From a virus: a stretch of 41,225 nucleotides of DNA. Positions 1 to 41,225 of the stretch are shown here, piece after piece. The notes under the pieces are model-generated. The model was given only the letters and a program-made list of their open reading frames with translations. It did no database searches and was not told the DNA's origin. The stretch is from positions 1 to 41,225 of the IMG/VR virus record IMGVR_UViG_3300020171_000067. One strand, written 5' to 3'. Position 1 is the first letter of the stretch; the number at the start of each line of letters is the position of its first letter. The position numbers and the translations under genes were made by a program.

Positions 1-364
1 CATCTCCCAAGTCAGCACCTCCCAAGTCAGCACCTCTCAAGTCAGCACCTCTCAAGTGAGCGCCTCTCAAGTCAGCACCTCTCAAGTCAGCACCTCCCAA
101 GTCAGCACCTCTCAAGTCAGCACCTCTCAAGTCAGCACCTCTCAAGTCAGCACCTCTCAAGTGAGCACCTCCCAAGTAAGCATCTCCCAAGTCAGCACCT
201 CCCAAGTAAGCATCTCCCAAGTAAGCACCTCCCAAGTCAGCACCTCTCAAGTAAGCATCTCCCAAGTAAGCACCTCCCAAGTCAGCACCTCCCAAGTGAG
301 CACCTCCCAAGTGAGCACCTCCCAAGTAAGCACCTCCCAAGTCAGCATCTCTCAAGTAAGCACC
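1..364. repeat. Tandem 15-bp coding repeat array, left part
   Basis: About 24 copies of a 15-base unit (on the plus strand CACCTCTCAAGTCAG with C/T and C/A/G variants). Each unit encodes one pentapeptide on the minus strand. Variation is concentrated at codon positions for the third residue (Asp, Tyr or His) and fifth residue (Arg or Gly), so the array is constrained as protein. The array continues at 41104-41225. Confidence 0.93.
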
Positions 365-454
365 TCTGTTTTTCTCAAGACAATCCTTTATATCGTTATA
401 ATCTCCTGAGATGATAGCATTCCCCTTAAGCCTATTTGTGATTTCTATTTTCAT
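1..454 (-). CDS. Pentapeptide-repeat protein, 5' part (split by window edge)
   Basis: The gene reads leftward from ATG 454 (AGGAGG seven bases upstream) and leaves the window at base 1; it re-enters at 41225 and stops at 40874. The first 29 residues are non-repetitive, then come units of the form G-A-(D/Y/H)-L-(R/G), the A(D/N)LXX pentapeptide pattern. Such proteins fold as right-handed quadrilateral beta-helices; some (Qnr, MfpA) mimic DNA and bind gyrase, but most have no known role, and none is claimed here. If the 107-base end overlap is collapsed the protein is 232 residues with about 25 pentapeptides. It is driven by its own promoter at 474-502. The repeat number may be wrong because an assembler cannot easily cross 15-bp repeats. 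Confidence 0.88.
   Translation of the reverse strand, partial: MKIEITNRLKGNAIISGDYNDIKDCLEKNRGAYLRDADLGGAYLGGAHLGGAHLGGADLGGAYLGDAYLRGADLGGAYLGDAYLGGADLGDAYLGGAHLRGADLRGADLRGADLRGADLGGADLRGADLRGAHLRGADLRGADLGGADLGD
23..107. repeat. 85-bp direct terminal repeat, left copy
   Basis: Bases 23-107 are identical to 41141-41225, including the rare unit variant GTGAGCGCC. Bases 1-22 differ from 41119-41140 at three places (3, 7 and 22). The offset of 41118 is a multiple of three, so the minus-strand reading frame is kept across the join. This supports a circular or terminally redundant molecule assembled with an overlap inside the repeat array. Confidence 0.75.
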
Positions 455-473
455 TTTCTTACCTCCTATTTTA

Positions 474-502
474 ATTTTACCACTATTATTTGGGAATGTC
501 AA
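474..502 (-). promoter_or_regulatory. Promoter of pentapeptide-repeat gene (cassette copy 1)
   Basis: On the minus strand TTGACA (502-497), 17-bp spacer, TAAAAT (479-474), followed by AGGAGG and ATG 454. The whole block from the -35 box through the RBS is almost identical to that at 912-960. Confidence 0.75.
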
Positions 503-591
503 GTCCTCCTTTACCTTACCCCCGCATATATGTGGCTTACCAGTCCGAGCAAATTCTACCCGTGTATTAGCTCCGCAGGTAGCACACTTGG

Positions 592-912
592 CTAGATTGA
601 TTTCACCCCTCTCACCTCCGTAAAAGATCGTTTTGTTTTACACGGACAGATAGTTTGTTTTTCTTTTGGCGTAAGCCAATGTTGACCGACAAAGGTATAA
701 CCATACTCTAAATATAAACCTTCATCCTGAAGTTCCTTCTCAACTCGTTGTGCCTCATGTAATGCCCTTAATTCGGTAGTAGTTTCAAATTCCTTTCCAC
801 CTATACAAGGAAAGCAATCAGTAAAAGGATAACTATGCGAGGCACAGCAAGAATACCCTGCCCATTTTCTTTTGTCTTCCTTAACAACTGCGAGAAAATT
901 ATCGGCTGACAT
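592..912 (-). CDS. Cysteine-rich hypothetical protein, 106 aa
   Basis: Not recognised. Two ATG codons occur in tandem (915 and 912); AGGAGG at 920-925 is four bases from the first and seven from the second, so 912 is preferred by analogy with the identical RBS of the pentapeptide gene. The middle of the protein has CC (about residue 22), C-FPC and a C-terminal CPC, suggesting metal binding. It lies directly behind a strong promoter (932-960), the second copy of a repeated promoter cassette, so it is probably expressed early and strongly. No membrane segment is seen. Confidence 0.75.
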   Translation of the reverse strand: MSADNFLAVVKEDKRKWAGYSCCASHSYPFTDCFPCIGGKEFETTTELRALHEAQRVEKELQDEGLYLEYGYTFVGQHWLTPKEKQTICPCKTKRSFTEVRGVKSI

Positions 913-931
913 CATCTTACCTCCTATTTTA

Positions 932-960
932 ATTTTACCACTATTATTTGGGATTGTCAA
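932..960 (-). promoter_or_regulatory. Promoter (cassette copy 2)
   Basis: Minus-strand TTGACA (960-955), 17-bp spacer and TAAAAT (937-932), followed by AGGAGG at 925-920. Spacer and leader match the cassette at 461-502 with one or two differences. Confidence 0.75.
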
Positions 961-966
961 GGTTTT

Positions 967-1152
967 CTAAAGTAGTTCCAGAGTAATATCTGGAATATCT
1001 TGTTTGTTTGCCTCATCCCAAGCCCATAAACGGGCTACTCTGTCCGAGCCTTTGTTAAATGCCTCCCGTTCTATTGCCAGTCTAGCCTGTTTGTTTACCA
1101 TCTGTATTCTCTCCGTGTCCAAAATTATTGTAGCAGTTACCTTGATTTTCAC
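967..1152 (-). CDS. Hypothetical protein, 61 aa
   Basis: GTG start at 1152 with AAGGAGG 6-7 bases upstream, in the end of the preceding gene (GTGA overlap). The protein begins with a beta-strand-like stretch (MKIKVTATIILDTERI) and continues as a charged helix, ending in a hydrophobic tail. Function unknown. It is the last gene before a promoter cassette. Confidence 0.75.
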   Translation of the reverse strand: MKIKVTATIILDTERIQMVNKQARLAIEREAFNKGSDRVARLWAWDEANKQDIPDITLELL

Positions 1153-1295
1153 TTTATCCTCCTTAATTCGTATATCATAGTCCTTGCTTCTTGCCTTGTC
1201 ATAATCCTCTGCTCTAGCTCTTCTCTAATATGCTTTACTACGCACAATCTAGTTATGGCTCTTTTCTGTCTGGCGGTGGCTGGCTCGTTCCACAT
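1149..1295 (-). CDS. Small phage protein, 48 aa
   Basis: ATG 1295 with a GGGGG-rich RBS; TGA 1149-1151 overlaps the next GTG start. It overlaps the previous gene by 43 bases in another frame. The pattern ATARQKRAI followed by a C-terminal TRQEARTMIYELRR is typical of short phage proteins with an N-terminal ATxxQ helix and a C-terminal SRxEAxxLIxxL helix; their role is unknown to me. Too short for a usual ORF filter, but the frame and overlap pattern fit the operon. Confidence 0.65.
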   Translation of the reverse strand: MWNEPATARQKRAITRLCVVKHIREELEQRIMTRQEARTMIYELRRIK

Positions 1296-1399
1296 TTAGC
1301 CCCCCTACAGCTATGCCCAGTAAATAGTTTATCCCTACTAAATACCTCCCTTTCAACATCAACATCTACGCCACAATGAGGACAGATATTAGGCTTCAT
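1253..1399 (-). CDS. Zinc-ribbon miniprotein, 48 aa
   Basis: ATG 1399 overlaps the stop of the upstream gene (ATGA). CPHC near residue 6 and a second pair C-x4-C around residue 34 suggest a zinc ribbon. One of many such miniproteins in the leftward arm. Function unknown. Confidence 0.7.
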   Translation of the reverse strand: MKPNICPHCGVDVDVEREVFSRDKLFTGHSCRGAKCGTSQPPPDRKEP

Positions 1400-1656
1400 T
1401 TGCCCTCCGCCTTAGCTAGAGCTTTACCTGCCAACTTGTTTACCTTGTCTATGTCATATATTGTTCTTACGGGTCTATCTTGTTGACATTCTTCATAAGC
1501 CCTAGTCCCCTCTACCTTTATAGCCTTCAGTGCCTCATACATAGCTGGAGCGGATATATGTAACGGGCAATAGACAATCTCAACCTGATGTGTCTCCTTG
1601 TCTATTAGTTCAATATGGCAGTTACATTCAGCCATTTCCCTTTTAGTATAATTCAT
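1396..1656 (-). CDS. Hypothetical phage protein with CNC-H...C-x2-H cluster, 86 aa
   Basis: The protein carries ECNCHIE near its N-terminus and YCPLH about 18 residues later, followed by a helix APAMYEALKAI and a basic C-terminus. Similar short proteins (MAECNCHIE... YCPLH... LLEALK) are common in environmental phages, of unknown function. Two starts are possible, ATG 1656 and ATG 1635; the family resemblance favours 1635, while the RBS evidence is weak for both. Confidence 0.78.
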   Translation of the reverse strand: MNYTKREMAECNCHIELIDKETHQVEIVYCPLHISAPAMYEALKAIKVEGTRAYEECQQDRPVRTIYDIDKVNKLAGKALAKAEGK

Positions 1657-1661
1657 TAGAA

Positions 1662-1880
1662 TTATTCTTCCCTCCCTTCCTTTATTATTTTTACTTCCTT
1701 TTTATCTCTCAGGAATATGCCACTGGTAACACTATCAGTAAGATACGTGCTACCATCCCACGGCCTTATCATCTCAATAGGCATATCACGACAGACATAC
1801 TTGCCAGATATAGTCTCGTCTATAATCTGGATTTTGTGGGTAGCACCACCTGTCCAATCAGAAATCAAGCCTGTCTTCAT
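1662..1880 (-). CDS. Hypothetical protein, 72 aa
   Basis: Begins ATG 1880, overlapping the previous gene by four bases. Beta-rich with the stretches KIQIIDETI and GIFLRDKKEVKIIKEG, a small beta-barrel look. Not recognised. Confidence 0.72.
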   Translation of the reverse strand: MKTGLISDWTGGATHKIQIIDETISGKYVCRDMPIEMIRPWDGSTYLTDSVTSGIFLRDKKEVKIIKEGREE

Positions 1881-2191
1881 TTTATTCCCCTATCTATCAA
1901 AGTTTTACATTCCTTGATGGTATTAGCTCTAGCTACTGTCCAAGGTGCGTTTAGTGATTCATTGGCGAGCTTAGGGAATCGCTCAGTAAATGCCTTTTCG
2001 CTCAGGAACTGCCACCGGTCTTTTACCCAATCCCCCCGATACCAGATACCGCCATGCTCAGTTACTGCTACCATATATTCCGTCTCGCCTTCTGCTACTC
2101 TGCCAATAATAAGCCCCTTGAAAAACTTGCCTTCTTTGTTTTGAATTGTTGTAAGTTCTGCTGTATATTTAGGGCTGACCAAAATTCTCAT
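1877..2191 (-). CDS. Hypothetical protein, 104 aa
   Basis: Not recognised. N-terminal half looks beta-rich (FFKGLIIGRVAEGETEYMVAV), C-terminal half helical. Stop overlaps the next start by four bases, indicating translational coupling. Confidence 0.75.
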   Translation of the reverse strand: MRILVSPKYTAELTTIQNKEGKFFKGLIIGRVAEGETEYMVAVTEHGGIWYRGDWVKDRWQFLSEKAFTERFPKLANESLNAPWTVARANTIKECKTLIDRGIK

Positions 2192-2214
2192 TTTATTCCA
2201 TCCCTGTTTATTTA

Positions 2215-2589
2215 CTACCAGACGCCTTGCGGCGTTTCGGGCTTATCTCGGAGTAGCAATTTACCCGTGTTGTCGCTACGGGTTATGTCGTCAAATAGTT
2301 TAGCGACCTTCTTTTTAAGCTCTGTTGCTTTTGACTGTGCCTCAATAATAGCTTGGCAGCGATATGTTTCGTCAAAGAGTTTTAATCCTTCTTTGTGGGG
2401 TTCAAATACAGAGTGAGCATAGGTTAATCCTCTCACTTGATAATCCCCTTCATGCCCTCCTATTTGGACAAGGCTATGTTTACCCATTGGCTCCATTGGT
2501 TCTGGACAGTGTATCATTTTATGCTCGCATCCCCAGCCGATATAATAGCCAGTATCCTTGACTTCACCGATTAACTCCCATTTAGCCAT
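2215..2589 (-). CDS. Hypothetical protein, 124 aa
   Basis: Start ATG 2589 with a GGAGG-type RBS. The N-terminal half is rich in Gly, His and Cys; the C-terminal half (AIIEAQSKATELKKKVAKL) is a likely coiled coil. Function unknown. Confidence 0.75.
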   Translation of the reverse strand: MAKWELIGEVKDTGYYIGWGCEHKMIHCPEPMEPMGKHSLVQIGGHEGDYQVRGLTYAHSVFEPHKEGLKLFDETYRCQAIIEAQSKATELKKKVAKLFDDITRSDNTGKLLLRDKPETPQGVW

Positions 2590-2621
2590 TTTTATACCTC
2601 CTTAGCGTGCTAGTTATCTAG

Positions 2622-2825
2622 TCACGACTTACGGCTTATCTCTTGGAGTTCAAAATCCAGTATGCTAATTCCGATAAGCACCCCTAGCTCGTCAACCTCA
2701 CTACATCCGGCATTTGATAGGTGGCAATGAGGACACTCAAAGGTCTCATTGTTGTATTGCTCATCCTCGGTGATAGTAAAGGTTTGCTTACAATAGGGGC
2801 ATAACATCCATAGTTCATCCGGCAT
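2622..2825 (-). CDS. Zinc-ribbon protein, 67 aa
   Basis: Two clear metal-binding knuckles, CPYC at residue 9 and CPHC at residue 31, with beta strands between, form a classical zinc ribbon, followed by an acidic hydrophobic tail. Could bind nucleic acid or act as a small adaptor. Overlaps a competing minus-strand frame that lacks domain sense. Confidence 0.8.
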   Translation of the reverse strand: MPDELWMLCPYCKQTFTITEDEQYNNETFECPHCHLSNAGCSEVDELGVLIGISILDFELQEISRKS

Positions 2826-2862
2826 TTTTCTCCTCTCCTTATTATATTAGCGGGTAGAACTA

Positions 2863-3042
2863 CTACCCTCTCCAATATTGGCAATCTTGGCACTTTGCAA
2901 GTCTGGCTTTTTGGCGTGGTAGAAAACAAATATTGTCTCTCTTCTCTATATCGTTTGCTATACAGCCATATTGGCTTTTAGCCATTTCACCTAATATATC
3001 GTTAGCTAACTTAATGGCTTTAACTGCCGTGCTCTGTTTCAT
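2863..3042 (-). CDS. Small Cys-containing protein, 59 aa
   Basis: ATG 3042. Helical N-terminal half (AVKAIKLANDILGEMAKS) and a C-terminal CQDCQYW knuckle; a further pair of cysteines lies at 27 and 39. Not in a recognised family, but the Cys spacing (C39, C51, C54) could bind zinc. Upstream the message has TTGACC, suggesting a possible weak promoter. Confidence 0.68.
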   Translation of the reverse strand: MKQSTAVKAIKLANDILGEMAKSQYGCIANDIEKRDNICFLPRQKARLAKCQDCQYWRG

Positions 3043-3084
3043 TATCTCTATCCCCCTTTACTCTTATTCTAGGTCAAGAGTTAC

Positions 3085-3480
3085 GCTTACCCGATAGTGT
3101 CTAGGCGGGAGCTATGTTTTATTTACTCTGTGCTTAGCTTAGTATCAAGGCACTAATTAGGCGGGTAGTCTGGTCTAACTTATTACTAATCGGAGCAATG
3201 CGGAGTGTTAATCTATCCCTTTTCCCAATGAGTGTTTTGTAATCACCTGAGAGCTTGCTCTGAGTGTAAAGATGTTTTTCTGCTTCCTGGCGATTAGTTC
3301 CACAGTTTCTTTGACCATGCCCGCCATCAAGATAATGATAGACTGAGTAGGTGCCGTTCTCCTCAACAAGATGAAGGACAAATCTCCCCGGGATAATTGT
3401 TACCGTCTCCAATATGTTCCCTTTAGGTGTTTGCACTATGTATTCTCCTTTGTTCCCGCCCAGAGTCTATCGGGTAAACC
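3085..3480. repeat. Inverted repeat pair flanking a single gene
   Basis: The arm 3085-3111 and the arm 3453-3480 are complementary over about 26 positions. TTACCCGATAG (3087-3097) pairs perfectly with 3467-3477, TCT/AGA follows, then GGCGGG (3104-3109) pairs with 3455-3460; only two positions are true mismatches and two more would be G-U in RNA. The arms enclose the gene at 3134-3436. They could form a long-range RNA stem in the leftward message or be ends of a small mobile unit; TTACGC occurs at both outer edges (3081-3086, 3482-3487). Confidence 0.7.
3134..3436 (-). CDS. Hypothetical protein, 100 aa, inside an inverted repeat
   Basis: GTG start at 3436 with AAAGGAG upstream. Beta-rich N-terminal half (ETVTIIPGRFVLHLVEENGTYSVYHYL) followed by a helical, basic C-terminal half. 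Not recognised. It is isolated from its neighbours: a structured gene-free stretch lies upstream and an inverted repeat encloses it. Confidence 0.68.
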   Translation of the reverse strand: MQTPKGNILETVTIIPGRFVLHLVEENGTYSVYHYLDGGHGQRNCGTNRQEAEKHLYTQSKLSGDYKTLIGKRDRLTLRIAPISNKLDQTTRLISALILS

Positions 3481-3980
3481 TTTACGCTTTTCTGTATGGT
3501 GAAGCGTTAAGCCCGCTAGTGAAGGATATTCTATTGTTAAGGTGCTATTCTGGTTGCGGGAGCGCCCCCGCTATAAATCAAGTTTAGCTCATTCAAATCG
3601 TATCCATTACGGATGGCCCTTGCCACGCTTCACGGGCTTTGCGGTTTTTAGATGACCGCTCAGTGGGGGAGCTTCACTTTAACATCGGGTCTTTGTTTTT
3701 AGACGCTACTCCATTCGTCTTCAGCCTTAGTAGAATTAGCCTAGTTTGATTAAGTTGTTAACTGCTACTGTATTACGAGTCGCTCAACCTTTGGGCTAGG
3801 CCCTCCAAGATTTATTATGCCAGCACTTCCTTTAATCTCAGAGTTTATTCTGCTAATCGTTTATTAAGGTGCGGGGAGCGGCTTGCCTTGCTGTCCAGCT
3901 TGGTCATACCGCTTGTGTTGTCTATTCCCTAACGGCTGCCCTAGCTTATCACTTCTAGGGCAGGTTGTCAAGGCTTATAG
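3437..3980 (-). ncRNA. Gene-free, structured region; candidate large non-coding RNA
   Basis: No credible coding frame over 544 bases in an otherwise tightly packed operon. Strong pairings: CGGGGAGCG 3872-3880 with 4009-4017; a 9-bp hairpin CTGCCCTAG 3936-3944 with 3955-3963; GTGAAGCGT 3499-3507 with 3625-3633; AAGCCCG 3509-3515 with 3633-3639, the last two ordered as in a pseudoknot; smaller hairpins GCGGG/CCCGC near 3560 and GCGGT/ACCGC near 3650. A TTGACA box at 3966-3971 with a weak TAAGCT could start the RNA. The orientation is taken from the operon. Size and setting recall large phage RNAs such as ROOL or GOLLD, but no identity is claimed. Confidence 0.45.
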
Positions 3981-4199
3981 CTATATTGGCTCTAATCCTC
4001 GGTTGGCACGCTCCCCGTTCATTCCAAATTTGGCAAAACTATCCAGCCATTTTGGCGAGCAAGTGGGACAGACTCCCGTCCCTTCAGATAGTGGATATGG
4101 ATAGACTGTCATCTGCCCGTTACACTTAGAGCAAGTCATCTGCATTGGTCTAAGTGCCTCATCAAGAGTCATACGATTGCTTTGTGTCCTTGTGGTCAT
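3981..4199 (-). CDS. Zinc-ribbon protein, 72 aa; first gene of leftward arm
   Basis: The frame is open to 4262, but ATG 4199 has AAGGAGG eight or so bases upstream and the promoter boxes lie at 4234-4262, so 4199 is the start. CSKC at about residue 23 and CPTC at about residue 44 form a zinc ribbon. As the promoter-proximal gene of the whole leftward arm it may be among the first phage proteins made. C-terminal end overlaps one arm of a 9-bp inverted repeat. Confidence 0.75.
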   Translation of the reverse strand: MTTRTQSNRMTLDEALRPMQMTCSKCNGQMTVYPYPLSEGTGVCPTCSPKWLDSFAKFGMNGERANRGLEPI

Positions 4200-4233
4200 T
4201 CCCCTTACCTCCTTCTTTTTTACTCTCATAATC

Positions 4234-4262
4234 ACAATATCATAGCTAAAATCGCTTGTCAA
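4234..4262 (-). promoter_or_regulatory. Main leftward promoter with palindromic -35
   Basis: TTGACA at 4262-4257, 17-bp spacer, TATTGT at 4239-4234 preceded by TG (extended -10). The -35 box sits in a perfect 13-bp palindrome CGCTTGTCAAGCG (4253-4265), which could be an operator. Confidence 0.65.
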
Positions 4263-4437
4263 GCGCTGGTTCGCATTTAGTTTGGCTTTTTACACGGTAG
4301 CGGTAGCACTTTTGAGGCTAATAAAAATAGTTTGTGCCTAAACTTTATGTCTAATTAAGAGGTGATACGATTGTAGTTGTTATAGTTGTTTAATTACCTA
4401 CTCTTGAATTGTGGTATAATAGATACAAGGAGGGAAT
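4263..4437. promoter_or_regulatory. Divergent control region between the two arms
   Basis: AT-rich 175-bp gap separating leftward and rightward genes. Holds TAATTAA (4352-4358) and its complement TTAATTA (4390-4396), direct TTGT-AGTTGT runs near 4371-4390, and the rightward extended -10 at 4412-4420. No gene seen. Confidence 0.6.
4412..4420 (+). promoter_or_regulatory. Extended -10 promoter (TGGTATAAT)
   Basis: TGG-TATAAT 18 bases before ATG 4438, with AAGGAGGG between. No good -35 at normal distance. Predicted leader is about 11 nt. Confidence 0.65.
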
Positions 4438-4647
4438 ATGAGTAAATTGAATTGGTGCGATTACATAGGGAAAGCGGTGTCTATTCTGATAACAGGAAAG
4501 GATGACAAGACTGAGAATTATATGGGCATAATTGAGACTATCACCGATGATGGCTTTATAATCCTTGACCCAAACAATCCTAACTTCACGATAGGTAAAA
4601 TCATCTTCAAGACTGACCTGGTGAAGAGTATATGGGTTTATAAGTAA
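4438..4647 (+). CDS. Small beta-barrel (Sm-like) protein candidate, 69 aa
   Basis: First rightward gene, with a near-perfect RBS. The pattern GKAVSILI, then YMGIIETITDDGFIILD, then a C-terminal KTDLVKSIWVYK resembles an Sm/SH3-type small beta-barrel: a curved strand, the G-x-I-x-x-I turn and a final strand. That is a fold guess, not an assignment. Its promoter faces away from the leftward arm, so it could be a regulator or RNA-binding protein made early. Confidence 0.7.
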   Translation: MSKLNWCDYIGKAVSILITGKDDKTENYMGIIETITDDGFIILDPNNPNFTIGKIIFKTDLVKSIWVYK

Positions 4648-4723
4648 GAAAGAAAGAGAAAGAAACATTCCCCCCCATACCCCCCTATAAAGAAAGAGAA
4701 AGAAAGAATTATAACTAATACTT

Positions 4724-4743
4724 ATAAGAGAACCTACTCTTAT
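4724..4743 (+). other. Hairpin in gap between two small rightward genes
   Basis: ATAAGAG, six-base loop, CTCTTAT. No T-run follows, so it is not a classical terminator. The gap 4648-4814 also contains two copies of a purine-rich AAGAAAGAGAAAG block (near 4648 and 4689) around a run of C residues, and an extra TATAAT at 4769-4774. Confidence 0.5.
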
Positions 4744-4799
4744 TATAGAGTATCTTTGTTAGTAAGGGTATAATACCGGGACACCTTCTCTTCAAGATA

Positions 4800-4808
4800 T
4801 GCTATAAT
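4800..4808 (+). promoter_or_regulatory. Extended -10 promoter (TGCTATAAT), leaderless start
   Basis: TATAAT 4803-4808 is only six bases before ATG 4815, so the expected transcription start coincides with the start codon. No RBS is present. Confidence 0.62.
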
Positions 4809-4814
4809 AGACTT

Positions 4815-5051
4815 ATGGATGCTGAAAAGGAGAAGAGACGTCTTAACCGGCTGATGGTCGCTAATAAGAGAAACATTGAAGGATATATCAAGGTTGAAGA
4901 GGCCGTCCGGCTAACCCCTATCAGTGAGCCACTACCTTCATGGATAACCACCGATAACCTGCCCTATCTCTTGCTATCATCCTTAAGCAATTCTAAGAGA
5001 GACTATGACGATGACTTCACCCCCCTAGATTCACTAAACCAACCTGATTGA
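4815..5051 (+). CDS. Hypothetical protein, 78 aa, probably leaderless
   Basis: Basic helical N-terminus (EKEKRRLNRLMVANKRN) and an acidic, proline-containing C-terminus. Not recognised. There is no ribosome binding site; the -10 box at 4803-4808 places the message start on the ATG. Confidence 0.6.
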   Translation: MDAEKEKRRLNRLMVANKRNIEGYIKVEEAVRLTPISEPLPSWITTDNLPYLLLSSLSNSKRDYDDDFTPLDSLNQPD

Positions 5052-5059
5052 TTGTGTCG

Positions 5060-5068
5060 TGGTATAAT
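5060..5068 (+). promoter_or_regulatory. Extended -10 promoter (TGGTATAAT)
   Basis: Same element as at 4412-4420 but with no gene downstream for 450 bases. Predicted start near 5075, just before a 12-bp stem. Confidence 0.6.
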
Positions 5069-5074
5069 GAGTAT

Positions 5075-5190
5075 AGACTGCTCAATATAGTGGGGATACT
5101 GTGAATATAAAGAATAAACAGAGGGTGATATACAGAGAGCGGTAGTTGGTGAGAAGACCGTAAGCCCCTATCATATCCCCACTATGTATT
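5075..5190 (+). ncRNA. Candidate small structured RNA
   Basis: A perfect 12-bp stem ATAGTGGGGATA (5087-5098) with 5174-5185 closes a domain of about 75 nt in which smaller stems (CTGT/ACAG, CGGT/ACCG, TGATA/TATCA) can form. A promoter ends seven bases before the predicted start and no ORF is present. Class not recognised. Confidence 0.45.
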
Positions 5191-5196
5191 AGATGT

Positions 5197-5220
5197 ATTG
5201 CGTAATTGCGTAATTGCGTA
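5197..5220 (+). repeat. Three tandem 8-bp repeats (ATTGCGTA)
   Basis: Three exact head-to-tail copies in a gene-free, AT-rich stretch. Short iterated repeats here could be binding sites for a replication initiator or regulator. Confidence 0.6.
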
Positions 5221-5257
5221 AGTGAGGAACTTTGTTAAACACTACTTCTTACCTGAC

Positions 5258-5282
5258 ATTGTATACTAAAATGGTATACAAT
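5258..5282. promoter_or_regulatory. Operator-like palindrome
   Basis: ATTGTATAC, seven-base spacer TAAAATG, GTATACAAT: nine-base perfect arms. Shape and size fit a dimeric helix-turn-helix regulator site. Confidence 0.55.
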
Positions 5283-5284
5283 AT

Positions 5285-5375
5285 GATAACAGGCAGGCAT
5301 CCACACTCAATAGTATGTTATGTTAATGAGTTATGTTAAGATAACAGGCATTCGTGCCTAGATAGGTTAACATAA
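5285..5375. repeat. Cluster of short direct and inverted repeats
   Basis: GATAACAGGCA occurs at 5285-5295 and 5340-5350; TTATGTTAA at 5318-5326 and 5331-5339, and inverted at 5367-5375; AGGCA-TTCG-TGCCT (5346-5359) is a hairpin with a UUCG-type loop. Together with the repeats at 5197-5282 this is the densest repeat cluster outside coding DNA and a candidate origin or control region. Confidence 0.55.
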
Positions 5376-5450
5376 TAGTTATAGTGCGAAGCTGGGGGCT
5401 AGTTTATAGGTAGTGCTAGATACGAAGGGATTAAAGCAAGGAAAAGGCTT

Positions 5451-5459
5451 TGATATAAT
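5451..5459 (+). promoter_or_regulatory. Promoter of packaging/structural operon (TGATATAAT)
   Basis: Extended -10 element with no clear -35, 64 bases upstream of the terminase small-subunit candidate. Confidence 0.6.
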
Positions 5460-5522
5460 AGTTTAGTCTAAAAACCCCCATGAAACAAAAGGCATATTAG
5501 CTATAAGGTGAGTGAAACAGAT

Positions 5523-5819
5523 ATGATAGAAAGACCGTCAAGGGCGGGGTATCTCAGGGATTGGAGAAATAAAAAGAAACTTGAGGTGCTCGAGAAAAAG
5601 AATAGACCTGATGGTGATTGGAACGAGTTTCTGGAGCATGTTAGGGTAGAGGCATTAAAGGCAGATGCCCCTGCTGCGGTAATGGGGATATACAAAGAGA
5701 TGTTAAAATTAAGTAAAGAGATGAGGAAAGGCAGTCAGATGGGGGCGGATGAATTAGCTAAGCGGAATATAGAAGCAGAGAGGCAACTCAAAGAAGGCGG
5801 TTACATTGCAGAACCTTGA
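5523..5819 (+). CDS. Terminase small-subunit candidate, 98 aa
   Basis: Charged, mostly helical protein directly upstream of and overlapping the large terminase by 14 bases, the usual place of the small subunit that recognises packaging-site DNA. No helix-turn-helix can be asserted. A GTG at 5508 in frame would add five residues, but AAGGTGAG at 5505-5512 lies directly at that GTG and at a good distance from ATG 5523, which is chosen. It could instead be an unrelated small protein. Confidence 0.6.
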   Translation: MIERPSRAGYLRDWRNKKKLEVLEKKNRPDGDWNEFLEHVRVEALKADAPAAVMGIYKEMLKLSKEMRKGSQMGADELAKRNIEAERQLKEGGYIAEP

Positions 5820-7272
5820 CATTGATATAGAGTGGCGTAAATGTCGGTTATCTCTACTCTACTATTTAAGCCATTATGTATGGATACAGGATAGGATACG
5901 GCAAGAGATAGTCAAGTGGGAGCCGTGGGAGCATCTTTGCCAGTTAGTAAAGTTAGTTCAGGACTGGCATGACCAACCTGTTCCGAGGCGACCCTTATTC
6001 GTTATAATTTATAAAAGTCGTCAAGTAGGGACATCAACGACGTTATCGGGGATAGCTAATTGGTTAGTCAGTTTTTTTGAAAGTTCAAAAGTAATAGAGC
6101 AATCGGAGAATGAAAGGGTAGCCATAGAGATGTTAGAGCGGTCTTACTTTATAAATAAGCATCACCCATCCTTTCTCCAGCTTGAGTATTATCCTAATCA
6201 AAATGATTTAATTGGAGTTCCAGCGACTAATGGTAAAATTATAACATTACCCTCAACAGAAGATGCTGGCAGGTCAACAGATGCCACTATGGTTATTTGT
6301 GATGAATGGGAAAATCACCGCAATGCTAGGGATGGGTTTGCTGCCGTTAAACCAGCAATGGCAAAAGGGGGATTATTTATTGGTGCTTCCACTATAAATA
6401 AAAACGATTTAGAGAGTTTCCCACATGAGGTATGGAGAGATGCAAAGCAGGGTAAGAATGGATTTGTCCCTTTATTCTGGGGTTATTTTGTAGTGCCTGG
6501 TCGTAATGAGGAAACCTACCAATTAGATACTATGGGATTAGCAGATTGGAGAAGGGAAGGTGAATATCCTCGTAATGAAAAGGAGGCTTTGTCTGCTCCG
6601 AAGACAACTGGGTATTTCAATCATGATATACTAGAGAAAATGCTTAACGAATGCCGAGACCCAGTAGAAATTCGTTATGGTGGGTTAGTGAAGATTTATA
6701 ATCAACCTATTGCCACTCGTAAGTTTGTTATGGCCGTTGACCCCTCAGAAGGACGTGATGACCCTTCAGTCGGGATAGTAATGGATGCTCAGACTGAGGA
6801 AGATGTTGCTTGTTTTCATGGCAAAATTTCATTGGAAGAGCAGGCTAAGTTTGCCTTAGAGTTGTATAAATATTATAACGAGCCGTTGTTATCTGTTGAA
6901 AGGAATGCCTCTGGATTGACACTGATAGAGAAGTTAAAAAATCTTGGAGTAAATAAACTAAATTGGTATTACTCAGACAAGGAGTTAAAGAAAGAAGGTT
7001 GGTATACTGCTAGTCGTGGTATTAGCCGAGATGTTATGTTAAATGAGTTAGCTGAGGAAGTTCATTTAAGGCGAAAAAGAATTCCAATAAAAGAATGTGT
7101 GTTGGAATTCTTTGACTTTGCCTGGGTAGATGGAAGACCACAGGCGGTGCGGGGCGGACATGATGATTGGGTAATGTGTGAAGCACAATTAGGGCAGATT
7201 GCTAAGAATTTACCAACAGGTGGTATAAAGTTCAGTAGTTTTACTAAGTATCCAATAAGGAGACAAAGATGA
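5806..7272 (+). CDS. terL: Terminase large subunit
   Basis: 488 residues. This is the ATP-driven packaging motor with a headful or site-cutting nuclease. N-terminal ATPase: Walker A KSRQVGTST at 70-78, Walker B VICDE at 163-167, coupling motif GAST at 193-196. C-terminal RNase H-like nuclease: first Asp in VDPSEGRDD (D312), Glu in SVERNASG (E365) and last Asp in GGHDDW (453-454). Start is TTG 5806, read because no in-frame ATG precedes the ATPase and GAAGG lies about seven bases upstream. It overlaps the portal start by four bases, so the two are coupled. Confidence 0.96.
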   Translation: MQNLDIDIEWRKCRLSLLYYLSHYVWIQDRIRQEIVKWEPWEHLCQLVKLVQDWHDQPVPRRPLFVIIYKSRQVGTSTTLSGIANWLVSFFESSKVIEQSENERVAIEMLERSYFINKHHPSFLQLEYYPNQNDLIGVPATNGKIITLPSTEDAGRSTDATMVICDEWENHRNARDGFAAVKPAMAKGGLFIGASTINKNDLESFPHEVWRDAKQGKNGFVPLFWGYFVVPGRNEETYQLDTMGLADWRREGEYPRNEKEALSAPKTTGYFNHDILEKMLNECRDPVEIRYGGLVKIYNQPIATRKFVMAVDPSEGRDDPSVGIVMDAQTEEDVACFHGKISLEEQAKFALELYKYYNEPLLSVERNASGLTLIEKLKNLGVNKLNWYYSDKELKKEGWYTASRGISRDVMLNELAEEVHLRRKRIPIKECVLEFFDFAWVDGRPQAVRGGHDDWVMCEAQLGQIAKNLPTGGIKFSSFTKYPIRRQR

Positions 7273-8969
7273 CTGAAGAAGGAATACTAGACCGTATTAA
7301 AGATGTTAAAACTAATTTTGTAGATAATTTATACAATTCAGTCCGCACCGAACAAGGAATAGACCAGACCTATATTGACGATAGTTTTCCAGTGCCTGAA
7401 ATTCACGAGCCACACCATATTTATCGGGCTGGATTAGGAGTTAGAATAGTTGATGCTCCTGCCGAACAGATTGTTACTTCTAATCCACAGGTCTTCTTTC
7501 ACCCTCGTTCTACTAATAAACAGGCAAGTGAAAGTGCTTTGAAGCTAAGTGAATTGGTTAATAAACACTGGCTACCAATTATACAAAAACAGAATCCCAA
7601 TGTTTTTAGGGAGTTTGTTAAGGCTCAACTGGGTAGGGGTGAGGCTTTCTTTAAGGTAGTTCATAACGAGACTTGGGTTACTGGTGATAAAATAAAAGAA
7701 GGTTTACCAGTTCGTTTTATAGTTTTAGACCCAATGGTTATTTATGCTTCACCAGAAGAGGATGATGAGGGTATACCCAATCAAGTAGTGGTTTCCTATC
7801 AAGTCAAACAAACAAAGGATTTAATTGTAAAATATCCTATTTTGAAAGATAGGACTTCTACAAAAGATATGGTGGATTGGTGGGAGTATTATGATTCCAA
7901 AAATCGTTACATAGAGGCTGACGGTTTGCCGATTACTCAAGATGGGTTACAGCCTAATATCTATGGCGTTACACCCTTTGTGCGTAAGTATTCAGGTTTT
8001 GGTCGGCGTTCTCCTAGTGGTGAGTTATCCAATCTAATTGTAAGTGATATAAGACGGTCAAGGGATTTAATTCGTGAAGAATGTGCTATGCGTTCTAATA
8101 TGGCAAGTATCTTGTTTCTCTTTGCCCATAAATCCAAAACGTTAATAACTTCAGGTCAAATTGATGTTGCCAAGATGCAAGAAGAAGTCCAGTGGGGAGA
8201 ATATGTTTGGAATATAATTCAAGGTGTGCCTCCTGATACTAGATTATTGGAGACAGATATACAACTTACCCCCGATGTTTTTGCTCGCCATCTTCAGATA
8301 GTTCAGGAGTTAAATCAGAGACATCCCTTTATTATGGCTGGTTTTCCGCAGGGAACAAGTGGACGACAGCAAGATATGACTGAGACAGCAGCAATGAGAC
8401 GATATGATTCTGTTGTTGAGAATACAGAGTGGGCATTTGCTACGGCACTGAAGATGGCTATAAAACTCTGCGCCACAATCCCTGGATTAAAACCAGAGGA
8501 AGTTAGTCAGAAGGATTTAGAGACCGAGTTTGATATTGAGGTTAGATTAAAAGTCAAAGACCCAATAGAAAATGACCGACGGATTACACTTGGTGATAGA
8601 TTGTGGAATAGTGGTAAAGGTTCTATATCACTCTCTCGCTTTCATACTGAATATCAAGGGTTGACTGAAGATGAGTCTAAGAAGGAAATAGCTAGAATGT
8701 TAGCTGACCAGATAACTATTTACAACCCTGATGTGGCTGCAGTGATGGGCATGGTGGCTGCTGAGGAAAGTGGTATGGAGATTTATTTAGAGAAGGCAAA
8801 GGAGAGAAGGACACAGATGGAAGGACAGCAAGGGTTAAGAAAAGAATTACCAGTAACAAGTCAAGAAAGGATACAGGGAGAGACTCAAACCCCCCTGGGG
8901 CAAGAGATTGGCACTGAAGGACAACGAGGAGCTAGGATGTCACCAGAACGTTATGAAAGGGGAGGATAA
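7269..8969 (+). CDS. Portal protein
   Basis: 566 residues, right after the large terminase with ATG overlap. Portal proteins form the dodecameric ring at one capsid vertex through which DNA passes and to which the terminase docks. The N-terminal segment, the region around residues 60-130 with helices and AQLGRGEAFFKVV, and a C-terminal helical, Gln-rich tail agree with the SPP1/HK97-type portal layout. Identification rests on position, size and overall pattern; no catalytic motif exists in this family. The C-terminal 60 residues are charged and likely disordered. Confidence 0.85.
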   Translation: MTEEGILDRIKDVKTNFVDNLYNSVRTEQGIDQTYIDDSFPVPEIHEPHHIYRAGLGVRIVDAPAEQIVTSNPQVFFHPRSTNKQASESALKLSELVNKHWLPIIQKQNPNVFREFVKAQLGRGEAFFKVVHNETWVTGDKIKEGLPVRFIVLDPMVIYASPEEDDEGIPNQVVVSYQVKQTKDLIVKYPILKDRTSTKDMVDWWEYYDSKNRYIEADGLPITQDGLQPNIYGVTPFVRKYSGFGRRSPSGELSNLIVSDIRRSRDLIREECAMRSNMASILFLFAHKSKTLITSGQIDVAKMQEEVQWGEYVWNIIQGVPPDTRLLETDIQLTPDVFARHLQIVQELNQRHPFIMAGFPQGTSGRQQDMTETAAMRRYDSVVENTEWAFATALKMAIKLCATIPGLKPEEVSQKDLETEFDIEVRLKVKDPIENDRRITLGDRLWNSGKGSISLSRFHTEYQGLTEDESKKEIARMLADQITIYNPDVAAVMGMVAAEESGMEIYLEKAKERRTQMEGQQGLRKELPVTSQERIQGETQTPLGQEIGTEGQRGARMSPERYERGG

Positions 8970-9229
8970 TGGTTAAAGAGTCAATCTATGATTTAGTAGT
9001 TGAGGAACTCCTAAAACGGCAACAGGATGTTCGTGCTGAATTACAGGAGCGGTTTAAGAAGACTCGCCCATTCCGTCAAGAACCTGTTTCGCCAAAAGAA
9101 GCGCTAGTTAAATATGATGAGTTGACTCCTGAGAGAATTCAGATGATGAGAGAACAGTTTGGTGATGAACCTGTAAATTTATACCTAGAAAATATCGGTA
9201 AGATAAAAAGGAGGTATGAAAATGCCTGA
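8969..9229 (+). CDS. Hypothetical protein, 86 aa
   Basis: ATG shares a base with the portal stop (TAATG). Highly charged, helical (VVEELLKRQQDVRAELQERF), with a second helix near the C-terminus. Possibly a head-assembly accessory given its place between portal and a large virion-type protein. Not recognised. Confidence 0.75.
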   Translation: MVKESIYDLVVEELLKRQQDVRAELQERFKKTRPFRQEPVSPKEALVKYDELTPERIQMMREQFGDEPVNLYLENIGKIKRRYENA

Positions 9230-10424
9230 TGGAACACCTAATTGGTGGGAATTAAGAGGAATGTCTGATTGGTTACAACGGCGCTGGAGTCCCTTCCGTG
9301 AGTCTCCTCCTATTGAGATAAGCAAAGGAAGAGGAGCAGAATGGAGGGCAGCACCTCCAAGAAAGGTAATTCCAAGAATAGGTCAACCTGGTTATTGGTC
9401 AGCAATGGGGATACCTGCAGTAGAGCCGAAAAAGGTAACTCCTACTACTCCCACTACCGAGCAAGGTTTGATGTGGTATGTCCCTGGGCTAGTTCTTTAC
9501 GACCCAAAGACAAAAACATACTGGGACTCTGACAGTCAAGCTCAATATAGCAAACAACAAGCGGATGCTATAAAAACTCAATATGAGCGCCAGCAAGAGG
9601 CGACTGATATTCAGTCGCTGCCAGTTCAAGCTCAATGGCAGTTACAAGAATTAGCTAGAACTCGTAAAGTATTGGGGGCAGAGGCTAATCCTTTCTGGGC
9701 AGGATTAGAGCAATCTATTCAGGAAAGGATTGGGACAGGAGATATAACGCCAGAAGACCTTGCTATGATTGAAAGAGCCAGAAAATCTGAGATAGCAAGC
9801 AAATTTCAGGCAATAGGTGCTGACATTCCCGAATGGGGCGTAACAGGTGCACAAAGCGTAATGGCTGAACGCTTGCGATCACAAGACCGATGGCGTGCTG
9901 ACCAACGGCAACTTCTAGAAGGATTACCATCAGGAGCAGAGGGTGATGTTGCTAGATGGTTTGTAGGAAATATGGAAAACCCATTTAGTAGAGTAGGTCA
10001 ATTAGGTTTTGAGGAGGCTATGGCAGGTCAGTCAACGGCATCTCGGCAGTTGACTGCCGAAGCAGCAGGTAGAAAACCAATGGGACCCCCAACACCTGGT
10101 TGGTTACCTGAATTTGTGCCAGGGACTACTGCAGGAGAACCAATAGGGGGAAGGTCAGGTAGTGGAGTAGTAGCAAATCCTGGGTGGTGGCAAACAAACC
10201 GTCCAGAACTCTTGAGAGAGGGGAGAACATTGCCATTTGTGCCAACACCTAGTGGTCAACAATTAACTAAAATGACACCGAGCCAAGCACAATGGTTATC
10301 TGGTGCTATTGATTGGTTTGGTGGTAGACCTTGGAAGGATATATTAGCTGAAGCCGAAATTATGCAACCCCAAACACCAAGAGGTGCTGGTCAAAGGCAA
10401 TGGCGTCCAAGTAGACAAGCATAA
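9222..10424 (+). CDS. Hypothetical virion-associated protein, 400 aa
   Basis: Start ATG 9222 is preferred over ATG 9216, which touches the AGGAGG. The protein is rich in Trp, Pro, Gln and Gly, with a tryptophan-rich N-terminus (NWWELRGMSDWLQRRW) and long low-complexity linkers; helices at residues 135-240 look coherent. It is followed by the giant protein at 10438 with a similar composition in its N-terminal 120 residues, so the two may act together, for instance as internal virion or ejected proteins. Function not known. Confidence 0.8.
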   Translation: MPDGTPNWWELRGMSDWLQRRWSPFRESPPIEISKGRGAEWRAAPPRKVIPRIGQPGYWSAMGIPAVEPKKVTPTTPTTEQGLMWYVPGLVLYDPKTKTYWDSDSQAQYSKQQADAIKTQYERQQEATDIQSLPVQAQWQLQELARTRKVLGAEANPFWAGLEQSIQERIGTGDITPEDLAMIERARKSEIASKFQAIGADIPEWGVTGAQSVMAERLRSQDRWRADQRQLLEGLPSGAEGDVARWFVGNMENPFSRVGQLGFEEAMAGQSTASRQLTAEAAGRKPMGPPTPGWLPEFVPGTTAGEPIGGRSGSGVVANPGWWQTNRPELLREGRTLPFVPTPSGQQLTKMTPSQAQWLSGAIDWFGGRPWKDILAEAEIMQPQTPRGAGQRQWRPSRQA

Positions 10425-10437
10425 GGAGTAGAATAAA

Positions 10438-13400
10438 ATGTGTCCTGCGGGATGGCGTCCTACGACAGACCGTCTTAGTCAACTTATTGCTGAAGAAGAA
10501 GCCAGAATTGAGGCGTTGCGTCAAAAGAAGCAAGTCGCAGTTGAGACTTTTCAACCTGAGACGACTGCTCCATTATGGCAAGTCCCTACAGAACAGCAAC
10601 CTAGTTTTATATCACAAGAACAGATACCATACACTTGGTCTCCAGAGGGTAATTTACCTATGGTGTTACCTCAAGTCCAAACACCTATTCCTACTGCAAT
10701 ACCCGAAGTGGGCAAGATAATACCTAAAGTTGAAGTTAAACCAACAGAACAACCCATTCAAGTTCCTTTTTGGCAGAGAGCACTTCAGATATTTGGTGCT
10801 CCCTTTGAGTGGGTGGATGAAAACATTATTCAACCAGGGTGGGCGATTACTGGCACGACAATGGGCTTCGTCTCTGATGTAGAGAGAAAACCAGGAGAGG
10901 ATTTTTGGGATTGGAAGAGACGGTCTTGGGCTGGATGGGAAACTCCTGGAATAAATATCAATGTGCCGTGGCGGGATGAACCTTGGCGTGTTGATTTGAA
11001 GGGAGTAATGGAGATAGCGCCGTGGTTGCTTATTCCTGGTGCTGGTCAAGTAGGTGGTGGCGTCAGAGCAGGCGTAGGTGTGGCTGGATGGTTGGGTAAA
11101 GGAGAAAAACTTGGGCGGATTATCGGTGGAATTGCCGAGGTAATTCCTGGTGTAGAAAGATTAGGATTGCCTACGGCTCTTGGTAGAATTACTGGCGTGT
11201 CTGGCAAAGTGCTGGGAACGGCAGTAGAATACTCACCGTGGGGGCTGGCAGAAAAGACGGCTGGTGTTGCTATTAAAGGTGGGTTCAGAGCAGTTGGTAA
11301 TGTCAGTGAAAGAGTAAGCACATCGGTTGGCGAAAAGTTATTTGGTAAGTATGTTCCACCTCCAGTGCCAGCGTCAGTAGCTAAGTTAACTAAATATGCC
11401 AAAGAAGTGGTTATGCCAGCTCGTAGAGCGTTTAGAAAAGAAATCCCTGGATTACGAGCCAGACAGGAGGCACGAGTCCAAGAGGTTCAAGCTAAGTATC
11501 GTAGAGGTGAAATCTCGTTAGACGAGTTGCGAATACAAGAAAGACTAGCTACAACTGGTGGTATCAGCCCAGAATTTGCCTTAACTCCCGAAGCTCTAGC
11601 AGCAAGGCAAGAAAGAGCTATCGCTAATGTTGAGGCAAATGTCGTCAGTGGCGTGTATAGTGAGACAATAGGTAAAGGACTAATTACCAAAATCAGGAAG
11701 AGTCCAGCCTTTACCGCAGTTCCCTTTGAAGCAACTGAAATTAAAGAACTTAGGGATATGATAGTGGATGGGGTGCAGAGGGGATTGGTAAAGAGGGATA
11801 GTGGTCAGGCTTTTGATAGAATGCTTTTGGAGGGGAAATTACCAGAAAAACATAATCTCAGAGACTGGATACCAGTTTTTGGTATTGATTTTGTTAGAGC
11901 AATAGGGCGACTTAGTGATAGTCCTGAAGCAGCTAGGGGTTTATTTGAGTCTCTGAATGCTTTTAGAACTCTACAAACATCACTGGACATATCGGGAACA
12001 TGCAGGCAGGGTTTATTCTATGGTCTCCTACATCCAACTAAAGTTCCTCTTTGGTTTGGCAAACAAATAAAATATCTTATGTCTGAAAAGTTAGCACTTG
12101 ATTTGGATGATGTGTTAAGAACTAGAGATATTTATAAAATATCCCAGAGAGGAAAGACGCAACTTTATCTTAGACCTTTAAGAGAGACAAGTCTAAGGAT
12201 AGCTGAAGAGTCCTATATGCCTGGAGGTATTATTCGGCGTGTTCCTGGCATACGAAGGTCGGAAAGGGCGTTTGCTGGGTATCTTAATGAGTCTGCTATG
12301 GATACTTTTGAAATGGGTTATAATGCGATGAAAGCCCAAGGGGCGACAGATGATATGATAGATATTTGGAAGGGGTTTATCAATATGGCTGGAGGCAGAG
12401 GCACTTTGCCGAAGTCGCTGGATAAGTATATGCCAGCCATCAATACAGTGTTATTCTCGCCCCGCCTTCAGATGGCGACTCTACAACTTCCTAGACAAAT
12501 AGGCAGGATGTTGCTTTCGGATAATCCCTATATGCGTAAGGAAGCAGCCAAAGCATTGATAACTTTTGTTGGTGGTGGCTCGGCTGTTCTAGGGTTACTA
12601 AATGCTACTGGTAGGGCAAAGATAGAAATAGACCCCCGTTCTGGAGACTTTGGTAAGATTATAATTGGAGACCTTAAAACAGGAACTCGGTTAGATATAT
12701 GGCGGGGTTATATTCAATATGCTCGTTTTGTTGCCCAGATGCTGGCAGGAGAACGCAAATCCGCCTATGGCAATATGAACAAGGCTGAAAGGGGTGAGAT
12801 AGCAGGACGATTTATTCAATCTAAGATGTCTCCTGTCGCTGGAATAATGGCTGATTTATGGCGAGGTGAAACATACGAAGGCAAGCCTATTTTTAGTGAT
12901 ACCACTGGGTTTAGTAAAGCAGCCAGGGATAGAGTTTTACCTCTTGCTGTTCAGGATATTATAGACGCAATGGAAATGAGTGGTGTAAATGGGATGTGGG
13001 TAGCAGCCCCAGCAACATTAGGCATAGGAGCACTGACAATCGTGAATGACTTTGTGCGTGTTAAAGAAAAGATTGCTGGAGATATGGGATATGAGTCGTG
13101 GGATGATATTGACCCTAAGACACAAAGAGAGATAGAAAATAGGAATGCTGAATTACAGGCAGCGACTATTACTTTTGATAGACAAATGATGGGGACTGCT
13201 TGGGGTGATTGGAGCTTGGCAGGTAAAGCGATTGAAGATGTTTTTAGACAAAATGTAGACAATGCGGTTAATCAGTATCGTGCTTCTACTGACCCAAACA
13301 AAGGTTATCAATTTAGACTAGATATATCTAATGCTTGGACAGCGAAGCGAGGTGGTTTCGCTGTCCGTGAAAAGGAAGCTCGTTTTGAGGATATTGTTAA

Positions 13401-13827
13401 AAGGTTTAAGGTTCAGGACACGGTTGAGGCATCAGTCAGTCTGGGGCCAGAGGGAGTGGCTATTAAGATGTATAGCGATGCTCTCTTTGGTGATGATATG
13501 TATGATGAGTTTGGGGACTATCGTTTTGACGAGGCTAATATAAGAAAAGAACAGTTAAGACAATCTCTGGGTGAGGAAATGTTTAAGTATGTTGAGGATT
13601 ATCAAGGTGTTAAATATGAAACATTTCCGCCTGAATTTCTTGAACTTATGAAGGCAAAGATAATTATGAAACCTTACTGGCAAATCAAAGACCGTGTAGT
13701 TAAACTATTTGGTCAGAGGTTTGCTGATAGTCCGAAAGGGCAATCTCTAATATCTAAAATGAGGAAACAGAAGCGGTTGTCTGACCCCGAAATGAATAGA
13801 ATGTATAATCTTTTTTACACTCAATAG
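10438..13827 (+). CDS. Giant internal virion / polyvalent-like protein, 1129 aa
   Basis: Largest gene of the window. Residues 1-120 are Pro/Gln-rich and probably disordered; about 180-300 contains Gly-rich hydrophobic segments (APWLLIPGAGQVGGGV and following) that could be membrane-active; about 640-800 has a helical domain with GFINMAGGRGTLP, FSPRLQ and RLDIWRGYIQYARFVAQ, a pattern seen in large multi-domain phage proteins often labelled large polyvalent or internal proteins; the C-terminus is charged. Such proteins are packaged and enter the cell with DNA. There is no tape-measure-like heptad pattern. It sits before scaffold and capsid genes and ends just before a promoter. Confidence 0.7.
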   Translation: MCPAGWRPTTDRLSQLIAEEEARIEALRQKKQVAVETFQPETTAPLWQVPTEQQPSFISQEQIPYTWSPEGNLPMVLPQVQTPIPTAIPEVGKIIPKVEVKPTEQPIQVPFWQRALQIFGAPFEWVDENIIQPGWAITGTTMGFVSDVERKPGEDFWDWKRRSWAGWETPGININVPWRDEPWRVDLKGVMEIAPWLLIPGAGQVGGGVRAGVGVAGWLGKGEKLGRIIGGIAEVIPGVERLGLPTALGRITGVSGKVLGTAVEYSPWGLAEKTAGVAIKGGFRAVGNVSERVSTSVGEKLFGKYVPPPVPASVAKLTKYAKEVVMPARRAFRKEIPGLRARQEARVQEVQAKYRRGEISLDELRIQERLATTGGISPEFALTPEALAARQERAIANVEANVVSGVYSETIGKGLITKIRKSPAFTAVPFEATEIKELRDMIVDGVQRGLVKRDSGQAFDRMLLEGKLPEKHNLRDWIPVFGIDFVRAIGRLSDSPEAARGLFESLNAFRTLQTSLDISGTCRQGLFYGLLHPTKVPLWFGKQIKYLMSEKLALDLDDVLRTRDIYKISQRGKTQLYLRPLRETSLRIAEESYMPGGIIRRVPGIRRSERAFAGYLNESAMDTFEMGYNAMKAQGATDDMIDIWKGFINMAGGRGTLPKSLDKYMPAINTVLFSPRLQMATLQLPRQIGRMLLSDNPYMRKEAAKALITFVGGGSAVLGLLNATGRAKIEIDPRSGDFGKIIIGDLKTGTRLDIWRGYIQYARFVAQMLAGERKSAYGNMNKAERGEIAGRFIQSKMSPVAGIMADLWRGETYEGKPIFSDTTGFSKAARDRVLPLAVQDIIDAMEMSGVNGMWVAAPATLGIGALTIVNDFVRVKEKIAGDMGYESWDDIDPKTQREIENRNAELQAATITFDRQMMGTAWGDWSLAGKAIEDVFRQNVDNAVNQYRASTDPNKGYQFRLDISNAWTAKRGGFAVREKEARFEDIVKRFKVQDTVEASVSLGPEGVAIKMYSDALFGDDMYDEFGDYRFDEANIRKEQLRQSLGEEMFKYVEDYQGVKYETFPPEFLELMKAKIIMKPYWQIKDRVVKLFGQRFADSPKGQSLISKMRKQKRLSDPEMNRMYNLFYTQ

Positions 13828-13842
13828 ATATGATTTAGGTCA

Positions 13843-13851
13843 TGGTATAAT
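13843..13851 (+). promoter_or_regulatory. Promoter of capsid operon (TGGTATAAT)
   Basis: Same extended -10 element as upstream of 4438 and in the 5060 region, placed in the gap before the scaffold gene. The predicted leader contains GTCCC...GGGAC (about 13864-13885), a small hairpin, and AGGAGG before ATG 13911. A private promoter for scaffold and coat matches their high demand. Confidence 0.65.
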
Positions 13852-13910
13852 AAGAGAAGAGGAGTCCCACCAAGAATGGAGGGACACCAATAGGAGGTTA
13901 AAAAAAGAAT

Positions 13911-14669
13911 ATGGTGGAAGAAGAGAAAGAACCTGAAGCGACTCTAACAGAGAAGCAACAGGAACAGACTCCACAGGAGACAGTTGAGAGTCTCCAAGTA
14001 AAACTCAAACAAATGGAGCAGGAACTAAATCAGCGAACCGATAATGTTCGCAGTCTCAATTTAACTCTTCAGCAAAGGGCTACGGAGTTAAAACGAAGAG
14101 CCGACATTGAGAGCCGAATAGATAGTCTTCAGGACACGATAGAGGTTTTAGCTACTGCTGTGGCTAGTAGAGGTGAAATAGAAGAACTTGACCCTACCAA
14201 GAGACAAGATATTCTAGCCGAACTAAAGAAGAAACGAGCTGACGCAGATGCTAAAGCGAAACAGAAGGAACTTACGGAGGTTCAGACAGAATATACTCAA
14301 AAGGCTGACGCACTTTATAACAGGGCTAAGGCAATTTTCGCTGATGACGATGATGCCATAGAAAAGGTAGAAGACCTATTAACAAACGGGAGATTAGAAA
14401 GAGCGGAAGCCAGAGTAGCAAAAGCTGAGCAAAAGAAAGTTCCCTCAAAGGAAGGTAAAATGGAAACTGAAGAACAACGGATTGATAAATTGGCTGAGGA
14501 GAAACTCCGAAAACATCTTGAAGAGAGAGGGTTACTAGAAACTTATACTACTACACCTTCTGGTAGTGGTATTTTTTCAAGAAAACAAATCGCAGAAATG
14601 TCGCCTGAAGACTATGCGAAAAATAGGGACGCTATTCAGAAGGCGTATTCTGATAACAAAATAAAGTGA
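13911..14669 (+). CDS. Capsid scaffolding protein candidate
   Basis: 252 residues, Glu/Lys/Gln-rich and almost entirely coiled coil from about residue 20 to 200 (VKLKQMEQELNQRTDNV and onward), with a small C-terminal domain (SPEDYAKNRDAIQKAY). This, and its position immediately before the major capsid gene, is the usual signature of a scaffold, which directs coat assembly and is then removed. The sequence alone does not exclude another coiled-coil head protein. Confidence 0.82.
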   Translation: MVEEEKEPEATLTEKQQEQTPQETVESLQVKLKQMEQELNQRTDNVRSLNLTLQQRATELKRRADIESRIDSLQDTIEVLATAVASRGEIEELDPTKRQDILAELKKKRADADAKAKQKELTEVQTEYTQKADALYNRAKAIFADDDDAIEKVEDLLTNGRLERAEARVAKAEQKKVPSKEGKMETEEQRIDKLAEEKLRKHLEERGLLETYTTTPSGSGIFSRKQIAEMSPEDYAKNRDAIQKAYSDNKIK

Positions 14670-14679
14670 GGTAAGAAAT

Positions 14680-15537
14680 ATGGCTTATGGTGATTATACC
14701 CAACCAACCCTTGCCGAACTGATTTCAAGGAAATTTATTCCTGAGATATTCAGCAAGGATGTAATGATGCACACAATGTCCAACTTGGTAGTGGCTAATG
14801 CCTTTACCCATAAATACCAGAAAGACTTAAGGAAAGGAACTAAAGTATGGATTCCAGTAGTGACTGAAATAAGCGCTACTGAAGTCACTCCTGGTTCAAC
14901 TCCTACTCAGACAGATGCATCAACCACAGTAGCCTCAATTACTGTTGACCAATGGTATGAATCAACAGTTGAGGTTTCACCGTTTATTGCTATTGAGGAT
15001 GAAGCGGACTATCTGTCAAATGCTGCTAAGGCTGCTGCCTATGCTATAGACAAGAAGATTGATACCCAAGTGGGTTCTCTAATCTCCACCCTAAATTCTA
15101 GTGTTTATGGCTCTGCTGGACAGACCTTTACCGATGACATCTTCGTAGCATTGGTAGAAATCTTAGATAAACTAGATATTCCCCCAGATAGCAGGTTTCT
15201 TATTGGAGACCCATCCACAAAAGCTGATATGCTCAAAATAGATAAGTTCGTAAGAGGGGACTATATTAACGGACAACCGACTTCAAATGGCAAATTCGGT
15301 ATGCTTTACGGGGCTAATGTCCTCATCACCAATAACCTGACGGCAGCTACTCCTGGGCGTTATGGTGTCTATGCCCATCCTAATGCTATTGGTGTATGTC
15401 TCCAGAAGAATCCCAAAGCAAAACTTTGGGATTTGGGATGGAAGTTCCTAACACAAATTATCGTGGACTCTGCTTGGGGGTCTGCTGTAATCCAGAGTAA
15501 TTGGGGGAAGGCTTTCTATACTAGGTCATCCTCTTAG
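14680..15537 (+). CDS. Major capsid protein
   Basis: 285 residues, next to the scaffold candidate and with a strong RBS. The start AYGDYTQPTLAELISRKFIPEIFSKDV, an E-loop-like stretch with TKVWIPVV and Thr/Ser-rich strands, a helix with AAKAAAYAIDKKIDTQV and the P-domain-like GDPSTKADMLKIDKFV fit HK97-fold coat proteins of the N4 gp56/P22-like type. It builds the icosahedral shell. Expressed from the promoter at 13843. Confidence 0.88.
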   Translation: MAYGDYTQPTLAELISRKFIPEIFSKDVMMHTMSNLVVANAFTHKYQKDLRKGTKVWIPVVTEISATEVTPGSTPTQTDASTTVASITVDQWYESTVEVSPFIAIEDEADYLSNAAKAAAYAIDKKIDTQVGSLISTLNSSVYGSAGQTFTDDIFVALVEILDKLDIPPDSRFLIGDPSTKADMLKIDKFVRGDYINGQPTSNGKFGMLYGANVLITNNLTAATPGRYGVYAHPNAIGVCLQKNPKAKLWDLGWKFLTQIIVDSAWGSAVIQSNWGKAFYTRSSS

Positions 15538-15547
15538 GAAATAACTA

Positions 15548-15823
15548 ATGCCTATTTATAAATTTGAGTGCGGAGAGTGTAAGGGAATAATAGAAAAACT
15601 CATGCCGATGAATGGGGAAACTCCACAATGTTGTGGTGTCCCGATGTCACGGATGCCAGCATTTCCTGCATTGGTCTTGATGATGGGCGAAGGTGGGTAT
15701 CCTAGTAGACGGAAGTTTCTCAAAGGTAGTGCTCCTTATACTGGTAGGAGTATTAAACCTTGGTTGTCGTATGACCCTAACGACACTACCGTAAGACCAA
15801 TGGGGTCAAAGGCGCAGGAATGA
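15548..15823 (+). CDS. FmdB-like zinc-ribbon protein, 91 aa
   Basis: N-terminal PIYKFECGECKGIIEKL followed by CC at about residue 28 gives the C-x2-C...CC pattern of FmdB-type putative regulatory zinc ribbons. The C-terminal half is unstructured and basic. Its place directly after the coat gene is unusual for a regulator and suggests a minor head component or assembly helper. Confidence 0.78.
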   Translation: MPIYKFECGECKGIIEKLMPMNGETPQCCGVPMSRMPAFPALVLMMGEGGYPSRRKFLKGSAPYTGRSIKPWLSYDPNDTTVRPMGSKAQE

Positions 15824-15863
15824 GTTTCCGCTCCGAAACGCCTAATAAATTAAGGAGGATATA

Positions 15864-16595
15864 ATGAGTCAACAAGTAAAAGTAGAAAGAGTTTTAGACT
15901 ATAGGGGATGGGCTGCCTATAATCCGAATATTGAAGGCAATCCAGACCCTAAAAAGGTAATGGTCAGTTACGAGTATACCGAACTCGCATTGGATAACAC
16001 CTATAAATATACACCATATCTTGATGCCAACTCAACAATAGCTCTGGGTAGTGGTGGGTTGGTAATGACGGGGCTTGCTAATAATACGGAAACATGCACA
16101 CAGACTCAGGGAGGTATCTGGTGGTATCCTGCCAAGAACCCAATCGTTGAAATGAAGTTCAAAATAGATGTAATAACTAATGTGGCTATCTATTGTGGGT
16201 TCTCGGATGAAGCATCAGAGGCAACAAGTCTTTTACCACATGGTATTGTTACTGCTGTGCACACAGCCACTGCTACGAATAGTGCTGGCTTCTTTTTTGA
16301 TACACGCCAGTCGCTATCCTACTTCAACATCGTGAACTCAATAACTGGCCCCACAAAGGCATTTACCCAGTTAGCATCAACCAGAGTGCCAGTAGCAGAT
16401 ACTAACCTTGTCTTAAGGGTGGCTCTTGATACATCTGGCAATGCGAGATACTACTGGAACGGAACGGAAGTAGGTTACAAAGCTCTTGCTGTAAGCACTA
16501 CCACTCCGTTAATTCCATTCTTCGGGTTTAGAGCAAATAGCACCGTAGCTCATGTAGCAACATTAAGATATGTGAGACTATGGCAGGATTCATAA
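15864..16595 (+). CDS. Virion decoration or fibre-type protein, 243 aa
   Basis: AGGAGG RBS. Beta-rich, Thr/Asn/Ala-rich, with a C-terminal pattern LVLRVALDTSGNARYYWNGTEVG, which resembles jelly-roll (lectin-like) domains that wrap phage heads or fibres. No enzyme motif. Between coat and smaller structural genes, so a capsid surface protein is likely but not proven. Confidence 0.75.
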   Translation: MSQQVKVERVLDYRGWAAYNPNIEGNPDPKKVMVSYEYTELALDNTYKYTPYLDANSTIALGSGGLVMTGLANNTETCTQTQGGIWWYPAKNPIVEMKFKIDVITNVAIYCGFSDEASEATSLLPHGIVTAVHTATATNSAGFFFDTRQSLSYFNIVNSITGPTKAFTQLASTRVPVADTNLVLRVALDTSGNARYYWNGTEVGYKALAVSTTTPLIPFFGFRANSTVAHVATLRYVRLWQDS

Positions 16596-16621
16596 AATAA
16601 AATAAAGAGGGAGTAAAAACA

Positions 16622-17293
16622 ATGACAGCAACAATCGTAAGGAAAAACAATTCTCCAGTTCTTAGTGATGGTTCTCTTGACCAGGGTCTTGTATTAGACT
16701 CATATGGTGCTCTTATTACTAAGAATGAGGTGGAAAAGTGGAAGATGGATGGGAGGCTCTACTTCTACAATCGTGGTAATACCACAACCGCAGTAACCTT
16801 TACCAACACGGCAATCCTCTATACCAGACCTTCACAGGTTATCAGAGTGCCAACAGGTAAGACCATAATCCCAGTTCGTCTAGGCGTTTACGTGGAGACG
16901 GCTGCCGGTGTTATCAATGAAGGTGTGTGGATTGCCTGTAACAACGATGTTGGGGCGGGAACTGCTACGGGTCCAGTGATTACTACCCGTGGGAATCTGA
17001 GGGGCGATAAAGCCTCAGAACAAGGTGCTTGTCTCATCTATATCACCTATACAGGTGATATAACCACGACTGGAACTAATCCTGTAGAGTTTGCTCGGTT
17101 CACTCAGCCTTATGTATCAGCTATCGGTTCTGTGGTTAAGGATACATGGGAACTGGATATTGCTACCTTTAGTGGCATGCCAATATTGGTGGGGCCAGCG
17201 TCTCTTATCCTGATTGTCGGTGGTGGCACAGCCCTCACTGGCTTTACGACCACGGTATGGGCGGAGTTCAACTCTGCTGACTTAGGGTTCTAG
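16622..17293 (+). CDS. Structural protein, 223 aa
   Basis: Beta-rich throughout with many short strands (VIRVPTGKTIIPVRLGVYVETAAG), no charge clusters, no membrane segment. Composition and position match a head-surface or head-tail structural protein similar in style to the product of 18589-19209. Family unknown. A strong hairpin follows the stop. Confidence 0.75.
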   Translation: MTATIVRKNNSPVLSDGSLDQGLVLDSYGALITKNEVEKWKMDGRLYFYNRGNTTTAVTFTNTAILYTRPSQVIRVPTGKTIIPVRLGVYVETAAGVINEGVWIACNNDVGAGTATGPVITTRGNLRGDKASEQGACLIYITYTGDITTTGTNPVEFARFTQPYVSAIGSVVKDTWELDIATFSGMPILVGPASLILIVGGGTALTGFTTTVWAEFNSADLGF

Positions 17294-17303
17294 TAGTAAG
17301 TAT

Positions 17304-17333
17304 GGGGGAGTGGGTATGAAAGTCCACTCCCCC
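17304..17333 (+). terminator. Strong 10-bp hairpin after capsid-type genes
   Basis: GGGGGAGTGG, ten-base loop, CCACTCCCCC. No T-run follows, so it may act as a partial terminator, a processing site or a 3' stabiliser rather than a full intrinsic terminator. The next gene begins ten bases later. Confidence 0.6.
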
Positions 17334-17343
17334 TGAAGGGAAT

Positions 17344-17481
17344 ATGCGAAGTAGAGAAGCAATCCAGAAAGATGGGTCAGTCAAGAATGACCTCATCATA
17401 GAGGTTTTACTGGATATAAGGGAGATATTGGCTAAAAAGGAAAGGCGAAAGAAAAAGTTAGCATCGCCTAAAGGGGGTTAA
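17344..17481 (+). CDS. Hypothetical protein, 45 aa
   Basis: ATG 17344 preceded by GAAGGG; stop at 17479-17481, one base before the next gene start. Sequence is amphipathic helix (DLIIEVLLDIREILAK) followed by a very basic tail (KKERRKKKL). Not recognised; fits the packed operon and keeps the RBS of the next gene in its last codons. Confidence 0.65.
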   Translation: MRSREAIQKDGSVKNDLIIEVLLDIREILAKKERRKKKLASPKGG

Positions 17482-17482
17482 A

Positions 17483-17950
17483 ATGACTCTTGGAAGACCT
17501 GACTGGGGAACTAGGGACTTACTTGAAGGCATATTAAGTGTCGTGAAATACGCAACAGTTGAAATTACATCTGCCGAACTTTTGGCATTAGTTGCTGCAG
17601 CAAAAACTCTTGTAGAGGCTCAGGGAGTAGGGACTATCATTGACTTTATCTCCTGTGAACTCGCCTACGATAAGGGGGCAACAACTTATACTATTGGTAA
17701 TGCTACTAATCTACAGGCAAAACTCGGTGCGGTCGCAGTTAGTTGCGTAAGGGCAGTTACCGGCTTCCTTGACCAAGCTGGTGATAAGGTTTTCATGCTT
17801 ACTCCAGTTGGAGTAACTGCCATAGATGTGTCAACTGTAGTTAATACGGCGTTGAGTCTAACACTTGCTTCAAGTGGTGGCGAAATGAGTCTTGGCACTG
17901 GAACGGTGCATGCTAAGGTAGCATATAGGGTTCACCAAACTGGTTTATAG
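17483..17950 (+). CDS. Virion structural protein, 155 aa
   Basis: RBS GGGGG. The motif SAELLALVAAAKTLVEAQGVGTIIDF, a beta-rich middle with YTIGNATNLQAKL, and TGFLDQAGDKV occur in small phage virion proteins of unknown detail, often near head or neck genes. No enzymatic residue. Likely decoration or baseplate-type component. Confidence 0.75.
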   Translation: MTLGRPDWGTRDLLEGILSVVKYATVEITSAELLALVAAAKTLVEAQGVGTIIDFISCELAYDKGATTYTIGNATNLQAKLGAVAVSCVRAVTGFLDQAGDKVFMLTPVGVTAIDVSTVVNTALSLTLASSGGEMSLGTGTVHAKVAYRVHQTGL

Positions 17951-17974
17951 AAATAAAAAAGGAGTGTGTGTGAT

Positions 17975-18292
17975 ATGAGTGTTTATGGGGAGTGGAAAGC
18001 GGCTACAATATCCCCTGGGTCAACTGAGTCATCTGCTGTGAACTTGGGTAGAGACTATGATTATATTGAGATACAAATACCCGAAGTTATGGGTGAACGC
18101 AAGTTATCTCTAAAAATCTCGGAAACCCTTGCTGGCACTTACTATGATTTAGGTAAGGATGTTACTACCGATAGTGAACTCTTCGGTCGTGCTGATGTTT
18201 GGAAATTAGGTGGCTACCAATTTATTAAAGTAGTAACCTCAGCAGGTGTCGCGACAGATTGGTTAATTAGAGTCAGGGGGACAAGGAGTTAA
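17975..18292 (+). CDS. Structural protein, 105 aa
   Basis: ATG 17975 is chosen over GTG 17966, since AAGGAG ends one base before the GTG and ten before the ATG. Beta-rich (YDYIEIQIPEVMGERKLSLKIS, YQFIKVVTS), reminiscent of small discoidin or jelly-roll like virion domains. Function unknown. Confidence 0.72.
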   Translation: MSVYGEWKAATISPGSTESSAVNLGRDYDYIEIQIPEVMGERKLSLKISETLAGTYYDLGKDVTTDSELFGRADVWKLGGYQFIKVVTSAGVATDWLIRVRGTRS

Positions 18293-18293
18293 T

Positions 18294-18485
18294 ATGGATA
18301 AATTAAGTATATTTACTACCAGTGGAGATACTAGCGAGGTGAGTCTCACTAGCCCAGATAAGAACTCTCTGGATGACATTGTAAGTGGACTTGATGCAAT
18401 TACCAGACAGCTGGAACTAACGCATCAAGGACATGAGGAAAATTTGTGGGGACAGGAAGTAGAAGATACGGAAAATGATGAATAA
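18294..18485 (+). CDS. Hypothetical protein, 63 aa
   Basis: Starts one base after the previous stop with AAGGAG upstream. Acidic, helical (LDDIVSGLDAITRQLELTHQ). Small coiled-coil-like protein in the structural operon. The 103 bases after it hold no gene. Confidence 0.65.
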   Translation: MDKLSIFTTSGDTSEVSLTSPDKNSLDDIVSGLDAITRQLELTHQGHEENLWGQEVEDTENDE

Positions 18486-18588
18486 TAAGAGGGAGGTGTT
18501 AGTGATAGTTAGAGTTTAATTGCGGCTATATGCCGAGAGTTAAATTGGAACAGCTAATAGCAAAATAAAGTAAAAGGAGAAAAAATAA

Positions 18589-19209
18589 ATGAGTTGGTTA
18601 ATGAAATTTTATCGTAGGGGTGGAGATGGTGGAGTAGTAGTTGCTAAAGGGGGAGCGGATGGTGACTTGCAAGTATCGCAACTTATGCCTCCTGGAGCAG
18701 AATTAACCGCTTTGGGAACTGGTTATCAGGTTATAACCACAACGGCTGGTGCTGCTCTAATAGTAAGACCATCAACTGTGCCGTTGGCTACTTTGTATAA
18801 TGGCGACCCAGAGAAGTCCTATATCATAGAGCGAGCCTTTGCACATTGTCTGGTATCTTCTACTACTCAGGGAACTGCAGGCATTTGGCTCTGCGTTCAT
18901 CCGACAGGGACAGACCTTGATATTGCCGATACCATCGTAATTCACAACAACACTCGTGGCAAGAATGCTGGGGCTAGTCTATGTAGATTAGCTTTGAATA
19001 CTGCCGTGGCTGACGATGGTTGGTATCCTTGGGGCGTTTCACAACTGACACCCACTGGTGTCCTTCCTGGAACTGTGTGTATCGCAGAGGTTGGTGGCAG
19101 GATAATTGTTCCTCCAACTGGTAGTATTTCTATATCAGTGGTTGCTTCATACGTTATGACCTTCTGTGTAGGCTTCCATTGGTATGAAGTCGCAAAAGAC
19201 TTAGTATAA
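18589..19209 (+). CDS. Structural protein, 206 aa
   Basis: AAGGAG RBS. N-terminal basic segment with Gly repeats (RRGGDGGVVVAKGGADG), then beta-rich domain with hydrophobic strands (YIIERAFAHCLVSSTTQGTAGIWLCVHP and a C-terminal ISVVASYVMTFCVGFHW). Resembles small virion beta-sandwich proteins. No known family named. A stem-loop follows. Confidence 0.72.
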   Translation: MSWLMKFYRRGGDGGVVVAKGGADGDLQVSQLMPPGAELTALGTGYQVITTTAGAALIVRPSTVPLATLYNGDPEKSYIIERAFAHCLVSSTTQGTAGIWLCVHPTGTDLDIADTIVIHNNTRGKNAGASLCRLALNTAVADDGWYPWGVSQLTPTGVLPGTVCIAEVGGRIIVPPTGSISISVVASYVMTFCVGFHWYEVAKDLV

Positions 19210-19252
19210 AGTCCAGACTGCCTTAGGTTAAACTGGCTTAGAAGAATAATCC

Positions 19253-19285
19253 TTGAGCAGGGGGTGTAAAAAGCCTCCTGCTCAA
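19253..19285 (+). terminator. 12-bp stem-loop before gene at 19296
   Basis: TTGAGCAGGGGG (19253-19264) pairs with CCTCCTGCTCAA (19274-19285) with one G-U pair and a nine-base loop. It ends directly at the AAGGAG of the next gene, so it may insulate or protect that message rather than terminate; no T-run follows. Confidence 0.6.
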
Positions 19286-19295
19286 AAGGAGTGAT

Positions 19296-19820
19296 ATGTC
19301 AGGGGATTACACATCGGAACTTAAAGATGACATACTAAATAAGAGACGAAGTTACTTTGAGTTTAAGGTTAAGAAACCTCTTATGAAGTCCATAGTCAAT
19401 TTAGGGAAACACGGACTTCTAAGAAATATGTGGGAACTATTCCAACTTGTCAAACTTTGTAGCAAGTTTCCAGAGCCGGCTAAAAAGAAATGTAAAAACC
19501 CTGACTCTCTCGTCTTATTGGATATATGGGATGAGTTTTTCAAGTGGGAAGACAACGCTGGTCGCAACCCACTATTTCGTGCCATTAGAAGAGTATCTGT
19601 AGGCGTGCTGGAGTCTGATAATTATTATGCTCAAAGAGGAAGTTGGTGGCTTATGAAGTTGACAAAGGCATATATGGATGGGAAATGGCAGCCAAATCCA
19701 GATTGGAGTCCCATGATGTGTTGGAGAGACCCTGCGACCAATGAAGCAAGGGTAAAGGAAATAAACGAACTATTTATCGGAATTGGTTTAGAAAAGAATA
19801 ATCAGTTAAGTGAGGTGTGA
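19296..19820 (+). CDS. Hypothetical protein, 174 aa
   Basis: Unlike its beta-rich neighbours this is helical, basic and Trp-rich (MKSIVNLGKHGLLRNMWELFQLV, RGSWWLMKLTKAYMDGKW). Three cysteines occur in CSKFPEPAKKKC. Could be an assembly factor rather than a virion component. Family unknown. Confidence 0.72.
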   Translation: MSGDYTSELKDDILNKRRSYFEFKVKKPLMKSIVNLGKHGLLRNMWELFQLVKLCSKFPEPAKKKCKNPDSLVLLDIWDEFFKWEDNAGRNPLFRAIRRVSVGVLESDNYYAQRGSWWLMKLTKAYMDGKWQPNPDWSPMMCWRDPATNEARVKEINELFIGIGLEKNNQLSEV

Positions 19821-19822
19821 AA

Positions 19823-20329
19823 ATGAGTTTTTTGGAAGACCTTGAAGAAGCAATACGGGGAATAAAAACAAGTAGGATAGTATCCTGCCCTACCCAATTT
19901 ATGGAGATACCAGGTATTGATGGGGATGCTCATGCGCAGCATGAGTGTGTTGGTCTTGTTGCTGAACTGTCAGTTCCCAAGTCCGGTGAGATTATTAGTG
20001 CTACACTTTTTGACCCATCATACCAGAAAATACAATTAGACTTAGAGATATTTAAGCAACCCATTACTGAGATAGCGGATAATGCTGCTTGGGCGCCGTC
20101 AGACATTGACATGGTCAACTTTGTAACCGAATTAGTCTTCTCCAGTTATGATGACCATATCAATAGTCTAACTTGGGAAATTCTCAACATTGGCAAAGCA
20201 TACACAGCGCCATTGGGTAAGTTCTGGATAAAGGCAGTAACTAGGGGAGCACCTACTTATGCGGCTGGTGCAAAGCCTAGATTCCAGATACAGATACTCT
20301 CTTTAGACCCTGCCTTTGTGGAGGTCTAA
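19823..20329 (+). CDS. Structural protein, 168 aa
   Basis: ATG 19823 fits GAGGTG better than GTG 19817. Helical N-terminus, then a beta-rich body (ECVGLVAELSVPKSGEIISATLFDPS) and C-terminal strands. Likely a head or tail-surface component. Not recognised. Confidence 0.72.
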   Translation: MSFLEDLEEAIRGIKTSRIVSCPTQFMEIPGIDGDAHAQHECVGLVAELSVPKSGEIISATLFDPSYQKIQLDLEIFKQPITEIADNAAWAPSDIDMVNFVTELVFSSYDDHINSLTWEILNIGKAYTAPLGKFWIKAVTRGAPTYAAGAKPRFQIQILSLDPAFVEV

Positions 20330-21034
20330 ATGGGTGTGTTACTTAATACTAGACAACCTTTAAGTCTTCCACGCTTCCCTTTTAGAGGTAAAGAACTAGA
20401 GGGATGCGTCTTGTATGCCTCACTATGGGATGAGAAATCAAGAGTCAGTCCTTTCCCATCTCTTGACCCAAATCATCATTTACTTACTGTTACTGGTGCT
20501 ATCTGGACTCCACCAACTGGGTATGTGTTTGATGGGAATGACTACATCAAGAACTCCACAGCCAACTGGCGAAGTTCTGACCAATCAGGCACTTTCGTTA
20601 TCTGGTCAAAGCAGACTGTCAATGGTGCGCTCTTTGGCTCTTGTGATGAGGCAACCGATAGCCACCAGTTTTTTATGCATGTTGCCACTGGTTTCCAAGT
20701 TGGTGTGGCCATCGCAGGGGTTGCCAGTTTTGTTACTGGGAACACATCTCTTGTTGATGGTCTATGGCACTGTTGCGCTTGGGTCAGTAACGGCACAGTT
20801 TGGACTATGTTTGTTGATAACATACCTCAAACACTAACACTGGGTGCAGGCACTAATGATGGTCAGTGGCTAGGTGATGTTGCTAACAGGGATAACTTCT
20901 CTATTGGAGCAAGACTTCGGCTTTCTGCTACATATTATACTGGCTCAGTTGGTGAAGTTTTATATTATAACCGAGCCTTAACCGCAAGTGAAATCCTAAT
21001 GATATATGAAAAGACAAAATGGAGGTATGTCTAA
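20330..21034 (+). CDS. LamG / concanavalin A-like domain protein, 234 aa
   Basis: The sequence GYVFDGNDYIKN, GTFVIWSKQT, DGLWHCCAWVSNGTVWTMFVDN and a C-terminal GSVGEVLYYNRALTASEI match the laminin G type 3 (concanavalin A-like jelly-roll) pattern, in which the last strand often carries the E-x-x-x-Y-N-R-A-L-T-x-x-E-I signature. Such domains bind carbohydrate; in a phage tail or fibre this suggests host-surface or matrix binding. Confidence 0.85.
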   Translation: MGVLLNTRQPLSLPRFPFRGKELEGCVLYASLWDEKSRVSPFPSLDPNHHLLTVTGAIWTPPTGYVFDGNDYIKNSTANWRSSDQSGTFVIWSKQTVNGALFGSCDEATDSHQFFMHVATGFQVGVAIAGVASFVTGNTSLVDGLWHCCAWVSNGTVWTMFVDNIPQTLTLGAGTNDGQWLGDVANRDNFSIGARLRLSATYYTGSVGEVLYYNRALTASEILMIYEKTKWRYV

Positions 21035-21267
21035 TGGCAGTAGTTAGGTTTGAAATATCATTGGCAATACCAAAAGAAGTTTATGATACTATACCCTTAG
21101 CCAAAAAGACGGCTGCTAGAGATGCTATTCGGGGATTAAAGGCTCTGGCAGTTAAGATAAACGAGGGTCAAAGTAATGAGGAAATGACAGTAAGGGCAAT
21201 CTGGCGAGTTTGTTACCACGATGAAGGTGAGGGACATCCACCTTGTGAGCCAGAACAGGAGATTTAA
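21034..21267 (+). CDS. Hypothetical protein, 77 aa
   Basis: ATG overlaps the previous stop (TAATG) and has GGAGGT upstream; an in-frame ATG at 21019 lies before the RBS and is rejected. Small beta-helix pattern (VVRFEISLAIPKEVYDTIP...KKTAARDAIRGLKALAVKI) with a Cys- and His-containing C-terminus. Not recognised. Confidence 0.7.
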   Translation: MAVVRFEISLAIPKEVYDTIPLAKKTAARDAIRGLKALAVKINEGQSNEEMTVRAIWRVCYHDEGEGHPPCEPEQEI

Positions 21268-21269
21268 CT

Positions 21270-21429
21270 ATGGAGCCTAAAAGTAAGGTGTTTAATTTGT
21301 CAAGATGGTAAGGAATATACCAGTCTGGAAGCTGGAAATCACAAGGAATTAACGAGACATAATAGCTGGACATTAGTGGTTGATTACGAGGAGATAGATA
21401 ATGCCGAAGAAGATGGAGAAGGAACTTAA
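21270..21429 (+). pseudogene. Frameshifted zinc-finger gene (or programmed +1 shift)
   Basis: AGGAG at 21257-21261 and ATG 21270 open a frame that stops after 13 codons. Skipping one A in AAAA (21279-21282) joins it to a clean frame MEPKVRCLICQDGKEY... ending at TAA 21427-21429, with C-x2-C and two downstream histidines (C-x2-C-x13-H-x5-H), a zinc-finger pattern. Either a real indel, a sequencing error in the A-run, or recoding. The end overlaps the next gene by 29 bases. Confidence 0.55.
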
Positions 21430-21532
21430 GGCGGAAGCTAGGAAGAAATTCCCTAAAGACAAGGAACGCCAAGATAAGTATGTTTACGGCACTCTAAGGA
21501 AAACTGGATGGAAACCTAAGAAGAAGAGGTAA
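21401..21532 (+). CDS. Small conserved-type phage protein, 43 aa
   Basis: GAGGAG RBS at about eight bases. Very basic; the C-terminal signature YVYGTLRKTGWKPKK with an Arg-rich, KKFPKDKERQDKY middle is a pattern I recognise from short phage proteins found near structural genes, of unknown role. The basic character would suit DNA binding. Confidence 0.68.
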   Translation: MPKKMEKELKAEARKKFPKDKERQDKYVYGTLRKTGWKPKKKR

Positions 21533-21535
21533 AAT

Positions 21536-22864
21536 ATGACTACTGCTGTTAGTGTATTAGAGCAAAGACTCGCCCAACAGGTGGGCGATTGGCTTGAGGT
21601 TACCTGCACTACTGCTATCAATGCTGATAACTTAATAGTTAGCACAAGTCTTACCTCCTATGACGGGGGGCGTGATGACTATTTTATTGATTGGTGGGTT
21701 TATATTACTGATAAAGCCAATGCTGGAGTGCTACGTCAGGTTTCGGACTATGCTACAGCCACTGGCACGCTAACTATCAGGGGAGCAGTTTTAGCTGATG
21801 ATGGCACTAATCTTGCTACTATCAGACTTCACCGCTATAACAGAGACCTTTATATCAATGCCTTTAATGACACTATCAGGGAAGTGTTCCCATCACTCTA
21901 TAAGCCGTTTGATATTATAGAGTTGGTAACTGGTAATATCCTGCCCAATTCTCATTTTAGGGACTGGGCTGTTACCACTGCACCTGATAAATATGTCATG
22001 CAGGACGCTAACATAACCGCCACTGCTGAAACGGGAGCAGGTAACTATCGTGGTGGTGCTAAGTCTATGAAGGCACTTGCAGGTGCTGCTGGTGCTGGCA
22101 AGTATGTGTATATTTCCTCTAACAACTACCCACGCTTACTAGACTTAATGGGCAAGACGGTTAGTTTCTATTGCTGGGCTTTACCCCAAGTAGCTACTGA
22201 TGCCTCTATCCAAATCTATACACTTAAAGCTGACCTCACGGCGCAAACTCTAACTTCTACCACAGCTAACCCTATCGGGAAGTTAACTCTCCTTAAACTA
22301 GAAGACCAAAGCCTAAATGATGACCTCGTAGAAATCCAGTTCCGTTTTCTGGTAGCAACTAATTCTAAGTATGTCTACTTTGACCACGCCAGAGTCATCG
22401 GTCATAATCAGAAGGAATACCTACTGCCTACTGATATTAAGAATGGGAGATTAGCTTCAGTCCAAATTCAGACCAGTGGCTACTCGGATAGATTTTGTGA
22501 TGACCTGTTACCTAGAGATTGGGAAACTGTCTATAACTGGAGTATAGTGGATGATGGCACGGATAAGTTCCTCTGGTTAGGTAATTACCCCTCTGAGGAA
22601 CGACTTATTCGTCTACAAGGTTATGCTCCATTAACTGCTGTCAGTGCTTACACTGATACCATAGAAATAGATGGCGAGAAGGTTAATCTATTTATTGCCT
22701 ATGCTAAATACAAACTCTATCAGGCGATTGAGGGGCCTGTGGCTAGTAGTGATATTGGCAGGTATGAACTCCAATCTGCTAAGGCATATCAAGAATATCA
22801 ACGCTTACTACCCAGTCTGAGGATGGTAACACCGAAGGCAACAATGAGGATTAGGGAATACTAG
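21536..22864 (+). CDS. Adaptor/tail protein with carbohydrate-binding-like insert, 442 aa
   Basis: Residues 1-130 and 320-442 look like one helical/beta domain typical of neck or tail-adaptor proteins (RYNRDLYINAFNDTIREVFPSL; VNLFIAYAKYKLYQAIEG). Between them, about 140-290, is a beta-sandwich with ILPNSHFRDWAVT at its start and KYVYFDHARVI at its end, the framing pattern of carbohydrate-binding modules that begin N-(G/S)-x-F-x-x-W. A binding module inside a tail component would put it at the virion surface. Exact family not assigned. Confidence 0.72.
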   Translation: MTTAVSVLEQRLAQQVGDWLEVTCTTAINADNLIVSTSLTSYDGGRDDYFIDWWVYITDKANAGVLRQVSDYATATGTLTIRGAVLADDGTNLATIRLHRYNRDLYINAFNDTIREVFPSLYKPFDIIELVTGNILPNSHFRDWAVTTAPDKYVMQDANITATAETGAGNYRGGAKSMKALAGAAGAGKYVYISSNNYPRLLDLMGKTVSFYCWALPQVATDASIQIYTLKADLTAQTLTSTTANPIGKLTLLKLEDQSLNDDLVEIQFRFLVATNSKYVYFDHARVIGHNQKEYLLPTDIKNGRLASVQIQTSGYSDRFCDDLLPRDWETVYNWSIVDDGTDKFLWLGNYPSEERLIRLQGYAPLTAVSAYTDTIEIDGEKVNLFIAYAKYKLYQAIEGPVASSDIGRYELQSAKAYQEYQRLLPSLRMVTPKATMRIREY

Positions 22865-22865
22865 A

Positions 22866-23102
22866 ATGAAGAAGATGAAGGACATACCTACAAAATTCCA
22901 CAATATGGTTCAGCCAAAAGTGCATACTAAACCTACCGAGTCTGACTTTGAGTTTATAACCCCTAGCCCTCAATTCTGGAATGATTTAACTCTCAAAGAA
23001 CAAGACGAATTAAGGCAGATAGTAACTGGTGAAGGACAGGATTTAGACGAGTATTTGAGACTGATGAGAAAAATGCTACCAAGGAATCCAAGAGGACATT
23101 AA
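22866..23102 (+). CDS. Hypothetical protein, 78 aa
   Basis: ATG 22866 two bases after the preceding stop; RBS weak. Pro/Lys-rich N-terminus, then a helix QFWNDLTLKEQDELRQIV and a basic tail. May be a tail-assembly helper. Not recognised. Confidence 0.68.
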   Translation: MKKMKDIPTKFHNMVQPKVHTKPTESDFEFITPSPQFWNDLTLKEQDELRQIVTGEGQDLDEYLRLMRKMLPRNPRGH

Positions 23103-23117
23103 CAGGAGGATTACAAT

Positions 23118-25925
23118 ATGTCTCCTAGTGGTTACATCCGTGATAAATTTGACCTCGGTATATTAAGGGCTGACGGCACTACGAAAGTGGGTATGATGCT
23201 TCGGCGTGCTCGTAATGAAGTGCCTCAGTATCAGGTTTTTGATGACGAGTATTTAGCCCAGCAATTCTTTACAGGAGACGCTGGATATAACAACTTACCC
23301 CCAGAAAAGGAATTAGTTATCAGGCAAGACGATTTGCGTTCTGGCTTTGGCATAGAGACCTATGATAACAATGACCCTAAACGATACTTTAATTCAATCG
23401 GTATGGACATGCGGTTCAGGGGCAAGGCTATTGCTGGCCCCAAATCTATTGGCACAGTTACATTACCAGGGACAGTAGTTCCTGCTAATCTTATCAATAC
23501 TAATATGGAACTTACTACAGGATGGACTTTAGGAGTAAGAAGCACCGCCCAGAAGCATACTGGCGGATACAGTTGGTATGTCGTTACCGGCCCAACCGAT
23601 GCCTACCAAGATGCTACAACTTGGATAGCTGGTTGGCAGAGCAAGGAGTTTACCTTTAGTTGCTATGTTTGGTGTAATACGGCTAGTGTTGGTAGGATAG
23701 GAATAAACGATAAGGCAGGTGACACAAGTTATAGTGCTTATCATACGGGGGGTAGCACATGGGAGAGGCTCAGTGTTACCAAGACACTAGCGGTTGATGC
23801 TGATAAACTTCGGGTATATTTAGAAAGTGCTGGAGTTGGTGCAGAACTAACTTATTTTGATGATGCTAGTATATCTACTGCCGATGAGACTGGAACTATT
23901 GTGGATTGGGTTGATTTTAATGATAAACTTTACGCAGCCTATGGCAAGACATTAGTAGTATTAAATGCGGGTGGCACCGCCTTTACTAGCGTTAGGCAAT
24001 TCACTTCTGATATTACTGACCTTGAGGTGTTCACTAGCGGAGGTGCAGCAACACCTGCGACTAATCTATATATCGCTCTAGGTTATAGTTGTCCCTATTG
24101 GCAAATGACCTCTGCTGAAGCCTTTACTATAAATACTCTGGCAGTTAATACAATAAAATACTTTGCCTATGTTAGAACAACTGCGGATACTATGTATGGC
24201 TCAGATGATGTAAATAAAATCCGCTCTACTATCAATCCGGCTGATGGTGGCACGGCTTGGTCAGGACAAACGACAGTTGATAGTTCCCTTTTCTCAATAC
24301 TCCAACTATTTACCAGTTCGGGTGCTCTCTATGTTAGAAAACAAAACCGCCCTTATTATCTAAATAGTTCTGGTGTGGTTAAGGATGACCTAGCTCCTGA
24401 ATTGGAGTCATTAAGTAGAAGTATAGCCAGCCAAGATATAATAGAATGGCTTGCCAAATTGTATATGCCATGGGGAGACCAAGCCCTATTAGAGGAAGAT
24501 AGTGGGACACTCACTTGGCGTAACCCCTCCGACTTTGCTACTGGATTATCCGATTTTAATGGCAAGATATTCGCCATTGCTGCTGATGACCGTTACTTGT
24601 ATGCTATATCGAATAACGGTGCTAAAATTGAAGTTCTATCTGGTAGGTTAGAAGAGATTGATGGCTCAATAGTCTGGGTGTGGCATCCAATAAATGAGAC
24701 TCCCTTAGTAGGTTGCCTAACCTGTCATATATCTAATGTTGTTCAGAAGAGACTATGGATTAGTTCTACCGATATTGATGACCTCCTGTATTATATTCCC
24801 CTACCTCTTGGTTATGCTGATGTCGTGAATGATACCAACCGCAGTTTTGTGTCTGGTGGTGCTATTGATGTTGGGTCGGCTGTTTCAGATAGGGCTAGCA
24901 CATTGGCTGGCACAGTTACTTATATTGATGGAGCTAATACTGCTGATTACGATGGTAGAATTACTAGCATTGCGGTTTGGGCAGCGGCTGACATGACTGG
25001 ATTTAGGGTAGGAACATTCTATCTGGTAAGTGGCACTACTTATAAGTGTCGTGATAGTGCTACCCTTGGAGCAGTAACCGCAGGTTCAAGTCAGACATTT
25101 ATTCAGGATTCAGGGGGTTCTCTTTTATCCATAGCAGTAAAGTTGGGTGATTACATTGGTTGTTACTTTGCTACTGGCACGATAGAAAGAGATACTGCTG
25201 GATTCAATTATGTTGCTTATTATAATGGTGAAGCCATAGATGCTGGTGATTCGGCTGCTTATTCTGTGTATGCGGGTGATGCTATAAGTCTTTATGCCAC
25301 AGGAGTTAGGGGGGCTATCATGGAAACCCCATGGCTACATGGTAATTTCAAATCCACGACTAAAGCATTCCCGTCATTAGAGTTAGTTATGGGGCATACC
25401 TATAATACTGGCAGATACTTCACAGTAAAGTATAAGAAGCTTGGAGATTCTACTTGGACAAGCATAGGTAACTATACTGGGTCAGCGACCTCAATGACAG
25501 AGAGTAAGTTTATTCCAGCTGATGCTAGTTCTAATAAGCCAAAAGCCACGATGTTTAGGTTACAATTCACGGCAGTTACTGATGATACTACCATAACCCC
25601 TATATTATTAAGTTACCACCTGAAGGCAATCTTATACCCTAGTCAGCGTGAGATAATTGCCTGTAAGGTTTACTGCTCTAATGAGATACAATTAAAGGAT
25701 GGCACAGTAGACAATGGGTCTTATGATACAATTATAGCCACACTAGATGAAGCACGAGTGGCTACTTGGCCAGTTACAATCTATGATATAAATGGAGACA
25801 CGAAGACAGTGAAATTCCTTGCCGTGTCTTCTGGTGCTCCTCGCTGGCAAATGATTGCTTCAGAGAAGGAAAGAAGGTTTGAGAGAGAATATAACCTGTT
25901 GGCGCAGGTGGTTACTCTAAGTTAA
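23118..25925 (+). CDS. Large tail / receptor-region protein, 935 aa
   Basis: AGGAGG RBS. N-terminal ~110 residues of charged head, then a carbohydrate-binding-like module (about 120-260: NLINTNMELTTGWTLG ... LTYFDDASIS), followed by a region of repeated beta blades with DWVDFNDKLYAAYGKTLVVL, DDRYLYAISNNGAKIEVL and LWISSTDIDDLLYYIPL that looks like a beta-propeller, and a C-terminal beta domain. Size, position at the end of the structural block and binding module suggest a tail spike or tail-tube-associated adhesin. Confidence 0.75.
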   Translation: MSPSGYIRDKFDLGILRADGTTKVGMMLRRARNEVPQYQVFDDEYLAQQFFTGDAGYNNLPPEKELVIRQDDLRSGFGIETYDNNDPKRYFNSIGMDMRFRGKAIAGPKSIGTVTLPGTVVPANLINTNMELTTGWTLGVRSTAQKHTGGYSWYVVTGPTDAYQDATTWIAGWQSKEFTFSCYVWCNTASVGRIGINDKAGDTSYSAYHTGGSTWERLSVTKTLAVDADKLRVYLESAGVGAELTYFDDASISTADETGTIVDWVDFNDKLYAAYGKTLVVLNAGGTAFTSVRQFTSDITDLEVFTSGGAATPATNLYIALGYSCPYWQMTSAEAFTINTLAVNTIKYFAYVRTTADTMYGSDDVNKIRSTINPADGGTAWSGQTTVDSSLFSILQLFTSSGALYVRKQNRPYYLNSSGVVKDDLAPELESLSRSIASQDIIEWLAKLYMPWGDQALLEEDSGTLTWRNPSDFATGLSDFNGKIFAIAADDRYLYAISNNGAKIEVLSGRLEEIDGSIVWVWHPINETPLVGCLTCHISNVVQKRLWISSTDIDDLLYYIPLPLGYADVVNDTNRSFVSGGAIDVGSAVSDRASTLAGTVTYIDGANTADYDGRITSIAVWAAADMTGFRVGTFYLVSGTTYKCRDSATLGAVTAGSSQTFIQDSGGSLLSIAVKLGDYIGCYFATGTIERDTAGFNYVAYYNGEAIDAGDSAAYSVYAGDAISLYATGVRGAIMETPWLHGNFKSTTKAFPSLELVMGHTYNTGRYFTVKYKKLGDSTWTSIGNYTGSATSMTESKFIPADASSNKPKATMFRLQFTAVTDDTTITPILLSYHLKAILYPSQREIIACKVYCSNEIQLKDGTVDNGSYDTIIATLDEARVATWPVTIYDINGDTKTVKFLAVSSGAPRWQMIASEKERRFEREYNLLAQVVTLS

Positions 25926-25936
25926 GGGAGGCTAAT

Positions 25937-26365
25937 ATGTGCTTTAAGAAGAAAATTGTCATCACCGAACCTGTTGTCACTCCCTTAAAGGCAGCAGGCA
26001 AGATTGATGCTGGCAAGATATATGCGATTATTCAAGCCAAATTAGATGAACTGAAAGATACACAAGCTAGTATCTTTATACCTGACATGAAAATGAAGGT
26101 CTATAACAAAGAAAAGGTTATGGCATCTCACGAGCTAGAGGAAGTAGATAGTCTTGTCTATGCTAGTGAGGAGTTTGACTGCGATGACTTTGCTGCCGAG
26201 TTATATGGTAGGGGAATGGGACTTGTCTGGACTCAAATTCATGCCTTGAATTGGTTTGTAGACACGACAGATACTTTCTGGTTTATAGAACCGCAGACTA
26301 AGAAAATATCGCAGAGTCTTGAAGAATGGCAAGGGAGTGATTGTCGCTTTTTTCTGGGTAGGTAA
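25937..26365 (+). CDS. Papain-/transglutaminase-like cysteine protein, 142 aa
   Basis: GGGAGG RBS. The core FDCDDFAAELYG, then HALNWFVD about 25 residues later and FWFIEPQTKKI, gives a Cys-His-(Glu/Gln) order like papain- or transglutaminase-fold phage proteins (also seen in MOA-lectin C-terminal type domains). It lies between the tail protein and small membrane genes, where a wall-acting enzyme is expected, but no lysin domain is identified. N-terminal 60 residues are charged. Function is inference. Confidence 0.65.
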   Translation: MCFKKKIVITEPVVTPLKAAGKIDAGKIYAIIQAKLDELKDTQASIFIPDMKMKVYNKEKVMASHELEEVDSLVYASEEFDCDDFAAELYGRGMGLVWTQIHALNWFVDTTDTFWFIEPQTKKISQSLEEWQGSDCRFFLGR

Positions 26366-26383
26366 AGTAAAATAAGGAATGTT

Positions 26384-26560
26384 ATGATTTACTTTAGGGG
26401 CGAAAACAGCCAATGGGAAAGGCTATAAACCAGTGGCGATAACAACGGCGAAAGGGTAAGTCCTTAGCAGTTGCGGTGGAATAGACACCTGCCCCTATAC
26501 GTTCTTTGTTATTAAACTACCTAAGCGTGGCGAGTTTAATAACAGAAAGCGTTATACAAC
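26384..26560 (+). other. Gene-free region: broken coding frame or structured RNA
   Basis: Between 26366 and 26599 there is no intact gene. ATG 26384 opens 14 codons; after one base is skipped the frame continues with protein-like GYKPVAITTAKG, a TAA, then SCGGIDTCPYTFFVIKL and a basic tail to 26562. The same DNA also pairs: TAGGGGC near 26394 with GCCCCTA near 26491, and a 12-bp hairpin at 26507-26544. I cannot tell decayed gene from RNA. Confidence 0.4.
26507..26544 (+). other. 12-bp hairpin
   Basis: TGTTATTAAACT (26507-26518) pairs perfectly with AGTTTAATAACA (26533-26544), loop of 14. The motif AGTTTAATAA is repeated at 26564-26573, just before the next RBS. Confidence 0.6.
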
Positions 26561-26599
26561 TAAAGTTTAATAAGGAGACAAAATGAAAGGAGAACTACT

Positions 26600-26857
26600 G
26601 TGCCAAACGGAGATGAGCTTAACGAACAACTAGAATTTGAAGAACGCATTAAATCTATGCCAGCAGAAGACCGTGTTATATTTATAGCCAAACAGACATA
26701 CTATTTAACGACTAAAGTTGATTCCCTGAATACAAAATTAGACAATTTCTCGGTTACAGGTAATAGTAAAAAGACAAGTGCTACGACTGGTGGGATAACA
26801 GCAGCAATAATGATAGGAATAGTTGAAGGTCTAAAGGCTCTATTTGTTAGGAGTTAA
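26600..26857 (+). CDS. XhlA-like small membrane protein candidate, 85 aa
   Basis: GTG start with AAAGGAG seven bases upstream. N-terminal acidic helix, a heptad-like segment YYLTTKVDSLNTKLDNF, and a single hydrophobic helix GGITAAIMIGIVEGLKALF at the C-terminus. This layout resembles XhlA-type phage membrane proteins that assist holin action. Placed next to another hydrophobic gene at the end of the late operon, as lysis genes often are. Confidence 0.6.
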   Translation: MPNGDELNEQLEFEERIKSMPAEDRVIFIAKQTYYLTTKVDSLNTKLDNFSVTGNSKKTSATTGGITAAIMIGIVEGLKALFVRS

Positions 26858-26862
26858 AATGA

Positions 26863-27063
26863 ATGAAGCAGAAGAACATCCTCCTAGTAAAAATCCTTTG
26901 GATATTAGGGCAAGGGACTTTCCTCCCAATGGTTCTTTGGCTAAACGACCTAAGAGTCGCTGGTCTGAGATGGGAAGCCTTTGGGGTTTTTGCCCTATTG
27001 GAAGCCCTGTATCTGGGAGATGCTTTCCTTTTCTTACTAATCTTCAACAGAAGTCGTGATTAA
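26863..27063 (+). CDS. Two-helix membrane protein; holin candidate, 66 aa
   Basis: Two hydrophobic segments, about residues 6-27 (ILLVKILWILGQGTFLPMVL) and 42-61 (FGVFALLEALYLGDAFLFLL), separated by a short polar turn, with a basic N-terminus and a charged C-terminal end: the class II holin layout. TAGGAG lies nine bases upstream. Another ATG at 26859 (ATGAATG) opens a second frame without hydrophobic segments; this frame is preferred. It is the last rightward gene. Confidence 0.6.
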   Translation: MKQKNILLVKILWILGQGTFLPMVLWLNDLRVAGLRWEAFGVFALLEALYLGDAFLFLLIFNRSRD

Positions 27064-27124
27064 ATAGCTATGAGGCTTGCTACAATCAATTTCTAGCCCA
27101 AGTAAATTAAAAAGTAGTGGTTAA
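27064..27124. terminator. Convergent junction of the two arms
   Basis: Short gap where rightward and leftward genes meet. Contains GTAGT-GGTTA-ACTAC at about 27111-27126, a weak hairpin that could serve both strands. No strong terminator is visible. Confidence 0.35.
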
Positions 27125-27367
27125 CTACCTATTGTTAATCTCTTCAATCCAAATATTTAATCCATAATCATTAAGACAATTAGTTATAGTGCTAGGTGTA
27201 AAGTCTTTATCCTGAATAGCTTTTTCTATTGCGTCTAACATTGCGGTTGCTCCCAACTCAAAATAAAACTCTATCTCATCGTCCTTATATAAACTTTCGG
27301 AATCGTAAATAAGAAAATCTCTTACTCCTTCCCAATCTTTCGGTCTGCTTTTTCCTTGATACCTCAT
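27125..27367 (-). CDS. Hypothetical protein, 80 aa; last leftward gene
   Basis: AGGAGG RBS. Acidic helical protein (DDEIEFYFELGATAMLDAIEKAI). Not recognised. Ends at the junction with the rightward arm. Confidence 0.7.
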   Translation of the reverse strand: MRYQGKSRPKDWEGVRDFLIYDSESLYKDDEIEFYFELGATAMLDAIEKAIQDKDFTPSTITNCLNDYGLNIWIEEINNR

Positions 27368-27394
27368 ATTATTTTACCTCCTTTTATTATTTAA

Positions 27395-27550
27395 TTAAGG
27401 TAGTTTACTATCCAATGGTTTCTTTTTCTGTTGTCTCAAATACCAAAAGTTCCTTCCCCCTAAGTGCCAAACTAACATTGCCACCCCGTTAATAGTTCCT
27501 AGACAGAACCCAACAAAAAACATTACCGCTACTATAATCCAGTCAATCAT
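27395..27550 (-). CDS. Small membrane protein, 51 aa
   Basis: The frame is open further upstream, but ATG 27550 has GGAGA before it and starts the coherent protein: IDWIIVAVMFFVGFCLGTINGVAML is a single membrane helix, followed by a basic tail. The upstream part is a shadow of the next gene. Could be an extra lysis or membrane-remodelling protein. Confidence 0.65.
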   Translation of the reverse strand: MIDWIIVAVMFFVGFCLGTINGVAMLVWHLGGRNFWYLRQQKKKPLDSKLP

Positions 27551-27551
27551 C

Positions 27552-27911
27552 TTATCTCCAATCTTCCCCTGTCCACACCTTATTACATTTCTCTTCCATC
27601 GCAGAAGCCAGCCAAAGTTGCTCCATTGAGGTGGCAGCATAAAGCATTTGCTTAAACTTATGAAGTAACCAGTATGTTGGTGAGTAACCGCCTTCCTGAG
27701 GAACATAACCAGAAAGTATCATCTCTTGCAACTGGTCTTGCCTATAAAGAGGTGTATCGTCTTCCCACCAACCAATAGGTTCAGAGACTAGATAGATTTT
27801 TCCCGATGATTCAACACGCCAGTCGCCTATCTCAGGCTTCTTTTTACCATCAAAACCTAAGTCTTTAGCAGCCTTCTTACACATTTTAATATAGATTTCT
27901 GTTTTATCCAT
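27552..27911 (-). CDS. Hypothetical protein, 119 aa
   Basis: GGAGG RBS. Pattern IYIKMCKKAAKDLGFDG, then GDWRVESSGKIYLVSE and LYRQDQLQEMI...LLHKFKQML is typical of a small phage helical/beta protein of unknown role seen next to other accessory genes. Trp-rich. Confidence 0.75.
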   Translation of the reverse strand: MDKTEIYIKMCKKAAKDLGFDGKKKPEIGDWRVESSGKIYLVSEPIGWWEDDTPLYRQDQLQEMILSGYVPQEGGYSPTYWLLHKFKQMLYAATSMEQLWLASAMEEKCNKVWTGEDWR

Positions 27912-27920
27912 TTCTCCTCC

Positions 27921-28346
27921 TTAATCTCTTGGGTCTGATGTAGTCTTAGGTTTTCGCCTCCAAGCCATCCAGCCAAATAGTCTGACTACCCTATATTCAA
28001 GGTGAGCAATTAGGGGATGTAGAAACTTATGATGATGCCAGCCCACTAGCATTGCCTCTAAGAATATATCATCAGCTTGTTTTTGGATAATCGGCTTGCC
28101 CATTATCTTCTTCTCTTGGTAGAGCCAATCGTGTAAGACAGGGGCTTTGTTTATTTTAGCCCAATCAGGTAGAAATATCAGTAACGGCTTGGGTATAGAA
28201 GCAAAGTCAGTCTCAAACCCCTTTGGCACTCTGATAAACCTGCGACTATACTTCTTGCCTATTCGGTAGGTGAAGGCTTTACATACTAGCCAATTACTAC
28301 CATCAGGCATTGGGCTAACTTCTAATTTAGAAGTAAATGAGCTCAT
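27921..28346 (-). CDS. DUF1353 family protein, 141 aa
   Basis: The block FRYIGKKYSRRFIRVPKGFETDFASIPK with a later VLHDWLYQEKKIMGKPIIQKQADDIFLEAML is the DUF1353 signature: a conserved TDFASIP loop and HDWLY followed by a DxxF helix. The family is common in phages and its role is not established. AAGGAGG RBS at ATG 28346. Confidence 0.88.
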   Translation of the reverse strand: MSSFTSKLEVSPMPDGSNWLVCKAFTYRIGKKYSRRFIRVPKGFETDFASIPKPLLIFLPDWAKINKAPVLHDWLYQEKKIMGKPIIQKQADDIFLEAMLVGWHHHKFLHPLIAHLEYRVVRLFGWMAWRRKPKTTSDPRD

Positions 28347-28347
28347 C

Positions 28348-28668
28348 TTATTCCTCCTTTACTGGTATATCACTAAAATCAAATTCTATACCAAAGTTAT
28401 CCTGTAAAAATTGGACTATGCCGATAGCTAGGTTATCTGTATCTTTTTCTGACAACGCTAGACTAAAGTTACCGCTAATCCCATGTATTATCTCATGCCA
28501 TAATGTTACCTCTTTTTGTGATTGAGCTAGAGCGTTTTCAATTTCTAATGTCTGTGTTCTTCTATTAAGGGTTCCTACCCTCTCCTCATCTATTTGTAAG
28601 TGAGGATTAAATATCACCTCGTAAGAGTGAAGCCCAATTAGAATACTATCGGGAACTTTTATTTTCAT
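28348..28668 (-). CDS. HEXXH putative zinc metalloprotein, 106 aa
   Basis: HEIIHG at residues 54-59 preceded by a hydrophobic helix (KEVTLWHEIIHGISGNF) is a zincin-type site; a downstream acidic Glu/Asp-rich helix could give the third ligand. Small phage proteins with this layout are annotated as metallopeptidases of IrrE/SprT-like type, but substrate is unknown. Overlaps its upstream neighbour by 23 bases. Confidence 0.75.
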   Translation of the reverse strand: MKIKVPDSILIGLHSYEVIFNPHLQIDEERVGTLNRRTQTLEIENALAQSQKEVTLWHEIIHGISGNFSLALSEKDTDNLAIGIVQFLQDNFGIEFDFSDIPVKEE

Positions 28669-28825
28669 TCTCTACCACCTTTCTAAGTATCTTAATCGTA
28701 TCCTCAATATAATCATCCCCTCTCATAACAGGACATTTACCATCATCATTCATATCAGGCACTTTACACTTATCGCAATTAAAAGGTTTCTTTGTAATAG
28801 AACATCTATCTCTTGTCTTATTCAT
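28646..28825 (-). CDS. Cysteine-cluster miniprotein, 59 aa
   Basis: ATG 28825 follows TAAAAT by only nine bases; GGAGATAGG lies between. Cys at 8, 17, 20 and 31 (C-x8-C-x2-C-x10-C) suggests one zinc site. End overlaps the metalloprotein gene in another frame. Function unknown. Confidence 0.65.
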   Translation of the reverse strand: MNKTRDRCSITKKPFNCDKCKVPDMNDDGKCPVMRGDDYIEDTIKILRKVVENENKSSR

Positions 28826-28834
28826 CCTATCTCC

Positions 28835-28863
28835 ATTTTAACCTATTCTAACCGACTTGTCAA
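28835..28863 (-). promoter_or_regulatory. Internal leftward promoter with palindromic -35
   Basis: TTGACA (28863-28858), 17-bp spacer, TAAAAT (28840-28835). The -35 is inside the perfect palindrome ACTTGTCAAGT (28855-28865), as at 36053-36065. Confidence 0.7.
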
Positions 28864-29035
28864 GTTTGCCCCGTTTATAAAACCCATCCTTAAACCAAGA
28901 CATAGTTGCTGGCCAAGTTGTCTTGCTAGTCTCTTTTATCTGAAAATCTTTCTCTGCTTCGCAGGCACACTTACCATAACTCTTAGAGTCTAGTATGTAG
29001 TAATGGGCACCGTAGATGGGACAATTATTATTCAA
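28838..29035 (-). CDS. Small Cys-containing protein, 65 aa
   Basis: TTG start at 29035 overlaps the upstream stop (TTGA); GGAG lies about eight bases before. C-terminal half basic with one Trp-Phe patch, N-terminal CPIYGAHYYILDSKSYGKCAC. The -10 box of the next promoter is near its stop. Family unknown. Confidence 0.65.
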   Translation of the reverse strand: MNNNCPIYGAHYYILDSKSYGKCACEAEKDFQIKETSKTTWPATMSWFKDGFYKRGKLDKSVRIG

Positions 29036-29421
29036 GGTATCATCTCCAAACTATAATAGACCGAAATACCACATTCTTTAGCCGTTGCTACCTCAATGTC
29101 AGCCCCCTTACTTACACCATTTACCCTCAACAGAGCATCGCATCTAGGAATGAAAGCTCGGTCTATTCTCAGCCACTCATCATAGCTTTTAGGTGATAGG
29201 AAGTGCCAGAAGTGGGATAGATGGGGAATGAATGGGATATGCCCCTTTGCTAATATCTTATCTCCAATCTCGCAGGCAAATCTAACATTAGAGACCACAT
29301 CCCCTAGACTATAAGGTGCTGAAACGTAAATAATCATTGGCTTATGTTCCCATTTTACATTAGCAAACACTTCCTCTAATGTAGGAAGAGACCCAATTCT
29401 TCTTGATACTTCAGCTACCAT
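29032..29421 (-). CDS. Deoxyribosyltransferase-like (DUF4406-type) protein, 129 aa
   Basis: From residue 30: IYVSAPYS, then DKILAKGHIPFIPHL, DEWLRIDRAFIPRCDALLRV and SKGADIEVATAKECGISVYY. This is the Rossmann-like pattern of nucleoside 2-deoxyribosyltransferase relatives common in phages (DUF4406), with an Asp and a Glu at the usual positions near DIEVA. Catalysis is not shown. Fits nucleotide metabolism or modification in this arm. Confidence 0.8.
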   Translation of the reverse strand: MVAEVSRRIGSLPTLEEVFANVKWEHKPMIIYVSAPYSLGDVVSNVRFACEIGDKILAKGHIPFIPHLSHFWHFLSPKSYDEWLRIDRAFIPRCDALLRVNGVSKGADIEVATAKECGISVYYSLEMIP

Positions 29422-29648
29422 TATTCCGTTGGTCTCCTTCTCGGCGTTTGCCTAACTTGGATAGGCACATCCTTACCTCTAACTCTCATTCCGAACTGCT
29501 CCGTTAGTTTAATGATTTCCTCGGTAGCCTCATCTACATCCCCACTCATTCCATAAACACGAAAGCAACTCATTATTGAATTTAATCCTAATCTAAATTG
29601 CCCCAGTGCCTTCCTGTATTTCTCTTCCTCTATTTTCTGATAGGTCAT
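29421..29648 (-). CDS. Hypothetical protein, 75 aa
   Basis: Helical (YRKALGQFRLGLNSIMSCF, EATEEIIKLTEQFGMRV) with a basic tail. A 19-codon frame (ATG 29704 to TGA 29645) overlaps this start as ATGA and may be a coupling leader. Not recognised. Confidence 0.7.
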   Translation of the reverse strand: MTYQKIEEEKYRKALGQFRLGLNSIMSCFRVYGMSGDVDEATEEIIKLTEQFGMRVRGKDVPIQVRQTPRRRPTE

Positions 29649-29681
29649 TTTCCCACTCCTCTTGGAATAAAACTAAAGCCT

Positions 29682-29840
29682 CTAATACTGCTTCGGTCTG
29701 CCATCCCCTCTCTTTCTCCTTTTATCCTTTTTGTATTCTTCCCATATCTCTACAGAGAGTTTGCTCGGACTCCAATCCTTTGTGATTGAGTGTGTCTTAT
29801 AAAGCCAATCTAAAAATTCAGTCCATTGTTTATCGGTCAT
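29682..29840 (-). CDS. Hypothetical protein, 52 aa
   Basis: ATG 29840; Trp-rich and basic (QWTEFLDWLYKTHSITKDWSP... KKDKRRKRGDGR). Its start follows a TATAGA box by three bases inside the repeated element at 29843-29873, so leaderless translation is possible. Not recognised. Confidence 0.65.
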   Translation of the reverse strand: MTDKQWTEFLDWLYKTHSITKDWSPSKLSVEIWEEYKKDKRRKRGDGRPKQY

Positions 29841-29842
29841 AG

Positions 29843-29873
29843 TTCTATATCACTTTCTACTTCATTACCCCAA
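29843..29873 (-). repeat. Dispersed 31-bp intergenic repeat, copy 1
   Basis: Matches 36098-36128 with one mismatch. A degenerate third copy overlaps 35672-35695. On the minus strand it starts TTGGGG and ends near GTGATATAGA, which may act as a promoter-like element. Confidence 0.7.
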
Positions 29874-29899
29874 GAGAATTAGCTTTGTCTACCGATTAA

Positions 29900-30106
29900 C
29901 TAAAACTTAGCTAAATCTCTCTCAACTTGCCTTATTATTTTCGTGAGTGACGCTGTTTCTTCTTTGAGACGCCTCTTTTGGCTGGCAAGAAATTCCTCCA
30001 TATCTTTCCGAGTGCCGTAGCCACCAAAAGAAGTCAATATCCGCCCTTCTTTCCTCATTTCTCTTGCCATCTCTTTAGAATAAAATCCTTTAGTTTTGTC
30101 CGTCAT
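29900..30106 (-). CDS. Coiled-coil protein, 68 aa
   Basis: N-terminal basic segment, then GGYGTRKDMEEF and a long C-terminal helix (LASQKRRLKEETASLTKIIRQVERDLAKF). ATG overlaps the end of the upstream gene by 17 bases. Function unknown. Confidence 0.7.
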   Translation of the reverse strand: MTDKTKGFYSKEMAREMRKEGRILTSFGGYGTRKDMEEFLASQKRRLKEETASLTKIIRQVERDLAKF

Positions 30107-30542
30107 CCAAGTCTATCTCCTTTCCGTTATACCAGATTGCCAGCACAAATCCTATTTCTAGTGGATAGCTAAACCAACCAATCATAATCGGGTCAACCTT
30201 GATAGGCACAATTGAATGTAATGTTATAAACTTCATCCCTAGCTTAATGGCTAGTTCAGCCTTCTCTAGTGCGAAGTCTGGAATGTCGCCATCATAGTTT
30301 ATCGGCATTTCATTAGACCGAATGGCAAATCCCCTAACATTTGCGTGATAGTTAAACTTGCTCATTATTTGCCCTTTGGAAACCGACCATATTAGTCCAC
30401 TGTTTTCAGCTAACGCTACTAGATTTTCAGACAGGGTTTCCGATTTGCTATCTTTCACGGCTGACAACCTTGCCAAATGGGTTATCCGATTTTCTTTAGT
30501 AAGCCCTGAGTGTTCTCTCAATACAGTCAAATTAGTGTTCAT
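30090..30542 (-). CDS. Hypothetical protein, 150 aa
   Basis: AAGGAGG before ATG 30542. First 60 residues are polar and helical; the last 90, from an internal ATG (MSKFNYHANVRGFAIRSNEMP), form a compact-looking domain with ELAIKLGMKFITLHSIVPIKVDPIMIGWF. Internal initiation is possible. Not recognised. A 15-codon leader frame (ATG 30586) ends by ATGA overlap at this start. Confidence 0.7.
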   Translation of the reverse strand: MNTNLTVLREHSGLTKENRITHLARLSAVKDSKSETLSENLVALAENSGLIWSVSKGQIMSKFNYHANVRGFAIRSNEMPINYDGDIPDFALEKAELAIKLGMKFITLHSIVPIKVDPIMIGWFSYPLEIGFVLAIWYNGKEIDLDDGQN

Positions 30543-30611
30543 TTTATCCTCCTTTCAGCATAGATTATCTGATATTTCTTATTCATATACTTCTATACAC
30601 ATTTTTATCGG

Positions 30612-31448
30612 TCAATTTTCTATTACAAACTCCTGTTCCAATGGGTCATCATGATTATCAGGTGTAATTCTAATTATTGGGCATCCAATTCTGGATGGTT
30701 TGTATCCCTTTTCTTCACCATAACTAGGGTCAAGTATTTCCCCTTCATGTGGTTGAGCATAGGTTTTTAACCACGAGCCACATATTGTAGAAGCCAACTT
30801 AATACTTTTTACTCTACCATTACGCTGAACCAATCTATCGGGCGTATGAGTAGTCATCGCATGAAGATGTCCCATTAAATAAATATCGGCTTCAATATCA
30901 TTCACTAGACGGGATAATCTCATTAACCGAGCCCCTTCAGTTTGAGCACTCCCTGCCCCATGCCATGAGTGTATTGTTAAATGATGAGTAGTTTTACCTG
31001 CCCTGATAAAATTAAGAATGATAAAGCAAGAATAACCAGCATAAGGAACACCCATAGCATCACACAGGTTTCTTGTTACATCATCATCGTGTAGTCTATG
31101 AATTAACTCTTCGTGATTACCTGTTCCTATGGCTATAAGTTGTCCCTGTTCTTTCAGAGGAGCAAAAATCTCTTGGCATCTGTCCAACTGTGATTTGACT
31201 ATATTACTCTTTTTTACCCAATCAGCCAATCCATTCCCTGACCACCGCTTATCTTTTGAGGTAATACAATCCATCCAGTCACCACCACCAATGGCTATTC
31301 CAAATTTACCCTTATCGGCACATTCTTTAACCTTATGAATGAGTTGTTTTTCTGCGGACTCTCTTGCCCCTAAATGAGCATCAAAGAAAGGGTAGATGTA
31401 GAATACATCAGGCCTGGTATAATGGATTTCGTGAGTAATTACTTCCAA
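30612..31448 (-). CDS. Calcineurin-like metallophosphoesterase, 278 aa
   Basis: All five motifs of the superfamily in order: DAH (23-25), GGGDW (54-58), GTGNHE (108-113), HSWHG (160-164) and GHLH (193-196). These bind two metal ions for phosphate ester hydrolysis. Phage members act on DNA or nucleotides, but the substrate cannot be read here. Start is TTG 31448, with AGGAGG about ten bases upstream, the only reasonable start. The C-terminus extends about 60 residues past the last motif. Confidence 0.92.
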   Translation of the reverse strand: MEVITHEIHYTRPDVFYIYPFFDAHLGARESAEKQLIHKVKECADKGKFGIAIGGGDWMDCITSKDKRWSGNGLADWVKKSNIVKSQLDRCQEIFAPLKEQGQLIAIGTGNHEELIHRLHDDDVTRNLCDAMGVPYAGYSCFIILNFIRAGKTTHHLTIHSWHGAGSAQTEGARLMRLSRLVNDIEADIYLMGHLHAMTTHTPDRLVQRNGRVKSIKLASTICGSWLKTYAQPHEGEILDPSYGEEKGYKPSRIGCPIIRITPDNHDDPLEQEFVIEN

Positions 31449-31467
31449 CTAAAAAAACCTCCTATCT

Positions 31468-31674
31468 TCAATATATAGGTATCTCTACCCATTGACAGTT
31501 TATGGCACACCCTTGAGCATCTGTTACCAAGTAAACTTTTATATCCTTAAAACATACCCCATCGGGAGCATGCACCTCAAAGTCAGGTCTATTACTTACC
31601 TTGAACAATTCATTGATGCATTTAATTTGCTCGTATTGACTTGGAAACAATGACCGAAATAACCAATCCCTCAT
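31468..31674 (-). CDS. Hypothetical protein, 68 aa
   Basis: AGGAGG RBS. N-terminal helix (WLFRSLFPSQYEQIKCINELF), then a small beta domain with FKDIKVYLVTDAQGCAINCQWVEI. Not recognised. Confidence 0.7.
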   Translation of the reverse strand: MRDWLFRSLFPSQYEQIKCINELFKVSNRPDFEVHAPDGVCFKDIKVYLVTDAQGCAINCQWVEIPIY

Positions 31675-31683
31675 TTTTACCTC

Positions 31684-31809
31684 CTAGAATAATCTTCTAT
31701 CCTGAATATGGTAGCAATTCAAACATTGTCTCGTGTCAAAATTAGCCCTAAAGATATTGTGCTTCCACGCAGTCCACTTATGAAAACCGAGCCAACAAAG
31801 CACTCTCAT
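31684..31809 (-). CDS. Zinc-finger miniprotein, 41 aa
   Basis: ATG 31809 overlaps the upstream stop (ATGA). LCWLGFHKWTAW followed by RQCLNCYHIQ is a pattern I know from small phage zinc-finger proteins (C-W-L-G-x-H-x-W ... C-x2-C). Role unknown. Confidence 0.7.
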   Translation of the reverse strand: MRVLCWLGFHKWTAWKHNIFRANFDTRQCLNCYHIQDRRLF

Positions 31810-31964
31810 TTTCTATCCCTTACTTTATTCATCTTCCTCAACTCCTCAGCTAAATCAGCATATCCCTGAGCCTCAATAGCCAATCTCTTAGACTCCTGTG
31901 CTAATCTTACCGCTTGCTCTAGATACCAGAGGGCTACCGCAAAACCTGATATGTCAACTATCAT
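31806..31964 (-). CDS. Small helical protein, 52 aa
   Basis: ATG overlaps the stop of the methyltransferase (ATGA), so translation is coupled. N-terminal hydrophobic stretch ([11 protein letters not shown]), then charged helix [18 protein letters not shown]. No family recognised. Confidence 0.65.
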
Positions 31965-33394
31965 CTAACCTCATCACGCTTTTGGCTACATCTCTTGGCT
32001 GCTATCTCGCAATACTTCTCCTCTATCTCTATGCCAATAGCTTTATAGCCTTTCGCAGCTAACAATGTGCTACCACTACCCATGAATGGGTCTAAGACTA
32101 TGCCGTTTGGAGGGGTTATCAGGTTTATTAGGTATCGCATAAGGGCAAGGGGCTTAACAGTAGGATGTTGGTTGCGTTGTGGTGCTGGTCTATTCTTATA
32201 AGGCACATTTCTTTCATCCTGTCCTTCATCCCGCCCTTCTATTCTTTGGGGTTCAACATCCTCCAATCCCGCATCCCTTTCAGCCCTTGATGCTTTAGCA
32301 CAATAGAAAAAGCGGGCTGCCGAACCTAAACCGTCTCCGTGAAATGTTTTACCATCATCACCTTTTTGAGCGAAGTCTCCATAAATCCCTTTGCTTTTTC
32401 CGCTCTTGCCTCTACTTACAGGGGCAAAAGCACCCGCACTGGGGGGGAATAACTCCATTACCTCTTGACTGCCATCGTGAATTAGATTGGCGGGAAAACG
32501 ACCTTGTTTATCCATACCCCAACCACCACTGCCATCGCCACCGCTTTGTGTCTCTTGCGTTCCAAATGTAGCTGTGCGTTTCCCTGCTTGCGGTTTATCC
32601 CCATTCAGAGGTATCCTTGAGCTGTCTATATTTATCGCTCCCGTTCCCCACTTCAAAACATTCTCGGCTACTGTCTTTTCTGATAACGGCTTGCGGGCTA
32701 GGCAGATGGGTTCATGGGCGGGCTTCAAGGCAGTTCCCCATCCTTCCCATTGTTTGGCTTCATCTGATTTTGCTTCATAAGGGGGTAACAACTCACCATT
32801 CGGCTCAAGAGTCCCGTCTGGGTGATGCCGACTGGCAACAGCTATTCTATGCCCTCTATCTGGATGTCCCATTAGTTTATCCACACTTAATCCTACATTG
32901 TGCGACTTGGGAAATCCTGAACCATACATCCATTCAACCATATCCCTTATCTCAAACCCCGCATCCTCTATCGCACAAGCCATTCGGTGGTATTGCCTAG
33001 TAGCCCCAAAAGACAATAGATGACCACCTGGCTTCATTGCGTTTAGTAACATCTCCGCCCACTGAAAACACCATTCCTGAAACCATCTACCCTCTTTCGC
33101 TCCCTTGATTGCTAACCCAGGTCTGACACTTTGCGAAAAAGGAGCGGTAGTCGGGCTTTTGCCTTCCCTAAATCTTTGCTCTGACCTTTTTCGTTCCCTC
33201 TCTATAAGTTCCCTTTCTTTTTGAGGGTTATCCCATTCCTTATTCATAAAACCCAATCCGTAGGGCGGGTCAGTAACTACTGCGTCTATCCCTGAGAGCA
33301 AGGGTAGTATATCCCTACAATCAGCGTGGTAGATAACTACCTCATCATCCTGAAAGTAGGGCTTATTGGGTAACTCTAATCCGTTCCAGTTCAT
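31961..33394 (-). CDS. DNA methyltransferase (N4-cytosine/N6-adenine, beta-type order)
   Basis: 477 residues. Catalytic motif IV TDPPYG at 41-46 precedes the AdoMet-binding motif [10 protein letters not shown] at 435-443, the circularly permuted beta-class order. A long middle part (about 85-400) is a variable target-recognition region rich in Gly and Arg. AGGAG before ATG 33394. No restriction partner gene is adjacent, so self-modification against host restriction is a reasonable inference. N-terminal start [10 protein letters not shown] is echoed by a remnant at 36379-36447. Confidence 0.93.
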
Positions 33395-33402
33395 TTATAC
33401 TC

Positions 33403-33567
33403 CTAGTTTCGTAACGCTTTGGCTACAACTTGTTTTTTAGGGAGAAAGGCGTAACAATGCCGTTGGCTTTCTCCTATAAATATTTCATTCTTGTATGCTG
33501 CATCCGCACAATAAGCGTCATTACGATTGTGGTGACATTGTGGACATAATTTTGGTCTATATTTCAT
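33403..33567 (-). CDS. Cys/His miniprotein, 54 aa
   Basis: AGGTG RBS; ATG 33567. CPQCHH at residues 8-13, C20 and H37-C38 suggest a small zinc-binding protein. Ends with KKQVVAKALRN. Too short for usual gene callers. Function unknown. Confidence 0.7.
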   Translation of the reverse strand: MKYRPKLCPQCHHNRNDAYCADAAYKNEIFIGESQRHCYAFLPKKQVVAKALRN

Positions 33568-33597
33568 TAGTTCACCTCCAGGAACTTGAAGTTTTGC

Positions 33598-34116
33598 TTA
33601 ATCATCAATCTCAGCTTTTATAGAATTATGGAACACAACAATCATCAGTGGTTTGATATAGCCTACCTTGCCTTTGGGGATAGTGGAATCACTCCCATCA
33701 TCATTCCCAAAGCTAAAACCCTGTTTTGGTTTCTCCAAGAAACGAATTTCTACATTCTCTCTTGGCTTATTCTTAGCCTTATCCCAGATAAACCTATGGA
33801 AGTATCTAGTATGAGTGGCTGATGGTAGAAGCATAACCGTTAAGCAATTAGAATTATATGCTTTCTCTACCCATTTCCCTATCTTCCCATCAAACATCGG
33901 ATGGCAATAAACTACCTCTCCTGTCCAGTCTTGATTCAGACCATTATCCTTTTCTGTGTAGTATCTAGGTAGCAGATGATTCTCATCAGAGGCACAAGCG
34001 TCAAGAGTAAAGTCAAACTCAACCTTTAATTGCTCCCAAATATCGGTAGGCGTTCTTAGAAACTTCATAGCCTTAGAGCAAGTGAAACTTAGTGTCTGCT
34101 TGGATATATTCCTCAT
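33598..34116 (-). CDS. Dam-family phage methyltransferase with altered catalytic motif, 172 aa
   Basis: The block RTPTDIWEQLKVEFDFTLDACA (residues 21-42), RYYTEKDNGLNQDW and LLPSATHTRYFH matches the phage DNA N6-adenine methyltransferase family. The motif that normally reads (N/D)PPY is HPMF at 72-75, so the catalytic residues appear lost, though the surrounding fold is kept. It may be inactive, or bind AdoMet or DNA for another purpose. ATG overlaps the RusA stop (ATGA). Confidence 0.82.
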   Translation of the reverse strand: MRNISKQTLSFTCSKAMKFLRTPTDIWEQLKVEFDFTLDACASDENHLLPRYYTEKDNGLNQDWTGEVVYCHPMFDGKIGKWVEKAYNSNCLTVMLLPSATHTRYFHRFIWDKAKNKPRENVEIRFLEKPKQGFSFGNDDGSDSTIPKGKVGYIKPLMIVVFHNSIKAEIDD

Positions 34117-34667
34117 CTTTTAACTTTCCTTGCCCTAGATTTTGATTTGGTGCGTTCTGGTAATAGTTTGGTATCACTTTCTCTTATGGTAATTAGTAGG
34201 TATGGGTCTCTCTCACCGATAACTCTCTTACCATCGTGCCATCTGAAGTCCTTGTCATTCACACCATCAGCTACTTCGGCTATGGCATCACAAACCACCT
34301 TTGCCAAATTGGATAAATCTGGGGCTGACCTCTCATCCTTAAAATAACCGTCACAGGTAATACTTAGCGGTAACTGCCAGTCCTCTATATGAAGGTGCTT
34401 TACCAACCAGCCCAACTCATCCATCCAAATTTTAGTTTCCTTCTTGGTATATCTACCGCCACCATATTTGTAGTGATTAACGGAAATTATCGCTCCGGGG
34501 TAGTCTATCTTTATTACTTCTTGCTTTGGCTCTGAGGATTTCTCATCACGGAGTGTCTGTAACTCTTTCAGTAGTTTCTTCTCTCTAATAGGTTTCTCAC
34601 TACTCATAATGGTTTCCTCTAGTTCTTTCATTCTGGCTAGTTTTTCTTTATCCATTCTTTTCACCAT
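34113..34667 (-). CDS. rusA: RusA-like Holliday junction resolvase, 184 aa
   Basis: After an N-terminal coiled coil of about 50 residues comes the RusA pattern: PGAIISVNHYKYGGGRYTKKE, DGYF, then APDLSNLAKVVCDAI (Asp near 117-128) and GVNDKDFRWHDGKRV (Asp near 138). The conserved Asp residues bind metal for nicking four-way junctions during recombination or before packaging. ATG 34667 or 34655 can start it; weak RBS for both. The coiled-coil extension is not part of the basic family. Confidence 0.85.
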   Translation of the reverse strand: MVKRMDKEKLARMKELEETIMSSEKPIREKKLLKELQTLRDEKSSEPKQEVIKIDYPGAIISVNHYKYGGGRYTKKETKIWMDELGWLVKHLHIEDWQLPLSITCDGYFKDERSAPDLSNLAKVVCDAIAEVADGVNDKDFRWHDGKRVIGERDPYLLITIRESDTKLLPERTKSKSRARKVKR

Positions 34668-34995
34668 CAATTAACTCGCTGATTGCTAGACAGAGAGCAA
34701 GGGCAGGATTGAACTCGTCCAAAGCAGAACATCTTGGAGGAGCTTTTCCCTCCTTACTAGGTCTTGATACTACCCAAACATGAAATATCCCCTCATCTAG
34801 CACATATTGGCATACCCAGAGCTTTGGCACTAGCCACTTAAAGCAGGCATCAAGGGATTGGGTGAATACAATTCCACTTAAAAGTTTCCCATCTGGAGTT
34901 ATTCCCACAAGTCTTTCCGCACCTTGTCTAATATCTGTAAATCCTGCCCACTCTGCCAACTTCTTATTTAGTTCTTTTTCTTTTTCTGTGTTCAT
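34648..34995 (-). CDS. Phage ABA-sandwich-type protein, paralogue 1 (115 aa)
   Basis: Shares with the next upstream gene the N-terminus EKEKELNKKLAEW, TQSLDACFKWLVP and a C-terminal ALALCLA; this is the layout of the phage ABA sandwich (DUF2591-like) family, where the C-terminal (A)LCxA helix is typical. Function unknown. Tandem duplication is evident at the DNA level too. Confidence 0.78.
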   Translation of the reverse strand: MNTEKEKELNKKLAEWAGFTDIRQGAERLVGITPDGKLLSGIVFTQSLDACFKWLVPKLWVCQYVLDEGIFHVWVVSRPSKEGKAPPRCSALDEFNPALALCLAISELIDGEKNG

Positions 34996-35390
34996 TAAAT
35001 TGCCTTCTCAAGTGCCAAACAAAAAGCAAGGGCTGGACTATCTGCTTCTGCTTCTACTACTTCGTGGTCACTAAACTCAAACTCTGACCACCTATACCTA
35101 AGTTCACACCAATCATTTTCATAACTAAATGTGACCTGTGTTATTTCTATTTGGTATTCTTCCTTATCATAGTTTATTCTATTTGGCACGAGCCATCTGA
35201 AGCAGGCATCAAGGGATTGGGTAAGGTCTTCCAATACTTCTATCTCCCACTCCTCATCTGCGTTAATCCATTTTACTCTACGGTAAATAACTAAACTCTT
35301 ATCATTACCCCTACCATACTCCACACCATCTATACCAAACCGCCACTCTGCCAACTTCTTATTTAGTTCTTTTTCTTTTTCTGCGTTCAT
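34948..35390. repeat. Direct repeat marking tandem gene duplication
   Basis: 34948-34995 and 35343-35390 are 48 bp and differ at one base; a second shared stretch of about 23 bp (near 34842 and 35200) encodes QSLDACF-WLVP. These fall at matching positions of the two paralogues. Confidence 0.85.
34995..35390 (-). CDS. Phage ABA-sandwich-type protein, paralogue 2 (131 aa)
   Basis: AGGAGG RBS, ATGA overlap with the MazG-like gene. Same ends as the paralogue but a longer, acidic middle rich in Trp and Tyr (VIYRRVKWINADEEWEIEVLE). The middle has diverged while ends stay nearly identical at DNA level, suggesting recent duplication with rapid change or gene conversion. Confidence 0.78.
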   Translation of the reverse strand: MNAEKEKELNKKLAEWRFGIDGVEYGRGNDKSLVIYRRVKWINADEEWEIEVLEDLTQSLDACFRWLVPNRINYDKEEYQIEITQVTFSYENDWCELRYRWSEFEFSDHEVVEAEADSPALAFCLALEKAI

Positions 35391-35665
35391 TTTTCTACCT
35401 CCTTGACTGGCAAGTTATCAAACATCTCAGCTATCTTCAGCATAAGAGTTGCCGTCTGTGTTGCTTCTTTAACTACATCTTCCGCTAAGCCACCACGATA
35501 GTTAAATTCTCCAATAGCTTTAGCTGTTTCACCCAATTCTTCAGTAGCAAACATAAGCCATTCTGAAGGGAGTCTGTCTTGAATTCCCCACTTTTCTATT
35601 TGCCTTATATTCTCATCACCAATCATACCCATTATGTCAATCTTCTTCAAACATAAGTCTTTCAT
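35387..35665 (-). CDS. MazG-like NTP pyrophosphohydrolase, 92 aa
   Basis: RQIEKWGIQDRLPSEWLMFATEELGETAKAI followed about 20 residues later by EATQTATLM is the all-alpha pyrophosphohydrolase pattern (E-E-x-G-E plus a second helix with E-x-x-Q). Such enzymes hydrolyse (d)NTPs or alarmone-like nucleotides. Start ATG 35665 is six bases after a TAAAAT box, so the message may be leaderless. Confidence 0.78.
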   Translation of the reverse strand: MKDLCLKKIDIMGMIGDENIRQIEKWGIQDRLPSEWLMFATEELGETAKAIGEFNYRGGLAEDVVKEATQTATLMLKIAEMFDNLPVKEVEK

Positions 35666-35674
35666 ATCTCTATT

Positions 35675-35848
35675 TTACTTCGTTACCCCAACATTTTCCC
35701 AGTTCTTTCGGGTTTCATCCTTTAGACATTCTTTACATATTTTGCCACCCTTGCGAACATTGACACATATAGTGCAGGCTTTGTCCTCTATCTGCATCTG
35801 ATAAACTTCTTTTTGCCTTTGCTTCCATTCTGTGGGTCTCCAATTCAC
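35675..35848 (-). CDS. Zinc-finger miniprotein, 57 aa
   Basis: GTG 35848 with AAGGAGGG upstream. CTIC at 25-28 and CKEC at 38-41 form a C2-C2 zinc knuckle flanked by charged helices. The stop codon lies in the -10 box proposed for the next gene. Role unknown. Confidence 0.7.
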   Translation of the reverse strand: MNWRPTEWKQRQKEVYQMQIEDKACTICVNVRKGGKICKECLKDETRKNWENVGVTK

Positions 35849-36027
35849 TATCTTTTCCCTCCTTTTATTGGTATTGCCTTAATTGTATAAACCTTTGTAA
35901 TGGGATTAGCAGATGCCTCTACTTTATAGTTTCCAAGCCAATACTGCGGTAGCTTATCAAAAAACTCCTCTGGATTATCAAACCTGAGATTGATTTCCTT
36001 CTCCATCTTGCCATCTTGCTTATTCAT
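35848..36027 (-). CDS. Hypothetical protein, 59 aa
   Basis: The frame is open to 36063, but a clear promoter (36035-36063) lies in that part, and ATG 36027 is seven bases after its -10, so translation is probably leaderless from 36027. Beta-rich protein with NPEEFFDKLPQYWLGNYKVEASAN. Not recognised. Confidence 0.65.
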   Translation of the reverse strand: MNKQDGKMEKEINLRFDNPEEFFDKLPQYWLGNYKVEASANPITKVYTIKAIPIKGGKR

Positions 36028-36034
36028 TATCTCT

Positions 36035-36063
36035 ATTCTACCTCTTTTATTGATACTTGTCAA
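36035..36063 (-). promoter_or_regulatory. Internal leftward promoter with palindromic -35
   Basis: TTGACA (36063-36058), 17-bp spacer, TAGAAT (36040-36035). The -35 lies in ACTTGTCAAGT (36055-36065), a perfect 11-bp palindrome identical to the one at 28855-28865. Confidence 0.75.
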
Positions 36064-36097
36064 GTGTCTAACCCCATCACGCTTTGACTACTCCTAA

Positions 36098-36128
36098 TTC
36101 TATATCACTTTCTACTTCATTGCCCCAA
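36098..36128 (-). repeat. Dispersed 31-bp intergenic repeat, copy 2
   Basis: See 29843-29873. Next to it, 36068-36090 resembles the last codons of the methyltransferase gene (near 31964-31987), so this gap has received pieces of other parts of the arm. Confidence 0.65.
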
Positions 36129-36134
36129 CAGTAT

Positions 36135-36377
36135 TTAGTAAAGTAGTTTACCTGTTAATTTGTAATAACACCCTACACACATGCCATCTCTCTTTTCAAA
36201 CATCTCTACAGCTGCTCCATATTCTTGGCTATTTGAAAGGTCAAAATCCTTATTGCATTTGGGGCATTTGAAGATTTTTTGCTGCCCCTCTTCCCTTTTA
36301 CTTATGATGTAGATGTTATCTTCCCTCAAGGCATTTACATTTTTGATTAGTCTTTGTTTATTGGTTAATTTACTCAT
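36135..36377 (-). CDS. Zinc-ribbon protein, 80 aa
   Basis: CPKC at residues 38-41 and CVGC at 67-70 give a zinc ribbon after a basic N-terminal helix (TNKQRLIKNVNALRE). AAAAGGAG RBS, supplied by the methyltransferase remnant upstream. Unknown function. Confidence 0.75.
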   Translation of the reverse strand: MSKLTNKQRLIKNVNALREDNIYIISKREEGQQKIFKCPKCNKDFDLSNSQEYGAAVEMFEKRDGMCVGCYYKLTGKLLY

Positions 36378-36378
36378 T

Positions 36379-36447
36379 TTATCTTCTCCTTTTAATATAT
36401 ATTATCTGGTATTTCTTATCGGGTAACTCTAATCCGTTAAAGTTCAT
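36379..36447 (-). pseudogene. Remnant of methyltransferase N-terminus, 22 codons
   Basis: ATG 36447 begins MNFNGLELPDKKYQ, closely like the start of the methyltransferase ([14 protein letters not shown]); DNA identity is high for about 25 bases, then it leaves the homology and stops just before the next gene. Either a duplication scar or a short coupling leader. Confidence 0.6.
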
Positions 36448-36471
36448 TATCTCTCCAATGGTGTAATATCG

Positions 36472-37383
36472 TTATTCTTCTCTATCAATACTTACTGTAT
36501 GAATATCGTATAGTTGGACACCATATCTAATCTTAAACTCAATAGCTATTTTATAAGGGTCTACTCCCTCTATCTGTTTGGGTGTTTTAATCTTGACAAA
36601 CCTTATCTTGTTTTTGTCAATGGATAGATATAGATTACTATCAAAGGCACTAAAGTCCTTACCATAAGCAAGGTCTCTCCCTGGTGGTTTTTGTAATCCC
36701 ACGACGGCTATCCCACCAGTCGTCAACTTGCTTAGTATCTTTAGCATTGTGTCTTGAATAGCCCATATCTTCTGAACATCCACCCTTACATAATCAATCA
36801 GGTTTAATCCTGTCGGCACAATAACATCTTCAAAGTTAGTTAGCCTCCTGTAAACCTTGAATGGTGGCGGTATCGGAATGGGAAATTCAAGATGCTTAAA
36901 CCGCCTCTTCAGTTGTCCTATGGGGTCAGACTCAAACAAGAATATATTGTCCTTATAGGTTTCTAGGTTCTGGTTTAATATATTAAGCATTATAGCCGTC
37001 TTGCCCTGATTAGTAGGACTAGCAACTACAATAAGGCAAGGAGTGTCAAGCACACAATAATCATTTAGCCCTAGAGGTAACCTCAAGGGACACTCAATTA
37101 GTTCTCCATCATCCTTCCACCACTCAACCTCATCTACTGCCTTATCTATAAGTCTGTATTTATTACCAGTCTGCTCTAACTCAGGTTTCTTGTTTACTTT
37201 AGCAAGATTGTAGAGAACCAATCCGAAAGCATGCTTAGCATCTACGGCATTACTCTTGCGGTCTAATTGGAAGTGCCTGTAAACATCTTCACTGGTGAAA
37301 GTCTTGCCTACCTGCATCGGCAAAAACTCAGTTCTCAATTTCTGTAACGCTTTGGCGTATAACCCTTCAGGAGTATCAGCCAT
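36472..37383 (-). CDS. RecA/DnaB-type P-loop ATPase (replicative helicase-like), 303 aa
   Basis: N-terminal winged-helix-like part (about 25-80: FTSEDVYRHFQLDRKS...), then a RecA-fold core with Walker A ASPTNQGKTA at 121-130, an acidic strand end LFESDP near 149-153, and GGIAVVGLQKPPGRDLAYG with IRFVKIKTPK near 225-270, in the place of DnaB/RadA motifs H3 and H4. Likely a replication helicase or recombinase-related ATPase. No primase domain seen. Preceded by an unusual repeat array. Confidence 0.75.
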   Translation of the reverse strand: MADTPEGLYAKALQKLRTEFLPMQVGKTFTSEDVYRHFQLDRKSNAVDAKHAFGLVLYNLAKVNKKPELEQTGNKYRLIDKAVDEVEWWKDDGELIECPLRLPLGLNDYCVLDTPCLIVVASPTNQGKTAIMLNILNQNLETYKDNIFLFESDPIGQLKRRFKHLEFPIPIPPPFKVYRRLTNFEDVIVPTGLNLIDYVRVDVQKIWAIQDTMLKILSKLTTGGIAVVGLQKPPGRDLAYGKDFSAFDSNLYLSIDKNKIRFVKIKTPKQIEGVDPYKIAIEFKIRYGVQLYDIHTVSIDREE

Positions 37384-37463
37384 TCTTATATCCTTATAAT
37401 TCTTATAATTCTTAGTGTCTTAGTAATTCTTAGTATATTCTTATAATGGTTCTTATAATGAGG
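37384..37463 (-). repeat. AT-rich degenerate tandem repeats upstream of ATPase gene
   Basis: On the minus strand about eight copies of a 9-12 bp unit, ATTATAAGAA or ACTAAGAATT, run up to the ATG of the ATPase. Could be iterons for initiator binding, an AT-rich unwinding element, or the gene's leader. Confidence 0.6.
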
Positions 37464-37793
37464 CTAAAATGAGACTTTTTTATCATTCTTTTTATCTAAG
37501 TTCTCGTGATAGTAGGTTAGAAATCCCTTAAAGCTCTTTTCCAATTCGGTTATCCTTGTAGATGTAAACCGCTTATAGGGAATGTCCTTATCAATATGTC
37601 TCATTAGTTCCATACGGGCAGTTAAGATTTGCTTTATTGGGAACTCATCTCCTTCTGCCATCGCCTCACATAAAGTCTCTACTAAATCCTCTAATTTCCC
37701 CAGTCTTACAGCTAAAATACAGAGTATATTTACGAGTTCGCTATATGTTAATTTTTTATGAGGTTCTAATTCAGTTGTTTCAATCTCTGTCAT
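37464..37793 (-). CDS. Hypothetical protein, 109 aa
   Basis: ATG 37793 chosen over TTG 37811 (weak RBS for both). Helical (YSELVNILCILAVRLGKLEDLVETLCEAM) and basic C-terminus. Next to the ATPase; could be a helicase loader or initiator accessory, but no motif supports this. Confidence 0.65.
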   Translation of the reverse strand: MTEIETTELEPHKKLTYSELVNILCILAVRLGKLEDLVETLCEAMAEGDEFPIKQILTARMELMRHIDKDIPYKRFTSTRITELEKSFKGFLTYYHENLDKKNDKKVSF

Positions 37794-37817
37794 AGTATTA
37801 CTTTCCGCCAACCTGCT

Positions 37818-38030
37818 TTATAAGTGATGTCCACTACAAGTTTCTAGTATATGCTTTTCAGCATCAGTTAGTTTCACATAGCCCTTATATTTCTCCTTGA
37901 TAAGGGCAAGGATTTGGTTAATATAATAATCATAGGGATGGACTTCTAGTTTTGCTACATGTGCTGGTATCTGTTTGAGAACTAACTTTATATCACCTCT
38001 CAATTCCTTTTCACTTAGTTGGTCTGTCAT
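37818..38030 (-). CDS. Hypothetical protein, 70 aa
   Basis: Helical, charged (KELRGDIKLVLKQIPAHVAKLE, INQILALIKEKYKG). Ends with KHILETCSGHHL. Not recognised. Confidence 0.68.
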   Translation of the reverse strand: MTDQLSEKELRGDIKLVLKQIPAHVAKLEVHPYDYYINQILALIKEKYKGYVKLTDAEKHILETCSGHHL

Positions 38031-38109
38031 TTTTACTCCAAAGATATATCATTATTCCAAATCCAACTAATGAAGCAAAGATTATTGTGGCAATTTCATA
38101 ACCTGTCAT
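38011..38109 (-). CDS. Small membrane protein, 32 aa
   Basis: ATG 38109, GAGGAG upstream. One hydrophobic helix IATIIFASLVGFGIMIYLW, then a polar tail. Overlaps the next gene by 20 bases in another frame. Confidence 0.55.
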   Translation of the reverse strand: MTGYEIATIIFASLVGFGIMIYLWSKNDRPTK

Positions 38110-38116
38110 TTTATCC

Positions 38117-38245
38117 CTACTCCTCTGCTCCCTTATAAATCTTTACTGCTAACCAAAAGGGCAACCATAATGGGAACGAAACTATTAGAACCCAAGCTAC
38201 GCAATAACAGAAAATATAATCGGATAGTCTTTGCCACCACTTCAT
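38117..38245 (-). CDS. Small membrane protein, 42 aa
   Basis: ATG 38245 overlaps the upstream stop (ATGA). Hydrophobic core FCYCVAWVLIVSFPLWLPFW with basic ends. Two tiny membrane proteins in a row may act on the host envelope, but no family is recognised. Confidence 0.6.
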   Translation of the reverse strand: MKWWQRLSDYIFCYCVAWVLIVSFPLWLPFWLAVKIYKGAEE

Positions 38246-38523
38246 TTTATTCCCCACTCCTTTTTGAGAGCTTGCCACCAATCAAACCAGATGGCTCTAG
38301 CAAATTCCACATAATCTATTTTGTAGATTTCATAATTACCTAGTATTACAACCTCTTTTCCATCAAGTTGGGTAATATGCTTCTCAATCTCCTTGAATAT
38401 CCTCTCTATTCTGGCTTGCTCATGTGCCTCAATTTCTGCTATCCTTTTCTCATACTTTGTGGCTATCTTTTCAGTAAAGTCTGCCTGCCATTCTTCCTCA
38501 TAATCCCGTTTTATTTCAGTCAT
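38242..38523 (-). CDS. Hypothetical coiled-coil protein, 93 aa
   Basis: Long charged helix (EEEWQADFTEKIATKYEKRI and on) followed by a compact GKEVVILGNYEIYKIDYVEF stretch and a Trp-rich end. Not recognised. Confidence 0.72.
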   Translation of the reverse strand: MTEIKRDYEEEWQADFTEKIATKYEKRIAEIEAHEQARIERIFKEIEKHITQLDGKEVVILGNYEIYKIDYVEFARAIWFDWWQALKKEWGIK

Positions 38524-38734
38524 TTATCACCTTCCAGATTGCCCAAAATAGAGCTAGGGCAGAGTCTTTGCTTCTTGTTAATCTGTTCCTGTGCTGGTTG
38601 ATTTGGCATAGTCCCCACCTCGCTCTGATTTTTTCCCAATCCTCTTTTGCCCATTCCTGAAATTTACAAAAACGGCACTTAAAGAAAGCACCATCAAAAT
38701 AGACATTCTCACTATGGCATTTTGGACAATTCAT
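38516..38734 (-). CDS. Zinc-ribbon protein, 72 aa
   Basis: MNCPKCHSENVYFDGAFFKC followed by RFC gives C-x2-C and C-x2-C with strands between, the N-terminal zinc ribbon; then a basic helical C-terminus ending ALALFWAIWKV, similar to the C-terminal helix of the ABA-sandwich proteins. Confidence 0.78.
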   Translation of the reverse strand: MNCPKCHSENVYFDGAFFKCRFCKFQEWAKEDWEKIRARWGLCQINQHRNRLTRSKDSALALFWAIWKVIND

Positions 38735-38764
38735 CTTTTCCCTCCTTTAACTTGGCTTGCCAAT

Positions 38765-39073
38765 CTAATCTACCAAATTACGGTCTTTTAAGGCTTGTTT
38801 ATACCCTGCCTTGTAAAATTCCATATCTATGGACAGTCTGGCTATGTGGTATTGTTTCCGAAATTCCTCGTCAACCAGTTCATTCTCTAAATCGGCTCTA
38901 GGTGAACCTTGCTCGTGTAATCCTCTCTCATATCCCATACCCTCCCCAGCCTTGAAGGAGATTTCAGCTTGGTTTGCTACCATTTCATAAACTATTCCAC
39001 AATGGTCACTTATATCTGCGATAGACCCATCATCACTTCTGTATTTCTCTATTACGGTATCTTTAGCTTCCAT
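38765..39073 (-). CDS. Hypothetical protein, 102 aa
   Basis: ATG 39073 has AGGAGAAG before it; the frame is open further upstream but that part is a shadow of the neighbour. Acidic helical protein, with a C-terminal YKAGYKQALKD helix. Not recognised. Confidence 0.7.
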   Translation of the reverse strand: MEAKDTVIEKYRSDDGSIADISDHCGIVYEMVANQAEISFKAGEGMGYERGLHEQGSPRADLENELVDEEFRKQYHIARLSIDMEFYKAGYKQALKDRNLVD

Positions 39074-39287
39074 CTTTCTTCTCCTGATAGTATTTATCAG
39101 AGCATCTCTTTTCTGATGGAGGGAAATGTCTCTTGCCACACCAGATACAAAACCAGTTCCAAGTTAGCAAACGCAACAGAAAATCACAATGGCTAAATAA
39201 CCAGAATTCCAGTTTATTAGGAGGACTGAAAATTTTGGCTGTTTGTTTATCTTGCCAATCTAATTGAGCTTTTAATGTTGGTCTCAT
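39063..39287 (-). CDS. Cys-rich protein, 74 aa, with structured leader
   Basis: AAAGGAG RBS. Aromatic middle (LEFWLFSHCDFLLRLLTWNWF) then CIWCGKRHFPPSEKRC, a zinc-knuckle-like C-x2-C-x11-C. Its start is 17 bases downstream of the long stem at 39304-39423, so that element may control it. Confidence 0.68.
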   Translation of the reverse strand: MRPTLKAQLDWQDKQTAKIFSPPNKLEFWLFSHCDFLLRLLTWNWFCIWCGKRHFPPSEKRCSDKYYQEKKDGS

Positions 39288-39303
39288 TTCTTCTCCTTTA
39301 TCC

Positions 39304-39423
39304 GTTCAGGGTGAGGGCTACTTCCTACAATCTTGTCTCCATTCAGGTTTAGCTAGCTCCCCTTAGATTGTAGTTTGTCCCTGTCTGTTCTGTTTAGGTC
39401 AAATTCACCCTCACCCTTTGAAC
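39304..39423 (-). promoter_or_regulatory. Nested-stem RNA leader candidate
   Basis: AGGGTGAGGG (39308-39317) pairs with CCCTCACCCT (39408-39417); after a two-base bulge GTTC (39304-39307) pairs with GAAC (39420-39423). Inside, CTACAATCT (39325-39333) pairs with AGATTGTAG (39365-39373). Twenty-three pairs in two nested perfect stems directly upstream of an RBS suggest a regulatory leader. Motif class not recognised. Confidence 0.55.
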
Positions 39424-39637
39424 CTTGCCCTGAGCCTACTCCTTCTTACCTATCTACACTTGGCTGGAATAATCACCAGTGGTGTATTCGGTTGGCTTCG
39501 GCTCGGGTTTCCTGCCAGTAGCCAGCGACCTTACGGCACTAACCCTACTTTCCTGAACTGCCCTTTGTTCTTTTGATGAACTCTTATTAAGAACCTCTAT
39601 TCCAAGAAGTTCGGGTGGCTGGCGACTTGCCCTCTGC
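39424..39637 (-). other. Gene-free stretch continuing the leader region
   Basis: No start-bearing gene. A minus-strand frame without any start codon runs 71 codons and looks protein-like near PPELLGIEVLNKSS. TGGAATA (near 39463) can pair with TATTCCA (near 39598); GACTTGCCC (39623-39631) pairs with GGGCAAGTC (39815-39823) across the small gene. Confidence 0.45.
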
Positions 39638-39787
39638 CTACTCTACCAAGGCAATTCGTGCCTGAATTTTCTCTTCCTGATTTTTGTTCCATTCATGGAT
39701 TTGATTACAAATGTTTTCAGGAACGCCAAGTTCAAGTAATCTATCCGCAATTTCAGCGACTTTCTTAATATCCTCTAGGGTTTTCAT
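39638..39787 (-). CDS. Small helical protein, 49 aa
   Basis: The frame is open to 39841, but AAAGGAGG lies before ATG 39787. Two helices (LEDIKKVAEIADRLLEL; CNQIHEWNKNQEEKIQ). It is an isolated gene inside a 680-bp region otherwise without genes. Not recognised. Confidence 0.65.
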   Translation of the reverse strand: MKTLEDIKKVAEIADRLLELGVPENICNQIHEWNKNQEEKIQARIALVE

Positions 39788-39968
39788 ACTGCCTCCTTTA
39801 CCTTCTGGCTTTGGGCAAGTCCTTGCTGGCTGTCTTTCCATTAGGCTAACCCTAACGAGTTATCCTGAAGTCTACTAGGTTACGCTAGTGTTAGCTTTCG
39901 CCACCAGCCATACCTACTGGGTAGTAATCCCAATGAACCAGCATCCTATTCAGTTTTTAATCTCCTTT
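39788..39968 (-). other. Gene-free stretch, little seen
   Basis: Contains a short frame (ATG about 39926, 17 codons) and a hairpin TGGGATTACTACCCA. One arm of the 9-bp pair with 39623-39631. Likely part of the same structured region as 39304-39637. Confidence 0.4.
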
Positions 39969-40538
39969 CTAAAATGGTATATTCTCTGGATCTATTTCTT
40001 CTGCACCCAACTTTTTTGCTTCTTCTACCAATTTACTTTTTGACTTTGACACCTCCTTTATGTTTATTCCCTCAAGATACGCCTCAAACCTTTTGGCGAT
40101 AGTGAGGACTTTATCAACAGAGTCCGCATTGAAAGTCTTTGCTACCTCAACCGCAGCATTCAATGAGGTTTGTCTTTGAATGCTTATGCGGGTTATCCTT
40201 TCTCTTTCAGCCCAATCTTCTTTTGACATCTCTTGGCTATCGGTTGGTGGTTTACTACCACTTACCTCTTTAACAGGGCTAGGAATTGATTGTGGGGCTA
40301 CTAGGGGCTTATCAGGTGACTTAACCCCCCCCTCAAATAACTCAGCCTTGTTAATAAAAATCCCGAACTGTGTCGGAGCAACGCTAATCTTTGATGCCCT
40401 ACCAACTATAAGAGCTTCGGATAGGGTAGCATTTTTAGCAGATAGGATATACTTCCCACCAACGCCATCAATAATATCAAATCCCCCCTTTGCTCCTGGC
40501 GTCTTACTCGCCACTGTGATTACAAATTCATTTGACAT
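39969..40538 (-). CDS. SSB-like protein candidate, 189 aa
   Basis: N-terminal beta-rich half (residues 1-75), a Pro/Ser linker (75-105), then a helical region and a C-terminal tip EEIDPENIPF. Bacterial SSB proteins end in an acidic tail with -D-x-I-P-F that docks partner proteins; here the P-F end and acidic lead are kept. The fold of the N-terminal half is not clearly an OB fold, so this may instead be a single-strand annealing or recombination accessory. AGGAGG-type RBS at ATG 40538. Confidence 0.6.
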   Translation of the reverse strand: MSNEFVITVASKTPGAKGGFDIIDGVGGKYILSAKNATLSEALIVGRASKISVAPTQFGIFINKAELFEGGVKSPDKPLVAPQSIPSPVKEVSGSKPPTDSQEMSKEDWAERERITRISIQRQTSLNAAVEVAKTFNADSVDKVLTIAKRFEAYLEGINIKEVSKSKSKLVEEAKKLGAEEIDPENIPF

Positions 40539-40539
40539 T

Positions 40540-40731
40540 TTATCCCTCCTTTATTTCTGGCGTTTGTAATTCCGCATTAAGTTTTAATTTTACAGCATCT
40601 TCAAATGTCTTGTCAAGGTCATCCCCGTTGCTTTCTACCTTGTAGCCGATAACTCCCTTTGTGGCTGACCTCTCAAAGACGACCCGATAGCGACCATTCT
40701 GCGTGATATGAGTAACTGTCTGATTTTCCAT
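40540..40731 (-). CDS. Hypothetical protein, 63 aa
   Basis: GGAGGAATA before ATG 40731. Small beta-hairpin region (THITQNGRYRVVFERSATKGVIGYKVE) then a helix. One base from the SSB-like gene. Contains a TTGACA-N18-TAAAAT promoter for the next gene. Confidence 0.7.
   Translation of the reverse strand: MENQTVTHITQNGRYRVVFERSATKGVIGYKVESNGDDLDKTFEDAVKLKLNAELQTPEIKEG
40587..40616 (-). promoter_or_regulatory. Intragenic leftward promoter
   Basis: TTGACA (40616-40611), 18-bp spacer, TAAAAT (40592-40587), followed by TAAAA as in the repeated cassette; -35 in the palindrome CTTGTCAAG. It would serve the SSB-like gene. Confidence 0.55.
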
Positions 40732-40873
40732 TATTCCTCCTTACTAATAGTTTAACACTAATTCATACAAAAGTCCTCAGGTGTCAATCTCTCTATCGGT
40801 CTAGCCAATACCCAAAATACCTGATATAAGAGTTGCTTGAATGAGTATTCCCTCGCCTTGCCTTCGTATAATA
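40732..40873 (-). other. Gap between pentapeptide gene and 40731 gene
   Basis: Has a TTGACA (near 40780) without a good -10 at normal spacing. No gene seen. Confidence 0.4.
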
Positions 40874-41225
40874 TCACTTATTTATCTCCTTCCAATAGTC
40901 CTGCCATTCTGGAAATCCTTCGTCTGCTAAAACATTAAATATATGCCCCATCACATTGCCAAAACGCTTGCTAATAGCATCCCAACAAAGGGTATGAACG
41001 ATGATTTCTCCAATGGCCACCCATTCAACAACAATAAAGGTATTTACTGGTTGCCGTCTAACAACTTCTTTGAATATATCGTGGGACCCTTTGTAATTTT
41101 TAGCGCCTCTCAAGTCAGCACCTCTCAAGTCAGCACCTCTCAAGTCAGCACCTCTCAAGTCAGCACCTCTCAAGTGAGCGCCTCTCAAGTCAGCACCTCT
41201 CAAGTCAGCACCTCCCAAGTCAGCA
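40874..41225 (-). CDS. Pentapeptide-repeat protein, 3' part (split by window edge)
   Basis: Carries the last eight pentapeptides (RGADL-type) and a 77-residue non-repeat C-terminal domain starting [19 protein letters not shown], with a hydrophobic segment [21 protein letters not shown] and ending [10 protein letters not shown]. This C-terminal domain, of unknown function, may be the effector part with the beta-helix as a scaffold. The ATG at about 41218 inside the array is not the real start, which is at 454. Confidence 0.85.
41141..41225. repeat. 85-bp direct terminal repeat, right copy
   Basis: Exact copy of 23-107. Supports circular closure of the window. Confidence 0.75.

Follow-up and report, generated by a model that had tools for sequence, protein, structure and literature searches.

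A gene-free, stop-rich stretch and a 24-nt inverted repeat in the minus-strand arm of an uncultured tailed phage: a possible untranslated, folded segment of an early multi-gene message

Results

Location and coding content of the stretch

The DNA analyzed here, referred to as the window, consists of positions 1 to 41,225 of IMG/VR record IMGVR_UViG_3300020171_000067. This 41.2-kb record of an uncultured tailed phage contains a plus-strand structural module, with a terminase gene at 5806-7272, and a minus-strand arm in two pieces, one spanning about 41,000 to 27,000 and the other, at the left, 4262 to about 600. A 15-bp tandem array was found at both contig ends (4-366, 24 copies; 41102-41225, 8 copies of the identical unit). 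Because both ends lie within one array, the phage probably has a circular or circularly permuted genome whose assembly broke inside the array, and the two minus-strand pieces would therefore be a single arm. Two perfect 12-bp hairpins were also seen in the window, at 26507-26544, close to where the plus and minus arms converge, and at 7076-7113, within the terminase gene.

The stretch under study is located near the upstream end of the gene-dense minus arm, directly after the first gene, and the features of the locus are listed in Table 1.

Table 1. Features of the early minus-strand locus (positions in the window; P, predicted pair probability).
Feature	Position	Strand	Description	Basis
Best candidate operon promoter	4234-4262	-	TTGACA-17-TATTGT, TG before the -10	Promoter scan
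Upstream (first) gene	3981-4217	-	78 aa, two CxxC pairs, zinc-ribbon-like	Sub-threshold matches only
Gene-free stretch	3437-3980	-	544 nt, between the first and second operon genes	Stops, codon score, family searches
5' hairpin element	3922-3980	-	Starts at first base past upstream stop codon; arms CTAT, CCTTGAC, CTGCCCTAG	P 0.74-0.99
Perfect 9-bp palindrome	3936-3963	.	CTGCCCTAG-N10-CTAGGGCAG; counterpart behind ATAAGCCTTG in relative L004	Sequence
UCCCCC	3665-3670	-	Predicted pairing with Shine-Dalgarno sequence of third gene	P 0.86-0.89
Crossing helices, 5' side	3625-3639	-		Exact pairing
Crossing helices, 3' side	3499-3515	-		Exact pairing
Inverted repeat, 5' arm	3454-3477	-	24 nt, 21/24 complementary; ends 17 nt ahead of bracketed gene's start codon	Repeat scan, folds
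Bracketed gene	3134-3436	-	100 aa, GTG start, AAAGGAGAA Shine-Dalgarno sequence	No Pfam/PHROG match
Second gene-free piece	3043-3133	-	91 nt; holds 3' arm and local hairpin 3081-3060	Fold
Inverted repeat, 3' arm	3087-3110	-	23 nt past bracketed gene's stop codon	Repeat scan, folds
GGGGGA	3051-3056	-	Shine-Dalgarno sequence of gene 3042-2863; mostly paired by prediction (unpaired probability of first five bases 0-0.02)	Fold

The original prediction had described 3437-3980 as free of genes, and this was borne out: on the minus strand, the preceding gene ends at 3981 and the following one starts at 3436. Its three minus frames carry 14, 15 and 18 stops, and the few start codons preceded by a Shine-Dalgarno sequence each open no more than four codons (three to four). 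There was no coding-like codon score anywhere across the stretch, and two short plus-strand open reading frames that touch it were without any match in family searches. In summary, neither a protein-coding gene nor a pseudogene was found, whether judged by open frames, coding score, protein homologues or tblastx matches in relatives, and origin-type iterons were also absent from the stretch.

Stop trinucleotides and base composition

The minus strand of the stretch is rich in A (0.34) and poor in T (0.19) and contains 47 TAA, TAG and TGA trinucleotides compared to 29 expected, an excess of 4.3 SD relative to mononucleotide shuffles and 3.3 SD relative to dinucleotide shuffles, whereas the plus-strand count is near zero SD and nothing unusual. 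No excess to a like degree was present in 10 coding controls, four rRNA pieces or RNase P RNA. A comparable value (+3.8 SD against mononucleotide and +3.6 SD against dinucleotide shuffles) was obtained for a gene-free stretch of a relative of the phage, L004, described below. In a scan of some 22,000 330-nt windows taken from the record and the retrieved relatives, a z-score of at least 3 was reached in six segments only. Two of these six are both A-rich and T-poor, namely 3636-4025 of our window and the copy, on contig L021, of L004 1390-1719, and in both cases the stop-rich strand is that of the early arm.

The stop counts suggest that the stretch has been kept untranslated on the transcribed strand. 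As known structured RNAs lack such an excess, the signal may mean "untranslated" and not "structured". The excess of stop trinucleotides may be of practical use as a cheap flag for long untranslated stretches in phage genomes that lack homologues.

These properties bear on the possibility that 3437-3980 is neutral, decayed or regulatory DNA between genes, such as an old gene remnant or a set of protein-binding sites, and not a functional RNA. The excess of stops, which extends to all three minus frames, is the reverse of what a decayed minus-strand gene would show, and the GC content of the stretch (46.3%, compared to 41.7% for the window) exceeds that of the other gene-free pieces (0.34-0.37). 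On the other side, the pairing density and local fold energy of the stretch are ordinary, as described below, and relatives show just a small amount of similar sequence. For protein-binding sites in particular, the 9-bp palindrome overlaps a TTGACA sequence, and the same 24-nt motif lies ahead of genes 3436 and 3042, as would suit operators; but the two 24-nt copies are oppositely oriented and match over their full length, which is beyond what operators need, and the -10 sequence is poor. We regard this explanation as unlikely, though it carries appreciable weight.

An inverted repeat brackets the second gene

The scan for inverted repeats (at least 22 bp, no more than 3 mismatches, arms within 1.5 kb) yielded a single pair in the window, 3087-3110 with 3454-3477, and at these thresholds none in three block-shuffled sequences, L004 or L021. 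This repeat, overlooked in the original prediction, is the strongest feature of the locus. The 21 complementary pairs in the 24-nt arms become 24 pairs with an extension of the helix, which contains a 2x2 mismatch; the energy of the RNA duplex is -39.1 kcal/mol, and the pair probability is about 1 in folds of both 938 nt and 1641 nt. When the piece beyond the next gene was included, the fold of 3043-3980 gave a minimum free energy (MFE) z-score of -2.78 for the minus strand, with none of 20 shuffles as stable, and -2.24 for the plus strand. Inverted repeats favor the folding of both strands, and so the bracket by itself is not proof of an RNA.

The same repeat could instead represent DNA ends, that is, the 24-bp terminal inverted repeats of a mobile or invertible 391-bp gene cassette at 3087-3477 that entered the intergenic stretch by insertion. 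Such an arrangement would fit the way in which the repeats flank a single gene. It would also fit the direct repeat TTACGCTT, one copy of which (3081-3088) adjoins an end of the segment, with the other copy (3482-3489) some 5 bp beyond the opposite end, as in a target duplication that is imperfect and not flush with both ends. The 24-nt repeat has no other copy in the window and the inverted-repeat pattern had no exact match in IMG/VR; Pfam and PHROGs do not identify the bracketed gene as a transposase or recombinase; and a cassette would leave the other 500 nt unexplained. We think a cassette quite unlikely.

Local pairing and fold energy

Every pairing listed in the original prediction was present and exact. 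Nevertheless, the description of the stretch as highly paired did not hold, as perfect 7-, 8- and 9-mer pairings were not above those of dinucleotide shuffles (fractions of shuffles at or above the observed number 0.33, 0.17 and 0.09).

A pseudoknot had also been proposed, from 3499-3507 with 3625-3633 and 3509-3515 with 3633-3639. Both helices are exact and in crossing order, but the geometry is doubtful: they overlap at base 3633, and linkers of 0 and 1 nt span helices of 7-9 bp, which together disallow an ordinary H-type pseudoknot. When 3437-3980 was folded alone, the probabilities of the two helices were 0.08 and 0.001. Crossing pairs of helices of at least 7 bp were present in 90% of shuffles, and crossing helices with both junctions this tight in 1.3%, a figure that is suggestive, although the arrangement was chosen after the fact. 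In larger-context folds the helix 3639-3632/3516-3509 was predicted at 0.83-0.91, whereas the other was near zero in the 1641-nt fold, and so the two are better viewed as alternatives.

The MFE z-score of 3437-3980 was -1.35 for the minus and -0.54 for the plus strand, and local 110-nt fold z-scores did not differ from those elsewhere in the window. As controls, RNase P RNA and fragments of 16S and 23S rRNA scored -0.5 to -2.2 in a test of this kind. Because true structured RNAs reach only these values, an ordinary z-score is not evidence against structure, and we discarded fold z-scores as evidence either way. One of the coding controls, 14700-15243 (plus strand) in the structural-module gene 14680-15537, gave an MFE z-score of -5.1, far below the other coding controls, and this gene may contain an RNA element.

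Several predicted helices of the stretch shift with the context of the fold; for example, 3973-3967/3933-3927 drops from 0.99 to 0.09. In the longer context, the inner hairpin alone of the 5' hairpin element persists (0.96 versus 0.09). The TTGACA sequence noted in the original prediction at the 5' side is present (minus strand, 3971-3966), but it has no good -10 sequence (TAAGCT at 17 nt) and does not appear in the promoter scan list, and we rejected it as a weak promoter. More generally, the scan revealed for the stretch no promoter of good score of its own and no terminator.

Relatives of the phage

No alignable homologue of 3437-3980 was found in scans of phages, plasmids and IMG/VR, and neither flanking gene, used as protein bait, retrieved a relative from IMG/VR. 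With the portal-position gene (7269-8969) as bait, 15 relatives of varied distance were obtained, and the terminase gene added two more; these have just the structural module in common with our phage, and their minus arms are unrelated. A scan of bacterial genomes with the portal-position and terminase genes gave only a 31%-identical contig of a Dependentiae MAG.

In L004, the portal-position protein of which is 45% identical in alignment, a gene-free stretch at 1310-1708 lies in the same arm and strand; its MFE z-score was -2.85 and -1.97 in two separate runs. It carries ATAAGCCTTG-N5-CTGCCC...GGGCA, which resembles window positions 3978-3936; comparison of CTGCCC-U/A-GGGCAG in the window with CTGCCC-G/C-GGGCA in L004 reveals one two-sided change. 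The pattern of ATAAGCCTTG plus hairpin has six other exact matches in IMG/VR, which look like chance occurrences in apparently coding sequence. In a global comparison, the L004 and window stretches were not more similar than shuffles.

The contig L021, which belongs to the phage of L004, contains a 478-nt gene-free stretch (9274-9751, plus strand) between same-strand genes farther along the arm, filling the space from a stop codon to the next Shine-Dalgarno sequence. Its fold has a z-score of -1.80 and -0.33 kcal/mol per nt, its GC content is 0.50 versus 0.43, and no Rfam match was found in it. The 14-mer GGACAGCAAGGCAA is exact in both this and the window stretch. The similarities to L004 and L021 extend over short segments; they were noticed by inspection or came from matches with weak E-values. 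A MAFFT alignment of the window stretch with the two produced no trustworthy result.

As a separate observation, seven phages have in common a non-coding motif that lies close to the terminase genes and occurs in both orientations. It consists of invariant CGCACTAT, five variable bases and invariant TTATGT, and it is located at 5367-5390 (plus strand) of the window and, on the plus strand, at L002 1711, L005 368 and L008 2649 and, on the minus strand, at L006 100, L010 1333 and L025 1080. The motif CGCACTAT-N5-TTATGT resembles a XerC/XerD dif site, with TTATGTTAA as the XerD arm. The likeness would suggest that Xer recombinases of the host mediate integration or resolve dimers; Xer-type recombination is unusual for tailed phages. 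Another gene-free region, about 0.46 kb long (5052-5507), precedes the terminase genes and carries three copies of ATTGCGTA, two of GATAACAGGCA and a 9-bp palindrome, ATTGTATAC-N7-GTATACAAT.

Searches for known RNA families

A cmscan of the whole window against Rfam, a search that the original prediction had proposed, gave no match at the gathering threshold, and a scan of 2900-5600 at E values up to 5 gave just an irrelevant, sub-threshold match to a human lncRNA. ROOL, GOLLD, introns and riboswitches are therefore not supported. A group I or II intron with an open reading frame in a peripheral loop was rejected: there was no Intron_gpI or Intron_gpII match up to an E value of 5, no gene is split, the upstream gene has its own stop codon at 3981, and the 100-aa open reading frame lacks a Pfam or PHROG match.

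Discussion

The suggestion that the stretch might specify an RNA has gained some independent support, in the form of the stop excess on one strand, the A-rich and T-poor composition, the bracket helix and the comparable stretch in a relative. We tentatively favor the interpretation that 3437-3980 is an untranslated, folded part of an early minus-strand multi-gene message, which pairs across the next gene by means of the 24-bp helix. Transcription would start near 4262 and read gene 4217-3981, then the 544-nt stretch, then gene 3436-3134 and onward. The repeat arm in the stretch has a computed potential to pair with its partner beyond gene 3436-3134, and such pairing in the cell would loop out the gene. 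Cleavage of the helix by RNase III might then separate the message of this gene from the 5' stretch and from the downstream genes. A helix of the length of the bracket is a natural target of RNase III, and so processing is the likeliest outcome of pairing; the bracket helix is best read as a possible processing or cis-control stalk in an early operon message. Release of a stable RNA could follow, and such an RNA might have a function of its own. Against this interpretation are the absence of a homologue, the pairing density at the level of chance, the ordinary local z-scores and the dependence of several helices on context.

A weaker second effect is predicted, in that UCCCCC at 3670-3665 would mask the Shine-Dalgarno sequence of gene 3042-2863, and control of the start of this third gene by 3665-3670/3056-3051 is possible. 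Carried further, the stretch might act solely as a cis-acting leader that exposes the Shine-Dalgarno sequence of gene 3436-3134 and masks that of gene 3042-2863 and thereby adjusts the proportion of one protein to the other, with no release of an RNA. The fold predictions agree with this to the extent that most of 3449-3437 is 0.6-0.98 unpaired compared to 0-0.02 at 3056-3052; however, the masking helix consists of six G-C-rich pairs that could arise by chance, and 544 nt is very long for the task. A role as a leader only seems to us very improbable.

The original prediction had compared the stretch to ROOL and GOLLD, which are RNAs of phages and prophages that are often, although not obligatorily, near tRNA islands and have no known function (PMC12286853). 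A free-standing, ornate, homo-oligomeric, non-coding phage RNA of a new family would fit the size, phage setting and A-rich composition of the stretch, and the fold-prone L021 stretch with its common 14-mer is in keeping with this. In contrast, there is no Rfam match, no tRNA (by ARAGORN, in the 41-kb window), terminator, good promoter of its own or family of homologues, the pseudoknot geometry is doubtful, and GGACAGCAAGGCAA sits near opposite ends of the two stretches. The likeness as first put is not supported: size and setting are what make a ROOL- or GOLLD-like working of the stretch possible, and we consider a free-standing RNA decidedly unlikely. There is also a small chance that the locus represents a new class of large phage RNA, in which a gene lies in the loop of the RNA's own 24-bp closing helix, the transcribed strand is saturated with stops, and a strongly diverged form is present in the distant L004/L021 phage.

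If an RNA is released from the message, a family outside Rfam would join the few known large phage RNAs, the functions of which are poorly understood, and it would have an unusual layout with a gene within the RNA loop. If the bracket is a processing stalk only, it would modestly extend what is known of the ways in which phages partition a polycistronic message.

Among known systems, ROOL RNA (RF03087) shares the phage setting, and our stretch of 544 nt is near the size of ROOL env-120, which is 659 nt (PMC12286853); it differs in that the stretch has no covariance-model match, tRNA island or demonstrated covariation. GOLLD RNA (RF02032) is similarly large, non-coding and phage-borne, but it is commonly longer than 800 nt (PMC12286853), and the stretch is shorter, without a match to GOLLD and with no tRNA nearby. 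Miniature inverted-repeat elements and small insertion cassettes resemble the locus in having inverted repeats, here of 24 bp, at the edges of a short segment, here of 391 bp, whereas the segment in our phage is present in a single copy, with no clean target duplication and no transposase. The long stalks around bacterial 16S and 23S rRNA are cut by RNase III, and, as in those stalks, complementary arms of more than 20 nt flank a segment that would be excised, with a long helix across it. The predicted bracket helix provides the double-stranded RNA of more than about 20 bp, flanking a segment, that characterizes RNase III stalks; it differs from the rRNA stalks in that a protein gene is bracketed, the helix contains a 2x2 mismatch, and the cleavage is putative.
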